Below, in pieces: positions 1 to 64,000 of a stretch of DNA of 64,000 nucleotides. The stretch lies in NCBI RefSeq assembly GCF_000293785.1, contig NZ_AKZI01000008.1, positions 1-64,000 of the forward strand, read 5' to 3'. Position numbers and translations under genes: made by a program. The DNA is from Rhodovulum sp. PH10. Lineage in GTDB: Bacteria > Pseudomonadota > Alphaproteobacteria > Rhizobiales > Xanthobacteraceae. The notes beneath the pieces were generated by a model. That model ran no database searches. It was not told where the DNA came from and saw only the letters and a program-made list of their open reading frames with translations. How positions within the stretch are numbered: the stretch's first letter is position 1; each line of letters begins with the position of its first letter.

Positions 1-43
1 GTGCCGGCGCGCGCGGGGGACAGGCCGGAGCAAACGGAAAATC

Positions 44-96
44 CCCCTCACCCGGACCGCTGCGCGGTCCGACCTCTCCCCGCTTGCGGGGAGAGG
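44..96. repeat. Dispersed palindromic repeat, CTCTCCCC family
   Basis: Two adjacent hairpins are visible: GGACCGC-TGC-GCGGTCC (54-70), then an 11-bp stem with a two-base loop built from CCTCTCCCCGC and its complement (73-96). The same kind of element recurs near 21381 and 21658. It lies just beyond the stop codon of the response regulator, so it may also act as a transcription end. There is no T-run, so I call it a repeat and not a terminator. Confidence 0.7.
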
Positions 97-116
97 TGAT
101 GGTGTGGTCGGCGTGA

Positions 117-493
117 TCACGACTCCGCCCGCTCGCGTAGAAGCGCCTTCACGGTGGCGAGCAGCGCGCGCGGGCTGAACGGCTTCGTCACATAGGCGTC
201 GCAGCCGGCGGCGCGCGCCTTCTCCTCGTCGCCCGGCATCGCATAGGAGGTGACGGCGACCAGCGGCGTCTTGGCGAGCCGCGGGTCGGCCTTGATGCGG
301 CGCGCCGCGCGATAGCCGTCGAGCACGGGAAGCTGCATGTCCATCAAGATCAGGTCCGGCTCCTCCGACAGCGCCAGCGCGACGCCGTGCTCGCCGTCGT
401 CGGCCTCGATCAGCATGAAGCCGGCGTGATTCAACAAGTCGCGCAGAATGCGGCGATTGTCCTCGGTGTCCTCGACCACCAGGATGCGCGCGG

Positions 494-497
<4 letters not shown>
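117..497 (-). CDS. Single-domain response regulator (CheY-like)
   Basis: A 126-residue protein that is one receiver domain with no output domain. The acidic pocket (VVED near residue 9), phospho-acceptor Asp53 (LMDMQLP), the switch threonine in VTSYAM and Lys105 in TKPFSP are all present, so it should accept phosphate. The GTG start overlaps the stop codon of the upstream histidine kinase as GTGA, which indicates translational coupling. It probably receives phosphate from that kinase and acts by protein contact. Stand-alone receivers of this DivK/CheY type are common in alphaproteobacteria; the downstream partner cannot be told from the sequence. Confidence 0.93.
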
Positions 498-2911
<2,414 letters not shown>

Positions 2912-3074
2912 GAGTGCGTTCCGTCCGCCGGTCCCGTCGCGGCGCGGAGTATAGCGCAAGCGGTACCGGGCGCACCTCGGCCGGGCTCACCTGGGCCGCG
3001 CGGACCTGGGCCTGGCGGAGGGGCGGCCGCGCGGCCCGGATCACGCCGGGGCCGCCGGGACGGGAGGCGAGCGA

Positions 3075-3638
3075 TCAGCCGCGCATCGGCTTCAGCGCGG
3101 TCGCCCAGCGATGCAGCTCGTTCAGCAGGTCGCCGGCCGCCTGGGTCTGGATGTCGTTCGGCTGAAAGAGGCCGTCCTTCATCTGGTTGGCCACGAAGGG
3201 GATCACCACCGCCTCGACGATCGGCACCACCTTGAGCGTGGTGAGGATGCCCTTCGCGGCCTCGACCGCGCGCAGCCCGCCCGACACGCCGCCATAGCTG
3301 ACGAAGCCGGCCGGCTTGTAGTTCCACTCGCTGTAGACGTAGTTCAGTGCATTCACCAGCGCCGGCGTCGGGTTGAAGTTGTATTCCGGCGTCACGAACA
3401 CGAAGGCGTCGGCGGCCGCGACGCTCTCGGCCCAGCGCTTGGTGTGCTCGTGCTGGTACTTCTGCATGCGCGGATGGAACGGCTCGTCGTAGACCGGGAA
3501 CTCGAAGCTCGCGATATCGACCAGATGGGCGTCGAACTTGCCGTTCTTCTTGGCGGCGTCCTGGAACCAGTCGGCGACCGGCGCGCCGACGCGGCCGGGG
3601 CGGGTGCTGGCAATGATGGTATGCAGACGAAGGGTCAC
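3075..3638 (-). CDS. NADPH-dependent FMN reductase family protein
   Basis: A 187-residue flavodoxin-like reductase. The N-terminal ASTRPGR phosphate-binding loop for FMN, the VTPEYNFNPTPAL segment and the YGGVSGGLRA segment are hallmarks of the NADPH-dependent FMN reductase/ArsH/chromate reductase superfamily. It should transfer hydride from NAD(P)H to FMN or to small electrophiles such as quinones. It is cytoplasmic and about the usual length. It stands alone between the kinase operon and a glycosyltransferase gene, so context gives no substrate. Confidence 0.88.
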   Translation of the reverse strand: MTLRLHTIIASTRPGRVGAPVADWFQDAAKKNGKFDAHLVDIASFEFPVYDEPFHPRMQKYQHEHTKRWAESVAAADAFVFVTPEYNFNPTPALVNALNYVYSEWNYKPAGFVSYGGVSGGLRAVEAAKGILTTLKVVPIVEAVVIPFVANQMKDGLFQPNDIQTQAAGDLLNELHRWATALKPMRG

Positions 3639-3806
3639 GGCAAATCTCGCTTTCGGAACGGTTCTCCGGCGTCCGGGGGTGGACGTCCTGCCGACCTGTA
3701 CTTAGGGACCGCCGTCCCCGTCGCAAGCTGCGCCGGCCGCCGCCGGTGCAATGGCGAAATTGCAACCACGCAACGGAAAACGACTTTACGGCGAGCGAAC
3801 GTGCCG

Positions 3807-5267
3807 TCACGCAACGGGCGCGGGGCCGGCAGCGGTCTCGTGAAGGAGCGGCGCGAGGCGGGCGAAAAAGTCGGCGGCGGCCTCGTCCCAGCTCGGATGG
3901 CGGAAGTTTTCGCGGATGCGGGCCTCGTAGGGCGCGCGGGCGGCCGGGTTCTCGATCCATTCCCGCAGTGTCCGATACCAGGCGTCCGCGTCGTCGGGAT
4001 CGAGGCAGGGCGAGAACGGCCCCGCCACCTCCGGCAGCGACCCGCCGGTGGAGGCGACCACCGCCTTGCCGAAATGGAACGCCTCGACCAGCGGCAGCCC
4101 ATAGCCTTCGTAGCGCGAGGGGTAGCAGCAGAAGGCGCAGCCGGCATAGAGCGCGCGCACGGCGGCGTCCGACAGGCCTTCGAGCCGGATCAGCGAGCCG
4201 GCGATTCGCGGGTCGGTGTCGAGCGCCTTCACGAGGTCGTCGACCATCCAGCCGGCGCGGCCGACGAACACGAGCTTGAACCCGGTCTTTTGCGGCACGC
4301 CGTCGGCCAGCAGCCGCAGCCACGTCTCGTAGAGAAGTCGATGGCCCTTGCGCGGCTCGATGGTCGAGACGAACAACGCGAATTTCTGCGCCTCGAGGTT
4401 TTGTGGCAGGGCGCCGGCACTCGTGCCGGCACTCGTGCCCGATGCCGGCACGTCGGCGCCGAGCGGCACCACCGCGGTCGCCGCGAGCGGCAAGCCCTTG
4501 TCGCGGCAATGAGCCTGCACGTCCGCCTCGACCCGGTGCGAGTTCGTCACCACCAGATCGGCGGCCGGCAGGGCTTTGTCGAAGTAGCGGGTGAAGCCGG
4601 CGACGTCGTGCGGCTTGTAGAACTGCGGAAACAGGATCGGGATGATGTCGTAGCAGAGGATCACGAGGCGGAACGGCGTCGCCCGCTTCTGCGCGACGAT
4701 CGCGTCGATGTCGGTGTGCGACCAGCCGGCGCCGGCACACACCAGAACGTCGTCGGGGCGAAACGCGACGGGTTTTGCCGCCAAGCGGTCGAGTGGCAGG
4801 AAATCGCGCCGGCTGCCGTCCGGCTTCACCATGAAGCGCCGGTATTTGGCCGACATCAGCCGCCGCTGGAGCCGGTCGATCGCCTCCGCCGCGGCGGGCG
4901 TCGCGGCATCGAGCCGCCGGCGCTCCAGCGCTTGCAGCGCCATGTGCCGGGTCTGCAGGAGCCAGCGCGCGGCCGGCCGCAGCGGTGCCGGGATCGCCTC
5001 GCTCTTGCGCTTGCCCGCCCGGCCGGGATCACGGATCCCCAGCGTGTCGAGCACCGCGTCGCCGGCGAGGAATTTTTGCGTGGTGGCGTCGGGCAGCGCG
5101 AGATAGCGCCGGCTCGCCGGATCGAAAAAGACGCCGACCGTGCCGGGGCGGGCAAACGCGTAGCGGGCGAGCTCGCGCTCGACGCGCAGAATGCCGACCG
5201 GCGGGCCGGACCAGCGGGCCGTCCACGACAGATCGAGCAAAATGCGGGGAATGCCTTCGGGCCTCAT
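3807..5267 (-). CDS. Glycosyltransferase family 4-like protein
   Basis: A 486-residue GT-B fold glycosyltransferase. The C-terminal half carries VSTIEPRKGH, a SRYEGYGLPLVEAF block that holds the E-x7-E nucleotide-sugar motif, and GGSLPEV, typical of GT4 enzymes that use UDP- or GDP-sugars. The N-terminal 170 residues are less conserved. The start MRPEGIP was chosen over an upstream ATG at 5318, because the extra residues come from an 18-bp direct repeat. No other polysaccharide gene is nearby, so the acceptor is unknown. Around residue 280 the protein has a GTSAGTSAG insertion encoded by a 12-bp direct repeat (4414-4437) similar to a motif found elsewhere in the window. Confidence 0.88.
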   Translation of the reverse strand: MRPEGIPRILLDLSWTARWSGPPVGILRVERELARYAFARPGTVGVFFDPASRRYLALPDATTQKFLAGDAVLDTLGIRDPGRAGKRKSEAIPAPLRPAARWLLQTRHMALQALERRRLDAATPAAAEAIDRLQRRLMSAKYRRFMVKPDGSRRDFLPLDRLAAKPVAFRPDDVLVCAGAGWSHTDIDAIVAQKRATPFRLVILCYDIIPILFPQFYKPHDVAGFTRYFDKALPAADLVVTNSHRVEADVQAHCRDKGLPLAATAVVPLGADVPASGTSAGTSAGALPQNLEAQKFALFVSTIEPRKGHRLLYETWLRLLADGVPQKTGFKLVFVGRAGWMVDDLVKALDTDPRIAGSLIRLEGLSDAAVRALYAGCAFCCYPSRYEGYGLPLVEAFHFGKAVVASTGGSLPEVAGPFSPCLDPDDADAWYRTLREWIENPAARAPYEARIRENFRHPSWDEAAADFFARLAPLLHETAAGPAPVA

Positions 5268-5286
5268 CGTGGCCTTGCGCTCGCGC

Positions 5287-5322
5287 GCATCGACTTGCAC
5301 GCACGCATCGACTTGCACGGGC
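5287..5322. repeat. 18-bp direct repeat between glycosyltransferase and tRNA-Pro
   Basis: Two adjacent 18-bp copies beginning GCATCGACTTGCAC, identical over their first 14 bases. They lie upstream of the glycosyltransferase start and just past the tRNA 3' end, and produce the VDACVQVDA residues of the longer open frame. No function is evident. Confidence 0.75.
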
Positions 5323-5359
5323 GCCGGGACCGGAGCCCTCGGCCGAGCACGTGGCGGAA

Positions 5360-5436
5360 TGGTCGGAGTGGCAGGATTTGAACCTGCGACCCCCTCGTCC
5401 CGAACGAGGTGCGCTACCAGACTGCGCTACACTCCG
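5360..5436 (-). tRNA. tRNA-Pro, anticodon CGG
   Basis: A 77-nt cloverleaf on the minus strand. The acceptor stem CGGAGTG (5430-5436) pairs with CACTCCG (5364-5370). The anticodon arm is CCTCG-TTCGGGA-CGAGG, so the anticodon is CGG and reads codon CCG. The T arm holds the GGTTCAAATCC consensus. The discriminator is A at 5363 and the terminal CCA (5360-5362) is encoded. CCG is the commonest proline codon in this GC-rich DNA. The open frame that runs across it on the plus strand is an artefact. Confidence 0.97.
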
Positions 5437-5571
5437 TCCCGCCGCGAGGTGGGTCTTATAGCCAAGCGAATCGGCGCCCGCAAGCGCTGCCAGCGGGTAG
5501 CGGCGAGATATCCCGACGGATATGTGGAGAGCGCCGAGAACGGGCGGGCGGGGACGAGAGAAGGAGACGAG

Positions 5572-6588
5572 GTGACCACGGTGATTTCGACCCGTGTCGT
5601 CGACGCGGGGGAGGCGGCGATCGCGGAAGCGGCCGGCGTGCTGCGCGCGGGCGGCCTGGTGGCGTTCCCGACCGAGACGGTCTACGGGCTCGGCACCGAC
5701 GCGACCGATGGCGCGGCAGTGGCGCGGCTCTATGCCGCCAAGGGGCGGCCACGCTTCAACCCCTTGATAGCGCACGTCCCGGACGTCGCCGCGGCGCGCG
5801 CGCTGGGGCGCTTCGATGCCGCCGCCGATGCGCTCGCCGAGGCTTTTTGGCCGGGGCCGATGACCCTCGTCGTGCCCAAGGCGGAAAACTGCCCGGTCGC
5901 CGACATCGCCACCGCCGGGCTCGACACGCTGGCGATTCGGGTGCCGAGCCATGCGGTGGCGCACGACCTGCTGGCCGCCACCGGCCGGCCGGTGGTGGCG
6001 CCGTCGGCGAATCGCTCGGGCCGCGTGTCGCCGACCACCGCCGCCCATGTTCGCGAGGATCTCGCCGGGCGGATCGACCTGATCGTCGACGGCGGCCCGG
6101 CCGAGGTCGGCGTCGAATCGGCGATCGTCGCCTGCTTCGGCGACATGCCCCGCCTGCTGCGGCCGGGCGGGCTGCCGCGCGAAGCGCTCGAGCGGGTGCT
6201 CGGGGTGCCGCTGGTCGCCGCCGCGCCGGTCGGCACCGCCGCGCCGGATGCCCCGCGCGCGCCGGGGATGCTGGCCTCCCATTATGCGCCGCGTGCAAAA
6301 TTGCGGCTCGACGCCACCGAGGTTTTGCCCGGCGAAGTCTTGCTCGCCTTCGGAAGCCGCTTGCCGGCGGGGGCCGAGCGTGCGGCAAAGGTTCTGAACC
6401 TCTCCGAGCGCGGAAATCTCGCTGAAGCGGCGGCGAATCTGTTCGCCCATCTGCGGGCGCTCGACGCGACTGGCGCGCCGGTGATCGCGGTGGCGGCGAT
6501 CCCGCATCACGGGCTCGGCGCCGCGATCGAGGACCGTCTCGCCCGCGCCGCCGCCCCGCGCCCTCGACGCGACCCGGAATCCGAGTAA
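5572..6588 (+). CDS. L-threonylcarbamoyladenylate synthase, Sua5 type
   Basis: This 338-residue enzyme should make threonylcarbamoyl-AMP from threonine, bicarbonate and ATP, the first step of t6A37 modification of tRNAs that read ANN codons. The YrdC domain carries PTETVYGLG, the KGRPRFNPL loop and APSANRSGRVSPTTA. The length, with a C-terminal extension that starts around APGMLASHYAP, is that of the two-domain Sua5 form and not the short TsaC form. The GTG start was chosen because AAGGAG lies 5 bases upstream; the open frame reaching further left crosses tRNA-Pro. It probably forms its own transcription unit with the oxidoreductase that follows about 110 bases later. Confidence 0.93.
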   Translation: MTTVISTRVVDAGEAAIAEAAGVLRAGGLVAFPTETVYGLGTDATDGAAVARLYAAKGRPRFNPLIAHVPDVAAARALGRFDAAADALAEAFWPGPMTLVVPKAENCPVADIATAGLDTLAIRVPSHAVAHDLLAATGRPVVAPSANRSGRVSPTTAAHVREDLAGRIDLIVDGGPAEVGVESAIVACFGDMPRLLRPGGLPREALERVLGVPLVAAAPVGTAAPDAPRAPGMLASHYAPRAKLRLDATEVLPGEVLLAFGSRLPAGAERAAKVLNLSERGNLAEAAANLFAHLRALDATGAPVIAVAAIPHHGLGAAIEDRLARAAAPRPRRDPESE

Positions 6589-6701
6589 AAGCGCCGGGGG
6601 CCCGCTGTCACTGTCGCGGGACCGAGTGAAAGACGTCTCCTGGCGCCCGGGCGTCGCCCCTTCCGCTTCCCAAAAACTCTCTCCCTCCTAAAATCCCGCC
6701 G

Positions 6702-8144
6702 ATGACCTCCCCCGCCGAAGACACGTCCTCCGTCGTTCCGACGCTGCCGAAACACCTCGTCGACCGCTTCGCGGCGATCGTCGGTGCGCGCCACGCCTTG
6801 ACCGATCCTGCCGACCAGGCGCCCTATCTCGTCGAGCCGCGTGGCCGCTATCACGGGCGCACGCCGCTGGTGCTGCGGCCGGGCTCGGTCGACGAGGTGT
6901 CGCACATCCTCGCGCTGGCGAACGCGGAACGGGTGGCGGTGGTGCCGCAGGGCGGCAATACCGGGCTGGTCGGCGGGCAGATCGCCGAGAAAGGCGAGGT
7001 GGTGCTGTCGCTCGGCCGGCTCGATCGCATCCGCGCGGTCGACCCGACCTCCGGCACGATGATTTGTGAGGCCGGCGTGGTGCTCGCCAATGCGCAGAAG
7101 GCGGCGGCCGAGGTCGACCGGCTGTTTCCGCTCTCGCTCGCGTCGGAAGGGAGCTGCACCATCGGCGGCAATCTCTCCACCAATGCCGGCGGCACCGCCG
7201 CGCTCGCCTACGGTGTCGCCCGCGACCTCGTGCTCGGGCTCGAGGTGGTGCTGGCCGACGGGCGTATCTGGCACGGCCTCGACACGCTGAAGAAGAACAA
7301 CACCGGCTACGATCTGAAGCATCTGTTCATGGGCGCGGAAGGCACGCTCGGCGTGATCACCGCGGCGGTGCTGAAGCTGTTTCCGGCGCCGCGCGCGATC
7401 GAGACCGCGTTCGTCGGCCTCGCCTCGGCCGAGGACGCGCTCGCCTTCTTCGATCTGGTGCAGGAGCGCTGCGGTGGCACGGTGACGAGCTTCGAGCTGA
7501 TGGCGCGCATCGCGGTCGAGTTCTCGGTCGCGCACGGGGAGAACATCCGTGATCCGCTGACGACGCCGCATCCCTGGTCTGTGCTGCTCGAATTGTCCTC
7601 CGGCACCCGCGAAAATCTGCGCGCCGCGATGGAGGACGTCTTGGAGCGCGGCATGGAGCGGCGGCTGGTCGCCGACGCGGCGCTCGCCGAATCGCTCGAG
7701 CATCGCGCCGCCTTCTGGCGGCTGCGCGACTTCGTGTCGGAGGCTCAAAAATTCGAGGGCGGCTCGATCAAGCACGACGTGTCGGTGCCGGTCGCCGCGG
7801 TGCCGGCCTTCATCGCGGCGGCCAGCGTGGCGGTGCAGGCGCTCGTGCCGGGCTGCCGGCCGGTGCCGTTCGGCCATCTCGGCGACGGCAACGTGCATTT
7901 CAACGTCAGCCAGCCGGTCGGCGCCGACACCGACGCCTATCTCGCCGGCTGGGATGCGATGGGCGAGGTGGTGCACGGGCTGGTGCAGAAATTCGGCGGC
8001 TCGATCTCGGCCGAGCACGGTATCGGCGTGATGAAGCGCGCGATGCTGGCGCGGGTGAAGGACCCGGTGGCGCTCGAGCTGATGCGCACCGTGAAGCACG
8101 CGCTCGACCCCAACGGCATCCTCAATCCGGGCAGGGTTCTGTGA
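6702..8144 (+). CDS. FAD-binding oxidoreductase, D-2-hydroxyglutarate/D-lactate dehydrogenase family
   Basis: A 480-residue flavoprotein of the PCMH/VAO family. The FAD-binding half has the PQGGNTGLVGGQ pyrophosphate loop and GGNLSTNAGG. The C-terminal FAD-oxidase half has GHLGDGNVHFN and the SAEHGIG box, whose histidines bind metal and the 2-hydroxyacid in D-2-hydroxyglutarate dehydrogenase and GlcD. It should oxidise a D-2-hydroxyacid and pass electrons to ETF or quinone; the exact substrate cannot be fixed. Serine biosynthesis makes D-2-hydroxyglutarate as a by-product, which fits a housekeeping role. Its 3' end overlaps the 3' end of the convergent phytochrome gene by 23 bp. Confidence 0.9.
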   Translation: MTSPAEDTSSVVPTLPKHLVDRFAAIVGARHALTDPADQAPYLVEPRGRYHGRTPLVLRPGSVDEVSHILALANAERVAVVPQGGNTGLVGGQIAEKGEVVLSLGRLDRIRAVDPTSGTMICEAGVVLANAQKAAAEVDRLFPLSLASEGSCTIGGNLSTNAGGTAALAYGVARDLVLGLEVVLADGRIWHGLDTLKKNNTGYDLKHLFMGAEGTLGVITAAVLKLFPAPRAIETAFVGLASAEDALAFFDLVQERCGGTVTSFELMARIAVEFSVAHGENIRDPLTTPHPWSVLLELSSGTRENLRAAMEDVLERGMERRLVADAALAESLEHRAAFWRLRDFVSEAQKFEGGSIKHDVSVPVAAVPAFIAAASVAVQALVPGCRPVPFGHLGDGNVHFNVSQPVGADTDAYLAGWDAMGEVVHGLVQKFGGSISAEHGIGVMKRAMLARVKDPVALELMRTVKHALDPNGILNPGRVL

Positions 8145-10716
8145 TCGTCTCGCCGGCGGCGTCCGGCGTCGCCATGATCCGTTCCAGCAGCGCCCCGAGC
8201 GTGTCGATCGTGTAGGGCTTGCGCAGCTTCGGCGCTTCGGCGAAGGCGGGCGGAAACGCCGCGGTCTCGCTGTAGCCGGTCGCGAAGGCGAACTCGATGC
8301 CTTTCGCGGTGAGCCGCTCGGCGACCCCGAAGCTGGTCTCGCTGCCGAGATCGACGTCGAGCAGCACGAAGTCGGGCGCGCGCGCCTCGATCGCCGCCAG
8401 CGCGTCGGCCGGGCTGCGGGCGAGCCGCACGGTGTCCACGCCGAGCGCCGTCATCATGTCCTCGGTGTCGAGCGCGATGATCATCGTGTCCTCGACCAGC
8501 AGCACGTCCTTCGGCATCCGTCGCTCCGTTCGTGCCGCCGGCACGTGGTTCGCCCCGTGGGCCGGATCGTCGGCGGCATCGGCGTCGATCCGCACGCTGT
8601 TCGCCGGGATCTCGAAGATCGCCCGCAGCCCGGCCGGATCGAAGATCACCTCCGCCTTGCCGCCGAGATCGTAGCGGATCGACTGCTCGATCACCGTGCT
8701 GCCGAAGCCGCGCCGGGTCGGCGGCGCGACCCGCGGTCCGCCGTGCTCGTGCCACGACATCATCAGTCGGCCGTCCGGCGTGAAGACGGTGGTGATCACG
8801 ATGCGGCCGAGCGCCACCGCGAGCGCGCCGTACTTGACCGAGTTGGTGATCATCTCGTGGATCACCAGCGCGACGGTGGTGAACGCCTCCGGCGCGATCA
8901 GCGCGTCCGGCCCGGCGATGACGACGCGCTCGGCCATGCCGCTCGAATAGGCCTCCGTCTCGGTCGCGATCAGGCCGCGTAGCGAGGCGGGGCTCCTGCT
9001 CGACGCGGTGATCTGGTCGTGCGCGCGGGCGAGCGCCTGGATGCGGCCGCTCACCGCGGCGGTGAAGTCGTCGATCGTGGTGGTGGAATCGCGGCTCTGG
9101 GTGATGATCCCGCGGATCAGCCCGAAGATGTTGCGCACCCGGTGGTTCAGCTCGGCGACCAGGAGCTCGCGCCGCTCGTCGGCCTGGCGGCGCTCGGTCT
9201 CGGTGATGCCGGACAGCCGCAGGATCACCTCGAGCAGGCTCACCCGCAGCGTCTCGGCGATGCGCTGCTCCATCGGCAGCCACGGCTTGGACTGGCCGCG
9301 CACCGTCTCCTTCCACAATTCGAAGCTCTTGCGCGGCGTGAGGCGCGGCCCGAGCGGCCCGACCGTGACGATCTTGTGCGGGTCGCCGGCCCAGGCGACG
9401 CTGCGGGTCGCCTCGCGGCGGAAATACACGATGTAGTCGCGCGCCGGGCGCGACAGCGGCACCACCAGCATGCCGGCGGCGCGGGCGGCGAAGGCGCGGG
9501 CCGGCGGATACTCCGCGGCGATCTCGGGCTGGGCGTGCACGCGGGCGATGTCGAGCGAATCGAGATGGGCGACCAGCGCGCGGAACTCGGTGGCGTTCGG
9601 CGTGTCGCCGGCGAGCGTCGCGCGGCCCTCGGTCCACACGCCGATCCCGTCGCAGGCGAGCAGATCGGCGATCTCGTCGAGATGGGCGACGATGCCGTCG
9701 AACCGGGTCGCCTCGCGCGCCATCGCGGTGAGCAGCCGCTGATGGAGGTCCTGCGCGCGCGTCTCGGCGGTGGTTTCCGCCTTGCGCTCGCGGGTCTCCA
9801 GCATCAGCGAGAAGACCTGGCCGAACAGCTCGGCCGCGGTGCGCCGGCCGAACGGCACCACGTGCGGCGAATAGTGGTGGCAGGCGATCAGTCCCCACAG
9901 GTGCCCGTCGCGCAGGATCGACACCGACATCGAGGCGACGACGCCCATGTTGCGCAGATATTCGAGATGGATCTCCGAGACGCTGCGCAGCGTGCTCATC
10001 GACAGGTCGAGCGCCGGCGCGTCGACCGGCTCGATCGGCGAGGGGGGCGCGTCGATGTCGGGGATGATGCGCAACCAGTTGCGCTCGTAGAGGATGCGCG
10101 CCTGGCGGGGAATGTCGGAGGCCGGATAATGCAGCCCGAGATAGGATTCGAGGCCGACCTGCGCCGATTCGGCGATCACCTCGCCGGAGCCGTCGTGATC
10201 GAAGCGATAGATCATCACCCGGTCGAAGCCGGTGAGCGACCGCACCTCTCGCGCCGCCGTCCGGTAGAAGCCCGGCAGGTCACCGGCGCGCTGCATGCGG
10301 CCGATCATGTCCTTCACCACCGCCGCGGCGTTGACCTCCGGCTCGTCCTGCGACGCCTCGCACTCGATCACCACGGTGCCGTCGACCAGATGCACCGCGA
10401 GGTCGCACCGCAGCCCGTCGCCGGTGATCCGCACGCCGAAGACGCGCGCATTGCTGTCGCCGGCCATCGCCGTCTGCAGATGGCCGCGCACCGTGTGCAC
10501 CGCCTCCGGCAGCAGCACCGTGTCGAGCGGCCGGCCGACGAGATCCGAGACGGTTCGGCCGAGCCGGTCGGCGACGTTGCGCGAGGCGCGCACGATGCGC
10601 CAATCGGTGAGCGAGACGGCGAGCAGGAAGCCGAACGGCTGCACCGCGCCGAGCAGATGGATCGGCTCGCGGTCGCACGTTTCGAGATCGACGGGAAGGC
10701 TGTTGTCGTCGGGCAT
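8122..10716 (-). CDS. Bacteriophytochrome photosensor with HWE histidine kinase and C-terminal receiver
   Basis: An 864-residue red/far-red photoreceptor. Cys14 in LETCDREP is in the right place to bind biliverdin. The PAS-GAF core has PASDIP (Asp201), His250 in IHLEYLRNMG and His280 in ACHH, all conserved chromophore-pocket positions. The PHY domain shows the WAG turn and the PRKSF tongue motif (461-465). The kinase is of the HWE type: His525 in AELNHRVRN, an N box at IHEMITNS and the MSWHEHGG motif. A receiver domain follows (about 737-864) with Asp787. This order matches Agp2/BphP2 of Agrobacterium, a bathy-type phytochrome. The ATG at 10716 was preferred over 10830 because it places the Cys at the usual distance. 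No heme oxygenase gene is in the window. Confidence 0.95.
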   Translation of the reverse strand: MPDDNSLPVDLETCDREPIHLLGAVQPFGFLLAVSLTDWRIVRASRNVADRLGRTVSDLVGRPLDTVLLPEAVHTVRGHLQTAMAGDSNARVFGVRITGDGLRCDLAVHLVDGTVVIECEASQDEPEVNAAAVVKDMIGRMQRAGDLPGFYRTAAREVRSLTGFDRVMIYRFDHDGSGEVIAESAQVGLESYLGLHYPASDIPRQARILYERNWLRIIPDIDAPPSPIEPVDAPALDLSMSTLRSVSEIHLEYLRNMGVVASMSVSILRDGHLWGLIACHHYSPHVVPFGRRTAAELFGQVFSLMLETRERKAETTAETRAQDLHQRLLTAMAREATRFDGIVAHLDEIADLLACDGIGVWTEGRATLAGDTPNATEFRALVAHLDSLDIARVHAQPEIAAEYPPARAFAARAAGMLVVPLSRPARDYIVYFRREATRSVAWAGDPHKIVTVGPLGPRLTPRKSFELWKETVRGQSKPWLPMEQRIAETLRVSLLEVILRLSGITETERRQADERRELLVAELNHRVRNIFGLIRGIITQSRDSTTTIDDFTAAVSGRIQALARAHDQITASSRSPASLRGLIATETEAYSSGMAERVVIAGPDALIAPEAFTTVALVIHEMITNSVKYGALAVALGRIVITTVFTPDGRLMMSWHEHGGPRVAPPTRRGFGSTVIEQSIRYDLGGKAEVIFDPAGLRAIFEIPANSVRIDADAADDPAHGANHVPAARTERRMPKDVLLVEDTMIIALDTEDMMTALGVDTVRLARSPADALAAIEARAPDFVLLDVDLGSETSFGVAERLTAKGIEFAFATGYSETAAFPPAFAEAPKLRKPYTIDTLGALLERIMATPDAAGETITEPCPD

Positions 10717-10941
10717 GGCTATCCGGGTCGTCGGCCGGCGCGGACGCATGGCCTCGCGACGTGCACCGCGCGCGAGGCGGTGGAGCGGTTGGGGCACGAG
10801 CGACTCCGGTGTCGGGGGAACGACCGTCATTGCCGTGAGGCGACCCGGACCTCGGGTCTGGCGGCGGCTGCTTCCTCCCGGGGTCCCCTCCCGCGCGGGC
10901 TCAGCCGATCCATCGTACGTAGCATCGCGCATTCCATCGGT

Positions 10942-10959
10942 CTGTGCACTTGTGCACAG
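10942..10959. promoter_or_regulatory. Perfect palindrome, probable Crp/Fnr-family operator
   Basis: CTGTGCAC-TT-GTGCACAG is a perfect inverted repeat with 8-bp arms, centred about 44 bp before the Crp/Fnr regulator's ATG and 235 bp before the phytochrome start. The layout TGTGC-N6-GCACA has the same half-site spacing as the classical CRP site TGTGA-N6-TCACA. It is therefore a good candidate for autoregulation by the regulator encoded beside it, possibly also acting on the divergent phytochrome gene. Binding is inferred, not shown. Confidence 0.65.
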
Positions 10960-10994
10960 TTCGGGCGCCGGGCACACGAGGCGGGACGAATTCG

Positions 10995-11759
10995 ATGTTG
11001 ACGCGGAACGGCGGGGCGACGGTCTCGGTCGGTCGGCCGACCAACAACCTGTTGAAGGTTTTACGCGAAAGCGATTACGCGCTGATCGCGCCGCATCTCG
11101 AGACGGTCGACAGCGTCGCCAACACGCTGCTCTACCGGCCGGGCGACCATGTCGAGACGGTGCATTTCCCCTGCGGGGCGAGCCTGGTCGCCTTCCTCGT
11201 CGGCAACGAGGACGGGCGCGACGTCGAGACCATCCTGGTCGGCCGCGAGGGCGCGGTCGGCGGCATCGTCAGCCACGGCCATCTGCCGGCCTATTGCCGC
11301 ATCGTCGTCAAATATGCCGGGCCGTTCGTGCGGCTGCGGGTCGCCCATCTCGAGGCCGCCAAGGCGCGCTCGCCCTCGCTCGCCGGCCTGTTCGCGCGCT
11401 ATGCCGACTGCCTGCTGGCGCAGGTCTTTCAGTCGACCGCCTGCAACGCGATCCACTCGATCGAGCAGCGCAGCGCCAAATGGATTCTCTCGGCGATGGA
11501 GCGCACCGGCGACCAGACCGTGCCGCTCACCCACGAGCAGCTCGCTACCATGCTCGGCGTCGGCCGCAGCTACACCAGCCGCATGCTGCAGGTGTTCAAG
11601 GCGGAAGGCATTCTCGAGACGCGCCGCGGCGCGCTGGTGGTGCGCAATCTCGCGGCGTTGAAGGCGCGCTCCTGCCAGTGCAACGACGCCGTGAAGGGCC
11701 ATTTCGAGACGGTGCTGGCGGGCGTTTATCCGCAGGTCGGCGAGGCCGAGGAGGCCTGA
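10995..11759 (+). CDS. Crp/Fnr family transcriptional regulator
   Basis: A 254-residue regulator with an N-terminal cyclic-nucleotide-binding-like barrel (YRPGDHVETVHFP is the start of the fold) and a C-terminal winged helix, whose recognition helix is in MLGVGRSYTSRMLQ (around 187-200). The N-terminal cysteine cluster of oxygen-sensing Fnr is absent, and the cAMP phosphate-binding RSA signature is not obvious, so the effector is unknown. A C-terminal CQC pair is present. The start at 10995 was chosen because the longer frame from 10944 would run through the palindromic operator. It is divergent from the bacteriophytochrome, a pairing that suggests a light- or redox-linked regulatory unit. 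Confidence 0.9.
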   Translation: MLTRNGGATVSVGRPTNNLLKVLRESDYALIAPHLETVDSVANTLLYRPGDHVETVHFPCGASLVAFLVGNEDGRDVETILVGREGAVGGIVSHGHLPAYCRIVVKYAGPFVRLRVAHLEAAKARSPSLAGLFARYADCLLAQVFQSTACNAIHSIEQRSAKWILSAMERTGDQTVPLTHEQLATMLGVGRSYTSRMLQVFKAEGILETRRGALVVRNLAALKARSCQCNDAVKGHFETVLAGVYPQVGEAEEA

Positions 11760-11811
11760 GCCGGCGGCGCGCCGCCGCGCCGAGGCGAGCTGGCGGCCGC
11801 TCGGCGACGAC

Positions 11812-11870
11812 GCGATCCGCGACGCGATACGACAGGCGATCCGCGACGCGATACGACAGGCGATCCGCGA
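11812..11870. repeat. 24-bp tandem repeat, about 2.5 copies
   Basis: Two exact 24-bp units beginning GCGATCCGCGACGCGATACG and a third partial copy of 11 bases, followed by a degenerate GGCGATCCG. They fill the gap between the Crp/Fnr gene and the antiporter gene. Copies are adjacent with no spacers, so it is not a CRISPR array. Confidence 0.85.
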
Positions 11871-11990
11871 GGCGATCCGAACCGGCGCGGCGGCGTTGTC
11901 CCCGGCGCCCGCCCGTGCTGTGCTGGACGGGCATCGCCGCGCGACCCGCTCGGGCGGCCTCCTTCGTCTCGTGCCCGACAGACCTCGCCG

Positions 11991-13259
<1,269 letters not shown>

Positions 13260-13286
13260 GCCGCCGCGCACGCTACGGGAAAAGAG

Positions 13287-14318
13287 TCACTCCGCGGCGC
13301 GGCGCTCCTCGGCGGCGGCCTGCTCCTGCGAGGGGATCGGCGCGGGCGTCGGCTGCGGCGCCGTCTCGGCATAGTGGCGCGCGAGCACGGCGCACACCAT
13401 CAGCTGGATCTGGTGGAAGAACATCACCGGCAGCACGATCATGCCGAGCTGCGGCCCGGCGAACAGCGCGTTGGCGATCGGGATGCCGCTGGCGAGGCTC
13501 TTCTTGGAGCCGCAGAACACGATGGCGATCTCGTCCTCGCGCGAGAAGCCGAGCTTTCGCGAGGCGACCGTCATCGTCACCATCACCACCGCCAGCAGCG
13601 CCATGTTGATGCCGATCATCACCGCCAGGCCGTCGAGCGGCAGCGTGTGCCACAGGCCGTGGATCACCGCCTCGCTGAAGGCGCCGTAGACCACCATCAG
13701 GATCGAGCCGCGGTCGACCACCATCACCAGCTTCTTGTGACCGCGCACGAAGTCGCCGATCCAGGGCTGGAGAATCTGGCCGATCACGAACGGCACCAGG
13801 AGCTGCAGCACGATCGCCTCGATCGAATCGAGCCGGATGCCATCGCTGCCCGACACCGAGAGCAGCAGCCCCGCGAGCAGCGGCGTCAGAAACACGCCGA
13901 CCATGTTCGACACCGAGGCGCTGCACACGGCCGCCGGCACGTTGCCGCCGGCGATCGAGGTGAAGGCGATCGACGACTGCACGGTGGAGGGTAGGCAGCA
14001 CAGAAACAGCATGCCGACGCCGAGCGCGGGCGGCAGAATCCAGGCCGGCAGCGAGTAGATGCCGACGCCGAGCGCCGGAAACAGCACGAAGGTGCCGGCG
14101 AAGATCAAAAGGTGCAGCCGCCAGTGGGTCGCCCCGGCCACCACCGCGGCCCGCGACAGGCGCGCGCCGTGCAGGAAGAACAGGAGGGCGATGGCCGCCT
14201 TGGTGGCCCAGCCGAACCCGACCGCCGCCTTGCCCTCCACCGGCAGCAGCGTGGCGAGCACCACCATGCCGACCAGGAGGAGGGTGTAGGTGTCGGGGCG
14301 GAAGCGAAAGCGAGGCAT
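13287..14318 (-). CDS. Bile acid:sodium symporter-like (BASS/YfeH) transporter
   Basis: A 343-residue membrane protein with about ten helices. The segments TKAAIALLFFLHGARLS, CCLPSTVQSSIAFTSIAGGN and FCGSKKSLASGIP are typical of the SBF-like (YfeH) branch of the BASS family, which takes up organic anions with sodium. The substrate is unknown. The C-terminal 30 residues are polar, Ala/Glu/Pro-rich and probably cytoplasmic. The ATG at 14318 was chosen because it begins the conserved MPRFRFRPD segment. It converges with the antiporter gene, 27 bp apart, with no clear terminator between. Confidence 0.9.
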   Translation of the reverse strand: MPRFRFRPDTYTLLLVGMVVLATLLPVEGKAAVGFGWATKAAIALLFFLHGARLSRAAVVAGATHWRLHLLIFAGTFVLFPALGVGIYSLPAWILPPALGVGMLFLCCLPSTVQSSIAFTSIAGGNVPAAVCSASVSNMVGVFLTPLLAGLLLSVSGSDGIRLDSIEAIVLQLLVPFVIGQILQPWIGDFVRGHKKLVMVVDRGSILMVVYGAFSEAVIHGLWHTLPLDGLAVMIGINMALLAVVMVTMTVASRKLGFSREDEIAIVFCGSKKSLASGIPIANALFAGPQLGMIVLPVMFFHQIQLMVCAVLARHYAETAPQPTPAPIPSQEQAAAEERRAAE

Positions 14319-14514
14319 CGGGGGTGTTCCAGAGCGTGCAGGACGGGAGCGTGCAGGATCGTGGCGCGACAATGCCCGATCGGAGGGGCAATGCGAAACC
14401 GTTCTTTGCATCGGAGCCATGCGGCGGGTCCGGGAGGGCCTCGCCCGCAGCGCCCGCTGCGCCGCCGCCGGGGCATGATACCGTGGCCGGGTCGGAACGA
14501 GAGGGGACGCCGCC

Positions 14515-15210
14515 ATGGAGATCGTGATCGAGAGCTTGCTGGAGGGCGCGCAGCGCGCCGCCGGCACGGTGGTGGTGATCGACGTGTTTCGCGCCTTCAC
14601 CACCGCCGCGGTGGTGCTGTCGAAGGGCGCCGACAAGATCGTGATGGTCGACCGGGTGGAAGAGGCGTTCGCGCTGCGCGCCGCAGGCATCGGCGCGCTG
14701 TGCATGGGCGAGATCGACGGCGTGAAGGTGGAGGGTTTCGAGCTCGGCAACTCGCCCTACGAGGCCTCGCTCGCCGATCTCGCCGGAACGACGGTGATCC
14801 AGCGCACCTCGTCGGGCACTCGAGGGGTGGCGGCGGCGCTCGGAAACGCCGACCGGCTGTTCGCCGGGGCTCTCGTCACCGCATCCGCCACCACCCGTGC
14901 GGTGCTCGCCGAGGCGCCGGCAAGGGTGACGCTCGCGGCGATGGGACGGAACGCGGTGGTGCGCGCCGACGAGGACGAGCTGTGCGCGATCCATCTGCGC
15001 AACCTCCTGGAAGGCCGGGCGGGTAATGCGGACGCGCTGCGCGGGGTGATCCTCGGCGGCGGCCAGATTCCGGATTTCGCCGATCCGGCAAAGCCGTATC
15101 TGCATCCGAACGATCTCGACATCTGCCTCGACGTCGACCGCTTCGACTTCGCGATCCGGGTGGCGCTGGAGGACGGCCGGCCGGTCGCCCGCCCGGTGCG
15201 GCCCGGCTGA
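14515..15210 (+). CDS. 2-phosphosulfolactate phosphatase family protein (ComB-like)
   Basis: A 231-residue protein that matches the ComB family. The marks are VIDVFRAFTTA at the N-terminus, MGEIDGVKVEGFELGNSP, the QRTSSGTRG loop and the C-terminal HPNDLDICLDVD. In methanogens ComB removes phosphate from 2-phospho-3-sulfolactate in coenzyme M synthesis, Mg2+-dependently. Bacterial homologues are common and mostly uncharacterised. No comA, comC or coenzyme M-using gene is nearby, so the physiological substrate is open. It stands about 80 bp before ygfZ in the same direction and may share its transcript. Confidence 0.85.
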   Translation: MEIVIESLLEGAQRAAGTVVVIDVFRAFTTAAVVLSKGADKIVMVDRVEEAFALRAAGIGALCMGEIDGVKVEGFELGNSPYEASLADLAGTTVIQRTSSGTRGVAAALGNADRLFAGALVTASATTRAVLAEAPARVTLAAMGRNAVVRADEDELCAIHLRNLLEGRAGNADALRGVILGGGQIPDFADPAKPYLHPNDLDICLDVDRFDFAIRVALEDGRPVARPVRPG

Positions 15211-15287
15211 AGGCGGCGAGGCGAGAGCACCACTTGAGGGGCGGCGCGGCACGACCTACCTTCGGGTCCGACAGGATCGAGACCCCC

Positions 15288-16160
15288 ATGCAGACTGCAC
15301 GCCTCCCCGACCGCGGTGTCGTGAAAGTTTCCGGTGACGACGCGCGCGCCTTCCTCCACGGCCTTCTCACCACCGACATCGCCGGCATGGAGCCGGCGAC
15401 GCCACGCTTTGCCGCGCTGCTGACGCCGCAAGGAAAGATCGTCACCGACATGCTGGTGGTCGATGCGCCGGGCGAGGGCGGCTTCCTCCTCGACGTGCCG
15501 CGCGACACCGTGGCGGCGCTGTGCGCGAAGCTGAAGATTTACAAGCTGCGCGCAAAAGTGACGGTCGAGGACCGCTCGGAGGCGCTGGCGGTGCTGGCGA
15601 TCTGGGACGGCACGCCGGATCCGGCGGCGATCGAAGGCATCGTGTTCCCCGACCCGCGGTTGCCGGGGCTCGGGTCTCGGGCGATCGTCTCGGCGGACGA
15701 GGCGGCGGCCGACACGGGCGACGTCGCGGCCTACGAGGCGCTGCGGATCGAGCTGGGCGTGCCGCGGGGCGGGCTCGATTTCGCCTATGGCGACACCTTT
15801 CCGCACGAGGCCGACATGGACCAGCTCGCCGGCGTCGACTTCAAGAAGGGGTGCTATGTCGGCCAGGAGGTGGTGTCGCGCATGCAGCACCGCGGCACCA
15901 CGCGCACCCGTGTGGTGCCGGTGGCGCTCGTTGGCGGCGAAGCGCCCGATCCCGGCACGCCGGTGACGGCGGGCGAGCTGTCGGTCGGCACGATGGGCGG
16001 GTCGGCGGGTGGGCAGGGGCTCGCGCTGCTGCGGCTCGACCGGGTGGCCGATGCGCTCGCCGCCGGCACGCCGCTCGTCGCCGGCGACGCCACGCTGGCC
16101 CCGCAAAAGCCGGCCTGGGCGAGCTTTCCGTGGCCCGGCGAGGTTTTGGCCGCCCGATGA
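15288..16160 (+). CDS. ygfZ: YgfZ/GcvT-type folate-binding iron-sulfur protein repair factor
   Basis: A 290-residue member of the YgfZ/IBA57 family. The signature KGCYVGQEVV is at about residue 185, and its Cys is essential in E. coli YgfZ. The N-terminal part is a GcvT-like fold (SGDDARAFLHGLLTTD). YgfZ uses tetrahydrofolate and helps keep [4Fe-4S] enzymes such as the MiaB-type radical SAM proteins working. The ATG at 15288 begins the conserved segment. Its stop codon overlaps the start of the tag gene (ATGA), so the two are co-translated. Confidence 0.93.
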   Translation: MQTARLPDRGVVKVSGDDARAFLHGLLTTDIAGMEPATPRFAALLTPQGKIVTDMLVVDAPGEGGFLLDVPRDTVAALCAKLKIYKLRAKVTVEDRSEALAVLAIWDGTPDPAAIEGIVFPDPRLPGLGSRAIVSADEAAADTGDVAAYEALRIELGVPRGGLDFAYGDTFPHEADMDQLAGVDFKKGCYVGQEVVSRMQHRGTTRTRVVPVALVGGEAPDPGTPVTAGELSVGTMGGSAGGQGLALLRLDRVADALAAGTPLVAGDATLAPQKPAWASFPWPGEVLAAR

Positions 16161-16825
16161 GCGTCGCTCCGCCCCACGCCACGCCGCACGAGGAACGCCA
16201 CCGCTGCCCGTGGCCGACCCAGGACCCGCTCTATCTCGCCTATCACGACACGGAATGGGGCGTGCCCGAGCACGACGACCGCGCGCTCTACGAAAAGCTG
16301 GTGCTCGACGGCTTTCAGGCCGGGCTCGCCTGGATCACGATTCTGCGCAAGCGCGAGCATTTTCGCGAGGCGTTCGACGGCTTCGCGCCGGAAAAAATCG
16401 CGCGCTACGACGCGGCAAAAGTCGCGGCGCTGATGAACGACGCCGGGATCGTGCGCAACCGCGCAAAGATCGAGGGGGCGGTGAAGTCGGCGCAGGCGTG
16501 GCTTTCGGTGATGGAAAGCGGCCCCGGCTTTTCCGCGCTGCTTTGGGACTTCGTCGACGGCCGCCCGAAAATCAACCATTTCTCCAGCGGCGCCGAGGTG
16601 CCGGCCGAGACGCCGCTGTCGCGCGCGATGTCGAAGGACTTGGCGAGCCGCGGCTTCAAGTTCTGCGGGCCGACCATCGTCTATGCGTTCATGCAGGCGG
16701 TCGGGATGGTGAACGACCATCTCGTCTCGTGCTATCGCCATGCCGAGCTGTCGCCGCGCCCGCCCTCGGCGACCCCGGTGGCCAGCCCGGGGGAGAGCCC
16801 CCTCCGTCGCAAGCGAAAAGCCTGA
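16157..16825 (+). CDS. tag: DNA-3-methyladenine glycosylase I
   Basis: A 222-residue base-excision repair enzyme that removes 3-methyladenine from alkylated DNA. The family pattern is complete: RCPWPTQDPLYLAYHDTEWG with Glu in the recognition pocket, LVLDGFQAGLAWITIL, NDAGIVRNRAKI, and the late FKFCGPTIVYAFMQA and GMVNDHLVSC. The early Cys and the late His and Cys residues are those expected to bind zinc in Tag. About 25 residues of disordered C-terminus follow. It overlaps ygfZ by 4 bases. Confidence 0.95.
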   Translation: MSVAPPHATPHEERHRCPWPTQDPLYLAYHDTEWGVPEHDDRALYEKLVLDGFQAGLAWITILRKREHFREAFDGFAPEKIARYDAAKVAALMNDAGIVRNRAKIEGAVKSAQAWLSVMESGPGFSALLWDFVDGRPKINHFSSGAEVPAETPLSRAMSKDLASRGFKFCGPTIVYAFMQAVGMVNDHLVSCYRHAELSPRPPSATPVASPGESPLRRKRKA

Positions 16826-16830
16826 GTTCC

Positions 16831-17493
16831 GTGCCCGCGAAAACCGAACCCGCCGAGACGGCGCCGAACAAGCCCCGTACCCGTTCCGAATCCGTGCCGC
16901 CCGAGGCGCGCGCCTGGCAGCGCATGCTGTCGGGGCGCAGGCTCGATCTGCTCGACCCGTCGCCGCTCGACGTCGAGGTCGAGGACATCGCCCACGGGCT
17001 CGCCCGGGTCGCCCGCTGGAACGGCCAGACGCGCGGCGAGCACATCTTCTCCGTCGCCCAGCACACGCTCTTGGTGGAGGAGATCGCGCGGCGGCGCTGC
17101 GGGGCGGTCGACCGGCGGCTCGGGCTCGCGGCGATGCTGCACGACGCCCCCGAATACGTGATCGGCGACATGATCTCGCCGTTCAAGGCGGTGATGGGCG
17201 GCGCCTACAAGGCGGTGGAGAAGCGGCTTCTCACCGCGATCCATCTGCGCTTCGGCCTGCCGGCCGAGCTGCCGGAGGAGGCGGTGCGGATCGTCAAGGA
17301 CGCCGACCGCGGCGCGGCCTTTCTGGAGGCCACCCGCCTCGCCGGCTTCGGCGAGACGGAGGCCAGAAAATTCTTCGGCACACCGCCCGGCCTGCCGGCG
17401 CGGGTGGAGAAGGATTTTCTCGAGCCGTGGCCGGCCTCGCAGGCCGAGCGGCGCTTTCTCGAGCGGTTTGCGAAGCTCGACGCGGCGTCCTGA
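16831..17493 (+). CDS. HD-domain hydrolase (YfbR-like nucleotidase family)
   Basis: A 220-residue HD phosphohydrolase. The metal-binding residues are visible in GEHIFSVAQHTLLV (first His), MLHDAPEY (His-Asp pair) and VKDADRGAAF (last Asp). Length and order fit the YfbR-like family, whose E. coli member is a 5'-deoxynucleotidase. The GTG at 16831, only 5 bases past the tag stop codon, gives an extended polar N-terminus; the ATG at 16924 is an alternative. It belongs to the ygfZ-tag run. The substrate is inferred from family only. Confidence 0.82.
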   Translation: MPAKTEPAETAPNKPRTRSESVPPEARAWQRMLSGRRLDLLDPSPLDVEVEDIAHGLARVARWNGQTRGEHIFSVAQHTLLVEEIARRRCGAVDRRLGLAAMLHDAPEYVIGDMISPFKAVMGGAYKAVEKRLLTAIHLRFGLPAELPEEAVRIVKDADRGAAFLEATRLAGFGETEARKFFGTPPGLPARVEKDFLEPWPASQAERRFLERFAKLDAAS

Positions 17494-17593
17494 CCGGGCC
17501 GGGTGCCCGTGCGAGGCACTTGCACGAAGCTGCCATATCGCTGCGCTATCCCGTGGGTCCGAACGAGAAGCCGGAAGGCCACGGAGACACGCC

Positions 17594-18100
17594 ATGATTC
17601 ACGTCTGCTCGCTGGAACGCTTGCCGGAGACGGTGCGCGCCACCGGCGCCCGCTCGGTCGTCACCCTGCTCGGCGACGAGGCGCTGGTGCAGCGCCCGGC
17701 CGAGATCCTGCCCGAGCACCACCTGCATCTCGAGATGCACGACATCTGCGCGCCGTGCGACGGCCGCATCTGCCCGCAGGAGCACCATGTCGAGCGGCTG
17801 ATCTCGTTCGTGCGCGCCTGGGACCGGGCGGCGCCGATCGTCGTGCACTGCTATGCCGGCATCAGCCGCTCGACCGCGGCGGCCTTCGTCACCGCCTGCA
17901 CGCTGGCGCCCGAGCGCGACGAGCACACGATCGCCCGCGCGCTGCGCGACGCCTCGCCGACCGCGTTTCCGAATGCGCTGATCGTCTCGCTCGCCGACCG
18001 CTTGCTCGGGCGCGAGGGCCGGATGATCGCCGCCGTGGAGGCGATCGCGCCGCACACGCCGTGCGTCTCGGCGCTGCCGTTCCGGCTCGGCCTGGCGTGA
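17594..18100 (+). CDS. Tyrosine/dual-specificity phosphatase-like protein
   Basis: A 168-residue cytoplasmic protein with the cysteine-phosphatase P-loop HCYAGISRS (Cys-x5-Arg) around residue 84-93. A general-acid Asp probably lies in MHDICAP. The middle holds an HDICAPCDGRICP segment with two further cysteines. Members of this alphaproteobacterial group are annotated as protein tyrosine phosphatases or phosphatidylinositol phosphatases without proven substrates. The gene follows the HD hydrolase by 100 bp in the same direction. Confidence 0.85.
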   Translation: MIHVCSLERLPETVRATGARSVVTLLGDEALVQRPAEILPEHHLHLEMHDICAPCDGRICPQEHHVERLISFVRAWDRAAPIVVHCYAGISRSTAAAFVTACTLAPERDEHTIARALRDASPTAFPNALIVSLADRLLGREGRMIAAVEAIAPHTPCVSALPFRLGLA

Positions 18101-18151
18101 CTCGTGCTCGCCTGACGAGACGGCGCCGCCGCCGGCGGAACCGGTCGCCCG

Positions 18152-18691
18152 TCAGTCCTCGGTGCGCATCACCGCCGAGCGCAGCGGCGGGCGCTCGCCG
18201 GTCGCCTCGACTTTCGTCGGGCGCAGGCCGAGCGGCTGCTTGGCGTCGCGGTGCTCGCCGCCACGCTCGCGCTCGTCGCCGCTGCGGGTCACGCGGCTGC
18301 GCGGGTTGCGGCGAACGAAGTCGCAATAGGCGAAGCCGAGGCCCGACAGCGAGCCGCGGAAGCTGCGGGAGCTGGTCTGGTCCACCACGAAGCACGGCCG
18401 GAACAGCAGCCCGCGCACCGAGGCACAGATCGAGGTCGAGCTGACCTGCACCGTGCCGGCCGGCAGCGCGACGAAGCGCGGCGCGCGACCGGGCGGCTGC
18501 ATGGTGCCGACCACCGAGCCGTCCGAGAAGATCCGGCCCATCCCTTGGGTGCCCTCGAAGCACTGGTACGAGAACAGCTTGCCGGCCACGAACCGACGCG
18601 CCGCGTCGGGCTCGAGCGGGTCCGCCGCGGCCGGGCCGAGCCCGGTCACCGCGAGCAGAAGCGGCATGATGGACAGAAGGCGGACACGCAT
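18152..18691 (-). CDS. Secreted protein of unknown function
   Basis: A 179-residue protein with a Sec signal peptide (MRVRLLSIMPLLLAV, cleavage likely after PAAAD or nearby). The mature part has four cysteines (YQCFEG, SICASV, RPCFVV, AYCDFV) that could form two disulfides, and a glycine-rich FSDGSVVGTMQPPG segment. The last 45 residues are basic and polar. I do not recognise a named domain; similar short secreted proteins occur in Bradyrhizobium relatives. It lies 50 bp from the convergent phosphatase gene. The start at 18691 places the signal peptide at the N-terminus. Confidence 0.75.
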   Translation of the reverse strand: MRVRLLSIMPLLLAVTGLGPAAADPLEPDAARRFVAGKLFSYQCFEGTQGMGRIFSDGSVVGTMQPPGRAPRFVALPAGTVQVSSTSICASVRGLLFRPCFVVDQTSSRSFRGSLSGLGFAYCDFVRRNPRSRVTRSGDERERGGEHRDAKQPLGLRPTKVEATGERPPLRSAVMRTED

Positions 18692-18796
18692 CTCGGACCC
18701 CGTATCGGATGGCTTCCGGTCATAGCCGCTTCTGGCGGGCTCGACCATACTCGGCGCGATCTTGCCCCCGAGTTCGTCGCTAAAGTCTGAACGCGT

Positions 18797-19786
18797 TTAC
18801 CCGATCTTGACCACGATTCGGCCCCGCACCCGTCCCTCGACGATCCGCCGGCCCGCCTCGATTACGTCAGCGAGTTCAATCTCTTCGGTCATCTTGGCCA
18901 ATTTTTGCCGATCGAGGTCGCGATCGAGCCTCGCCCACGCTTCCCGGCGCAGGTGTTGCGGGCACATCACAGAATCGACCCCGAGCAGCGCAACCCCGCG
19001 GAGAATGAACGGCGCGACGCTCGCCGGCAAGTCCATGCCGCCGGCCAGCCCGCAGCAGGCGACCGCCCCGCCATAGCGGGTCATCGACAGGACATTGGCG
19101 AGGGTGGTCGAGCCGACCGTGTCGATACCGGCCGCCCAGCGCTCCTTGGCGAGCGGGCGCACCGGCCCGGTCAGCTCCTGCCGCTCGACGATCTCGCTGG
19201 CGCCGAGCTCCTTCAGATAGCCCGCCTCCTCGCTCGCCCGCCCGGTCGAGGCGATCACCGTGTAGCCGAGCTTTGCCAGGATCGAGATCGCCACCGACCC
19301 GACGCCGCCGGCCGCCCCCGTCACCACCACCGGGCCGCGCTCCGGCGTCACCCCGTGGCGCTCCAGCGCCAGCACGGTCAGCATCGCGGTGTAGCCGGCG
19401 GTGCCGATCGCCATCGCGTCGCGCGCCTGCATGCCGGCGGGCAGCGGCACCAGCCAGTCGCCCTTCACCCGCGCCTTCTCGGCGAACGCGCCGAGATGCG
19501 TCTCGCCGCAGCCCCAGCCGTTGAGGATCACCTTGTCGCCGGGCGCCCAGTCCGGATGGGTCGAGGTCTCCACCGTGCCGGCGGCGTCGATGCCGGCGAT
19601 CATCGGGAAGCGGCGCACCACCGGCGCCTTGCCGGTGACGGCGAGACCGTCCTTGTAGTTGAGGGTCGACCATTCGACGCGCAGCGTGACGTCGCCCTCC
19701 ATCAGCTCGCTCTCGTCGAAGTCCGACAGCGCCGCGGTCTGTCCGTCCTCGCCCTTGCGGATCACGATCGCCTTGAAGCTCGCCAT
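18797..19786 (-). CDS. acuI: Acrylyl-CoA reductase (AcuI/YhdH family)
   Basis: A 329-residue medium-chain dehydrogenase/reductase without the structural zinc site. The N-terminal [13 protein letters not shown], the [10 protein letters not shown] segment, the NADPH-binding [14 protein letters not shown] and the C-terminal [14 protein letters not shown] are those of AcuI/YhdH, which reduces acryloyl-CoA to propionyl-CoA with NADPH. In Rhodobacter sphaeroides AcuI serves 3-hydroxypropionate and DMSP use. Here it fits with the propionyl-CoA and ethylmalonyl-CoA metabolism suggested by mcd at 29.1 kb. Monocistronic by position; the MFS gene upstream is 100 bp away on the same strand. Confidence 0.92.
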
Positions 19787-19887
19787 ATCTGCCCCCTCCG
19801 GCGGAGATCCCGGCTCCGCCCGTCGCGCGAAGCTTAAGCAGCGCGCGGCGGCCGGCACAAGGGTGGCGGACGGGAGGGGCGGAGGCG

Positions 19888-21150
19888 TCAGGCCCGCGCC
19901 TCGGCGACCCGGGCGACCGGCTTTTCCACGATCGGCACATTGATGAGTGCGGACAGCACGCCGAACAGCACCGACAGCCACCACACGACGTCGTAGGAGC
20001 CGGTGCGCTCGAAGGCGATGCCGCCGATCCACACGCCGAGAAATCCGCCGACCTGGTGGCTGAAGAAGGCGAAGCCGAACAGCGTCGCGAACCAGCGCGT
20101 GCCGAACATCAGAAGCACCAGGCCCGAGGTCGGCGGCACGGTGGAGAGCCACAACAGGCCCATCACCGCGCCGAAGGCGAGGGTGGCGGTGGGCGAGGCC
20201 GGCATCGAGACGAACACCGCGATGGCGACCGCCCGGGTGAAATAATTGGCGACCAGAAGCCAGCGCTTCGGCATCCGCCCGGCCGCCCAGCCGGAGGCGA
20301 GCGAGCCGAAGATGTTGAACAGCCCGATCACCGCCAGCGTCCAGCCGCCGACCTCGGCCGACAGCCCGCGGTCCATCAGATAGGCCGGCATGTGCACGGT
20401 GATGAAGGCGAGCTGAAAACCGCAGGTGAAGAAGCCGAGCACCAGGAGCACGTAGGAGCGATGGCCGAACGCCTCCGCCATCGCCGATCTCAGCGACTGC
20501 GCGGGTGCGAGGTCGGGGGCGGGCGTGAGCGGCGTCGCGACCGAGGGGTCGCTGCGCGGGCTCGCCAGCGCGACCGACAGCGGCACCACGAGCAGCATCA
20601 CCGCGCCGAACAGCACGAGCGTGGTCTGCCAGCCGAGCGCGCCGTCGAGCGCGACCGCGAGCGGCGAGAACAGGAACTGGCCGAACGAGCCGGCCGCCGT
20701 GCCGGCGCCGAACGACAGCGACCGCCATTCCGCCGGCAACAGCTTGCCGAACGCCGAGATCACCAGATTGAACGAGGAGCCCGACAGGCCGAGCCCGATC
20801 AGGAGGCCGGCGGTGAGATCGAGCTGAACCGCCGAGGTGGAATAGGCCATCAGCGCGAGGCCGGCGGCATAGAGGAGCGCGCCGACCGTCATCACCCGCA
20901 CGATGCCGAACCGGTCGGCGACCGCGCCGGCGAACGGCTGGCCGATGCCCCACAAAAGGTTCTGGATCGCGAAGGCGAAGCCGAACACGTCGCGGCCCCA
21001 GCCGTTCTCGGTCGACATCGGGGTGAGGAAGAGGCCGAGCGCCGAGCGCGGGCCGAACGCCAGAACGGCGATCGCGCAGCCACAGATCACGATCACGAGC
21101 GGCGTGCGCCAGGGCAGGGCGGCCCCGCCCGGTCCGGTGGTCGCGGTCAT
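19888..21150 (-). CDS. MFS transporter
   Basis: A 420-residue carrier with 12 predicted membrane helices and a charged central loop (around residues 205-230). The helix 2-3 loop [11 protein letters not shown] is the MFS signature. Overall it resembles the monocarboxylate/oxalate-formate-type branch. The substrate is unknown. The ATG at 21150 precedes a short polar lead and helix 1; an upstream ATG at 21231 would add 27 residues and is less likely. It could share a transcript with acuI, hence an organic-acid substrate is possible, but this is speculation. Confidence 0.88.
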
Positions 21151-21335
21151 GGACAAACCTCCTCGGTGCCTCGTCGCGCCCATCGGGAGTTTTACGGGGG
21201 CAGGGCGCGTTGATCGTTCATAGCAGATCACCTATCATGAAAAAAATGAAACATCCTGATGATGAAGATGCGCGATCGGAATGATTCGCGGCCGACGGTG
21301 TTTTTGCCCGCAGTGTTCGGGTGTTGGCCGAATGC

Positions 21336-21407
21336 ACCCCTCGCCGGGCTCGGACGTCGCCTCGCTCCGTCCTCGCCACCCTCTCCCGCAAGGGGAGAGG
21401 GTGCGAA
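21336..21407. repeat. Dispersed palindromic repeat, CTCTCCCC family
   Basis: A CTCTCCC-GCAAG-GGGAGAG hairpin (around 21381-21400) preceded by a CTCGGACGTCGCCTCGCTCCG lead. This is the same family as the element at 44-96; a degenerate third copy lies at 21658-21671 (CCCCGC-CA-GCGGGG). The 578-bp gap between the MFS and LysR genes (21151-21728) holds these elements and the long inverted repeat listed separately, and no gene that I can support. Confidence 0.65.
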
Positions 21408-21526
21408 GCCGTGCCGCTCGGCCTAGGCTCTCTTCACCTCGGCCCGCTGGCACGACCGCGTGCGTGGATGGATCGCCAAAGGTCGGGGTGTTCCAATGAG
21501 AACGGCGAAAGTCACCAGGGTCTCGG

Positions 21527-21623
21527 CCGTCATCGCCGGGCTCGACCCGGCGATCCATCGAGACGAATACAAAATGACTTTCTCGATTTTGATGGATGCG
21601 CGGGTCGAGCCCGCGCATGACGG
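21527..21623. repeat. 97-bp imperfect inverted repeat (33-bp arms)
   Basis: The left arm (21527-21559, starting CCGTCATCGCCGGGCTCGAC) and the right arm (21591-21623, ending GCGCATGACGG) are reverse complements except at a few positions. Each arm itself contains a small palindrome around GGGCTCGACCC or GGGTCGAGCCC. A 31-bp AT-richer centre separates them. It would fold into a long hairpin. It resembles the palindromic intergenic elements found in many copies in Bradyrhizobium and Rhodopseudomonas genomes. Confidence 0.8.
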
Positions 21624-21728
21624 ACGCATGCGCTCGAGTTCACATGCGGATCTCCCGCCCCGCCAGCGGGGAGAGGGAGCGCCGGCGCGGTGCATCCCCG
21701 CCTCGCCACCCGAGCGGGGGCGCGCCCC

Positions 21729-22637
21729 ATGAACCTCGAGGACGTCCGCGCCTTCGTCGCGGTGATCGACAGCGGCTCGATCGGCCACGCCGCGCGTCGC
21801 CTCGCGCTCACCCAGCCGGCCGTCTCCCGCCGCATCCAGCGGCTCGAGGAGGTGTTGGGGGTCACCCTGCTCGACCGTGATTCCAAGCCGGCCAAGGCGA
21901 CACGGGCGGGCGAGGCCGCCTATCGGCGCTGCGTCGCCGTGCTGCGCGCCGCCGATGCGCTCGCCCGCGACAGCAGAAGCGCGACCGCCGCCGGCCCGCT
22001 GCGGGTGGGCCTCACGCTCGCGCTGTCGGAAGCGGTGCTCGCCCCGGCGATCGAGGCGGTGCGTACCCGCTGCCCGGCGGTCGCGCTGCGGCTCACCACG
22101 GAATGCAGCGGCGCGCTGCGCCGCCAGCTCGCCGACGGCCAGCTCGATGCCGCGGTGGTGATGGCCAAGAACGACCGTCCGCTCGACGGCCCGCATGCAA
22201 AAAAGCTCGGCACCGAGCGGGTATTGGTGGTGGTGCCCAAGGACAGCCCGCTGGAAGACCGGGTCGGCGTCGCCGCGCTCGCCGGCCAAACCTTCGTGAT
22301 CAATCCGGACGGCTGCGGCTTCCGCGCCCAGCTCGACCGCGCGCTCGCCGTCCACGGCGCGGCGGTGGAGGTGATGGCGGAGACTTGGGGGGCGAGCCTG
22401 CAGCTCGCGCTGATCGCCCGCGGGCTCGGCATCGGGCTGATCCCGGAAGGGATTCTCGCCGCCTCGCCGTGGCGCGACGCGGTGCGGGTGGTGACGGTGG
22501 AGGATTTCTCGCCGGGCCTCGACGCCTGGATGCTGACGGCCGGCCCGCTCGGTCCGTTCGAGGCGGCGGTCGAGGCGATCGCCGGCTCGGCGCGGGCGTT
22601 TCTCACCGAAAACTTGGCGACCGCGGAGCCGGCCTGA
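21729..22637 (+). CDS. LysR family transcriptional regulator
   Basis: A 302-residue LysR-type regulator. The N-terminal winged helix (residues 1-60) reads FVAVIDSGSIGHAARRLALTQ with recognition helix QPAVSRRIQRLEE. The effector-binding domain begins near residue 90 (GPLRVGLTLALSEAVL), with RGLGIGLIPEGI near the end. The ATG at 21729 is at the proper start of the helix-turn-helix. LysR genes often sit divergent from their target; here the leftward neighbour is the MFS gene, beyond the repeat-filled gap, so a link is possible but weak. Confidence 0.92.
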   Translation: MNLEDVRAFVAVIDSGSIGHAARRLALTQPAVSRRIQRLEEVLGVTLLDRDSKPAKATRAGEAAYRRCVAVLRAADALARDSRSATAAGPLRVGLTLALSEAVLAPAIEAVRTRCPAVALRLTTECSGALRRQLADGQLDAAVVMAKNDRPLDGPHAKKLGTERVLVVVPKDSPLEDRVGVAALAGQTFVINPDGCGFRAQLDRALAVHGAAVEVMAETWGASLQLALIARGLGIGLIPEGILAASPWRDAVRVVTVEDFSPGLDAWMLTAGPLGPFEAAVEAIAGSARAFLTENLATAEPA

Positions 22638-22681
22638 GCGGGCGGCGGCCGACGCTGCCGCCTCGCCTCGCGCGTCCGCCC

Positions 22682-24463
22682 TCACGCGTCGGCGGGCTGC
22701 TCCACCCCGGCCGGCGCCTTTGCCGGTGCCGGCGCTTTCGCGGGCCGCTCGCGGCTGCCGGTGCCCTTGGCGAACAGCTCCAGCGTCTCGGTCTCGTCGT
22801 CGGTCACCGGCGTCATCGCGATGTCGGTGTAGGGCCGTTCGGCCTGCTCCGTCTTGACGCGGCGGCGCATCGCGTCGATCGCCAGCCAATGTTTCGCCAG
22901 CGCGACGTGCTTCGTCGCGAACTCCCACAAAAGCTTCGGATAGAACGACCACACCGGCTCGATCGGCAGCCCCGGCCGCCGGTCCTTCCGGTATTTCAGC
23001 CGGAACGCGCCGAACTGCAGCGGGTGCAGCTTCTCCACCGGGAACGCCACCGAGAAGGCGAACAGCACCGCCTGCAATCGTGACAAGCCCATGCCGGCCG
23101 CCGCCGCGCGCCGCATGATGGTCAGCTTGTGCTCGTCCGTATAATAAGCGGCCCAGGCGGCGCGATAGATCGCCTCCCACTCCGCCTGCGTCATCCGCGG
23201 GTGTGCCGTCACGACGTGCTCGAGGTCGTACTTGTTCATGTCGGGGTCCATGACCGTTCCGGCCTTCCACAGCGTCTTGTGATCCTCCGAGCCCGGCAGC
23301 GGCGTCAGGCAGAAGAACTCGAGAATGTCGAGCGGCAGCTCGCGCTTGAGAATCTCGATGTCCTCGCGGATCGAGGCCGGCGTGTCGCCGGGGAAGCCCA
23401 GAATGTAGCCGGCATAGGTGATCACGCCCGCATGCTTCCACGCGAGCAGCATTTTTCGGTACTCGGTGATCTTGTTCTGCCGCTTGTTGGCGGCCTTCAG
23501 GTTCGCCGGATTGATGTTCTCGAGCCCGATGAACACGCGCGTCACGCCGGCGCGCCGCGCCTTCTCGACGAACCCCTCGATCTTGTGACACAGCGTGTCG
23601 ACCTGGATGATCAGGCGCACGTCGATGCCGTCCTGCTCGCGGATCTTTATGATCCGGTCGAAGATCGGCTCCCAGTCCTTGTTGCGCGCGAAATTGTCGT
23701 CGGTGATGAAGAAGCGGCGGATGCCGTCGGCCCAGTGGCGCTTGATCAAAGCCTCGATGTCGTCCGGCGAGCGGCGCCGCGATTTTCGGCCCTGCACGTT
23801 GATGATGGTGCAGAACGAGCACTGGAACGGGCATCCGCGGCCGGCATCGAAGCTCGCGTGATTGTCGTAGACCCGCGTCACCACCTCGCGCGGCAGATAC
23901 GGCACCGGCGCCGCCTCGATATCCGGCAGGTCGTTCATGTGATCGTAGATCGGCTTCAGGTCGCGCGCGGCGGCGTCGCGCAGCACCGCCTCGAAGCGGC
24001 CCTCCGCCTCGCCGGCGAACAGCGAGCAGCCGAGCGCCAGCGCCTCCTTCAGGTCGGCCGGCATCTCCGGGAGCATCGCGAGCAGGCCGGAGACGTGGAA
24101 GCCGCCGATCACCACCGGCACGCCGGCGGCGCGCAGCGGCCGCACGATGTCCATGGTGCGTGGAAACTGGTTCGACTGCACGCCGACCATGCCGACCATG
24201 CCGAACCCGCCATGGCGGGCGATCAGCCCGGCGATCTCGTCCGGCCGCACACGCGTGTTGGTCTCGTCGATCGCGGTGATGTCGATCTCGACGTCGGCGC
24301 CGAGCACCTCACGCGCCGCCGCCTCGCGGGCGAGCGAATAGACGCAGGCGAGCGAGTTCGCCGGGATCGCCGAGCGGCGCCACTGAATGACGTAGCCGTC
24401 GTCGTCGTAGTGCGACGGCTTGATCAGCACGAGCTGGAACCGGCGCTTCGCGTCCCCCGCCAT
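22682..24463 (-). CDS. B12-binding radical SAM protein
   Basis: A 593-residue enzyme. An N-terminal cobalamin-binding-like Rossmann domain (about 10-180, with VVIGGFHVSG) precedes a radical SAM core that begins at RGCPFQCSFC (Cys-x3-Cys-x2-Cys for the 4Fe-4S cluster, around residue 214). The core ends near the ILGFPGDTP and CLTPLPGSEDH motifs. A long C-terminal tail (about 480-593) follows; its PVWSFYPKLLW motif is shared with the partial gene at the right edge. The reaction is unknown; related hopanoid methylase HpnP and Bchl-pathway BchE also have this architecture, so a methylation, cyclisation or lipid-modifying role is possible. The end is Ala/Pro/Lys-rich. Confidence 0.88.
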   Translation of the reverse strand: MAGDAKRRFQLVLIKPSHYDDDGYVIQWRRSAIPANSLACVYSLAREAAAREVLGADVEIDITAIDETNTRVRPDEIAGLIARHGGFGMVGMVGVQSNQFPRTMDIVRPLRAAGVPVVIGGFHVSGLLAMLPEMPADLKEALALGCSLFAGEAEGRFEAVLRDAAARDLKPIYDHMNDLPDIEAAPVPYLPREVVTRVYDNHASFDAGRGCPFQCSFCTIINVQGRKSRRRSPDDIEALIKRHWADGIRRFFITDDNFARNKDWEPIFDRIIKIREQDGIDVRLIIQVDTLCHKIEGFVEKARRAGVTRVFIGLENINPANLKAANKRQNKITEYRKMLLAWKHAGVITYAGYILGFPGDTPASIREDIEILKRELPLDILEFFCLTPLPGSEDHKTLWKAGTVMDPDMNKYDLEHVVTAHPRMTQAEWEAIYRAAWAAYYTDEHKLTIMRRAAAAGMGLSRLQAVLFAFSVAFPVEKLHPLQFGAFRLKYRKDRRPGLPIEPVWSFYPKLLWEFATKHVALAKHWLAIDAMRRRVKTEQAERPYTDIAMTPVTDDETETLELFAKGTGSRERPAKAPAPAKAPAGVEQPADA

Positions 24464-24613
24464 ATCGGCAGCCCCCCGTTCTGGAGTGGTCGTCGGTATT
24501 TGTACTCAAGGCGGATAACGCGAGAAAATGCAAGCCACAACGCACCGGCGCGCGCCGGCCTGCCCGAAAAACGCGATGTGGAGGAGGTTTGGACCGATGG
24601 CGACAGGGTTCGG

Positions 24614-24728
24614 CCTCGTCCGGAGGAGCACTCCGCAGGAGTGCGTCTCGAAGGACGAGGGCACGGACGTAGGTCGAACCTGGGCCTCATCCTTCGAGAC
24701 GCCGGCGGAGCCTGCCCTCGGGATGAGG
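24614..24728. repeat. Paired palindromic repeat modules (REP-like)
   Basis: Module 1 (24614-24660) begins CCTCGTCC, has the core GCACTCC-GCA-GGAGTGC and ends GGACGAGG. Module 2 (24685-24728) begins CCTCATCC and ends GGATGAGG. A conserved TAGTTTCC-rich tail follows. The same paired structure recurs at 51148-51251 and variants occur at 30809, 40234 and 62100. This copy abuts the 3' end of the cell wall hydrolase gene. Confidence 0.85.
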
Positions 24729-24750
24729 TGATAGTTTCCCGCCGCCGGCG

Positions 24751-27348
24751 TCAGAGCTTCTCGGCGGGCGCGATGATCGCGGCGGAGCCCCAGGAGGGCT
24801 CGTCGGCGCCGTCGCCCCAGCGGCGCGGCCGATAAAAGGTGTGCACGCCGATGCGGTCGAGCTTGTGCATCGTCCGCACCCACCACGGATGCACCCAATA
24901 GGCGTGATAATGGGTCGCCTTGCCCACGTCGTTCAGCCAGTGGCGGCCGTCGAGCGTCTCGGTGGCGAGTTTTTGCGCGCGCGCCCAGGCGTCCGGCTCG
25001 TTGATCACCTCCTTGTGCCCGTCACAGGCGAAGGTAAACTGGCAGGCGAGATGGCGCTCGGCGTTCTGATAGACCACGCCGCACACGTCGTTCGGATAGT
25101 AGCGCGAGAAGACGCGGTTCATCACCACCTGGGCGACCGCGATCTGGCCGCGCTCGGACTCGCCGCGCGCCTCGAAATAGATCGCATCGGCGAGGCACTT
25201 CTCCGCCTTGGCGCGCTCGTCGCCGGCGAGGCCGAGGCGCTGCGCCGGACTGAGCAAAATGCCGGGCATCACCACGCCCTTGTGGGCGACGGTCTCGCCG
25301 CCGGTCTCCGGGTCGAGCGAGGCGAGGCGCGGCTTTGCACGCGGGACGGCAGGCGTCGCCGAGAGATCGGACGAGGGCTCGCCCATCGCCACCGGACCGG
25401 GCGACCAGGGCTGCAGCGCATCGGTGCCGGACAACGGCTCGGCGCCGAAATAGAGGCGGGAGGTGGTGAGCGCCGGGTTCTTTTGCGCGTCGGCCTCGGC
25501 GGCCGGCTCGCCGGATGCGGCCGGATCGGCGGAAGCGGACGGACCGGCCAGCTCCGCCTTCGGCGTGATCGCCACCGGGATCGGCAGGTCGGGCGATGCG
25601 CTCGCCAGCACGATCGGCCGCATTGCCGTCGGGGTTTCGGCGGACGCGGCCTGGGCCGGTGCGGTCTCGGCCGGGCTGGTCTCGACCGGTGCGGACGGAG
25701 CCGTCGCCTCGGCGACCGCCTTCGTCGGCGCGGCCGCCTTCGCCGACGCTGCAGCCGGAGAAGCGCCGGCGGGAGAGACGGCATCGCCTGCCACGGGCGC
25801 CTTCGCCGGCGCCTCGGTGGCCACCGAAATCTCGGTCGGTGTTTCGGACGGCGCGGCCGTCGTCACCGCCAGGGCATTTTTCGCGGTCTCGGCAGGGGCG
25901 GGGGCGGCAACGGTTTTTTCCGTCGTCGTCGCTTCGGCCGGGGTTTTCGTGGCCGTCTCGGCACTCTTGGCGATGACCGCCTCGGCGGCCTTCACCGGGG
26001 TCGGCTCGGCGGGTGTCGCTGCGGCCTTCTCGGCCGGCGCCGCGGCGTCCGCGATCATCACCGGCGCGTCGTCGGCCTCGGTGCTTTCGCTCGCCGCCTC
26101 GGACGCGTTCGGCGACACCGCTGCCGCGGTCGCGGGCTTTTGGGCGGTCGCTTCGGTCTTGCCGGCCTCGAGCTTGCCGGTCTCGAGCTTGGCCGTCTCG
26201 GCTTTCGCCACGATGACGGGCTTCGAACTGGCCGCCGGCGCGGACCCCGGCTGCGGCGGAATGTTGGCGAGCGACGGCGCGTTGGTGGCGGTCGGCTCGG
26301 GCGACAGGCTCGTCGGCACCGGCGGGGCGCTCGGCTCCGGCGCGCCGAGCCAGGCCATCGAGCCCATGGAGAATGCTTCCGGCGGCGGCGCCGGCACGGT
26401 GATCTCGGCCTTTTTCGCGGGCGCCGGGGTCGCGGCCTCGGCGGCCTGCCGGGCCGCCTCGGCGGCGGCGGCTTGCTGCTCGGGCAGCACGCGCGGCCAG
26501 CCGATCTGCCGCTCGGCCTTTTGCGGCACGGTGGCCGGAGATCGGGCGGCCGGCGACTGGGCGGCCGGAGATTCGGCGGTGGCGCTCGCGGCCGGAGCGA
26601 CTGCCGCCTGTGGCGGTGTCTCCGGTGCGGCCATGGGGGCGACGGCCGGGGCGACGGCCGGGGCGACGGCCGGGGCGACGGCCGGGGCGACGGCCGGGGC
26701 GGCCGCTTCGGGGGCCGGCGCCGGTGCCGGCGCGAGCGCCGCCATCTGGGCGGGCGCTTCGCCGGTGGCCGGGGCTTTTGCGGCCGGTGTCTCGGCGGCC
26801 GGTGTCTCGGCGGCCGGTGTCTCGGCGGCAGCCGTGTCGGGGCCGACCGGCGCCTGCCCCTGCGGCGCGGTCATCTCCTCGGCGAGCGCGCGCTCGGCCT
26901 CCAGCGCCTGCTTTGCGCGCGCCTCGGCGACGGCGCGCGGCACCAGCCGGTTGCCCTTGCGGGTGCGGTTGACGAGGTCGCGGTCGAGCTCGGGCGCCCG
27001 CGTCGACAGGTCGAACAGCGCCCGCGTGGCGGTCGAGCCGGTGGTCTCGCCGATGTCGAGGCTCGCGACGTCGAGGCTCGCCAGCTTGAAGCCGGTGGGC
27101 TCGGGAATGTCGGTGCCGACCGGGGTCGGGAAGGTGAAGGTCGCGGTGTGCAGCAGGCCGAGCGCCGACGGCGAGCGCGGCCCGGGCTCGCGCCAATGAT
27201 CGCCGACCGACGAGCGCTCGGCGATCAGCGAGGCGAGATCCTGGTAGCCGATCGGCACCGGAATGACGGTGAAGGTGAGCATGGCGAAGCCGAACGGAGC
27301 CGTCGCCGCCAGCGCCTTCTCGCGCAATGACCGCAGCCGCGATCCCAC
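24751..27348 (-). CDS. Cell wall hydrolase, SleB family, with long Ala/Pro-rich linker
   Basis: An 865-residue exported protein. The N-terminus has one hydrophobic segment (residues 11-35). Residues about 150-640 are low-complexity, rich in Ala, Pro, Glu and Thr. They include five tandem APAV units (DNA 26641-26702) and three AAETP units (26790-26830). The C-terminal catalytic domain (about 720-865) is SleB/hydrolase_2: AIYFEARGES with the presumed catalytic Glu, then QIAVAQVVMNR, CQFTFACDG and THYHAYWVHPWW. SleB-like enzymes are lytic transglycosylases or amidases that cut peptidoglycan. The linker probably spans periplasm or binds the wall. No sporulation genes are near; homologues are usual in non-spore-forming rhizobia. 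Confidence 0.9.
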   Translation of the reverse strand: MGSRLRSLREKALAATAPFGFAMLTFTVIPVPIGYQDLASLIAERSSVGDHWREPGPRSPSALGLLHTATFTFPTPVGTDIPEPTGFKLASLDVASLDIGETTGSTATRALFDLSTRAPELDRDLVNRTRKGNRLVPRAVAEARAKQALEAERALAEEMTAPQGQAPVGPDTAAAETPAAETPAAETPAAKAPATGEAPAQMAALAPAPAPAPEAAAPAVAPAVAPAVAPAVAPAVAPMAAPETPPQAAVAPAASATAESPAAQSPAARSPATVPQKAERQIGWPRVLPEQQAAAAEAARQAAEAATPAPAKKAEITVPAPPPEAFSMGSMAWLGAPEPSAPPVPTSLSPEPTATNAPSLANIPPQPGSAPAASSKPVIVAKAETAKLETGKLEAGKTEATAQKPATAAAVSPNASEAASESTEADDAPVMIADAAAPAEKAAATPAEPTPVKAAEAVIAKSAETATKTPAEATTTEKTVAAPAPAETAKNALAVTTAAPSETPTEISVATEAPAKAPVAGDAVSPAGASPAAASAKAAAPTKAVAEATAPSAPVETSPAETAPAQAASAETPTAMRPIVLASASPDLPIPVAITPKAELAGPSASADPAASGEPAAEADAQKNPALTTSRLYFGAEPLSGTDALQPWSPGPVAMGEPSSDLSATPAVPRAKPRLASLDPETGGETVAHKGVVMPGILLSPAQRLGLAGDERAKAEKCLADAIYFEARGESERGQIAVAQVVMNRVFSRYYPNDVCGVVYQNAERHLACQFTFACDGHKEVINEPDAWARAQKLATETLDGRHWLNDVGKATHYHAYWVHPWWVRTMHKLDRIGVHTFYRPRRWGDGADEPSWGSAAIIAPAEKL

Positions 27349-27887
27349 TGAGCCGTCCCCCTCCCCCGCGCCCTCCGTCCCGCGTCCGTTCGGGTTTTCC
27401 GAAAAGACCGGTCGTATGTCGGTGGGCGCCTTTGCAACAGGTCAACCATGCTGCGACGGCACGGTTAACGTCGACTGAACGAGACGAGCCGCGCACGTCG
27501 AGGCGCTCGCGCTCGACGCGCGTTCGGTGCCGCCGCGCGTACGCGACGTCGGTTCGAAATGGCGTTGCTGCTTGCTGGAAGCCCCGTCCGGGGATCCCGT
27601 CCAGGAACCCCGTCCAGGAACCCCGCTGCCCGGTCGCGGATGGCGCGACGCGACCGATCGCTCGGCCCGTCGCCGCCATCGCGCCCTGGCACCCCCACAC
27701 CCCCGTGTGATCGGTAGCAAGTCGATGGCGCAGATCACTAACCAGAAACAAGGCGGCATCTTGGCGGCGCGGGCGAGTGGCGCGTCGGGCCATCGCGCCG
27801 CGTGTGCCCGGCGACGGGAAACGCCCGTGGCAGAGGCACTTCTCGGCGCATGCCGAGATGTGCGTTACGTACTCGTCCAGATGACGA
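27349..27887. other. Gene-free stretch
   Basis: About 540 bases between the cell wall hydrolase start and the YihY stop codon. I see only a short direct repeat of CCCGTCCAGGAA (near 27598-27622), and no reading frame with convincing codon use. It must hold the promoter of the hydrolase gene. Confidence 0.5.
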
Positions 27888-28907
27888 TCAGGATTCCGCC
27901 CGGCCGCCGGAGGGGTCGCGCAGGGCTCCACCGTGGGTCGCAGGGCCGCCGGATTCGGCCGTCGCCGGCGTCCTCGCGGGCTCCGTCGCGGATGCGGCCT
28001 CGTGCGTGCGGGCCTCCCGCTCGGCCGCCTCGCGGGTGGCTCGCTCGGCCCGGGCGATCCTCTCGGCTTCCGCCTTGCGCCGCTTGATGATCGCCTGGTT
28101 GAGCGAGGCGCCGAACAGGAACATCGCCGCGGTCCAGTACAGGAAGACGAGCGCGATCATCGCCGAGGCGAGCCCGGCATACATGGTCACATAGGCGCTG
28201 GCGAAGCTCGCGAGATAGCGGCCGAAGGCGACGCCGAGCACGATCCACAGGGCGAGCGTCGCCGCCGCGCCCGGCAGCACGTCGCGCAGCCGCCGCCGGC
28301 CGGCCGGCAGCCATTTGTGGATCATCACCAGCGCGACCACCAGCACGATGGTGGCGATGGTGAAGCGGGCGAGGGTGAGCGAGAAGGCGAACTGCCGCAG
28401 CTCGGGAAACCACACCACCAGCGCGTTGTAGGTCAAAGGCGCCAGCACGATGAAGAAGGCGAGCGCGATCATGCCGATCGCGCCGAGCAGCACGTAGCCG
28501 ATCGACTCGATGCGCAGCATCCACCACGGCCGGCTCTCGACCACCTCGTAGGAGCGGTTGAGGCCGATCCGCAGGCTCTCGACGCCGCTCGACGAGAAGT
28601 ACACCGCGAGCGCCGCGCCGATCGTCAGGATGCCACCGTGCGCGGTGGTGAGGACGCTCTCGATCTCGCTCGAGATCGGCCCCGACACCTCGCGCGGCCA
28701 CGCCTCGAGCAGCAAGAGCGCCACCTGGTCGGACAAATCCTTGGTGCCCAGGAAGCCGGTCAGCGCGGTGACGAAGATCAGGAACGGAAACAGCGACATC
28801 AGCGCCGACAGCGCGATGTGGCTGGCGACCGCCCAGCCGTCGTCGCGGTTGAAGGCGAGGAAGGCGTCGGCGGCGACCCGGGCGGCGAAGGCGAGGCGGT
28901 GCGGCAT
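27888..28907 (-). CDS. YihY/BrkB family inner membrane protein
   Basis: A 339-residue protein with six membrane helices. Family marks are the N-terminal [17 protein letters not shown], the [20 protein letters not shown] segment and [10 protein letters not shown]-like sequence before the last helices. The C-terminal 60 residues are charged and end in an Ala/Pro/Glu-rich tail. YihY was once called RNase BN, a label now withdrawn; its function is still not clear. It lies back to back with mcd. Confidence 0.9.
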
Positions 28908-29115
28908 GGAGCGGGAACCCGTTTCTCGCCTCGGCGGGGGGTCTCACCGGCTCCAATTGGGCCGTGCGGTGCCGTTCGGCAAGCGAGATTTCCCTCTCCA
29001 CGCAGATGCGAAAAGATGCAATCATGGGACGTCAGGTCGATTTTGGATCATCCGGGCGGCGTGGGGCGAGACCTCGCGGCGTGCCGGATGTCACTGTGTT
29101 TTCTCGGAGATTCGC

Positions 29116-30786
29116 ATGTCCTTGGCCGCCCCCCGCTCGGATTCCGCGCCTCGTCTCGAAACCCTCGCCCAAACCGCTGCCGACGCGCTCGACGTCGTGC
29201 TGGCGAGCGCGATCGAATCGGTCCGCGGCCGGCTCGGCGGCGGCTCGGGCGCGCGCGGGCAGGACCGCGAGCAGCGTGCCACCCACGGCCTCGCCTGGCT
29301 CGCCACCTATGCCGAGGCGGTGCGACAGCTCGCCGCCTACACCGCCCGCATGACCGAGGCCGGCAAGCTCGGCGAGATCGAGGATTTGGTGGTGCGCATC
29401 GGCCTCGGCGAGTACCTCGCCCAGGTGGCCGGCGGCATCCCGATGAGCCAGAACGAGTTCGTCCGGCCCGCCGATCTCGGCCTCGACACCGCCGAGGTGC
29501 TGAAGAAGCTGTCGCCCTCGCTCGACGCGCTGGCGGGCTGCGGCAACACGCCGGAGAACCGCGCGCGCCTCGTCGCGCTGATGCGCGAGCACCATGGCGC
29601 CACCGTCGGCGATTGCGGCCTCGAGGACACCTACGAGCAGATCCGCGACGAGATGCGCAAGTTCGCCGACCAGGAGGTGGTGCCGCACGCGCACGGCTGG
29701 CACCGGGCGAACAGCTACATCCCGATGGAGACCATCCGCCAGATGGCCGAGCTCGGCGTGTTCGGCCTGACGCTGCCGGAGGAGTACGGCGGCATGGGGC
29801 TCGGCAAGGAGTCGATGTGCGTCGTCTCCGAGGAGCTTTCGCGCGGATATATCGGGGTCGGGTCGCTCGGCACCCGCTCGGAGATCGCCGCCGAGCTGAT
29901 TCTGGGCGGCGGCACCGACGAGCAGAAGAGCCACTGGCTGCCCAAGATCGCCTCGGGCGAGATCCTGCCGACGGCGGTGTTCACCGAGCCCAACACCGGC
30001 TCCGACCTCGCCTCGCTGCGCACCCGCGCGGTGCGCGAGGGCGACGTCTACAAGGTCTCCGGCAACAAGACCTGGATCACCCATCCGGTGCGTGCCGACC
30101 TGATGACGCTGCTCGTGCGCACCAACCCCAAGGACGCCGGCTATCAGGGCCTCTCGATGCTGCTCGCCGAGAAGCCGCGGGGCGACGACGCCAACCCGTT
30201 CCCGGCGAACGGCATGTCCGGCACCGAGATCGAGGTGCTCGGCTATCGTGGCATGAAGGAGTACGAGATCGCCTTCGACGATTTCGAGGTGCCGGCGGCA
30301 AACCTTCTCGGCGGCGTCGAGGGGCAGGGCTTCAAGCAGCTGATGCAAACCTTCGAGGCGGCCCGCATCCAGACCGCCGCGCGCGCGATCGGTGTCGCCC
30401 AGGCGGCGATGGAGGAGGCGCTCGCCTACGCCGAGACGCGGGTGCAGTTCGGCCAGCCGATCGTCGTCTTCCCGCGCGTCGCCGACAAGATCGCGATGAT
30501 GGCGGCCGAGATCATGATCGCCCGCCAGATCACCTATTTCGCCGCCAAGGAGAAGGACGCCGGCAAGCGCTGCGACCTCGAGGCCGGCATGGCGAAGCTC
30601 TTGGCCGCCCGCGTCGCCTGGGCGTCGGCCGACAACGCCGTGCAGATCCACGGCGGCAACGGTTTTGCGCTCGAATACCGCGTCTCGCGGCTGCTCTGCG
30701 ACGCCCGCATCCTCAACATCTTCGAGGGGGCGGCCGAGATCCAGGCGCAAGTCATCGCCCGCCGGCTGCTCGACAAGCGGAACTGA
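29116..30786 (+). CDS. mcd: (2S)-Methylsuccinyl-CoA dehydrogenase
   Basis: A 556-residue flavoprotein, about 170 residues longer at the N-terminus than ordinary acyl-CoA dehydrogenases. That extension (residues 1-165) is a hallmark of Mcd. The core shows [26 protein letters not shown] for FAD and substrate, [11 protein letters not shown], and the C-terminal [12 protein letters not shown] with [10 protein letters not shown]. Mcd oxidises methylsuccinyl-CoA to mesaconyl-CoA in the ethylmalonyl-CoA pathway of acetyl-CoA assimilation, and passes electrons to ETF. The ATG at 29116 follows a GGAGA ribosome site; the longer open frame leftwards crosses the divergent promoter region. No other gene of the pathway adjoins it, but etfBA and hydroxybutyryl-CoA dehydrogenase lie 5-8 kb away. 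Confidence 0.92.
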
Positions 30787-30808
30787 TGCCGAAGGCGCCC
30801 GCGTTCGA

Positions 30809-30854
30809 CCTCGTCCGGAGGGGCACTCCGAAGGAGTGGGCTCGACGGACGAGG
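30809..30854. repeat. Palindromic repeat module (REP-like)
   Basis: One degenerate module beginning CCTCGTCC and ending GGACGAGG, with core GCACTCCGAAGGAGTG. It lies 23 bp past the mcd stop codon and is followed by a TCTCCCGCCG tail like the other copies. The rest of the gap to the zinc-ribbon gene shows no gene. Confidence 0.75.
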
Positions 30855-31063
30855 CCGTGGTCTCCCGCCGTCGGTACGAGCTTTTTCGCGCCACGGGGAG
30901 AGGGGGCGCCGCCGCTCCGGCCGGCGCCGGCCGGGGGGCTGCGGCGTGCCGGGCGCAGAAATCCGGGTCGCGCTTCCGCCACCGACTCGTGCTAAGAGCG
31001 CGCCCTCATCGGTGGGGGCCGCGGGACAACCGCGGCCGGGAACCAGCACGAAGAAGGGACGAG

Positions 31064-31273
31064 ATGGCGTCGAAGCAGGAAATGCGCGAGGAAGCCGAGC
31101 GCCTGGTCCGGGAGGCGCTGGAGCGCAAGAGCGTCACCATCAAGCACGGGGCGACCCGGATCGAGGCCACGTGCGGCAAGTGCGGCGCCAAGAACCGCGT
31201 CTCGGCCGAGAAGGGCGAGACCCGCGTGCGCTACAAGTGCAAGGAATGCGGCCACGAGCAGGTGACGCTGTAG
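31064..31273 (+). CDS. Small zinc-ribbon protein
   Basis: A 69-residue protein. An N-terminal helix (residues 1-27, charged) is followed by a four-cysteine ribbon, CGKCG and CKECG, 21 residues apart, which should bind one zinc. An AAGGGA ribosome site precedes the ATG at 31064. The function is unknown. The ribbon looks like those of small RNA- or DNA-binding proteins. Codon use and spacing support a real gene. Confidence 0.8.
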   Translation: MASKQEMREEAERLVREALERKSVTIKHGATRIEATCGKCGAKNRVSAEKGETRVRYKCKECGHEQVTL

Positions 31274-31363
31274 CGGCCGGCCGCGCCGGCTCGCCGGCTC
31301 ACAGGATCGTCGGTTCCCGGGCTCGGGTTGCCGGCGTCCCGGCCCGGCAAGCAGGCCGGGCCG

Positions 31364-34300
31364 TCACGCCGCGGCCGATTCCGTCGCCGCGAGAATGGCG
31401 GCCACCTCGCTCGCCGGCACCGCCCGCCCGAACAGGAAGCCCTGGCCTTCGTCGCAGCCGAGCGAGCGCAGCACCTCGCGCTGGCCGGGCGTCTCGATGC
31501 CCTCGGCGATGGTCGTCATGCGCAGGCCGGCGGCGAGCTCGGTGATGCCGCGGGTGATGGTGAGGCAGTCGTGGCTGCCCGGCAGCTCGCTGACGAACGA
31601 GCGGTCGATCTTGATCTTGTCGAACGGGAAGCGGCGCAGATAGCCGAGCGAGGAATAGCCGGTCCCGAAATCGTCCATCGCGACCTTGACGCCGAGGTCG
31701 CGCAGCGCGTGCAGCGTGGCGAGGTTGGAGGCGTTGTCCTCGAGCAGCACGGTCTCGGTGATCTCGAGCTCCAGCCGTGCCGCCGAAAGCCCGCTCGTCG
31801 CCAGCGCCGCGCGCACCGTCTCGACGATGTCGCCGGTGCGGAACTGCACGGGCGACAGGTTGATGGCGATCTTCACCCGCTCCGGCCAGGTCACCGCGTC
31901 GGCGCAGGCCTGCATCAGCACCCATTCGCCGAGCGGCACGATCAGCCCGATCTTTTCGGCGAGCGGCACGAACTCGGCCGGCGACACCGGCCCGTGCTCG
32001 GGATGGTGCCAGCGCAGCAGCGCCTCGAAGCCCGACACGCTGTCGTCGGCGAGGTCGACCCAGGGCTGGTAGTGCACGGCGAAGTCGCGCCGCTCGAACG
32101 CCGCCCGCAGATGCGTCTCCAGCGCGTGGCGCGCCTTCAGCTCGGCGTCCATCTCGGGGGCGAAGAAGCAGTGGCCGCTGCGTCCGCGTGATTTCGCGCG
32201 ATAAAGCGCCATGTCGGCGTGGTTGAGCAGGTCGTCGAGGTCGCACGAGCCGTCGAAGGTGGTGGCGATGCCGACGCTCGGCGTCACCGTGATCTCGTGC
32301 CCCTCGACCATGTAGGGGGCGCTGATGACGGCGACCAGGCGGCTGGCGAGCGCGCTCGCGTCCTCGCGCGAGCGGATGCCGTCCTGGATCACCGCGAACT
32401 CGTCGCCGCCGAGCCGGGCCGGGGTGTCCTCCTCGCGCACGCAGCCGCTCACCCGGCGGGCCACCAGCTTGAGGAGCTGGTCGCCGATCGGGTGGCCGAG
32501 CGTGTCGTTGACGTCCTTGAAGCCGTCGAGGTCGATGCAGATCAGCGCGGTCCCCTCGTCCGGGTCGCGCGAGCGGTCGAGCGCCCGCTGCAGCCGGGCG
32601 CGGAACAGCGTGCGGTTGGCGAGGTCGGTGAGCGCGTCGTAATGGGCGAGGTGGCGGATGCGCGCCTCGTCGTGCCACTTCTCGGTGATGTCGATCAGCG
32701 CGGCGAGCTTGGCCGGGTGGCCCTGATAGTCGAGCAGCCGGGTATAGGCGGTGATCAGCACCTCGTTGCCGTCGGCCCGGCGGTGGCGCCACACGCGGTC
32801 GCCGCGGGCGGGCTCGTCGGAGCGCGCCACCTTGCTCGCCTCCTGGTGGTCGACCGGGTCGCGGATGTCGAGCACGCTCATCGTCAGGAACGTCTCGCGG
32901 TCGTAGCCGTAATGCTCGACCGCGGCGTCGTTGATGGCGAGGAAGCGCAGGGTCTCGCGGTCGAACACCCACATCGGCACCGGGTTGGCGTCGAACAGCA
33001 GCCGGAACGACTCCTCCCGCCGCTTCGATTCGGTGATGTCGACCCGGATGCCCATCGAGCCGCCGTCGGCGGTGCGGCGCTCCTCGATGCGCACCCAGCG
33101 GCCGTCGGCGAGCTGCTGCTCGTGGTGGCTCGCCTCGGCGTGGAAGCGCGCGAGACGCTCGGCGATCCACTCCTCCTCGCGCCCGCGCGCGGACGGGATA
33201 AGGTCGGCCTTCACCCGGGCGCGCAGCCGCTCCTCGAAGGTGTAGCCCGGAAACACCGCCTCCGGGCTTCCCTCGTAGATCTCGTCGTAGCGCCGGTTCC
33301 ACAGGACGAAGCGGTCCTCGGCGTCGAAGAAGGCGAGCCCGACCGGCACCGTCTCCAGGGCGTCGAGCAGGCGGGCGTGGGCGACATGGGCCTCGGCGGT
33401 GGCCTTTTCGGCGGCGGCGCGGGCGGCCGACAGCGCCTCCTCGCGCTTCCCGCGCTCGTCGAGCAGGGCATCGAGCGAGCGCGACAAGGACTCGATCTCG
33501 GCGTACCCCTCGACCCGCGGCAGCGAGACGGCGCGCGAGCGCCGCGCCGCCTCGGCGCCGGCGGTGAGCACCTCCAGCGGCCACACGATCCGCCGCGCCA
33601 TCGCGATGCCGGTGACGACCGCCAAGAACAGCGCCGCGGCGATCACCAGCATGCCGCGCACGATCCGCGTCTCGACCGGCGCCAGCACCTCCGCCCGGTC
33701 GAGGCCGACCGCCACCCGGGCACCGGTCTCCGGGATCTGGACGAAGCCGTAGATGCGGCGCGGCCCGTCGAGCGTCGCGGTGTCGGCCCAGCCATCGGTC
33801 CGCCGCAGCATCTCCTGCAGCAGCTCGCTGTCGCCGTTGAACCGGCCGATGCGCTCGGCGCGCTCGGGAAAGCGGGCCATCAGGATGCCGGCGGCGTCGG
33901 TCAGCCAGAAGGTGACCTTGCCGTCGGCCCCGAGGTCCTCGACCAGCCGATTGAACCAGCTCATCTTCAGGGTGACGGCGACCAGCCCGGTGACGGTGTC
34001 CTCGGGACCGAGCAGCGGCAGCACGGCGACGTTCACCGGCACGCCGGTCACCCGGTTGACGAGGAAATCGCTGACCACGAAGCGGTGCTCGGCGATCGCG
34101 CGGGTGACGTAGGGGCGGTCCGACAGGTCGACGTCGAGGCCGCCGGGGGTGGTGGTGCACACCACCCGGCCGGACGGGTCGATCACCCAGAAGCCGTCGG
34201 CCCATGGGCGGTTCTCGCCGGCGCGGTCGAGGAAGCGGGCGCACGTCTGCGGCGAGCCGCCGGTCACCTCGGGGGCGAGCGCCGCCATCTCGAGCACCGT

Positions 34301-34516
34301 GCGGGCCTCGACCACGATCTCCCGATAGCGCCCGGCGGTGCGCCGCGCGAGCGTCTCGACCCGCCGCCCGGCGCTGTCGATCGCTTCGCCGCGCTCGTGC
34401 AGCAGCGCCGCCGCGAGGGTGCCGATCAACGGCGTCAGGGCCACCAGGATCAAGCCGAGCAGCCGGATGCGGATGCCTGCGAACAGGCCGGCCGGCCGTG
34501 ATCTCTCGTTGGTCAT
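31364..34516 (-). CDS. GGDEF-EAL c-di-GMP protein with periplasmic sensor and PAS domains
   Basis: A 1050-residue membrane protein. One helix (around 16-38), a periplasmic sensor region (about 40-285, Cache-like), a second helix (about 287-307), a HAMP-like linker, two PAS domains (about 385-500 and 505-615), a GGDEF domain and an EAL domain follow. The cyclase site motif LGGDEF (about 703-707) is intact, and so are the phosphodiesterase residues EALLRW (about 831), NLSPVQF, DDFGTGYSSL, KIDRSF and AEGIET. It may both make and degrade c-di-GMP and so control motility or attachment. The ATG at 34516 was chosen; a GTG at 34561 with an AAGGAG site just upstream is an alternative that adds 15 residues. 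No partner gene is linked. Confidence 0.9.
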   Translation of the reverse strand: MTNERSRPAGLFAGIRIRLLGLILVALTPLIGTLAAALLHERGEAIDSAGRRVETLARRTAGRYREIVVEARTVLEMAALAPEVTGGSPQTCARFLDRAGENRPWADGFWVIDPSGRVVCTTTPGGLDVDLSDRPYVTRAIAEHRFVVSDFLVNRVTGVPVNVAVLPLLGPEDTVTGLVAVTLKMSWFNRLVEDLGADGKVTFWLTDAAGILMARFPERAERIGRFNGDSELLQEMLRRTDGWADTATLDGPRRIYGFVQIPETGARVAVGLDRAEVLAPVETRIVRGMLVIAAALFLAVVTGIAMARRIVWPLEVLTAGAEAARRSRAVSLPRVEGYAEIESLSRSLDALLDERGKREEALSAARAAAEKATAEAHVAHARLLDALETVPVGLAFFDAEDRFVLWNRRYDEIYEGSPEAVFPGYTFEERLRARVKADLIPSARGREEEWIAERLARFHAEASHHEQQLADGRWVRIEERRTADGGSMGIRVDITESKRREESFRLLFDANPVPMWVFDRETLRFLAINDAAVEHYGYDRETFLTMSVLDIRDPVDHQEASKVARSDEPARGDRVWRHRRADGNEVLITAYTRLLDYQGHPAKLAALIDITEKWHDEARIRHLAHYDALTDLANRTLFRARLQRALDRSRDPDEGTALICIDLDGFKDVNDTLGHPIGDQLLKLVARRVSGCVREEDTPARLGGDEFAVIQDGIRSREDASALASRLVAVISAPYMVEGHEITVTPSVGIATTFDGSCDLDDLLNHADMALYRAKSRGRSGHCFFAPEMDAELKARHALETHLRAAFERRDFAVHYQPWVDLADDSVSGFEALLRWHHPEHGPVSPAEFVPLAEKIGLIVPLGEWVLMQACADAVTWPERVKIAINLSPVQFRTGDIVETVRAALATSGLSAARLELEITETVLLEDNASNLATLHALRDLGVKVAMDDFGTGYSSLGYLRRFPFDKIKIDRSFVSELPGSHDCLTITRGITELAAGLRMTTIAEGIETPGQREVLRSLGCDEGQGFLFGRAVPASEVAAILAATESAAA

Positions 34517-34869
34517 GCCCGAGCCACTCCCATTGGAGTACCATCGGGGCACCACGGTCACGGTCTCCTTAATTTCGGCAGCTGCGCTCTCGTAAATGCG
34601 TATTAGGCTTTACGAGGTGTTCGCGCGCTTCGAACGAACACGCGAAACTTGCATCGATCGAATGGCTTGCGGGATTTTTTCGCGCAATGATCCCCGGCTC
34701 GGGACGAGCATGCCGGGCGGCCGGGGAGGGGCGCGATACCCTTTCGGTGCGCACTCCGGCGGGCGGCGCCGTTCACCGCCGCGGCCGTCGGTGGTGGCCG
34801 CCGGCCGCTCGCGGCGGCGGCCGGTGGTGGCGGGCTGACAGGCGGCTGCCACCGATGATAAGGAAGTGC
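34517..34869. other. Divergent intergenic region with a 7-bp inverted repeat
   Basis: The space between the GGDEF-EAL gene and the twin-helix gene. It is AT-richer near 34570-34680 and holds GTGTTCG and CGAACAC (34617-34641) 11 bases apart. This may be an operator for either gene. The rest shows a GGCCGG-rich stretch (34785-34840) and no gene. Confidence 0.4.
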
Positions 34870-35064
34870 ATGGCTCAGACGCTCGGCGTGTATGTCGTTC
34901 CCTTGGCGATCGCTGCCGTCGCCGTGGTGCTCGTGCTCGGCCTCGCCAACATGCTGCGCGGCGGGCCGCCGTCGCGCTCGCAGACGCTGATGCGCTGGCG
35001 GGTGATCCTGCAACTCCTCGCCATCGTGGTCATCATGCTGACCATTTGGGCGATGGGCGGCTGA
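34870..35064 (+). CDS. Twin transmembrane helix small protein (HIG1-like)
   Basis: A 64-residue inner membrane protein with two helices (about 5-27 and 43-62) joined by a short basic loop (GGPPSRSQTLMRWRV). The QTLMRWRVILQ segment is the HIG1-domain mark. Mitochondrial HIG1 proteins associate with respiratory supercomplexes. In alphaproteobacteria this gene type precedes the cobalamin adenosyltransferase gene, as it does here, which makes a shared transcript likely (168 bp gap). The role is unknown. Confidence 0.85.
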   Translation: MAQTLGVYVVPLAIAAVAVVLVLGLANMLRGGPPSRSQTLMRWRVILQLLAIVVIMLTIWAMGG

Positions 35065-35232
35065 CGCCGGAGGCGCCGGGAGCAGGCGGGCCGGGCCGGG
35101 TCGGGCCGCTTTCCGGCGGGCCGCAGGCCGATCGGCCGGATCCGACGTTTCGCGCCGACACGCCCGCTTGCGGCGATCCTTCCAGGCATTAATCTCGGTG
35201 TCGGCAAAACCCCCGAAAAATCCGGAAGGCTC

Positions 35233-35832
35233 ATGGTCGTTCTCACCCGCATCTACACCCGCTCCGGCGACGACGGCACCACCGCGCTCGGCACCGGCGA
35301 GCGCCGCAAGAAGCACGATCGCCGCATCGCCGCCTACGGCACGGTCGACGAGACCAATGCGGCGCTCGGCCTCGCCCGCCTGCACACCGGCCCGGCCGGC
35401 GAGGAGGACACCGGCGACCTCGACGCCATGCTGGCGCGCATCCAGAACGACCTGTTCGACCTCGGCGCCGAGCTGTGCGTGCCGGCGACCGCCAAGGGCA
35501 AGGGGCCGGACGGCGCCCGGCTGACCTTGACGCCCGCCCAGGTCGAGCGCCTGGAGCGGGAGATCGACACGCTGAACGCCGACCTCTCGCCGCTGCGCTC
35601 GTTCGTGCTGCCGGGCGGGACGGCGGCCGCCGCCCATCTCCACCTCGCCCGCACGGTGTGCCGGCGGGCCGAGCGGCTGATGGCGGAGCTGGCCGAGCAG
35701 CCGGACGAGGAGGTGTCCTCCGTGGCGCTGCAATACGTCAACCGGTTGTCGGACTTTCTGTTCGTCGCGGCACGCTGGGCCAATGCGCGGGGCGGCGGCG
35801 ACGTGTTGTGGGCGCCCGGCCAGAACCGCTGA
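35233..35832 (+). CDS. Cob(I)yrinic acid a,c-diamide adenosyltransferase, PduO type
   Basis: A 199-residue enzyme that makes adenosylcobalamin from cob(I)alamin and ATP. The ATP loop TRIYTRSGDDGTTAL, the YGTVDETNAALGLAR segment, SFVLPGG and the helix with RTVCRRAERLM are all conserved PduO features, and VNRLSDFLFVAARW ends the fold. Adenosylcobalamin is needed by methylmalonyl-CoA and ethylmalonyl-CoA mutases, which fits mcd in the same window. It lies 168 bp upstream of etfB. Confidence 0.94.
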   Translation: MVVLTRIYTRSGDDGTTALGTGERRKKHDRRIAAYGTVDETNAALGLARLHTGPAGEEDTGDLDAMLARIQNDLFDLGAELCVPATAKGKGPDGARLTLTPAQVERLEREIDTLNADLSPLRSFVLPGGTAAAAHLHLARTVCRRAERLMAELAEQPDEEVSSVALQYVNRLSDFLFVAARWANARGGGDVLWAPGQNR

Positions 35833-35999
35833 TCTTCGCTCGACTATTCTCGACTGTTCTCGACTGTGCCGCCGCGCCCCGGCGCGGCCGCACGACCCGG
35901 AGCGGGTGCCTTCCTTTCGTGCTGCACTGCAGTTCCGCTCGCGTTGACAGTGCCGGTACCGGGCCATAGTTTGCCGCGCTGCCGTGGGGAGTGAACACC

Positions 36000-36749
36000 A
36001 TGAAGGTTCTTGTCACCGTCAAGCGGGTGGTCGACTACAACGTCAAAGTCCGCGTCAAGTCGGACGGCTCCGGAGTCGAGCTCGCCAACGTCAAGATGTC
36101 GATGAATCCCTTCGACGAGATCGCCGTCGAGGAGGCCATTCGTCTCAAGGAAGCCGGCAAGGCGACCGAGATCGTCGCCGTGTCGATCGGTCCGGCGCAG
36201 GCCGCCGAGACCATCCGCACCGCGCTCGCCATGGGGGCCGACCGCGGCCTCCTGGTGAAGGCCGACGGCGTGGTCGAGCCGCTGGCGGTCGCCAAGATCC
36301 TGGCGAAAGTCGTCGACGAGGAGAAGCCCGGCCTGGTCATCATGGGCAAGCAGGCGATCGACGACGACTGCAACCAGACCGGCCAGATGCTGGCGGCATT
36401 GCTCGGCTGGCCGCAGGGCACCTTCGCCTCCAAGCTCGAGATGTCGGACGAGGGGGAAGTGGTCACCCGCGAGGTCGACGGCGGCTTCCAGACCGTCGCG
36501 CTGAAGGGCCCGGCGATCGTCACCACCGACCTGCGCCTCAACGAGCCGCGCTACGCCTCGCTGCCCAACATCATGAAGGCCAAGAAGAAGCCGATCGCCG
36601 AGAAGAGCCCGGCCGATTACGGGGTCGAGATCGCGCCGCGCCTCGAGGTGCTGAAGACCGTCGAGCCGGCGACGCGCAAGGCGGGCGTCAAGGTGGGCTC
36701 GGTCGCCGAGCTGGTCGCGAAGCTGAAAGACGAAGCCGGAGTGCTGTGA
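36000..36749 (+). CDS. etfB: Electron transfer flavoprotein subunit beta
   Basis: A 249-residue ETF beta subunit that carries electrons from acyl-CoA dehydrogenases. It begins [20 protein letters not shown] and holds [11 protein letters not shown], the AMP-binding [17 protein letters not shown] and [11 protein letters not shown], the loop that docks on the dehydrogenases. A GGGGAG site lies 8 bases before the ATG, so it was preferred over the GTG at 35991. It is separated from etfA by one base. Confidence 0.96.
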
Positions 36750-36750
36750 G

Positions 36751-37698
36751 ATGGCGACCCTTCTGGTTGCGGAACACGTCGACGGGGTCCTCAAGGACGC
36801 CACCGCCAAGGCCTTGACCGCCGCGCGCGCGCTCGGTGCGGAGGTTCACGTGCTGGTCGCCGGCACCCATGCGGGGACCGCCGCCGCCACCGCGGCGAAG
36901 CTCGACGGCGTCGCCAAGGTCTTGGTCACCGAGGAGCCGATCTATCAGCATCTCCTCGCCGAGCCGACCGCGGCGCTGCTGGTCGCGCTCGCGCCCGGCT
37001 ACGACGCGCTGGTCGCGCCGGCCACCACCACCGGCAAGAACGTCATGCCGCGGGTCGCCGCGCTGCTCGACGTCATGCAGATCTCGGAGATCATCGAGGT
37101 GGTCGCGCCCGACACCTTCCAGCGGCTGATCTATGCCGGCAGCGCCGTCCAGACGGTGAAGTCGCGCGACGCCAAGAAGGTGATCACCGTGCGCATCTCG
37201 TCGTTCCAGGCGACCGGCGAGGGCGGAGCGGCTGCGCCGATCGAGCCGGTGACGGCTGCCGCCGATCCCGGCCTGTCGCGCTTCGTCGGCGAGGAGCTCG
37301 CCGTCTCCGAGCGGCCCGAGCTGACCTCGGCGCGGATCGTCGTGTCGGGCGGCCGGGCGGTGCAGAGCCGCGAGAATTTCGCCAAGTACATCGAGCCGGT
37401 GGCCGACAAGCTCGGCGCCGCGGTCGGTGCCTCGCGTGCGGCGGTCGATGCCGGCTACGCCCCCAACGACTGGCAGGTCGGCCAGACCGGCAAGGTGGTG
37501 GCGCCCGAGCTCTACGTCGCCTGCGGCATCTCGGGAGCGATCCAGCATCTCGCCGGAATGAAGGACTCCAAGGTGATCGTCGCCATCAACAAGGACGAGG
37601 AGGCACCGATCTTCCAGGTCGCCGACTACGGCCTGGTCGGCGACATCTTCAAGGTGTTGCCGGAGCTGACCGACGAGCTCGCCAAGGCCGGCAAGTAG
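36751..37698 (+). CDS. etfA: Electron transfer flavoprotein subunit alpha
   Basis: A 315-residue ETF alpha subunit. It binds FAD through [23 protein letters not shown]-type sequence (around 245-268) and has [13 protein letters not shown] and [17 protein letters not shown], which are family hallmarks. The ATG follows the etfB stop by one base, so the subunits are made together. The heterodimer should take electrons from Mcd and other acyl-CoA dehydrogenases and deliver them to ETF:quinone oxidoreductase, which is not in the window. Confidence 0.96.
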
Positions 37699-37846
37699 CG
37701 GCGTGTCGACCGGCCGGCCGGCATCGGCGACGACCCGTCACGGCCGTGGCGGGGGAACGAGACTGGCGATATAAGAATCGGGCCGGTCTCCGGCTCCCCG
37801 CGCGCGGCGTGCGGGGACGCCGGGGCGACGCCCTCGGATGGGACAC

Positions 37847-38725
37847 ATGACGAGCATCAACAAGGTCGGCGTGATCGGGGCCGGGCAGATGGGCAGCGGC
37901 ATCGCCCATGTCTGCGCGCTGTCGGGTTTCGACGTCGTGCTCAACGACGTCACCGAGGACCGGATCAAGGCGGGGCTCGCCACCATCAACGGCAACATGG
38001 CCCGGCAGGTGCGGCGCAACCGCATCTCCGAGGACCAGCGCCAGGCCGCGCTCTCCCGCATCGTCCCGGCGACCGCCTATGACGGCTTCGGCGACTGCGA
38101 CCTGGTGATCGAGGCGGCCACCGAGAAGGAGGACGTCAAGCGCAAGATCTACGTCCAGCTCTGCCCGATGCTGCGGCCGGACGCGCTGATCGGCTCCAAC
38201 ACCTCCTCGATCTCGATCACGCGGCTCGCCGCCGCCACCGACCGGCCCGAGCGCTTCATCGGGATTCATTTCATGAATCCGGTGCCGCTGATGGAGCTGG
38301 TCGAGCTGATCCGCGGCATCGCCACCGACGACACCACGTTCGATTCGGCGCGCAATTTCTGCAACCGGCTCGGCAAGACGGTGGCGACCTCGGAGGACTT
38401 TCCGGCCTTCATCGTCAACCGCGTGCTGATGCCGATGATCAACGAGGCGATCTACACGCTGTACGAGGGGGTCGGCACCGTCGAGGCGATCGACACCGCG
38501 ATGCGGCTCGGCGCCAACCATCCGATGGGCCCGCTGCAGCTCGCCGACTTCATCGGCCTCGACACCTGCCTGTCGGTGATGCAGGTGCTGCACGAGGGGC
38601 TCGCCGACACCAAGTACCGGCCGTGCCCGCTATTGGTGAAATACGTCGAGGCCGGTTGGCTCGGGCGGAAAACCCAGCGCGGCTTTTACGACTATCGCGG
38701 CGAGAAGCCGATCCCGACCCGCTGA
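37847..38725 (+). CDS. 3-Hydroxybutyryl-CoA dehydrogenase
   Basis: A 292-residue NAD(P)-binding enzyme. The Rossmann loop VGVIGAGQMGSGIAHV starts the protein, followed by LVIEAATE, the catalytic His-Glu pair in RFIGIHFMNPVP and VNRVLMPMINEA, and the C-terminal domain (DFIGLDTCLSVM). It oxidises or reduces the 3-hydroxybutyryl/acetoacetyl-CoA couple for butyrate, PHB or ethylmalonyl-CoA metabolism. The start at 37847 is preferred over 37838, since it gives the usual short lead before the Rossmann motif. It closes the etfBA block, 148 bp downstream. Confidence 0.92.
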   Translation: MTSINKVGVIGAGQMGSGIAHVCALSGFDVVLNDVTEDRIKAGLATINGNMARQVRRNRISEDQRQAALSRIVPATAYDGFGDCDLVIEAATEKEDVKRKIYVQLCPMLRPDALIGSNTSSISITRLAAATDRPERFIGIHFMNPVPLMELVELIRGIATDDTTFDSARNFCNRLGKTVATSEDFPAFIVNRVLMPMINEAIYTLYEGVGTVEAIDTAMRLGANHPMGPLQLADFIGLDTCLSVMQVLHEGLADTKYRPCPLLVKYVEAGWLGRKTQRGFYDYRGEKPIPTR

Positions 38726-38800
38726 TTTCGCGCTGTCGACGGACGGCGCCTGCGTGCCGTCCCTGCGATCCCTCTCGGGCGAGCCCGCGGGCGCGGCCGC

Positions 38801-39715
38801 TCAGCGCGTGCCGCCTCTGAAGAGACGCCGGACCAGCCGGCCGTCGATCGCGACCAGCCCGGCGGCGATGCCGAGCATTCCGGCGATCTGGTAGGATTCG
38901 AGCCGCTCGCCGAGCAGCACGGCGCCGAGCAGCACCGCGCTCACCGGCGCGAGGAAGGTCACCAAGAGCGCGTTGGTGGCGCCGGCCCGCGCCAGGATGC
39001 GGAAATACATCACATAAGCGAGCGCGGTGGACACCGCGCCGAGCGCGAGCACCGCCGCAGTGGCGCCGAGCGACGGCACCGGCAGCGTCCACGGCCGGTC
39101 GATCAGCAGCGCCGGGCCGGCGAGCAGCAGGCTCGCCGCCAGCGTCTGCCCGCCGGCGATGCCGTCCGGCGCGATCGTGCGGTAGCGGCGCGTGTAGACG
39201 GCGCCGAGCGCGTAGCAGGCCGACGCCGCGAGGCACGCCGTCTCCGCCAAAATCTCGCCGCCGAGCCCCTCGACCGCGGTCGGGCCGACCATCACCGCGA
39301 CGCCGGCGATGCCGAGCAGCAGGCCGACGGTGCGGGCCGGGGTGATGCGGTCGTCGTGGGTGAACAGGTGGGCGAGCACGATCGCGAACAGCGGCGTCGT
39401 GGTGTTGAGGATCGCCGCGATGCCGCTGCCGATGCGGGTTTGGCTCCAGGCGATCAGCGCATAGGGCGCGGCGTTGCTGAGCAGGCCCATCACCAGGAAC
39501 GCCAGCCAGTGGCGCGGCAGGCCGCGCCGCACCGTCGCGCCGCACAAGGCGAGCAGGATCGGCGCGGCGATCGCCACCCGCACCAACGCGATGGTCAGCG
39601 GCGGCACCTCGGCGACGGCGATCTTGGCGAAGAAGTAGGAGCCGCCCCACAGCGTCGACAGGGCGATCAGCATCACCCAGTCGAGCGGCGACATGGTCAG
39701 GGGAGTTGCGCGCAT
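38801..39715 (-). CDS. EamA/DMT family transporter
   Basis: A 304-residue membrane protein with ten helices made of two EamA repeats: LSTLWGGSYFFAKIAV and LLGIAGVAVMVGP in the first, AYVMYFRILARAGA and LAPVSAVLLGAVLLGE in the second. Family members export amino acids or metabolites. The substrate is unknown. The start at 39715 gives a short lead before helix 1; an ATG at 39694 is also possible. It converges with the hydroxybutyryl-CoA dehydrogenase gene. Confidence 0.9.
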   Translation of the reverse strand: MRATPLTMSPLDWVMLIALSTLWGGSYFFAKIAVAEVPPLTIALVRVAIAAPILLALCGATVRRGLPRHWLAFLVMGLLSNAAPYALIAWSQTRIGSGIAAILNTTTPLFAIVLAHLFTHDDRITPARTVGLLLGIAGVAVMVGPTAVEGLGGEILAETACLAASACYALGAVYTRRYRTIAPDGIAGGQTLAASLLLAGPALLIDRPWTLPVPSLGATAAVLALGAVSTALAYVMYFRILARAGATNALLVTFLAPVSAVLLGAVLLGERLESYQIAGMLGIAAGLVAIDGRLVRRLFRGGTR

Positions 39716-39949
39716 CGGCTCTTCATACGGGGTTTGCGGCGGCGCGTCGCCGGGCGTGACGCACGGTTCTGGCGGGCGGTGCGTATTCCGCCGGGCCGCG
39801 CCGGGCGATGGTGACGAAGGATTCACCTTGCGCGCAAGACGGCGGAGGAAACGGTGGCCGAACGCCGCGGCGGCGCGTTTCGTCAGGGAAGTCTCGAGCA
39901 TTGCGGCCGCGAAATCGGAGAGACGGCTGCACCAGCGCGGAGATCCGCC

Positions 39950-40180
39950 ATGGAGCTTACGACCGGACTGACGGTGGCCTGGCTCGACGCGGTGCGTCGC
40001 GCCCAGTCGGACACGGCCCAGCGCCTGCAGGCGCAGTTGCCGCAGGCGGCCGCCTCCTACGAGGACCGCACCCTCACCGACGTGATCGAGCGGGCGGTGG
40101 AGAGCGGCGGCGCCGAGCCGCCCCCCGAGAGCCGGGTGCCGACCGACGGCCGCGGAAAGCTGGTCGACGTGAGGGTGTGA
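39950..40180 (+). CDS. Small hypothetical protein
   Basis: A 76-residue polar protein with a helical first half (MELTTGLTVAWLDAV) and a Pro/Glu-rich second half that ends in VDVRV. A GGAG site lies 8 bases before the ATG at 39950. I do not recognise the family. It is divergent from the DMT exporter and followed closely by a palindromic repeat. It is accepted because start, ribosome site and codon bias agree, but it could be unreal. Confidence 0.55.
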   Translation: MELTTGLTVAWLDAVRRAQSDTAQRLQAQLPQAAASYEDRTLTDVIERAVESGGAEPPPESRVPTDGRGKLVDVRV

Positions 40181-40233
40181 TCCTCGCAGGCCAGCGGTGC
40201 GAGGCGAAGAATACCAACAGAGCGAAACGATGA

Positions 40234-40280
40234 CCTCGTCCTTCGAGACGCACTCCTGCGGAGTGCTCCTCTGGACGAGG
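40234..40280. repeat. Palindromic repeat module (REP-like), inverted orientation
   Basis: The module begins CCTCGTCCTTCGAGAC, has core GCACTCC-TGC-GGAGTGC and ends GGACGAGG. Compared with the copy at 24614 it is reversed. It lies between the small hypothetical gene and the convergent DUF4431 protein gene. Confidence 0.8.
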
Positions 40281-40315
40281 CCCGACTCCGTCGCCGTTCG
40301 GACGGCCGCCCGGCC

Positions 40316-40705
40316 TCAGCGCGGCGCGATCGACGACACCATCATCACGATCGGCGCGTGGTGATGCGCGGTGTGGGCGCCGAACGGCGTGCCCTCGACC
40401 ACCACGATCTTGCCCATCAGCCGCTCGAAGCGCGGCGCCAGATCCTGCTCGGCCGGGGCGACGTGCAAAGTCTCGGCCTTCTCGACCCGGTCGAACTCGT
40501 CCGGGCCGGTCAGGCAGGCCGGCTCGTCCAGCACCAGGATCCAGGCGCGCTCCGGCCGCCCGGCCGCATCGTGGAACATCTCGTTGACGAGCTTGCCCGC
40601 GATCCGCGCGGCACTTTGCGAGTCGAGGCAGTCGGCGGCGCGCGCGGGATGCGCGGCAGCGAGAGACAGGACGGCGGCGAGGGGAAGTAGCTGCGTCGCG
40701 CGCAT
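40316..40705 (-). CDS. Secreted DUF4431-domain protein
   Basis: A 129-residue protein with a signal peptide (residues 1-22, MRATQLLPLAAVLSLAA, cleavage after ARA). The mature part holds ADCLDSQ, DEPACL (a two-Cys pair that may bridge) and GTPFGAHTAHHHAP, the His-rich DUF4431 motif. The cluster of histidines suggests metal binding, but no function is proven. The ATG at 40705 begins the signal peptide. It is about 100 bp downstream of tldD on the same strand, perhaps in its transcript. Confidence 0.82.
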   Translation of the reverse strand: MRATQLLPLAAVLSLAAAHPARAADCLDSQSAARIAGKLVNEMFHDAAGRPERAWILVLDEPACLTGPDEFDRVEKAETLHVAPAEQDLAPRFERLMGKIVVVEGTPFGAHTAHHHAPIVMMVSSIAPR

Positions 40706-40809
40706 GGCGTTGCCTCCGCTGTCTCGTGTTCCGCGACTATGATACCAACACGTGCAGAGGTCGCCAATATCCCGCAAGGTCGCCCCCGGCGGCAGCAGCG
40801 CCGCCGGCG

Positions 40810-42231
40810 TCAGGCGCCGGTCCCGCCGACGGTGATGCGGTCCATCCGCAGCGTCGGCTGGCCCACCCCGACCGGCACGCCCTGGCCGTTCTTGCCGCAG
40901 GTGCCGACCCCCTGATCGAGCGCGAGGTCGTTGCCGATCATCGAGATCCGGTGGAGGTCGGTCGGCCCGTTGCCGATCAGCATCGCCCCCTTCACCGGCG
41001 CGCCGACTTTTCCGTCCTCGACGAGATAGGCCTCGGTGCACTGGAAGACGTACTTGCCCGAGGTGATGTCGACCTGCCCGCCGCCGAAGCTGACGAGATA
41101 GAGCCCCTTCTTCACCGAGGACACGATCTCCTCCGGCTCGCGGGTGCCGGCCAGCATGCAGGTGTTGGTCATCCGCGGCATCGGCACGTGGGCATAGCTT
41201 TCGCGCCGCCCGTTGCCGGTCGGGCTCATCCCCATCAGCCGGGCGTTCTGCCGGTCCTGCATGTAGCCGACCAGGACGCCGTTCTCGATCAGCACGGTGC
41301 GGTTCGACGGCGTGCCCTCGTCGTCGATCGTGATCGAGCCGCGGCGCGCGCCGAGCGTGCCGTCGTCGACCACGGTGACGCCGTCGGCGGCGACCTTCTG
41401 GCCCATCAGCCCGGCGAAGGCGGAGGTCTTCTTGCGGTTGAAGTCGCCCTCTAGGCCGTGGCCGACCGCCTCGTGCAGCATCACGCCGGGCCAGCCGGGG
41501 CCGAGCACGACGTCCATCTCGCCGGCCGGCGCCGGCACCGATTCGAGATTGACCAGCGCCTGCCGCACCGCGTCCTCGGCCGCGCCCTGCCACGCCTCGA
41601 CCGCGACGAACTGCTCGACCGTCGAGCGACCGCCATAGCCGTGGCTGCCGGTCTCCTGGCGGTCGCCCTCGCCGACCACGACGGACACATTGACGCGCAC
41701 CAGCGGACGGATGTCGCGGAAGCTCGCGCCGTCCGGCCGGACGATCTCGACCACCTGCCAGGAGGCGGCGAGACTGGCGGTGACCTGGCGCACCCGCGGG
41801 TCTTTTGCGCGCGTGTAGGCGTCGATCGCCTCGAGAAGCTTCACCTTGTCGCCGAAGGCGAGGCCGGCGAGCGGGTTCTGGTCGGTGTAGAGGCGGACAT
41901 TGGTGCGGGCGGGGGCGCCCGCCAGCGTGCCGGAATAGCCGCCCTTGACGGCGCGCACCGCATCGGCCGCGCGCGCGATCGCCTGTTCCGAGAGGTCGGA
42001 CGAATGGGCGTAGCCGACCGCCTCGTCCTTCACGGCGCGCAGCCCGAAGCCCTGGTTGGTGTCGTAGGTCGCCTGCTTGAGCCGCCCGTTGTCGAACAGG
42101 AGCATCTCGGACTGCCGGTACTCGAGATAGAGCTCGCCGTCGTCGGCGCCGTCGAGCCCGCGGCCGATCAAGGTGCCGATGGTCGCGCGGTCGAGACCGG
42201 CACGGTCGATGAGGGAGGTCGTGGCGGGCAT
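40810..42231 (-). CDS. tldD: Metalloprotease TldD
   Basis: A 473-residue zinc protease subunit. The zinc site is HEAVGHGLEGD (HExxxH, around residue 257), with the late PMPRMTNTCMLAG and GGGQVDITSGKYVF blocks. TldD works with TldE (PmbA) as a heterodimer that degrades unfolded or leader peptides, for example in microcin B17 and CcdA processing. No tldE is in this window. The start at 42231 was chosen; an ATG at 42339 would add a basic Pro-rich tail unlike the family. Confidence 0.95.
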   Translation of the reverse strand: MPATTSLIDRAGLDRATIGTLIGRGLDGADDGELYLEYRQSEMLLFDNGRLKQATYDTNQGFGLRAVKDEAVGYAHSSDLSEQAIARAADAVRAVKGGYSGTLAGAPARTNVRLYTDQNPLAGLAFGDKVKLLEAIDAYTRAKDPRVRQVTASLAASWQVVEIVRPDGASFRDIRPLVRVNVSVVVGEGDRQETGSHGYGGRSTVEQFVAVEAWQGAAEDAVRQALVNLESVPAPAGEMDVVLGPGWPGVMLHEAVGHGLEGDFNRKKTSAFAGLMGQKVAADGVTVVDDGTLGARRGSITIDDEGTPSNRTVLIENGVLVGYMQDRQNARLMGMSPTGNGRRESYAHVPMPRMTNTCMLAGTREPEEIVSSVKKGLYLVSFGGGQVDITSGKYVFQCTEAYLVEDGKVGAPVKGAMLIGNGPTDLHRISMIGNDLALDQGVGTCGKNGQGVPVGVGQPTLRMDRITVGGTGA

Positions 42232-42439
42232 GGCGGCTCTTTCGTTGCGTGCGGGTGTGCGTCGAACATAGTGGCTCTCGGCCGTGCCCGCGAGGGGGAT
42301 CGGCGGCCGCGGGTGGGGCCGGAGTGAGGACCTCGCCATGATACCCGAACGGCCGAAGAACCGGCGAAGGCACTCGGCGCGAGGGCAGGACGCAAAGGCG
42401 TGCCGATGCGGGGTGCTGCGCCCTCCTGCAATCGTCTCT

Positions 42440-42796
42440 CTACCTCTTGGTCCGAGGGGCGGCTGTCGTCCGAGCCGTCGGGGCGATCTCGCCGAGCGAC
42501 CGCAGCCGGATCGGCGGGCGGGACGGAAGCCGGACCACCAGCTCCAGCTCGCCGCCGATCGCTTCGACGAAGCTCCGCAGCGTCGACAGATACATGTCGG
42601 TCTGCTTTTCGATCTTCGACACCGAGGGCTGGGTGATCTCGAGTGCGGCGGCGATGTCCGCCTGCACCTTGCCGGTGACGCGCCGCAGCTCCTGCAAGCT
42701 CTCGACCTCGTCCTTCAGTTCGCGGAAGCGGGAGTCGACCCGCCGCTGCCGGGTTTTGGGTAGCGAGGCGAGAACATCGTCGAGCGTGCGGGCCAT
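42440..42796 (-). CDS. XRE-family antitoxin-like DNA-binding protein
   Basis: A 118-residue protein. The helix-turn-helix is ADIAAALEITQPSVSKIEKQ (around residues 47-66), and TDMYLSTLRSFVEAIGG follows, as in HigA-like antitoxins. The N-terminal 40 residues are charged and helical. It follows a RelE/Gp49-like toxin gene by 36 bp on the same strand, in the toxin-first order of higBA modules. It should bind the toxin and repress the promoter of the pair. Confidence 0.85.
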   Translation of the reverse strand: MARTLDDVLASLPKTRQRRVDSRFRELKDEVESLQELRRVTGKVQADIAAALEITQPSVSKIEKQTDMYLSTLRSFVEAIGGELELVVRLPSRPPIRLRSLGEIAPTARTTAAPRTKR

Positions 42797-42832
42797 GGTC
42801 CGAATCCCTTTCCGAGTTCCCTGTGTCCCGGC

Positions 42833-43198
42833 TCATCCTCGTCCGGTTCCGGCGAGCCGCGCGAGATGGGCGGCATAACGCCGGTCGGCCTTGGCGATCA
42901 GGGCTCGATAGAAACGCCTGCCACCGACCCCCGCTTTGTCGCCGGCGACGAGAAGGATCGCATGGCGTCGGGGGTCGAACGCGAAAGCGATCCGCCAGAC
43001 GCCGCCGTCCGCTTCGAAGCGGAGCTCCTTCATGTTCGCGTAGGTCGAGCCCGCCAGGGTGTCCACATGCGGCCGCCCGAGCCGCGGACCGTACTCCGCG
43101 AGCAACTTGGCCGAAGCCAGCAGCGCATCCTGGACACCATCGGCCAGCGTCTCGAATTCGCGATCGAAGACATCGTCGAAGACGACCGTCCATGCCAT
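42833..43198 (-). CDS. RelE/HigB-like toxin (Gp49 family)
   Basis: A 121-residue basic protein of the phage-derived Gp49/RelE superfamily. Marks are FDREFETLADGVQDALLA, the LGRPHVDTLAGSTYANMKELR stretch with the substrate Arg, and WRIAFAFDPRRHAILLVAGDK. The C-terminal RFYRALIAKADRRYAAHL is typical. It should be an mRNA interferase held in check by the XRE antitoxin. The upstream gap to the cstA-ybdD terminator is 117 bp, so the promoter lies there. Confidence 0.86.
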   Translation of the reverse strand: MAWTVVFDDVFDREFETLADGVQDALLASAKLLAEYGPRLGRPHVDTLAGSTYANMKELRFEADGGVWRIAFAFDPRRHAILLVAGDKAGVGGRRFYRALIAKADRRYAAHLARLAGTGRG

Positions 43199-43314
43199 GT
43201 ATAGCCTCGGAGCTATATCGCGTCAATGCGCGATGCTCGGGCAGGCGAGAGAGGCGCGCAAGCCGTGCGATGTCTCGAAGCCGCGTGCGAATGGACGCTG
43301 CGCTCTCCGCACGA

Positions 43315-43341
43315 AAAAAAACGGCCCCGTCGCCGGGGCCG
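43315..43341 (-). terminator. Rho-independent terminator after ybdD
   Basis: On the minus strand, an 8-bp perfect stem CGGCCCCG-GCGA-CGGGGCCG is followed immediately by seven T (43315-43321). It ends the cstA-ybdD transcript. Between it and the ybdD stop there is an 85-bp stretch with degenerate GAGCGTGAGCCCACGAGTGG repeats. Confidence 0.9.
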
Positions 43342-43426
43342 CCAGGTCTCTCCTCGTCGCGCGTGAGCCCGAGCGTGAGCCCACGAGTGGGCCCGCGAGC
43401 GGAACCACCAGTGGGACCACGAGTGG

Positions 43427-43690
43427 TCAGCAGCAGCGGAAGCGGCCGCCCTTGCCGAACCCGTAGCGGGCGTCCTGGCGCTCGCGGAAGAATTCTTCGT
43501 AGGTCATGATCGGCTCGCCGGGATGGGTTTCCCGGCGGTGCGCGACATAGGTGTCGTAGTCGGGCACGCCGACCATCAGGCGGGCGGTGCGCACCGCCCA
43601 CCCCATGATGCCGAGCGTGCCCTGCTCGGCCGCCGGCGCGCTCGCGCCGGCGGGGTCGTTGCGATCGAGCTGCCGGCCGGCCTCAGGCAC
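43427..43690 (-). CDS. ybdD: YbdD/YjiX family protein
   Basis: A DUF466 protein. The conserved C-terminal half reads [29 protein letters not shown] and FRCC. In E. coli the homologues YbdD and YjiX are needed for the function of CstA and BtsT pyruvate transporters. The GTG at 43690 overlaps the cstA stop codon by 8 bases, giving 87 residues; an ATG at 43606 would give 59 residues, closer to the 65-67 residues of E. coli. Translational coupling is the reason to favour the GTG. The start is uncertain, the gene is not. Confidence 0.88.
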
Positions 43691-45764
43691 GGACCGTCCT
43701 CCCGCCGAGGTCGCCGACCTCGGTGGCGGTGATGCGGATGGTGCCGAGCGCCTTGCGGATCGAGGCGATGCCGAACACCAGCATGGCCAGCACCACCGCG
43801 ACGAAGGCGGCGGCGAGCGCCATGTCCACATAGTCGTTGAACACCACCCGGCTCATCTCCTCGAGGGTCTTGGCCGGCGCCAGGATCTTGTTCTGCGCCA
43901 GCGCGTCGCCGAACATCTGGGCGTGCGCCAGGAAGCCGATCTTCGGGTTCGGATGGAAGATCTTCTCCAATCCGGCGGTGAGCGTGCAGATCAGCAGCCA
44001 CGCGGTCGGCACCATGGTGACCCAGGCGTAGCGCTCGCGCTTCATCTTGAACAGCACGACCGTGCACATGGTCAGCGCGATCGCCGCCAGCATCTGGTTG
44101 GAGATGCCGAACAGCGGCCACAGCGTGTTGATGCCGCCGAGCGGATCGATCACGCCCTGGTACAGGAAGTAGCCCCAGCACATCACCGCGAGCGCCGAGC
44201 CGATCAGGTTGTTGACCCAGCTCTCGGTGTTGCGGAACGGCGTGATCACGCTGCCGACCATGTCCTGGATCATGAAGCGCGCCACCCGCGTGCCGGCATC
44301 GACGGTGGTGAGGATGAACAGCGCCTCGAACAGGATCGCGAAGTGGTACCACAGGCCCATCAAGGCCTTGCCGCCGATCAGGCCGGACAGGATGTGGGCC
44401 ATGCCGACCGCGAGCGTCGGGGCGCCGCCGGCGCGCGACAGCACGGTGTGCTCGCCGACGTCGGAGGCCATCTGGGTCAGCATGTCGGGCGTCACCACGA
44501 AGCCCCAGGTGCCGATCACCTGCGAGGCCTGCTCGACCGAGGTGCCGATCAGGCCGGCCGGGCTGTTCATCGCGAAATAGACGCCGGGCTCGATCACGGT
44601 GGCGGCGATCAGCGCCATGATGGCGACGAACGACTCCATCAGCATGCCGCCATAGCCGATCAGCCGGATCTGGCTCTCGTTCTCGATCATCTTCGGGGTG
44701 GTGCCCGACGAGATCAGCGCGTGGAAGCCCGACACCGAGCCGCAGGCGATGGTGATGAACAGGAACGGGAAGAGGCTGCCGGCCCACACCGGCCCGGTGC
44801 CGTCGACGAACTTGGTGATCGCCGGCATTTTCAGGTCCGGCTGGACGATCAGGATGCCGATCGCGAGCAGGCAGATGGTGCCGACCTTCAGGAAGGTCGA
44901 GAGATAGTCGCGCGGCGCGAGCAGCAGCCACACCGGCAGCACCGAGGCGACGAAGCCGTAGCCGATGATCGCGATCGCCAGCTGCTTGCCGTTCCAGGTG
45001 AACCACTGGGCGAGCTCGGGCGTCTGCGACACCGTGCGGCCGAACAGTAGCGCGGCCATCAGGAGGACGAAGCCGATGATCGACATCTCGGCGATCCGCC
45101 CGACCCGGATGAATCGCGTGTAAATGCCCATCAGCATCGCGATCGGGATGGTGCAGACGACGGCGAAGGTGCCCCACGGGCTGCCGACCAGCGCCTTCAC
45201 GACCACCAGCGCCAGCACGGCGAGCAGGATGATCATGATGAGCAGCACGCCGACCAGCGCGATGCCGCCGGCGACCGGACCCATCTCGGCGCGGATGATG
45301 TCGCCGAGCGAGCGGCCGTCACGCCGCGTCGAGAAGAACAGGACGGTCATGTCCTGCACGGCGCCGGCAAAGACGACGCCCGCGAGGATCCACAGCGTGC
45401 CGGGGAGATACCCCATCTGTGCCGCCAGCACCGGGCCGACCAAGGGGCCCGCGCCGGCGATCGCCGCGAAATGGTGGCCGAACAGCACGTACTTGTTGGT
45501 CGGCACGTAATCGAGCCCGTCATTGTGACGGTGCGCCGGGGTTTTGCGCTCGGGCTCGACGCCGAGCACGCGGTCGGCGATGAACTGCGCGTAGAAGCGG
45601 TAGGCGACGAGATAGGTGCAGACCGCGGCGACCACCAGCCAGGCGGCGTTGATGCTCTCGCCCCGGTGCAACGCGACGATCCCGAGCGAGACGGTGCCGA
45701 GCACCACGATCAGAGCCCACAGGGCCCAGTGCCCTCTGGGGTTGCTGCGCACGAGTGTCGTCAT
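43683..45764 (-). CDS. cstA: Carbon starvation protein CstA, pyruvate transporter
   Basis: A 693-residue membrane protein with some 16-18 helices. [31 protein letters not shown] is the family signature, seen here at about residue 77-107, and [16 protein letters not shown] follows late. CstA and its close relative BtsT import pyruvate with protons. In E. coli CstA is induced in carbon starvation by CRP. It sits in an operon with ybdD and a strong terminator. The 435 bp upstream is AT-rich and holds an imperfect palindrome. Confidence 0.96.
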
Positions 45765-46199
45765 GGATGTCCTCCTGGCCTCGGACGGGATGCCCGAGCG
45801 CGGATCGGTCCGCAACCGTCGGTGTGAAGAAACGCAACAAAAGATCGACCGGGCTGCCTATCAAGAAAGACAACCGGCCTGAAGTCGGACGAATCCTTAC
45901 TAAATTATTCGCGGAAAAGAATATTGTCAGGGTTGTATCGTGCAATGATGCAACGATTCGGAGGGATCGGAATAGCTTTTCTCACCGGCTGAGGATCACG
46001 AGGTTGTGTTCGTGAAACCCCGGTTTCCTCCCGTTTCGTGGTAGCCCGACCCGGGCCCGGCCGGCGCGCCATCGGCGGCCCTCGTGGGCCGCTCGGGGCG
46101 GGCCATTGGCGGGGCGGCGCAGCTGTGGTCAAGTGCGCGCCGTCGCGCGGTACCGCCTCCGGCCGTGCCGCCATTCCCCCGAAATGCCCGGAACCGGCC
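45765..46199. promoter_or_regulatory. AT-rich divergent region upstream of cstA with imperfect palindrome
   Basis: The space between cstA and the gamma-glutamyltransferase gene. Bases 45830-45980 are distinctly AT-richer than the surroundings. ATCGT-GCA-ATGA-TGCA-ACGAT (45937-45957) is an inverted repeat with one extra base in one arm. It is 173 bp before the cstA start and may be an operator. The site has not been assigned to any regulator. Confidence 0.4.
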
Positions 46200-48014
46200 A
46201 TGAGCACGCACCCCCGTCCCTTCACCACCCGGCCCGAGATCGAGGGCACCTTCGGGGTCGTCGCCTCGACCCACTGGATCGCCACCGCGGTCGGCATGGC
46301 GACGCTCGAGAAGGGCGGCAACGCCTTCGACGCGGCGGTCGCCACCGCCTTCGTGCTGCAGGTGGTCGAGCCGCATCTCAACGGGCCGGGCGGCGACGTG
46401 CCGATCCTTCTGCACGACGTGCGGCGCGGCAAGACCGAGGTGATCTGCGGGCAGGGCCCGGCGCCGTCGGCGGCGACCATCGCCTATTATCGCGGGATCG
46501 GCCTCGACATGGTGCCGGGCACCGGGCTCCTGGCGGCCTGCGTGCCGGGCACCTTCGAGGCCTACATGATGCTGCTCGGGCAGTACGGCACGATGCGGCT
46601 TCGCGACGTGCTGGAGCCGGCGATCTCCTACGCCCGCAACGGCCATCCGCTGGTCGAGCGGGCAAACGCGACCATCGCCTCGGTGGCGCCGCTGTTTCGT
46701 CAGCACTGGCCGACCTCGGCGGCGCTGTGGCTGCCGGGCAACGAGGTGCCGGCGACCGGCACGCTGTTCGCCAATCCGGTGCTCGCCGACACCTATGGCC
46801 GGCTCCTGAAGGAGGCCGAGGCGGGCGGCGGCGGCCGCGACGCCGAGATCGCGCGGGCGAAAAAGATCTGGTCGCAGGGCTTCGTGGCCGCGGCGATCGA
46901 TCGCTTCTGCCGCACCACCAAGGTGATGGACACCTCCGGCGAGCGCCATCGCGGCCTCTTGTCCGGCCACGACATGGCGACCTTCCGGGCCCGCATCGAG
47001 GCGCCGGTCACCTACGACTACGGCCGCTACACGGTGTGCAAGGCGGGTTTTTGGTCACAAGGCCCGGTGATGCTGCAGCAGCTCGCGCTCCTGAAGGGCT
47101 TCTCGCTCGATGGTCTCGATCCGGCGGGGCCCGACTTCGTCCATCTCCAGGTCGAGTGCGCAAAGCTCGCTTATGCCGACCGGGAGGCGTTTTACGGCGA
47201 TCCGGAGGTCGCGAAGGTGCCGACCGACGTGCTGCTGTCGGACGCCTACAACGACGCGCGCCGCAAGCTGGTCGGCGCCGAGGCCTCGCTCGAGCAGCGG
47301 CCCGGCACGATCGACGGGTTCGGCGCGGCGGTGAAGGTGCGGCAGGCGCGTGCGGGCGGCACGGCGGGCGCCGGCGAGCCGACGGTCGGGCGGATCGGCA
47401 CGCGGGGGAGTGATCCCGTGCCCGGCGAGGTGCGTGGCGACACCGTGCATTTCGACATCGTCGACCGCGACGGCAACATGGTCTCGGCGACGCCGTCGGG
47501 CGGCTGGCTGCAGTCGTCGCCGACCATCCCGGACCTCGGCTTTTGCCTGGGAACGCGGGCGCAAATGTTCTGGCTGGAGGAAGGGCACCCGGCGGCGCTG
47601 GCGCCGGGCAAGCGGCCGCGCACGACGCTGTCGCCGACCATGGCGCTGCGCGACGGCGAGCCCTATCTCGCCTGGGGCACGCCGGGCGGCGACCAGCAGG
47701 ACCAGTGGTCGACCCAGCTCTTCCTGCGGCACGTCCATGCCGGCCTGAATTTGCAGGAGGCGATCGACGCTCCGGCCTGGCACAGCGAGCATTTTCCGGG
47801 GTCGTTCTGGCCGCGCACCGCGCGTCCCGGCGTTCTCGTCGTCGAGGAGCGCTTGCCGGAGGCGACCCGTGCCGAGCTGGAGAAGCGCGGCCACGTGGTG
47901 GAGGTCGGCGGTGCGTGGTCGGAGGGGCGGCTCACTGCGGCTTCGCGCGACGGCGTGCGGCGGCGCGCCGCGGCCAATCCGCGCGGCATGCAGGGCTACG
48001 CCGCCGGTCGGTGA
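46200..48014 (+). CDS. Gamma-glutamyltransferase family protein
   Basis: A 604-residue Ntn-hydrolase family proenzyme. The putative autocleavage Thr is in GDTVHFDIVDRDGNMVSATPS-type sequence (around residue 420). The N-terminal half holds GGNAFDAAVATAFVLQVVEPH and NGPGGDVPIL. Also seen are PGKRPRTTLSPTM and WGTPGGDQQDQW. There is no signal peptide, so it probably acts in the cytoplasm, like the YwrD/acylase branch, and not on extracellular glutathione. The loop ahead of the Thr is longer than usual and Gly/Ala/Arg-rich. The ATG at 46200 begins the conserved region. Confidence 0.9.
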   Translation: MSTHPRPFTTRPEIEGTFGVVASTHWIATAVGMATLEKGGNAFDAAVATAFVLQVVEPHLNGPGGDVPILLHDVRRGKTEVICGQGPAPSAATIAYYRGIGLDMVPGTGLLAACVPGTFEAYMMLLGQYGTMRLRDVLEPAISYARNGHPLVERANATIASVAPLFRQHWPTSAALWLPGNEVPATGTLFANPVLADTYGRLLKEAEAGGGGRDAEIARAKKIWSQGFVAAAIDRFCRTTKVMDTSGERHRGLLSGHDMATFRARIEAPVTYDYGRYTVCKAGFWSQGPVMLQQLALLKGFSLDGLDPAGPDFVHLQVECAKLAYADREAFYGDPEVAKVPTDVLLSDAYNDARRKLVGAEASLEQRPGTIDGFGAAVKVRQARAGGTAGAGEPTVGRIGTRGSDPVPGEVRGDTVHFDIVDRDGNMVSATPSGGWLQSSPTIPDLGFCLGTRAQMFWLEEGHPAALAPGKRPRTTLSPTMALRDGEPYLAWGTPGGDQQDQWSTQLFLRHVHAGLNLQEAIDAPAWHSEHFPGSFWPRTARPGVLVVEERLPEATRAELEKRGHVVEVGGAWSEGRLTAASRDGVRRRAAANPRGMQGYAAGR

Positions 48015-48089
48015 CCCGCGGCAAAATTTCGGTGTTCTCTGATCGTCTCGGCGGCTCGGCCGCCGGGACGTCTCGATGCCCGTCGCGTC

Positions 48090-48113
48090 GGCGCCGTTGT
48101 GTTTCGGCGCCGG
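48090..48113. terminator. Hairpin between convergent genes, possible bidirectional terminator
   Basis: CGGCGCCG-TTGTGTTT-CGGCGCCG is a perfect inverted repeat with 8-base loop, 18 bp from the end of the RquA-like gene and about 76 bp past the gamma-glutamyltransferase stop. A second hairpin, CGGCGG-CTCG-GCCGCCG, lies near 48050-48066. Neither has a T-run, so the terminator call is tentative. Confidence 0.4.
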
Positions 48114-48131
48114 TCGTGTCGGCGGCGCGCG

Positions 48132-48884
48132 TCAGCGCGTGATCACGAGCTTCTGGAAGTAGCCGCCGAAATACTGCCGGCGCGGCCATTCGCGCTCGGA
48201 CCACGGGGCCGGCATCCAGCTGGTCAGTGGCTTCTTCCACAGGTCGAGCGCGAACGGCTCGAGCACGGCGAGCAGCGGCTTGAACCAGTAGCGCCACGGG
48301 TGCCACCACTCGGGCTGCGCGAAGTCGATGATCACCACCGTGCCGCCCGGCTTCACCACCCGGAAGATCTCGGCGAGCGTGCGCTCGCGATACTCGTCCG
48401 GCTGCTCGTGGAACAGCAGATAGACGATCGCCCGGTCGTAGCTCTCGTCGGCCAAATTGAGGTCGGAGGCGTCCATGTTGAGGAGGCGCACCGGCGCGTC
48501 GGCCTTCAGCTTGCGGCGGGTGTTGCGCAGCTGCGCCGGCACGATGTCGATCACGTCGAGCCGGCCACCGCCGGCGGCGGCCCGCTCGGCGAGATGCGGC
48601 GTCAGGTCGCCATAGGCGCACGCCACCTGCAGCGTCTGGCCCGGCAGCGTCTCGCCCAGCTCGTCGAGCGCGGCATTGCGCAGCTTCGCGTAATTGCCCC
48701 ACAGGATGAAGTTGATGATCGGGTCGTGATCGAAAAAGCGGATCGCGTTCGGGTGGATGTAGGCCCACCAATAATGCCGCTGGAGATAACGCGGAATCGA
48801 GAGGGTGGGGGCCTTGGCGCTATCCACCGGCGAACCGGCCTCGGTTCGCGCCGGGGCCGGCGTACGTACTGCAGCAGTCGGCAT
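48132..48884 (-). CDS. RquA-like SAM-dependent enzyme, second paralogue
   Basis: A 250-residue class I SAM-dependent enzyme that is clearly related to the next gene upstream. It has HYWWAYIHPNAIRFF, ILWGNYAKLRNAALDELGE, the modified SAM loop LQVACAYGDLT instead of the usual DxGxGxG, LFHEQPDEY and LEPFALDLW. These are marks of RquA, which converts ubiquinone to rhodoquinone. It differs in the first loop (FFDHDPIINF against FERQWLANL) and in IVPAQLRNTRRKLKAD. It is 146 bp downstream of the other copy, so they may share a transcript. It may have a changed substrate or be a divergent duplicate. Confidence 0.75.
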   Translation of the reverse strand: MPTAAVRTPAPARTEAGSPVDSAKAPTLSIPRYLQRHYWWAYIHPNAIRFFDHDPIINFILWGNYAKLRNAALDELGETLPGQTLQVACAYGDLTPHLAERAAAGGGRLDVIDIVPAQLRNTRRKLKADAPVRLLNMDASDLNLADESYDRAIVYLLFHEQPDEYRERTLAEIFRVVKPGGTVVIIDFAQPEWWHPWRYWFKPLLAVLEPFALDLWKKPLTSWMPAPWSEREWPRRQYFGGYFQKLVITR

Positions 48885-49030
48885 CTTCGGTAACCTCGAA
48901 ACGGGCGGGGAGTCCCCCAGAAAATCCTGTCCCCTCACCTCGACCATCGCATCCGCCCCGACGCAACACCTTGATAAAAAGCAAGAGTCGGTTCCCGCAG
49001 GGCCGACGGGCAAAAATGGCGGATCGCCGC

Positions 49031-49768
49031 TCAACAGGCGAGAACGAGCTTTTGATAAAGGCCGCCGAAATACGAGCCGCGCGCCACCGGGCGGGCGCTC
49101 GTGGTCTCCGGGATCCAGGTGGTGATGTCGTCGCGCCACAGATCGAGCGCGAACGGTTCGAGCACGGCCAGCAGCGGCTGAAAAGTCCAGCGCAGCGGGT
49201 TCCACCAGCGCGGGCGCGCATAGTCGACGATGACCACGCGGCCGCCGGGCTTCACCACCCGCAAGGCCTCGGCGATGGTGCGGCGACGCCACTCGGTCGG
49301 CTGCTCGTGCAGCAGGAAGAACAGCACGACGCGGTCGTACGTGTCGTCCGGCAGCTCGAGCGCCGCCGAATCCATCTCGAGCAGGCGGGCCGGAGCGTCC
49401 GGCGCGAGCTTGCGGCGCAGATTGGCGAGCTGCACCGGCAGCACGTCGACGATGTCGAGGCTGCCGTCGCCGGCCGCGACCCGGTCGGCGAGGTGCGGTG
49501 TCAGGTCGCCATAGGCGCAGGCGATCTGCAGCGTGCGGCCGGGCAGCCGGTCGCCCAGCGCGTCGAGCGCGGCGTCGCGCAGCCGGCCGTAATTGCCCCA
49601 GAGAATCAGGTTGGCGAGCCATTGCCGCTCGAACACCTTGATGGCGTTCGGGTGCACATAGGCCCACCAGTAGTGGACATCGAGATAGCTCGGCACCGGC
49701 GGCGCCCCGAGCCCGAGCTCGCCGAGCTCGCCCCGTGGACCGTTCGACGCCGCAACCGCTCTATCCAT
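49031..49768 (-). CDS. rquA: Rhodoquinone biosynthesis enzyme RquA (probable)
   Basis: A 245-residue protein. The N-terminal SYLDVHYWWAYVHPNAI, the ERQWLANLILWGNYGRLRD stretch, LQIACAYGDLTPHL, VLPVQLANLRRKL and FFLLHEQPTE fit RquA as I remember it from Rhodospirillum rubrum. Motif I of ordinary methyltransferases (Asp-x-Gly-x-Gly) is replaced by ACAYGD, which goes with RquA's unusual use of SAM as amino donor. An AGGAG site lies 9 bases before the ATG at 49768. Rhodoquinone is used for fumarate reduction without oxygen. Of the two copies this one is closer to the known type. I have not been able to align it, so the specific call rests on motifs. Confidence 0.78.
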   Translation of the reverse strand: MDRAVAASNGPRGELGELGLGAPPVPSYLDVHYWWAYVHPNAIKVFERQWLANLILWGNYGRLRDAALDALGDRLPGRTLQIACAYGDLTPHLADRVAAGDGSLDIVDVLPVQLANLRRKLAPDAPARLLEMDSAALELPDDTYDRVVLFFLLHEQPTEWRRRTIAEALRVVKPGGRVVIVDYARPRWWNPLRWTFQPLLAVLEPFALDLWRDDITTWIPETTSARPVARGSYFGGLYQKLVLAC

Positions 49769-50107
49769 GTCGTGCTCTCCTGGTACGCCCGGCCGGGCCA
49801 TCGAAGCCATGTCGCATAGCACACGCGATCGCGGCGCGACATCCTCGCTTCACGGTCCCGTTGTCGCGCAATATCGACGATCGTACCGTCCGGATCGGCC
49901 GCCCGGCCAGCGGAAATCGGGGGAATATTCCTCCGCGAGAGGCGCGCCCGTCACAATTCGTCCCCACTTGATTAGAGGGGGAGTATTCATGGGGGCGTGT
50001 CGATGGGAGAGGCCGGCGCCGGTGGCGCGGGCAGGGCTCCGCCGCTCGGGCGCCTCGCCTCCGTCGCGCCGAAGCAGCCGGGATCCGGACGGAGAGGAGG
50101 ACCTGCG
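49769..50107. other. Divergent intergenic region, rquA / CBS-BON gene
   Basis: This 339-bp stretch must carry the promoters of rquA and of the CBS-BON gene. I see a GGAATATTCC palindrome (49922-49931) and an AT-rich patch (49950-49990). I see no FNR/FixK-type TTGAT-N4-ATCAA box. No gene is apparent. Confidence 0.4.
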
Positions 50108-50839
50108 ATGAAAGCCTGCGATGTGATGACGAGCCGGGTCGTGTCGATCCGCCCCGAGGCGACCGTCGAGGAGGCGGTTCGACAAATGCTCGACAACCGC
50201 ATCAGCGGCCTGCCGGTGGTGGACGGCGAGGGCGACTTGGTGGGCATCGTCACCGAAGGCGACTTCCTGCGCCGCGCCGAGACCGGAACCTGCCGCAAGC
50301 GGCCGCGCTGGCTCGAGATCCTGATCGGCCCGAACAGCCTCGCCAAGGATTATGTGCGCTCGCACGGGCGCAAGGTGGAGGAGGTGATGACGCGCGACCC
50401 GGTCACCGTGACCGAGGACACCACGCTCGACGCGATCGTCTCGATCATGGAGCGGCGGCGGGTCAAGCGGGTGCCGGTGGTGCGCGGCCGCGAGGTGGTC
50501 GGCATCGTCAGCCGCGCGAATCTTCTGCACGCGCTCGCCAGCGTCAGCCGGGACATGCCGCCGGCGGCGGCCAGCGACGCCGACATCCGCCAGCGTGTGC
50601 TCGACGAGCTGGCCGGCCAGCCATGGGCGCCGGTCGCCCTGGTCGACGTGGTGGTCAAGGACGGCGTGGTGGAGCTGTGGGGCAGCATCACCGAATCGAA
50701 GCAGGCGGCGGCGATGAAGGTGTGCGCCGAGAACGTGCCCGGCGTGAAGGACGTGGTGAGCCACCTGTCGTGGATCGAGCCGATGTCCGGCCTCGTCATC
50801 AGCGACAACACCGAGCACGGGCCGCGCAGCGGGTCGTGA
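50108..50839 (+). CDS. CBS domain pair plus BON domain protein
   Basis: A 243-residue cytoplasmic protein. Two CBS motifs (residues 1-60, MKACDVMTSRVVSIRPEATV; and 93-150, KVEEVMTRDPVTVTEDTTLDAI with GIVSRANLL) form one nucleotide-binding Bateman module. A BON domain follows (about 160-225: VVVKDGVVELWGSITESKQ). CBS-BON proteins are common in rhizobia and probably sense adenine nucleotides; the target is unknown. The ATG at 50108 follows a GGAGGA ribosome site and is preferred over an earlier GTG/ATG. Confidence 0.9.
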   Translation: MKACDVMTSRVVSIRPEATVEEAVRQMLDNRISGLPVVDGEGDLVGIVTEGDFLRRAETGTCRKRPRWLEILIGPNSLAKDYVRSHGRKVEEVMTRDPVTVTEDTTLDAIVSIMERRRVKRVPVVRGREVVGIVSRANLLHALASVSRDMPPAAASDADIRQRVLDELAGQPWAPVALVDVVVKDGVVELWGSITESKQAAAMKVCAENVPGVKDVVSHLSWIEPMSGLVISDNTEHGPRSGS

Positions 50840-50890
50840 CCGCGGGCTCGCCCGGGCTCTGTTTCATCGCGCAGTCCTGTATCGGAAGGG

Positions 50891-51004
50891 CCCGCTCGCG
50901 CGGCGCAGTGTGGCGACCAGGCGCCGCTCGCGCGGCGCAGTGTGGCGACTAGGCGCCGCTCGCGCGGCGCAGTGTGGCGACTAGGCGCCGCTCGCGCGGC
51001 GCAT
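50891..51004. repeat. 32-bp tandem repeat with internal hairpins, about 3.5 copies
   Basis: Unit GCGCCGCTCGCGCGGCGCAG plus TGTGGCGACTAG. Copies are at 50921-50952 and 50953-50984, with nearly complete copies at 50891-50920 and 50985-51004. Each unit contains the perfect palindrome GCGCCGC-TCGC-GCGGCGC, so RNA from here would fold into a row of hairpins. It starts about 52 bp past the CBS-BON stop codon. Spacers between hairpins are identical, so it is not a CRISPR array. Confidence 0.9.
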
Positions 51005-51040
51005 GGCTGCGTTGCCGGAATGCATGCCGGATGGCCGGAC

Positions 51041-51075
51041 GGGAAGAGAAAAGCCCCGGCCGCGCAGGCCGGGGC
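51041..51075 (-). terminator. Rho-independent terminator of the deacetylase gene
   Basis: On the minus strand a 9-bp perfect stem GCCCCGGCC-TGCGC-GGCCGGGGC is followed by TTTTCTCTTCCC. It lies 200 bp beyond the stop codon of the polysaccharide deacetylase gene, past the palindromic repeats. The T-run is short, so its strength is moderate. Confidence 0.75.
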
Positions 51076-51147
51076 GAAGGTTCACGATCTCGCTGCGAGG
51101 CCGGGCGTCGTTTGCAGCGGCACTCATACCACGGCGACAGAGTCCGA

Positions 51148-51251
51148 CCTCGTCCTGAAGGAGCACTCCGCAGGAGTGCGTCTCGAAGGACGAGGCCACG
51201 GTGCGGGCCTCATCCTTCGAGACGTCGCCTTCGGCGACCCTCGGGATGAGG
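51148..51251. repeat. Paired palindromic repeat modules (REP-like)
   Basis: Module 1 (51148-51195) has core GCACTCC-GCA-GGAGTGC and outer CCTCGTCC and GGACGAGG. Module 2 (51208-51251) begins CCTCATCC and ends GGATGAGG, then a TAGTTTCCTGCC tail runs into the stop codon of the deacetylase gene. The structure and order match the copy at 24614-24728, which also abuts a stop codon on the minus strand. Confidence 0.85.
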
Positions 51252-51273
51252 TCGTAGTTTCCTGCCGCAGGAC

Positions 51274-52173
51274 TCACTCGGCGGCGGCGGCGGGAGCCTG
51301 CAGGCCTTCGTACCAGTCGAGGATCTGCTCGCCGTTCCAGTGCAGCACCCCCTCGAACCGGTTCACGTACGCGTAGATCTGCTCGAGATACTTGATCCGG
51401 TGCGGCTGCCCGCTGATGTAGGGATGGATCGCGATCGCCATGAATTTCGCGCGGTCCTTGCCCTCCTCGTAAAGCCGGTCGAACTGGTCGATCGCGCGCT
51501 CGAGGAACTGCTTGCTCTCGTGGTGCTGGATCGCCATCAGCGTGATGTCGTTGAGCTCCACGGTGTAGGGCAGCGTCACCAGCGGCCCGTGGGTGGTGCG
51601 GATGGTGGTCGGCTCGTCGTCGTGCACCCAGTCGGCGATGTACTTCACGCCGGCCGCCTTCAGGAGGTCGGGCGTCTCCAGCGTCTCGGTGAGGCCCGGG
51701 CCGAGCCAGCCGACCGGCGGCTTGCCGGCGAAGCGGCCGAGCACCTCCTGGGTGCGGGCGATCATCTCGGCCTGGTTTTCCCACTTGTGCATGGGCATCT
51801 GATCGTAGGCGTGGCCCATGAACTCCCAGCCGAGCCGCTTCGCCTCCTCGGCGACCCGCGGATAGGCCTCGCACAGGCGTCCGTTGGCGGCGAGCGTCGG
51901 GCGGATGCCGAGCCGCTCGTAGAGCGAGAAGAATCGCCACGCCCCGACCCGCATGCCGTATTCGTGCCAGCTCCAGTGCGGCACGTCGGGCAGCAGCTGC
52001 ACCCCGGTCGGGGCCGGCAGGGCCTGGCGGGGCATCGGGCGGGAGATGTCCCAGACCTCGTAATTGACGATGGACCAGACGACGATGCGGGCGCCTCCGG
52101 GCAGCTTCAGCGCGGGACGATCGACGATCGCGGAATAGTCGCATCGCTCGCGTGGCAGCATGGGAGATGTCAT
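51274..52173 (-). CDS. Polysaccharide deacetylase family protein (PuuE-like)
   Basis: A 299-residue NodB-fold hydrolase. The N-terminal RIVVWSIVNYEVWD, the WHEYGMRVGAWRFFSLYERLG block and EFMGHAYDQ match the PuuE/allantoinase branch of carbohydrate esterase family 4. Metal-binding His residues probably include those in HAYDQ and AIHPY. Substrates in this branch are small amides such as allantoin, and not chitin, but the exact one is unknown. It is divergent from ptsN. Confidence 0.87.
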   Translation of the reverse strand: MTSPMLPRERCDYSAIVDRPALKLPGGARIVVWSIVNYEVWDISRPMPRQALPAPTGVQLLPDVPHWSWHEYGMRVGAWRFFSLYERLGIRPTLAANGRLCEAYPRVAEEAKRLGWEFMGHAYDQMPMHKWENQAEMIARTQEVLGRFAGKPPVGWLGPGLTETLETPDLLKAAGVKYIADWVHDDEPTTIRTTHGPLVTLPYTVELNDITLMAIQHHESKQFLERAIDQFDRLYEEGKDRAKFMAIAIHPYISGQPHRIKYLEQIYAYVNRFEGVLHWNGEQILDWYEGLQAPAAAAE

Positions 52174-52399
52174 TCTCGACCCTCTTCTCTGTTGTCCGCG
52201 TCTCACCGTTCCGCTCCGGTCCGGCAAAGTCAACGCACGCCGGCCGCAGGGCAGAGGCGCCCCCTGGTGGGGCGAACGGCGCCGTTTTCGCGCGGGGGGC
52301 GGGGCTATTGACGTGCCCGGGAGGGCTCCTTATCGTCCGCGCCGCCATGGCGCCCCAGGGCGAGCGCCGAGCCCCCTTTCCCCCGTATCGGACCGATCC

Positions 52400-52858
52400 A
52401 TGCCGTTGAATGATCTGATTGCGCCGCAAGCGGTCATTCCGGCGCTCAAGGTCAACACCAAGAAGCAGGCGCTGCAGGAGCTCGCCGAGCGGGCCGCCGA
52501 GCTGACCGGCCGCACCGAGCGCGAGATCCTCGAGGTGTTGATGCAGCGCGAGCGGCTCGGCTCGACCGCGATCGGCAGCGGCATCGCCATCCCGCACGGC
52601 AAGCTGCCCAAGCTCGACAAGCTGTTCGGCCTGTTCGCCAGGCTCGACCGGCCGATCGACTTCGAGGCGCTCGACGGCCAGCCGGTCGACCTCGTCTTCC
52701 TGCTGCTCGCCCCCGAGAGCGCCGGCGCCGACCATCTGAAGGCGCTCGCCCGCATCGCCCGCATGCTGCGCGAGCCGGAGATCACCCGCATGCTGCGCGA
52801 CTCGCACGACCGCGAGGCGCTCTATGCGGTGCTGGCGCTGCCGCCGCCGATGGCATGA
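52400..52858 (+). CDS. ptsN: PTS IIA-like nitrogen regulatory protein PtsN
   Basis: A 152-residue EIIA-Ntr. The phospho-accepting His is in GIAIPHGKLPKLDKL (around residue 66), and LLAPESAGADHLKALARIARML carries the second conserved His. It receives phosphate from NPr and EI-Ntr and regulates potassium transport, nitrogen and PHB metabolism. In many relatives it lies just after rpoN and hpf; here neither gene is next to it. The gene starts at 52400, about 226 bp from the divergent deacetylase start. Confidence 0.94.
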   Translation: MPLNDLIAPQAVIPALKVNTKKQALQELAERAAELTGRTEREILEVLMQRERLGSTAIGSGIAIPHGKLPKLDKLFGLFARLDRPIDFEALDGQPVDLVFLLLAPESAGADHLKALARIARMLREPEITRMLRDSHDREALYAVLALPPPMA

Positions 52859-52907
52859 GGTCGGCCGTCGCGCGCGCCACGACCGGCGGCCTCGCCGGCC
52901 GGTCGAC

Positions 52908-53444
52908 GTGAGCCATCCCCCCGCCGTGCCGATTCGCCAGGGTGTCGCCGCCGAGATCGACCGGCTCCGGGAGATCGAGAGGCTGGCCGCGACCCGCTTC
53001 CTCGCCACCCCGTTCGCCGCCGTCGCCGGGCACGCGGCGACCGCCGCGGCGGTGCTGGCCGATCGGATCGCGGCCGGACGACTGCTGGTCGCGACCGATC
53101 GGGACGCCGACACCGCGATCGGCTTCGTGATGGTGCGGCCGGTCGATGCCGGGGCCTATATCGAGGAGATCGACGTGCTGCCCGCCCATGCCGGGCGTCG
53201 CATCGGCGCCGCGTTGATCGCGCGGGTCGCCGCGCTCGCGGGCGAGCGGGGCTGGTCGGCGCTGCTGCTGTCGACCTTTCGGGACGTGCCGTGGAACGCC
53301 CCCTATTATCGCCGGCTCGGCTTCGCCGCGCTGGAGGATGCCGATCTGTCGCCGTCGCTGCGCGAGATTCGCGCGCAGCACGTCGCGCGGGGGCTCGACG
53401 AGGGCTCCCGCGTCTTCATGCGGCGCGATCTGCCGTGCCGGTGA
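52908..53444 (+). CDS. GNAT family N-acetyltransferase
   Basis: A 178-residue acetyltransferase. The acetyl-CoA loop is VLPAHAGRRIGAALIARV (about 86-103: Arg-x-x-Gly-x-Gly/Ala type). It is followed by LLLSTFRDVPWNAPYYRRLGF, with the usual Tyr general acid. The substrate is unknown. The start at the GTG at 52908, 50 bp past ptsN, is preferred because the longer frame overlaps ptsN. It is probably co-transcribed with ptsN. Confidence 0.86.
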   Translation: MSHPPAVPIRQGVAAEIDRLREIERLAATRFLATPFAAVAGHAATAAAVLADRIAAGRLLVATDRDADTAIGFVMVRPVDAGAYIEEIDVLPAHAGRRIGAALIARVAALAGERGWSALLLSTFRDVPWNAPYYRRLGFAALEDADLSPSLREIRAQHVARGLDEGSRVFMRRDLPCR

Positions 53445-53482
53445 TCCGACGGGGACCCGCCGCGGCGAGCGTTTCGGGAAAT

Positions 53483-53517
53483 AAAAAAGCACGATGCCCG
53501 GCGCACGGGCCGGGCAC
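53483..53517 (-). terminator. Rho-independent terminator after the heat-shock pair
   Basis: On the minus strand TGCCCGG-CCCGTGC-GCCGGGCA is followed, after TCGTGC, by TTTTTT (53483-53488). It lies about 100 bp past the DUF1150 gene and should end the hsp20-DUF1150 transcript. The gap of six bases between stem and T-run is larger than ideal. The DUF1150 side of it is rich in GGTCGG repeats. Confidence 0.65.
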
Positions 53518-53618
53518 GGTGGTGGTGGGATCGTCCCATCGGGCGGCCCGGCGATGGACGGGTCGGTCGACGGGGCCGGGGGTCGCCCGCCCCGCCGACC
53601 GGTCGGCCGACCGGTCGG

Positions 53619-53885
53619 TCAGTGCACGCTGACCGCCTCGAGCTCCTGGCTCCAGGCATTGGCGACCGCCGCCTCGCGGCTGTCGGTGATCATGATCGGC
53701 GTGCCGTCGGCGGCGTGCAGGGCGAACAGCTGCATGCCCGGCGCCACCTGGGGCGCTTGCGGAAACAGGGACGGCAGATCCTCGGAGCGGATCGCCTTCA
53801 CATAGGCGATGCGGCCGTCGCCGAGATGGGCCAGCGCCTCGAGAGAGATGCCGGGGTTGCGGGTGGTGGTGGCTTCGTTGGTCAT
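53619..53885 (-). CDS. DUF1150 family protein
   Basis: An 88-residue protein. SLEALAHLGDGRIAYVKAI, LPSLFPQAP, LFALHAADGTPIMITDS and AWSQELEAVSVH are all DUF1150 signatures. It has no known function, but it regularly follows small heat-shock genes in rhizobia, as it does here (92 bp downstream of hsp20). It is therefore likely to be a heat-induced partner. The middle strand-turn-strand looks like a small alpha/beta fold. Confidence 0.9.
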   Translation of the reverse strand: MTNEATTTRNPGISLEALAHLGDGRIAYVKAIRSEDLPSLFPQAPQVAPGMQLFALHAADGTPIMITDSREAAVANAWSQELEAVSVH

Positions 53886-53977
53886 GGCCCTCGACTCCTC
53901 GTTCTTGTTGCTGTGCCGAGTCCTTTGCGGGACCCTCGGACGGACGAGCAGCGTGCCTTTCGGATCACTCCTGCGGG

Positions 53978-54403
53978 TCACTCCTGCTCGGAGATGGCGA
54001 TCGACCGGACCACGCGCTCGGGTTCCGGGCGTGCGAGGTCGACCGACAGCAGTCCGTTCTTCAGGTCGGCGCCCAATACCTCCATCCCGTCAGCCAGCAG
54101 GAACGTGCGCTGGAACTGCCGTGCGGCGATGCCGCGATGCAGATACTGGCGTGCCTTGTCCTCTTGCTGGCGGCCGCGGATGAAGAGCTGGTTCTCCTCC
54201 ACCGTGACGTCCAGCTGCTCGCGGGTGAAGCCGGCGACGGCGAGCGTGATGCGCAGCCGTTCGGCCTGACCCTCCGCCCCGCCGATCCGCTCGATATTGT
54301 ACGGCGGATAGCCGTCCGCGGCCTTGGTGACCCGGTCGAGCGCCCGCTCGATCTCGTCGAATCCGAGCAGGAAGGGGCTGGAAAGCGAGGACACACGCGT
54401 CAT
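53978..54403 (-). CDS. Small heat shock protein, Hsp20/IbpA family
   Basis: A 141-residue chaperone that holds unfolded proteins for refolding by DnaK and ClpB. The alpha-crystallin domain runs from about residue 33 to 128: PPYNIERIGG, ITLAVAGFTREQLDVTVEENQLFIRG, YLHRGIAARQFQRTFLLADGMEV and NGLLSVDLAR are present. The C-terminal I-x-I-like motif RSIAIS allows oligomer assembly. It is preceded by a heat-shock promoter and a hairpin at its ribosome site. The ATG at 54403 is supported by AAGGA 8 bases upstream. Confidence 0.95.
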   Translation of the reverse strand: MTRVSSLSSPFLLGFDEIERALDRVTKAADGYPPYNIERIGGAEGQAERLRITLAVAGFTREQLDVTVEENQLFIRGRQQEDKARQYLHRGIAARQFQRTFLLADGMEVLGADLKNGLLSVDLARPEPERVVRSIAISEQE

Positions 54404-54405
54404 GT

Positions 54406-54429
54406 CAAAGTCCTTGGTCAGCGACTTTG
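54406..54429 (-). promoter_or_regulatory. Candidate RNA thermometer (ROSE-like) at the hsp20 ribosome site
   Basis: In the mRNA, CAAAGUC-GCUGACCAAG-GACUUUG is a perfect 7-bp stem that ends 2 bases before the AUG. The ribosome site AAGGA (DNA 54411-54415) lies in the loop and its last two bases in the stem. A further hairpin, GGAGC-GCCGCAAGG-GCUCC, lies upstream, within a leader of about 95 bases. This order, several hairpins with the last one covering the ribosome site, is that of ROSE thermometers of rhizobial small heat shock genes. Function is inferred from structure alone. Confidence 0.6.
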
Positions 54430-54504
54430 GGGGTTTTGGAGCCCTTGCGGCGCTCCAGCCCGGGCCGGTGGTACGATCGGCCCACCGCGGCCCGGACCTC
54501 CAAG

Positions 54505-54532
54505 ATATGGGCAAAAGTTTTAAGCGTTCAAG
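54505..54532 (-). promoter_or_regulatory. Sigma-32 (RpoH) type promoter of hsp20
   Basis: On the minus strand CTTGAA (54527-54532) and CCCATAT (54505-54511) are 15 bases apart. This matches the RpoH consensus (CTTGAA, then CCCCAT-T). Transcription would start near 54498, leaving a leader of about 95 bases before the ATG. Confidence 0.75.
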
Positions 54533-54787
54533 AACGCCGGGCCGCCCCCTGCCTGCGGCGGATTAGCGGTTGCGGCCAAGGGTTTCGCGCCGCTCGGCGG
54601 CGCCGCTGCCGGACGCCTCCCGGCGCCGGCGGCGGCAGGCCCGAGGGCTCGCGACCGCGCCGCCGCATGCGCGGCGAGCGGCACGCCCCCTGTCGCCCGG
54701 CCGGGCGGTGGAGTAGAGGCATTTTCGACCGCCGCGTCGTGACGGTCGTGCCGGTGTCGGAAGCGTCGGAAAGTCGGAGAGAAGCGC

Positions 54788-55714
54788 ATGCGGATCGCGG
54801 TGATGGGAGCCGGCGGGCTCGGGGGCTATTACGGGGCGAGGCTCGCCAAGGGCGGCGCCGACGTCGTGTTCGTCGCCCGCGGCGCGCATCTCGACGCCAT
54901 GAAGGCGAACGGGCTCACGGTCGAGAGCACGATCGAGTCGTTCGCGCTGCCGCGGGTGACCGCGACCGACGACCCGGCCTCGATCGGCGGGCCGGTCGAC
55001 GTCGTGCTGTTCACCGTCAAGCTGTGGGACACGGAAGCCGCCGCCCGCGCGATCCTGCCGATCGTCGGGCCGGACACGGCGGTGCTGTCGCTGCAGAACG
55101 GCGTGCAGAAGGACGACATGCTGCGGCCGATCCTCGGCGAGGCGCCCGTGATGGGGGCGATCGCGCAAATTTCCGCGGCGGTGCCGCGGCCCGGGACCAT
55201 CACCCAGGTCGGGCAGATGCAGCGGCTCGCCTTCGGCGAGTTCGACGGGCGGGTGTCGCCGCGCGCCGAGGCCTTTCTCGAGGCCTGCAAGGCCGGCGGG
55301 GTCGCCGCCGAGATCAGCCCCGACATCACCCGCGAGATCTGGCAGAAGTTCGTCTTCCTGGTCGGCCTTTCGGCGACCACCTGCGCCACCCGCTGCACCA
55401 TCGGGCCGGTGCGCACCAATCCGCACACCCGCGCGCTGCTGCTCGGCGTGATGGAGGAGGTGGTGGCGGTGGCGCGCGCGAGCGGCGTGTCGATCGCCGA
55501 GGATTTCGCCGCCGACCGGCTCGCCTTCGTCGACACGCTGCCCGCGGAAATGGTCGCCTCGATGTATCACGACCTCGCGGCGGGGCGGCGGCTCGAGCTG
55601 CCGTGGCTGTCGGGCGGGGTGGTCGATCTCGGCGCCGCGGTCGGCGTGCCGACGCCGCTCAACAAGGCGATCCGCGACGTGCTGATCCTGCACACCGCCG
55701 GCCGCCTCGCCTGA
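54788..55714 (+). CDS. 2-Dehydropantoate 2-reductase family protein (PanE/ApbA-like)
   Basis: A 308-residue NADPH-dependent ketopantoate reductase-type enzyme for pantothenate synthesis. The MRIAVMGAGGLGGYYGARLA loop binds NADPH; LQNGVQKDDML and IWQKFVFLVGLSATTC carry the catalytic Lys and following helix. The C-terminal helical domain ends LNKAIRDVLILHT. Members of this group do not all act on ketopantoate, so panE is only probable. An upstream 384-bp stretch includes the hsp20 promoter on the other strand. Confidence 0.88.
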   Translation: MRIAVMGAGGLGGYYGARLAKGGADVVFVARGAHLDAMKANGLTVESTIESFALPRVTATDDPASIGGPVDVVLFTVKLWDTEAAARAILPIVGPDTAVLSLQNGVQKDDMLRPILGEAPVMGAIAQISAAVPRPGTITQVGQMQRLAFGEFDGRVSPRAEAFLEACKAGGVAAEISPDITREIWQKFVFLVGLSATTCATRCTIGPVRTNPHTRALLLGVMEEVVAVARASGVSIAEDFAADRLAFVDTLPAEMVASMYHDLAAGRRLELPWLSGGVVDLGAAVGVPTPLNKAIRDVLILHTAGRLA

Positions 55715-56127
55715 GGGGCTCGCCCCCTCGGATCGCGGCTCGGAGGTCCGGGCCGGAAGGCTGCGGCGGCGAGAAACCGAAGGTACGATGCCCGGCACGA
55801 GTGCCGCACGAGTGCCCCCCGCATCGCCTCTCCGCTCGCGGTCTCCATCGGCTCGTCCGCGGCTCCTCGCGAACGAGGCCGGTGGCGCGAGGGAGAGGCG
55901 CGCGGCGGCCGGCGGAGGCGGAGGCGTTCGTTCGGCCGGACCGCCTCGGGGGCACGGACGGCTCGGCGTTCCGGCCCCCTGCTCGCCAATGCGGGCGTGC
56001 GCGGCTTCGTTCCTGTGTCTCGTCGCCGACCCCGGGCATTCGACCGCCGACGCCTCGGCTTTCGGCGGCAACCTCTGCCGCGCCACCGCGTTGCCGTCAC
56101 GGGAAAAACGGCGAGCGGAGAACCGTC
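55715..56127. other. Gene-free stretch with a short dispersed motif
   Basis: This 413-base stretch between panE-like and DUF1236 genes holds GATGCCCGGCACGAGTGCCG (near 55788) and a second GCACGAGTGCC. Similar sequence occurs in the glycosyltransferase gene (4414-4437), near 53491 and near 63652. I see no gene with support in it. Confidence 0.5.
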
Positions 56128-56721
56128 ATGGACACCTCGCGCGGCGGCGGGGCGGAGCCTCCGAGGCAGGACCGCCCGGCGGAGGATCGCCAGGGCACGC
56201 GGCGATTGATGATGGGCGGCGCGGTCGCCGCGGTGGTGGTCGGCGTGGGCCTGCTCGCCTGGATGGTGTTCGGGCAGTTCGACGCGCAGCAGTCGACCAC
56301 CGACGCCACCGGCCCGCGCTTCGGCCAGCAGGAAGGGACGAGCGAGGCCGGCCGCACGCAGAAGCCGCCGTCCGCCCGGATCGGCGCGGCGCCCGACCCG
56401 ATCACCGTCGGCCGCAACGAGGCGATCTCCGCCACCGCCTCCGACCGCATCTCGCTCGCGCCCGAGCAGCGCAAAGCGATTCGCGACTACGTGATCGCGC
56501 GGCCGGAGGTCCGGGCCGCCAGCGTGCCCTTCACGGTGGCGATCGGCGCGACGGTGCCGCGACAGATCTCGCTGCACGACGTTTCGCCCGGCCTCGACCA
56601 GGCGCTGCCGGAGTATCGCGGCGACCTCTTCCTGGTGGTCGGCGACCGCTTGGTGGTGGTGGAGCACGGAACCCGCCGGATGGTGGCGATCGTGCCGGAC
56701 GTGCTTTCGGACGGCGGCTGA
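56128..56721 (+). CDS. DUF1236-domain membrane-anchored protein
   Basis: A 197-residue protein. A short basic N-terminus precedes a single membrane helix (about 27-48), so the rest lies in the periplasm. After a polar linker comes a C-terminal DUF1236 module (about 110-197): LAPEQRKAIRDYVIARP, SVPFTVAIGATVPRQISL, YRGDLFLVVGDRLVVVE and TRRMVAIV. Such modules are widespread in rhizobia with no known function. A GGAG site precedes the ATG at 56128. The next gene encodes another single-pass protein and may be co-transcribed. Confidence 0.85.
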   Translation: MDTSRGGGAEPPRQDRPAEDRQGTRRLMMGGAVAAVVVGVGLLAWMVFGQFDAQQSTTDATGPRFGQQEGTSEAGRTQKPPSARIGAAPDPITVGRNEAISATASDRISLAPEQRKAIRDYVIARPEVRAASVPFTVAIGATVPRQISLHDVSPGLDQALPEYRGDLFLVVGDRLVVVEHGTRRMVAIVPDVLSDGG

Positions 56722-56812
56722 GACCGTCCCACGCGGTTAACGAATTCTCGAGGAGCCCGTGCAACCCTCGATACGATCGGCCGCGGGGGTCGGTCCGCTT
56801 CTCGGTGGTCCG

Positions 56813-57169
56813 ATGCAGCAGAGCACGCCCAAGGCTGCGAAAACCCGGCCGAGCCAGGCTCGGCGGATCGCGCTGGTCTCGGTGATCATCGTCGCGACGG
56901 TGGTGCTCGGCGTCGTCGTCCGGCAGCACTTCGTCACCCCGACCGCCCCGGTGCCGGGGCCGGAGCGCGACCCGCAGGCCCATGTCGGCACCGTGCGGCT
57001 GTGGCCGGACCCTTCCGGCCTCTGCCCGCAATTCCGCTTCGACAACGATTCCGGGGTGATGACGCCGAACGGCGTGGTGCCGTGCACCGATCCGCCGCCG
57101 TCGCCCGGCGCGTCCGGCGGCATGCCGGACCGGATCGATTCGATCCGCGAGGGTTTTCGCCGGCGCTGA
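56813..57169 (+). CDS. Single-pass membrane protein of unknown function
   Basis: A 118-residue protein with a basic N-terminus, one membrane helix (about 18-37) and a periplasmic tail. The tail contains WPDPSGLCPQFRFDNDSG and a second Cys at NGVVPCTDPP, so a disulfide is possible. The tail is Pro-rich and ends basic. I recognise it only as the kind of short envelope protein seen in rhizobia. The ATG at 56813 is used; a GTG at 56759 near an AGGAG would add 18 residues. Confidence 0.72.
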   Translation: MQQSTPKAAKTRPSQARRIALVSVIIVATVVLGVVVRQHFVTPTAPVPGPERDPQAHVGTVRLWPDPSGLCPQFRFDNDSGVMTPNGVVPCTDPPPSPGASGGMPDRIDSIREGFRRR

Positions 57170-57293
57170 CCGGCGCCGGCGCGCCCCGCACTCGCCGAGC
57201 GGAGCGCGCACCGGATCGGCAGCGGCGAACGACACCACCGCAGCCGGCCTGCGCCGGCCGCGGAGAAAACGTCGGGGCGCGCCGCTCGGCCGA

Positions 57294-57746
57294 TCAGAAG
57301 ATCCAGAGGATCAGGATCAGCAGCACCACCAGGCCGATCAGGAAATACTTCTGCTTGGCGGCGAAGGCGAACAGGCCGGGCTTGATGTCGATCCACAGGA
57401 TCCGGAGATCGGCGAGCAAGACCTTGGAATAGGCCTGGGTGAACTCCATCGCGTGGTCGACGATCGACTTCGGCGGCTGGGGCTTTTTCAGCGGCTCGTA
57501 GCCCGGCGGCGTGTCGGCGGCCGGCTCGACCCGGGGCGGCTCGGCCCGATGCGGCGCGGACCGGTACGGATCGGGGGTCGGCTCCACCTCGACCACCGTC
57601 TCGTGCACGCGCACCGGCTCGGGCTTTGCGGCGGGCGGCGGCACCGGATCGGCGGCGACCGGGCCGGTCTCGGGCGGCACCGGGTCGGAGACCGTCTCGG
57701 CCGGCGGCGGGCTGACGGTCGGTTTCGGCGAGGTCGGGTCGGACAT
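57294..57746 (-). CDS. Proline-rich protein with C-terminal membrane helix
   Basis: A 150-residue protein. Residues 1-90 are Pro/Glu/Val-rich and probably disordered. A helical segment (KSIVDHAMEFTQAYSKVLLADLRIL) follows, and then a C-terminal membrane helix (about 130-150, YFLIGLVVLLILILWIF). It looks like a tail-anchored protein. I do not know its function. An ATG at 57770 would add 8 residues. It converges with the gene before it, 124 bp apart. Confidence 0.72.
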   Translation of the reverse strand: MSDPTSPKPTVSPPPAETVSDPVPPETGPVAADPVPPPAAKPEPVRVHETVVEVEPTPDPYRSAPHRAEPPRVEPAADTPPGYEPLKKPQPPKSIVDHAMEFTQAYSKVLLADLRILWIDIKPGLFAFAAKQKYFLIGLVVLLILILWIF

Positions 57747-57819
57747 GGTCGGATGCTCCTGATGCGGCATCGTGAATGGCGATCGACGCCGGCCGAGGCG
57801 CGGCGATCGTGAGGCGGCC

Positions 57820-57888
57820 GGTGCGGCGTGCCGCGGGCCGATGGTGTGGCCTGCCGCGGGTCGACGGTGCGGCGTCGCGCGGACGAGC
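57820..57888. repeat. 23-bp degenerate tandem repeat, three copies
   Basis: GGTGCGGCGTGCCGCGGGCC-type units at 57820-57842 and 57843-57865, with a third, more degenerate unit after them. They lie in a 560-bp stretch (57747-58306) that, apart from these and the caspase-gene terminator, shows no gene. Confidence 0.6.
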
Positions 57889-58213
57889 GGTCGGGCGGCG
57901 GTCGAACGGTAACGAGGTGGCGCGTCGTTCGTGTGGCAGCCGACGCTCGGCCGTCTCGCGGCGCGCGCGTCGGGGCGGTCGAGGTCGCGGGTCCACAGCG
58001 CACACGCGTTCAATGTCGCCACCGCACCGGGGGTCGAGAAAACAACGTGCCCGGACGGTCGGCCCTGCAATATCGGACGGCCGCTGGCGGGCCGGCGGAC
58101 CGGTCCGCCGCCTGACACGACGCGCGAGCATTGTGCGCGCGATTCGAGAGGACCCGTCAAGGCGCACCACGCCGCCGGCGCCCGTCGTCCACCGGCCCGA
58201 TGTCGCGCGCCCC

Positions 58214-58250
58214 GAAAAACGGGAACGAGCCGGCGCGGCGGCCGGCTCGT
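58214..58250 (-). terminator. Rho-independent terminator of the caspase-like gene
   Basis: On the minus strand a perfect 10-bp stem, ACGAGCCGGC-CGCCGC-GCCGGCTCGT, is followed after TCCCG by TTTTT (58215-58219). It lies about 55 bp beyond the stop codon of the caspase-like gene. Confidence 0.8.
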
Positions 58251-58306
58251 CCATCGGTCTCTCGGGTCGCGAAAGCCGCGAGCGGCCGCGAGCGGCCGGG
58301 AGCGGC

Positions 58307-59275
58307 TCAGCGCGCGCTCTGGCGGGTGGTCGGCGTGCCGGGCTCGCGGAAATACAGGTCGTCGGTCATCGCGGAAAACACCGCCGGCACCTGCGCCCCG
58401 CCGCTCGCCTTGGCGACCGCGATGCGGGTGCGGTTGAACGCCTGGTCGGCGCTGGTGCCGGGGGCGTGGATTTGGCCGATCAGCTCGCGCACGAACAGGC
58501 TGGTGTCGCCGGACGTTTCCTCGACCACCGTGCCGGGGGCGGCCGAGGTGAGCACCAGGGTGCCCTCGGGGCCGGCGATCGGCGCGAGGCCGGAGGAGTA
58601 GCCGCGCAGGCGCCGCTCGAACGGGTTGCGGCGGGCGGCATCGAGCACGACGAGCTTGTTGGCGGCGCCGCGGGTGTTCATCTCGGCGACCAGCGGGTCG
58701 AGCGCGATGCCGTCGCGCTTGACGTCCTCGGGCCGCCAGATCTGGGCGTCGACCGGGATCAGGTAGCTCTCGCGGCCGAGCTGCACGCCGTGCCCGGCGA
58801 AGAACAGGAGCGCGGTGGCGCCGGTCCGGATCTTGGCCTCGAAGCGGGCGATCGCCTGCGACAGCCCCTGCTTGGAGAGGTTTTCGCCGAGCTCGACGTC
58901 GAAGCCGTGGCTCTTCAGCTCCTCGGCGAGCGCGCGGGCGTCGTGCCGGGGGGTGGCGAGCGGCGCGTCGCCGTCCGGATAGGCGGCGTTGCCGATCACC
59001 AGCGCGACCTGCGGCGGCACCGCGGTGGCGGCCTCGGGGGCGGCGGTGGACGCGGCAGCGGCCGCCGTGGAATCGCCTGCGTCGCGCGCCGACAGCGCGG
59101 CGACCCGCCGGCTGGCGGCCCGGTCGGTGCTGTGGTCGGCGGCTTGGTCGGCGGTTTGGGCCGGCGCGCTCGTCTCGCGCGGCTGGCCGAATGCCGGGCC
59201 GATGATTGCGGTCGACACGAGCATCGTGCTCACCAGCACGAGCGCCGCGGCACCGGCGAACGTCGCGGTCCGCAT
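58307..59275 (-). CDS. Caspase-family (peptidase C14) protein lacking the catalytic Cys
   Basis: A 322-residue exported protein with a signal peptide (residues 1-30) and an Ala/Thr-rich linker (about 31-85). The p20-like domain starts at VALVIGNAAYPD (about 90) and has the catalytic-His motif LLFFAGHGVQ (about 157-166). The other catalytic motif, normally D-A-C-R in D-A-C-R-x-N-P-F, reads LDAARRNPF (about 210-218), so Ala replaces the nucleophilic Cys. The codon is GCC on the minus strand at this place. The fold is intact, which suggests a binding or scaffold role. A GGAGGA site lies before the ATG at 59275. Confidence 0.85.
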   Translation of the reverse strand: MRTATFAGAAALVLVSTMLVSTAIIGPAFGQPRETSAPAQTADQAADHSTDRAASRRVAALSARDAGDSTAAAAASTAAPEAATAVPPQVALVIGNAAYPDGDAPLATPRHDARALAEELKSHGFDVELGENLSKQGLSQAIARFEAKIRTGATALLFFAGHGVQLGRESYLIPVDAQIWRPEDVKRDGIALDPLVAEMNTRGAANKLVVLDAARRNPFERRLRGYSSGLAPIAGPEGTLVLTSAAPGTVVEETSGDTSLFVRELIGQIHAPGTSADQAFNRTRIAVAKASGGAQVPAVFSAMTDDLYFREPGTPTTRQSAR

Positions 59276-59292
59276 GTCTCCTCCGAACGTGT

Positions 59293-59319
59293 TTCGTATG
59301 GTCGCCGGGGCCATACGAA
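59293..59319. promoter_or_regulatory. Perfect inverted repeat before the caspase-like gene
   Basis: TTCGTATGG-TCGCCGGGG-CCATACGAA is a perfect 9-bp inverted repeat with 9-base spacer, centred about 30 bp before the start codon. It could be an operator, or a leader hairpin that affects translation. The rest of the 419-bp stretch to 59694 is AT-rich in places (59330-59450) and has no gene. Confidence 0.5.
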
Positions 59320-59694
59320 GAATTCGGCGAAATGGCAAGCAATTCTGAATCGTGACCCGATTGCGGCGATGCGATGGCTGCGGTGAATCGAAGTATTGTT
59401 GCGTGTAACGAATTTTAAACCACAGAAATATTCGAGCAAGCCGCGTGTGTACTGGCCGACTGAATTGAAGAAGGGGCGATTCCTCGGGCCACGACACGAA
59501 TCGTCGGCAAGTCGAAGACGCGAGACCGGCCGAGGTTTTCCAGCCTCGTCTCGGCCGGTCCGACATCGCTGCGAGGACGGTGCGGCTTTTGCTGCGGCGC
59601 AACAATGGCCGGGCGGGGGATCAGGCTCTCACCGCCCGGTGGCATCCTCCGCGACTACGCCCGGCGGGCGGCGAGGGTGGCCGACGTCGTCGCG

Positions 59695-59913
59695 TCAGAT
59701 CCGGATGCGGATGCGGGCGAGCCGCGGCCGCGCCGTGCGGTCGGGCCGAATCACCAGATGCTGCACGGTGTTCTTCTCGCGCCATTTCGGGCCGGGGCCG
59801 CGCATGTAGTGCCGCTCCGGCCGATAGCCGCCGAACAGGTCGGCGGCGAGCGAGCGCCAGGCGGCCAGGAGCGTGTGTCCGAGCGGAGGGGCCGACTTCT
59901 TGGAGACGGTCAT
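59695..59913 (-). CDS. Small basic hypothetical protein
   Basis: A 72-residue protein rich in Arg and Lys. The first half (LLAAWRSLAADLFGGY) is helical and weakly hydrophobic. YRPERHYMRGPGPKWREKN and a basic end RARIRIRI-like sequence follow. A GGAG site lies 7 bases before the ATG at 59913. No known domain. It could bind nucleic acid or membrane; not certain to be a gene. Confidence 0.5.
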   Translation of the reverse strand: MTVSKKSAPPLGHTLLAAWRSLAADLFGGYRPERHYMRGPGPKWREKNTVQHLVIRPDRTARPRLARIRIRI

Positions 59914-60302
59914 GGCGCACTCCATCCTTCGTGCGGCCGAAACCGGCTTTCTGCCGGTGAAGGGTCGCTGTTGTCGCAACATGCGATTTTGTACGTCACG
60001 ATCGCTAAAATCCGGTTCACGGCCGTCCGCGATTTCGCGCGGATCGAAGCGGCGTTAACGTCCGGTTACCGGGAGGCGTGCCGGAGAGCGCCGGCCGAGC
60101 CACGGACGGCACCTTGCGCGGCGGCACGCCGGCGAACCGTGAGCGACATCACGAAGGGGACTGCCGGCGCCGGTCGGCGCAAGGCGGCGGCGCCCGGCGG
60201 CGAACGACGGCGGCGGATGGTGCGATCCGGCCGGCTTGCCCTTTGCCTCGCCGCTCGCTACATCAGCGAAAATCCCGACAACCCGGCGACAACGAGGCGG
60301 CA
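59914..60302. other. Gene-free stretch upstream of ettA
   Basis: About 390 bases with no supported gene. AT-rich patches near 59975-60060 may hold the divergent promoters of ettA and of the small basic protein. I see no clear sigma-70 boxes or operator. Confidence 0.4.
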
Positions 60303-61955
<1,653 letters not shown>

Positions 61956-62099
61956 CGGGGCGGGCGGCCGGGCTCGGCCCGGCCTCGTGGGAAGCGACCG
62001 GATCGGTCATCGGCCGAGGCCGGTGCTGCGTGGCGGCGAAAGCGACCAGCCGGACCGCGGCCGATGCCTCGTACCGGCGCGCGATTGCAGTGACTTTCT

Positions 62100-62195
62100 C
62101 CTCATGGTGAGGAGCGGCCGAAGGCCGCGTCTCGAACCATGAGGCCGCCCTCGCCCTTCGAGACGCACTCCTGCGGAGTGCTCCTCAGGGTGAGG
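62100..62195. repeat. Paired palindromic repeat modules (REP-like), variant
   Basis: Module A (62100-62144) begins CCTCATGGTGAGGAGC with a GCGGCCGAAGGCCGC hairpin and ends ACCATGAGG. Module B (62149-62195) begins CCTCGCCCTTCGAGAC, has core GCACTCC-TGC-GGAGTGC and ends GGGTGAGG. It is in reverse orientation to the copies at 24614 and 51148 and abuts the 3' end of hicB. Confidence 0.8.
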
Positions 62196-62227
62196 CGGAG
62201 AGAGGTCCTTTGGAGTGCACGCCGGTA

Positions 62228-62632
62228 TCAAGCGCCGAGCTTCGCCTTGGCGGCCGCGGCGAGAAAGTCCGAGCGTGACAGGCCGGCGCGCTCGGCGGCG
62301 CGGTCCACCGCGGCGATCAGCTTTTCGTCGAGCGCCACGTCGAGCGGCACGATTTTGTTGCCGGACAGATCGACCGGCAGCGCGACGATCATCCCGCCCT
62401 CTGCATCGTCCCGGAAGACGGGATCGGCCTTGAGCCGGTCGAGGCTTCGCGGGGTCGGAACGGGTTCGCCGTCCTCCAGTAGACTGTCGATATAGGCGGC
62501 GAGCGCCGCCGCGCCACGGCGGAGCACGTCGTCGAGGTCGTCGCCCGCCGCGATGCATCCCGGAAAGTCCGGGAAGGCGATGCCGTAGACGCCGGCTTCC
62601 TCGTGAACGATCGCGATCGCATGTGTCGTCAT
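62228..62632 (-). CDS. hicB: HicB-family antitoxin
   Basis: A 134-residue antitoxin. The N-terminal HicB fold is YGIAFPDFPGCIAAGDDLDDVLRRGAAAL (residues 16-45), and the C-terminal half has a ribbon-helix-helix-type DNA-binding segment (LDEKLIAAVDRAAERAGLSRSDFLAAAA). It should neutralise HicA and repress the promoter. It follows hicA by 14 bp. The start at 62632 is the conserved MTTHAIA. Confidence 0.9.
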   Translation of the reverse strand: MTTHAIAIVHEEAGVYGIAFPDFPGCIAAGDDLDDVLRRGAAALAAYIDSLLEDGEPVPTPRSLDRLKADPVFRDDAEGGMIVALPVDLSGNKIVPLDVALDEKLIAAVDRAAERAGLSRSDFLAAAAKAKLGA

Positions 62633-62646
62633 GCCGGTCTCCGCCG

Positions 62647-62853
62647 TCACCACTCCCAACCCGCCATCCGGTAGATCGCGCGGAGCGTCCCGATCGGGAT
62701 CTCCTTCTTTCCCGGATCGACCACCACGCGTCCGGTCCGGGTCGGATGGCGAAACACGATATGGTCCCCCTTGCCGGGCCGGCCGATCCAGCCGTCCTGC
62801 TCGAGCCGGCGGATCAGCGCCCGCGTTTCGTAGAGGCGAGGGGTGCGCGCCAT
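62647..62853 (-). CDS. hicA: HicA-family mRNA interferase toxin
   Basis: A 68-residue double-stranded-RNA-binding-like toxin. The fold is short: RALIRRLEQDGWIGRPGKGDHIVFRHP with the essential His in GDHIVF, followed by GRVVVDPGKKEIPIGTLRAIYRMAGW. The ATG at 62853 gives the usual HicA length. The order hicA-hicB is standard. The promoter lies between 62854 and the divergent YqhA-family gene. Confidence 0.9.
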   Translation of the reverse strand: MARTPRLYETRALIRRLEQDGWIGRPGKGDHIVFRHPTRTGRVVVDPGKKEIPIGTLRAIYRMAGWEW

Positions 62854-63057
62854 CGCCCGAGCATAGGAGTCGTCGTGTTCGCCCGCAATGCGGGTGGGCC
62901 GAGCCGTGGCGCTCGATGCCAGCGAAGAACGGGCCATGTCCCCTTCCGCCACCCTGCGGCGAAACGTCTCCGGCAGCGCGCAGAGCGTTTCCTATATTGA
63001 AGCTCGCGATTGCGCCGCCGGCTTCATTTCGAGCGGCTTGCCGACGACGAGGACGAG

Positions 63058-63630
63058 ATGACCGAGACGACCCGAATGCTGGACCGCGCCGACGCGGTGG
63101 CGTTCAAGGAATTGAAGCCGCTGCCGGCGCTGATCTTCGGATCGCGCTGGCTGCAGCTGCCCCTCTATGTGGGGCTGATCGTGGCGCAGGGCGTCTATGT
63201 GGTGCTGTTCCTGAAGGAGCTGTGGCACCTGGTGGCGCACTCGTTCGACTTCACCGAGCAGCAGATCATGCTGCTGGTGCTCGGCCTGATCGACGTGGTG
63301 ATGATCTCGAACCTTCTCGTGATGGTCATCGTCGGCGGCTACGAGACGTTCGTGTCGCGGCTGCGGCTCGAGGGGCACCCCGACCAGCCGGAATGGCTCA
63401 GTCACGTCAATGCGAGCGTCTTGAAGATCAAGCTCGCGATGGCGATCATCGGCATCTCGTCGATCCATCTCTTGCGCACCTTCATCGAGGCCGGCGGCCT
63501 GTCGTCGGCGCGCGCCGCGGTCACCACCGAAGGCGTGATGTGGCAGACCATCATCCACTGCGTGTTCATTCTCTCGGCGATCGGCATCGCCTATGTCGAC
63601 CGCCTGAGCCAGCCGCCCGAGGGGCACTGA
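63058..63630 (+). CDS. YqhA/UPF0114 family membrane protein
   Basis: A 190-residue inner-membrane protein with four predicted helices. FGSRWLQLPLYVGLIVAQ at residue 28, LGLIDVVMISNLLVMVIVGGYETFVS and LKIKLAMAIIGISSIHLLRTF are the UPF0114 marks. The function is unknown. The ATG at 63058 follows a GACGAGGACGAG lead, with a weak ribosome site. It converges with the next, partial gene 57 bp away. Confidence 0.9.
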   Translation: MTETTRMLDRADAVAFKELKPLPALIFGSRWLQLPLYVGLIVAQGVYVVLFLKELWHLVAHSFDFTEQQIMLLVLGLIDVVMISNLLVMVIVGGYETFVSRLRLEGHPDQPEWLSHVNASVLKIKLAMAIIGISSIHLLRTFIEAGGLSSARAAVTTEGVMWQTIIHCVFILSAIGIAYVDRLSQPPEGH

Positions 63631-63687
63631 CGCACGCCGCCTGCGGCTGCGTGGCACTCGTGCCCGCGATGCGCGTCGCCGCCCGGC

Positions 63688-64000
63688 TCAGGCGCCGTGC
63701 GGCGGCGTCGCGGCCTCCGTTTCGCGTGTGACGGCGACGCCTTTCTCACGTGCGGCGGCGAGCCGGTGCTGGGCATCGACGAAATCGCGCGCGGCGGCGG
63801 TGCCGAACAGCGCGGCCTCGCCGTCCGCGTCGTCCCAGTCGCTGGTCGCGCGGTCGGAATAGGCGCCCTTGTTCGGGTCGTGCTTGATGCCGAGATAGAT
63901 CCGCCGCAGTCGCAGATACAAAAGCCCGAGCTTCACGAGCTTCGACGCGGTGTGCGCCCAATACCGCGGATAGAACGTCACCGCCGGCTCGAGCGCAAAA
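63688..64000 (-). CDS. C-terminal part of a second B12-binding radical SAM protein (partial)
   Basis: Only the last 103 residues are in the window; the frame stays open to the edge. The sequence FALEPAVTFYPRYWAHTASK followed by LVKLGLLYLRLRR corresponds to the tail of the radical SAM gene at 22682 (IEPVWSFYPKLLWEFATK, then VALAKHWLAIDAMRR). Spacing and the late YSD/YTD motif also agree. It is most likely a paralogous radical SAM enzyme of the same subgroup. The catalytic part is out of sight, so the call depends on the tail alone. The end is polar (RETEAATPPHGA). Confidence 0.68.
   Translation of the reverse strand, partial: FALEPAVTFYPRYWAHTASKLVKLGLLYLRLRRIYLGIKHDPNKGAYSDRATSDWDDADGEAALFGTAAARDFVDAQHRLAAAREKGVAVTRETEAATPPHGA

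Follow-up and report, generated by a model that had tools for sequence, protein, structure and literature searches.

In the genus Rhodoplanes, two adjacent genes encode one canonical and one remodelled protein of the RquA family, and the pair is conserved across the genus. The pair was studied in a window of 64,000 nucleotides, the whole stretch of DNA that was analysed, which comes from a genome of 4.8 Mb placed in Rhodoplanes by its genus mates. Both genes lie on the same strand with intact reading frames and a gap of 146 bases between them, and their products are 58% identical (Table 1). The upstream gene, copy B, encodes the motifs HYWWAYVHPNAIKVFERQWLANL, CAYGD, FFLLHEQP and LEPFALDLW, and the downstream gene, copy A, encodes HYWWAYIHPNAIRFFDHDPIINF, CAYGD, YLLFHEQP and LEPFALDLW. 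A search of the same genome with copy A recovers no further RquA, the next five matches reaching 20–35 bits. The first-pass annotation had described two adjacent RquA-like genes in tandem on one strand, and this description is borne out by the open frames, the curated family model, family trees and conservation in the genus. The preferred reading, held with about even confidence from sequence comparison, is that copy B would be the standard ubiquinone-to-rhodoquinone enzyme and copy A a specialised rhodoquinone-forming isozyme, perhaps separately expressed. Copy A is an RquA-family protein that probably acts on a quinone; any finer function proposed for it below is one that we infer.

Table 1. 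Positions of the two rquA genes, their distinguishing motifs and the putative regulatory site between them (window coordinates).
Feature	Position	Strand	Remarks
rquA copy A (downstream gene)	48132..48884	minus	250 aa, diverged RquA-family protein; NF038261 281.7 bits
rquA copy B (upstream gene)	49031..49768	minus	245 aa, canonical RquA-family protein; NF038261 292.7 bits
RquA-type motif I of copy A, LQVACAYGDLT	48600..48632	minus	Q kept; Ala at position 7, Val in most relatives
RquA-type motif I of copy B, LQIACAYGDLT	49499..49531	minus	sequence comparison
Copy A DHDPII, residues 52-57	48714..48731	minus	ERxW at this place in 47/58 relatives and 5/5 copy-B proteins
Copy B ERQWLA	49613..49630	minus	canonical form of the loop that is DHDPII in copy A
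Copy A YLLFHE, residues 155-160	48405..48422	minus	FFLLHE in 55/58 relatives and 5/5 copy-B proteins
Copy B FFLLHE	49304..49321	minus	canonical form of the motif that is YLLFHE in copy A
TTG-N8-CAA imperfect palindrome, CRP/FNR-family-like (putative)	48971..48984		between the copies, ~87 bases before the copy A ATG

Rhodoquinone (RQ) is an electron carrier used without oxygen. In Rhodospirillum rubrum its synthesis is reported to require rquA (PMC6529003), and the purified R. rubrum RquA is described as converting ubiquinone to rhodoquinone when supplied with SAM, Mn2+ and a reductant (PMC9814641). According to published work, this enzyme transfers the alpha-amino group of SAM to ubiquinone; oxygen was required in vitro, a role presumed to fall to a different oxidant in vivo (PMC9814641). 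A published table lists Q-10 and RQ-10 for Rhodoplanes elegans, and Q-10 and 'R-10' for R. tepidamans (PMC12470966). Membership of the RquA family alone is no proof of activity, because one rquA of Desulfobacterota origin is reported to have yielded no RQ in E. coli (PMC13386864).

Family membership was judged with the RquA equivalog, the curated NCBIfam model NF038261, whose cut-off is 175 bits. Both copies score above it (Table 1), and on the UbiE/MenG models they reach 20–54 bits against cut-offs of 158–420. A chance match to the RquA family is excluded, and the model scores rule out membership of UbiE/COQ5, in line with the original assignment. In a tree that holds five weak, very long-branched homologues from the same genome and is built without a verified UbiE, the two copies are separated from these homologues with a support of 94; on this point the model scores are the stronger evidence. 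Sequence searches of solved structures return two remote methyltransferases only and no RquA. The AlphaFold models have a mean pLDDT of 90.1 for copy A and 91.6 for copy B, and the best solved match of the copy A model is yeast Coq5 with SAM (4obw; E 7e-12, TM 0.62).

In motif I of both proteins, glutamine (Q86 in copy A, Q81 in copy B) occupies the position of the acidic residue, which is described as an RquA feature (PMC7813818). The same source gives valine at motif I position 7 as a feature for RquA identification. This position is alanine in both window copies and in all five copy-A proteins, and valine in two of the five copy-B proteins; the 58 relatives have 51 Val, 6 Ala and 1 Cys. Since copies with alanine pass the curated model, this valine is treated as common and not as defining. 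The SAM aspartates are D113/D138 in copy A and D108/D133 in copy B, and their spacing of 25 equals that of D118/D143 in R. rubrum, a correspondence drawn from the motif and the equal spacing with the R. rubrum protein standing outside the alignment. In E. coli, R. rubrum RquA is reported to form no RQ8 once both D118 and D143 are changed (PMC9814641).

The pair is a property of the genus. The genomes compared were that of the window, R. elegans (G001), R. serenus (G002), the metagenome-assembled genomes (MAGs) Rhodoplanes sp. Cfx2-03 (G003) and G004, and R. tepidamans (G005). All six carry rquA, and the tandem pair occurs in each of the five with a completeness above 90%, among them the window's own. 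G004, a MAG of 58% completeness, shows a single copy followed by CstA, with neither copy A nor a gamma-glutamyltransferase gene in between. The neighbourhood comparison in Rhodoplanes that had been proposed at the outset confirms that the pair recurs with its flanking genes kept: a gamma-glutamyltransferase gene and a CBS-BON gene flank it at loci L034, L035, L036 and L038 as they do in the window. The CBS-BON domain gene (window 50108-50839) is transcribed away from copy B and adjoins the pair in four other Rhodoplanes.

Both genes are under purifying selection, copy A more strongly. For copy A, the NG86 dN/dS ratio is 0.08–0.12 among the four other genomes with the pair and 0.19–0.30 against the window; the corresponding values for copy B are 0.15–0.29 and 0.26–0.34. 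The single G004 gene compared with copy B gives 0.22–0.36. A pseudogene is unlikely, since the frames are open and selection is purifying. Across the five genomes, the two copies are 58–65% identical to each other, and this divergence, together with their recurrence in five assemblies, rules out a recent redundant duplication or an assembly artefact. Simple redundancy or gene dosage, in which the locus would encode two equivalent rhodoquinone synthases, draws on the shared family, the shared locus and the purifying selection on both copies, but it has to accommodate an identity of just 58–65% and copy-specific motifs fixed in each of the five genomes, and we regard it as improbable. The sequence evidence favours a specialised copy A over a redundant one.

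To place the pair in the wider family, NF038261 was searched in partly overlapping sets of 391, 397, 385 and 398 genomes (E <=1e-40 for the first set, <=1e-20 for the others). Matches, not all of them above the cut-off, occur in 126 distinct genomes, nine with two full-length matches and 117 without two. Besides the five Rhodoplanes, the nine comprise G041, in which the genes are in tandem, and G396, G821 and G1323, in which they lie on different contigs, G1323 having a second copy below the cut-off. The copies of G396 (L115, L127) and those of G821 (L134, L154) sit on different branches in a tree of 91 rows. A single rquA in G482 is split over two frames (L126/L128, G482:C214:5532-6172) and may represent a pseudogene or a sequencing error. 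Plasmid copies of RquA are absent at E <=1e-15.

This distribution bears on the idea that the two proteins form a heteromer, one subunit being catalytic and the other structural or regulatory. The adjacency of the genes on one strand and their joint presence in all five Rhodoplanes genomes over 90% complete would suit such a complex. However, G004 has one copy, 117 of the 126 matching genomes lack two, and purified R. rubrum RquA is described as active without other proteins (PMC9814641). In copy A itself, both SAM aspartates are intact, as is the HE of its second motif, so it does not look dead. On this evidence a heteromer is distinctly improbable.

The history of the pair was addressed with trees of chosen rows: a quick one of 91 rows, a careful one of 43 and a third of 57. 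Copy A forms a clade with a support of 100, and copy B with the G004 gene forms another (96 in the quick tree, 98/96 in the careful tree). The grouping of copy A with copy B and G004 receives 89 in the quick tree and 53/65 in the careful tree, and is absent from the third. AU tests reject none of seven other groupings (p 0.07–0.22). The stem branch of copy A is long (0.38 in the quick tree, 0.56 in the careful one), and the tips are short except that of the window. Outside its own clade, the top identity of copy A is common to copy-B proteins and to L023, a single-copy gene from the same family. The two copies may have separated before the genus arose, G004 having lost one, or copy A may have arisen inside the genus and evolved fast. 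The first reading of a duplicated rhodoquinone step stands insofar as there are two tandem RquA-family genes; copy A may have derived from copy B by duplication inside the genus, a grouping that the three trees support unevenly.

The departures of copy A from the canonical form are few and concentrated in two motifs. They were counted in a pool of 63 proteins, namely the 58 closest RquA proteins and the five copy-B proteins, after 2 of 161 rows with under 200 residues had been dropped, and at the 61 columns whose conservation reaches 93% or more. Of these columns, 0–1 are altered in copy B and 5–6 in copy A. Five departures are identical in all five copy-A proteins: R53H, W55P, F155Y, F156L and L158F, at positions where the conserved state is found in 61, 60, 62, 62 and 61 of the 63, respectively. 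The window's copy A has one additional departure, Y243F. As a result, the prevailing ERxW loop reads DHxP and the prevailing FFLLHE reads YLLFHE in 5/5 copy-A proteins (Table 1). Some single relatives have as many departures or more (12 in L140, 10 in L042, nine in the diverged G041 copy and six in L045), so the number by itself is not extreme; L042 likewise has DHxP. What is unusual in copy A is that all five species share a single set of departures, clustered in two motifs. The conserved columns uphold the earlier impression that the upstream copy is closer to the known type, although the bit scores differ little. Similarly, the difference that had been pointed out in the loop after HP is confirmed as DHxP, but the one in the stretch after the SAM loop is weaker, and the marked second difference is YLLFHE.

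In the AlphaFold models, the DHxP loop lies at the junction of helix 45-51 and helix 54-60, and YLLFHE starts at the final residue of strand 149-155 (copy A numbering). In class I methyltransferases, N-terminal helices and strand-end elements of this sort are turned towards the substrate side of the pocket that binds SAM. From the predicted secondary structure and this general knowledge of the fold, the changed motifs of copy A are expected to line the active-site pocket.

The DHxP loop is also met far from Rhodoplanes. A set of 56 distant RquA-like proteins (L057-L112) was assembled, 55 from a scan that lists the best 80 of 108 relatives, plus one other; this selection and the use of HYWWAY in the search pattern make it a biased sample, in which DHxP is present in 50 of the 56 and asparagine replaces the second SAM aspartate in 49. 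Most of these proteins belong to Gallionellaceae, Zetaproteobacteria and Gammaproteobacteria, MAGs included, and a few to Rhodospirillales and Nitrosomonadales; among the best 80 of 108 relatives they are 33–43% identical to the query. Three of them score 162, 171 and 186 bits on NF038261, on either side of the cut-off. Most of them share DHxP with copy A, and most differ from it in the second SAM aspartate; HYWWAY is common to both as well but belonged to the search pattern. The DHxP proteins with their prevailing asparagine may constitute a separate subfamily. The neighbourhoods of 12 DHxP loci, surveyed with Pfam over 56 of 72 flanking ORFs, have no family that occurs in more than two members.

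Descent of copy A from this group is not favoured. The two main groups of relatives were divided at 265 bits with a profile from both window proteins, and in the quick and third trees copy A sits with the other group, outside the DHxP members placed there. Because of this position and because only a short patch agrees, DHxP is read as probable convergence, and the recurrence of this loop in proteins that otherwise differ may point to a functional switch. No organism out of 182 is reported to carry both RquA groups of an earlier classification (PMC5953543). On the score groups used here, which may differ from those of PMC5953543, both copies fall in the same one, and a pairing of one gene from each of the published groups was set aside.

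A different product is a further alternative. Copy A could make another aminoquinone, either from another precursor, such as a demethylated or hydroxylated ubiquinone intermediate, or by amination at the other ring position to give iso-rhodoquinone. Its common departures affect rarely varied positions in elements predicted to lie near the pocket, its long stem was followed by slow evolution except in the window's copy, and its loop recurs in the biased distant sample (50 of 56, nearly all from the best 80 of 108 relatives). Yet copy A exceeds the RquA equivalog cut-off by more than 100 bits, the RquA literature, as far as accessible, mentions no second enzymatic aminoquinone, and iso-RQ is mentioned as a product of a non-enzymatic reaction (PMC9814641). 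We regard this alternative as rather unlikely. A bolder version, which we consider speculative and unlikely, is that copy A would be a neofunctionalised RquA for a second aminated quinone or an oxidant suited to anoxia; Rhodoplanes would then possess two SAM-dependent quinone-amination activities, and DHxP would mark a specificity class convergent with the distant Gallionellaceae and Zetaproteobacteria proteins.

Separate expression of copy A, as the isozyme reading has it, may be reflected between the genes. A TTG-N8-CAA site, chosen post hoc, occurs at the same aligned place before copy A in 5/5 Rhodoplanes; over the 500 bases that precede the HYWWAY codon in copy B, all five genomes lack such a site. 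The whole window contains five such sites against 3.65 expected, so that about 0.01 would be expected within a stretch as short as the gap. The gap also contains a weak terminator-like sequence that overlaps the site. The FNR consensus is TTGAT-N4-ATCAA, from which the site deviates by one mismatch in the window, two in L034 and three in the other three genomes. FNR control of copy A is doubtful: the TTG-N8-CAA core is conserved, but the fuller consensus is not. A separate promoter for copy A in the gap is weakly suggested by these sequences. Upstream of copy B, a GTGTGCTATGCG box is identical in 5/5 genomes. Two U32-family proteins are also encoded side by side in the window's genome; we take them to be UbiU/UbiV of oxygen-independent ubiquinone synthesis, and their region contains one FNR-like site with two mismatches, where 0.41 are expected. 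RQ is reported to co-occur mostly with the oxygen-independent ubiquinone pathway, in 73 of 84 genomes (PMC11707229).

In mechanistic terms, the isozyme reading would run as follows. Copy B would act as an ordinary RquA, transferring the alpha-amino group of SAM to ubiquinone with Mn2+ and giving rhodoquinone. Copy A would be a long-separated paralogue in which two near-invariant motifs were altered and then retained, the N-terminal helices exchanging ERxW for DHxP, and FFLLHE giving way to YLLFHE where strand 149-155 ends. It would most likely be tuned to another condition, be it oxygen level, oxidant, or quinol versus quinone form, and would perhaps be transcribed from its own promoter in the intergenic gap. 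If this is true, bacterial rhodoquinone synthesis can rest on two diverged enzymes. RquA performs a rare amino transfer from SAM, and here a natural pair differs at few near-invariant residues in a genus with cultured species listed with rhodoquinone. The pair thereby offers a direct handle on the residues that set oxidant, substrate or regiochemistry.

Multiple rquA genes are otherwise reported from Spirostomum and other heterotrich ciliates, as RquA1, RquA2 and RquA3 (PMC7813818). Those organisms likewise have two or three paralogues each, which fall into two groups by conserved residues; unlike Rhodoplanes they are eukaryotes, and the accessible part of that source contains no bacterial tandem pair. 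The parts of the rhodoquinone and rquA literature that were examined contain no such bacterial pair either, and report multiple genes only in ciliates. The closest bacterial counterpart is the G041 pair (L022, G041:C7:23621-25251), from another genus of the same family, with two same-strand genes over the NF038261 cut-off whose matched stretches lie 314 bases apart. In contrast to Rhodoplanes, its upstream copy is the diverged one, with nine departures (F51W, C89A, L158M and others), and keeps ERxW. Copy-by-copy orthology of this pair with copies A and B is unsupported by the trees (AU p 0.07–0.14, no formal rejection).

With the UbiE/COQ5 C-methyltransferases, the two copies share the class I fold, as the Coq5 match of copy A illustrates, but they fall far under the UbiE model cut-offs and have an altered motif I. 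With the R. rubrum-type RquA defined by NF038261, they share the passed curated score, the motif I glutamine, both SAM aspartates and a Coq5-like predicted fold. The Rhodoplanes locus differs from that type in having two adjacent copies, in the alanine in motif I of both, and in the DHxP and YLLFHE motifs of copy A.
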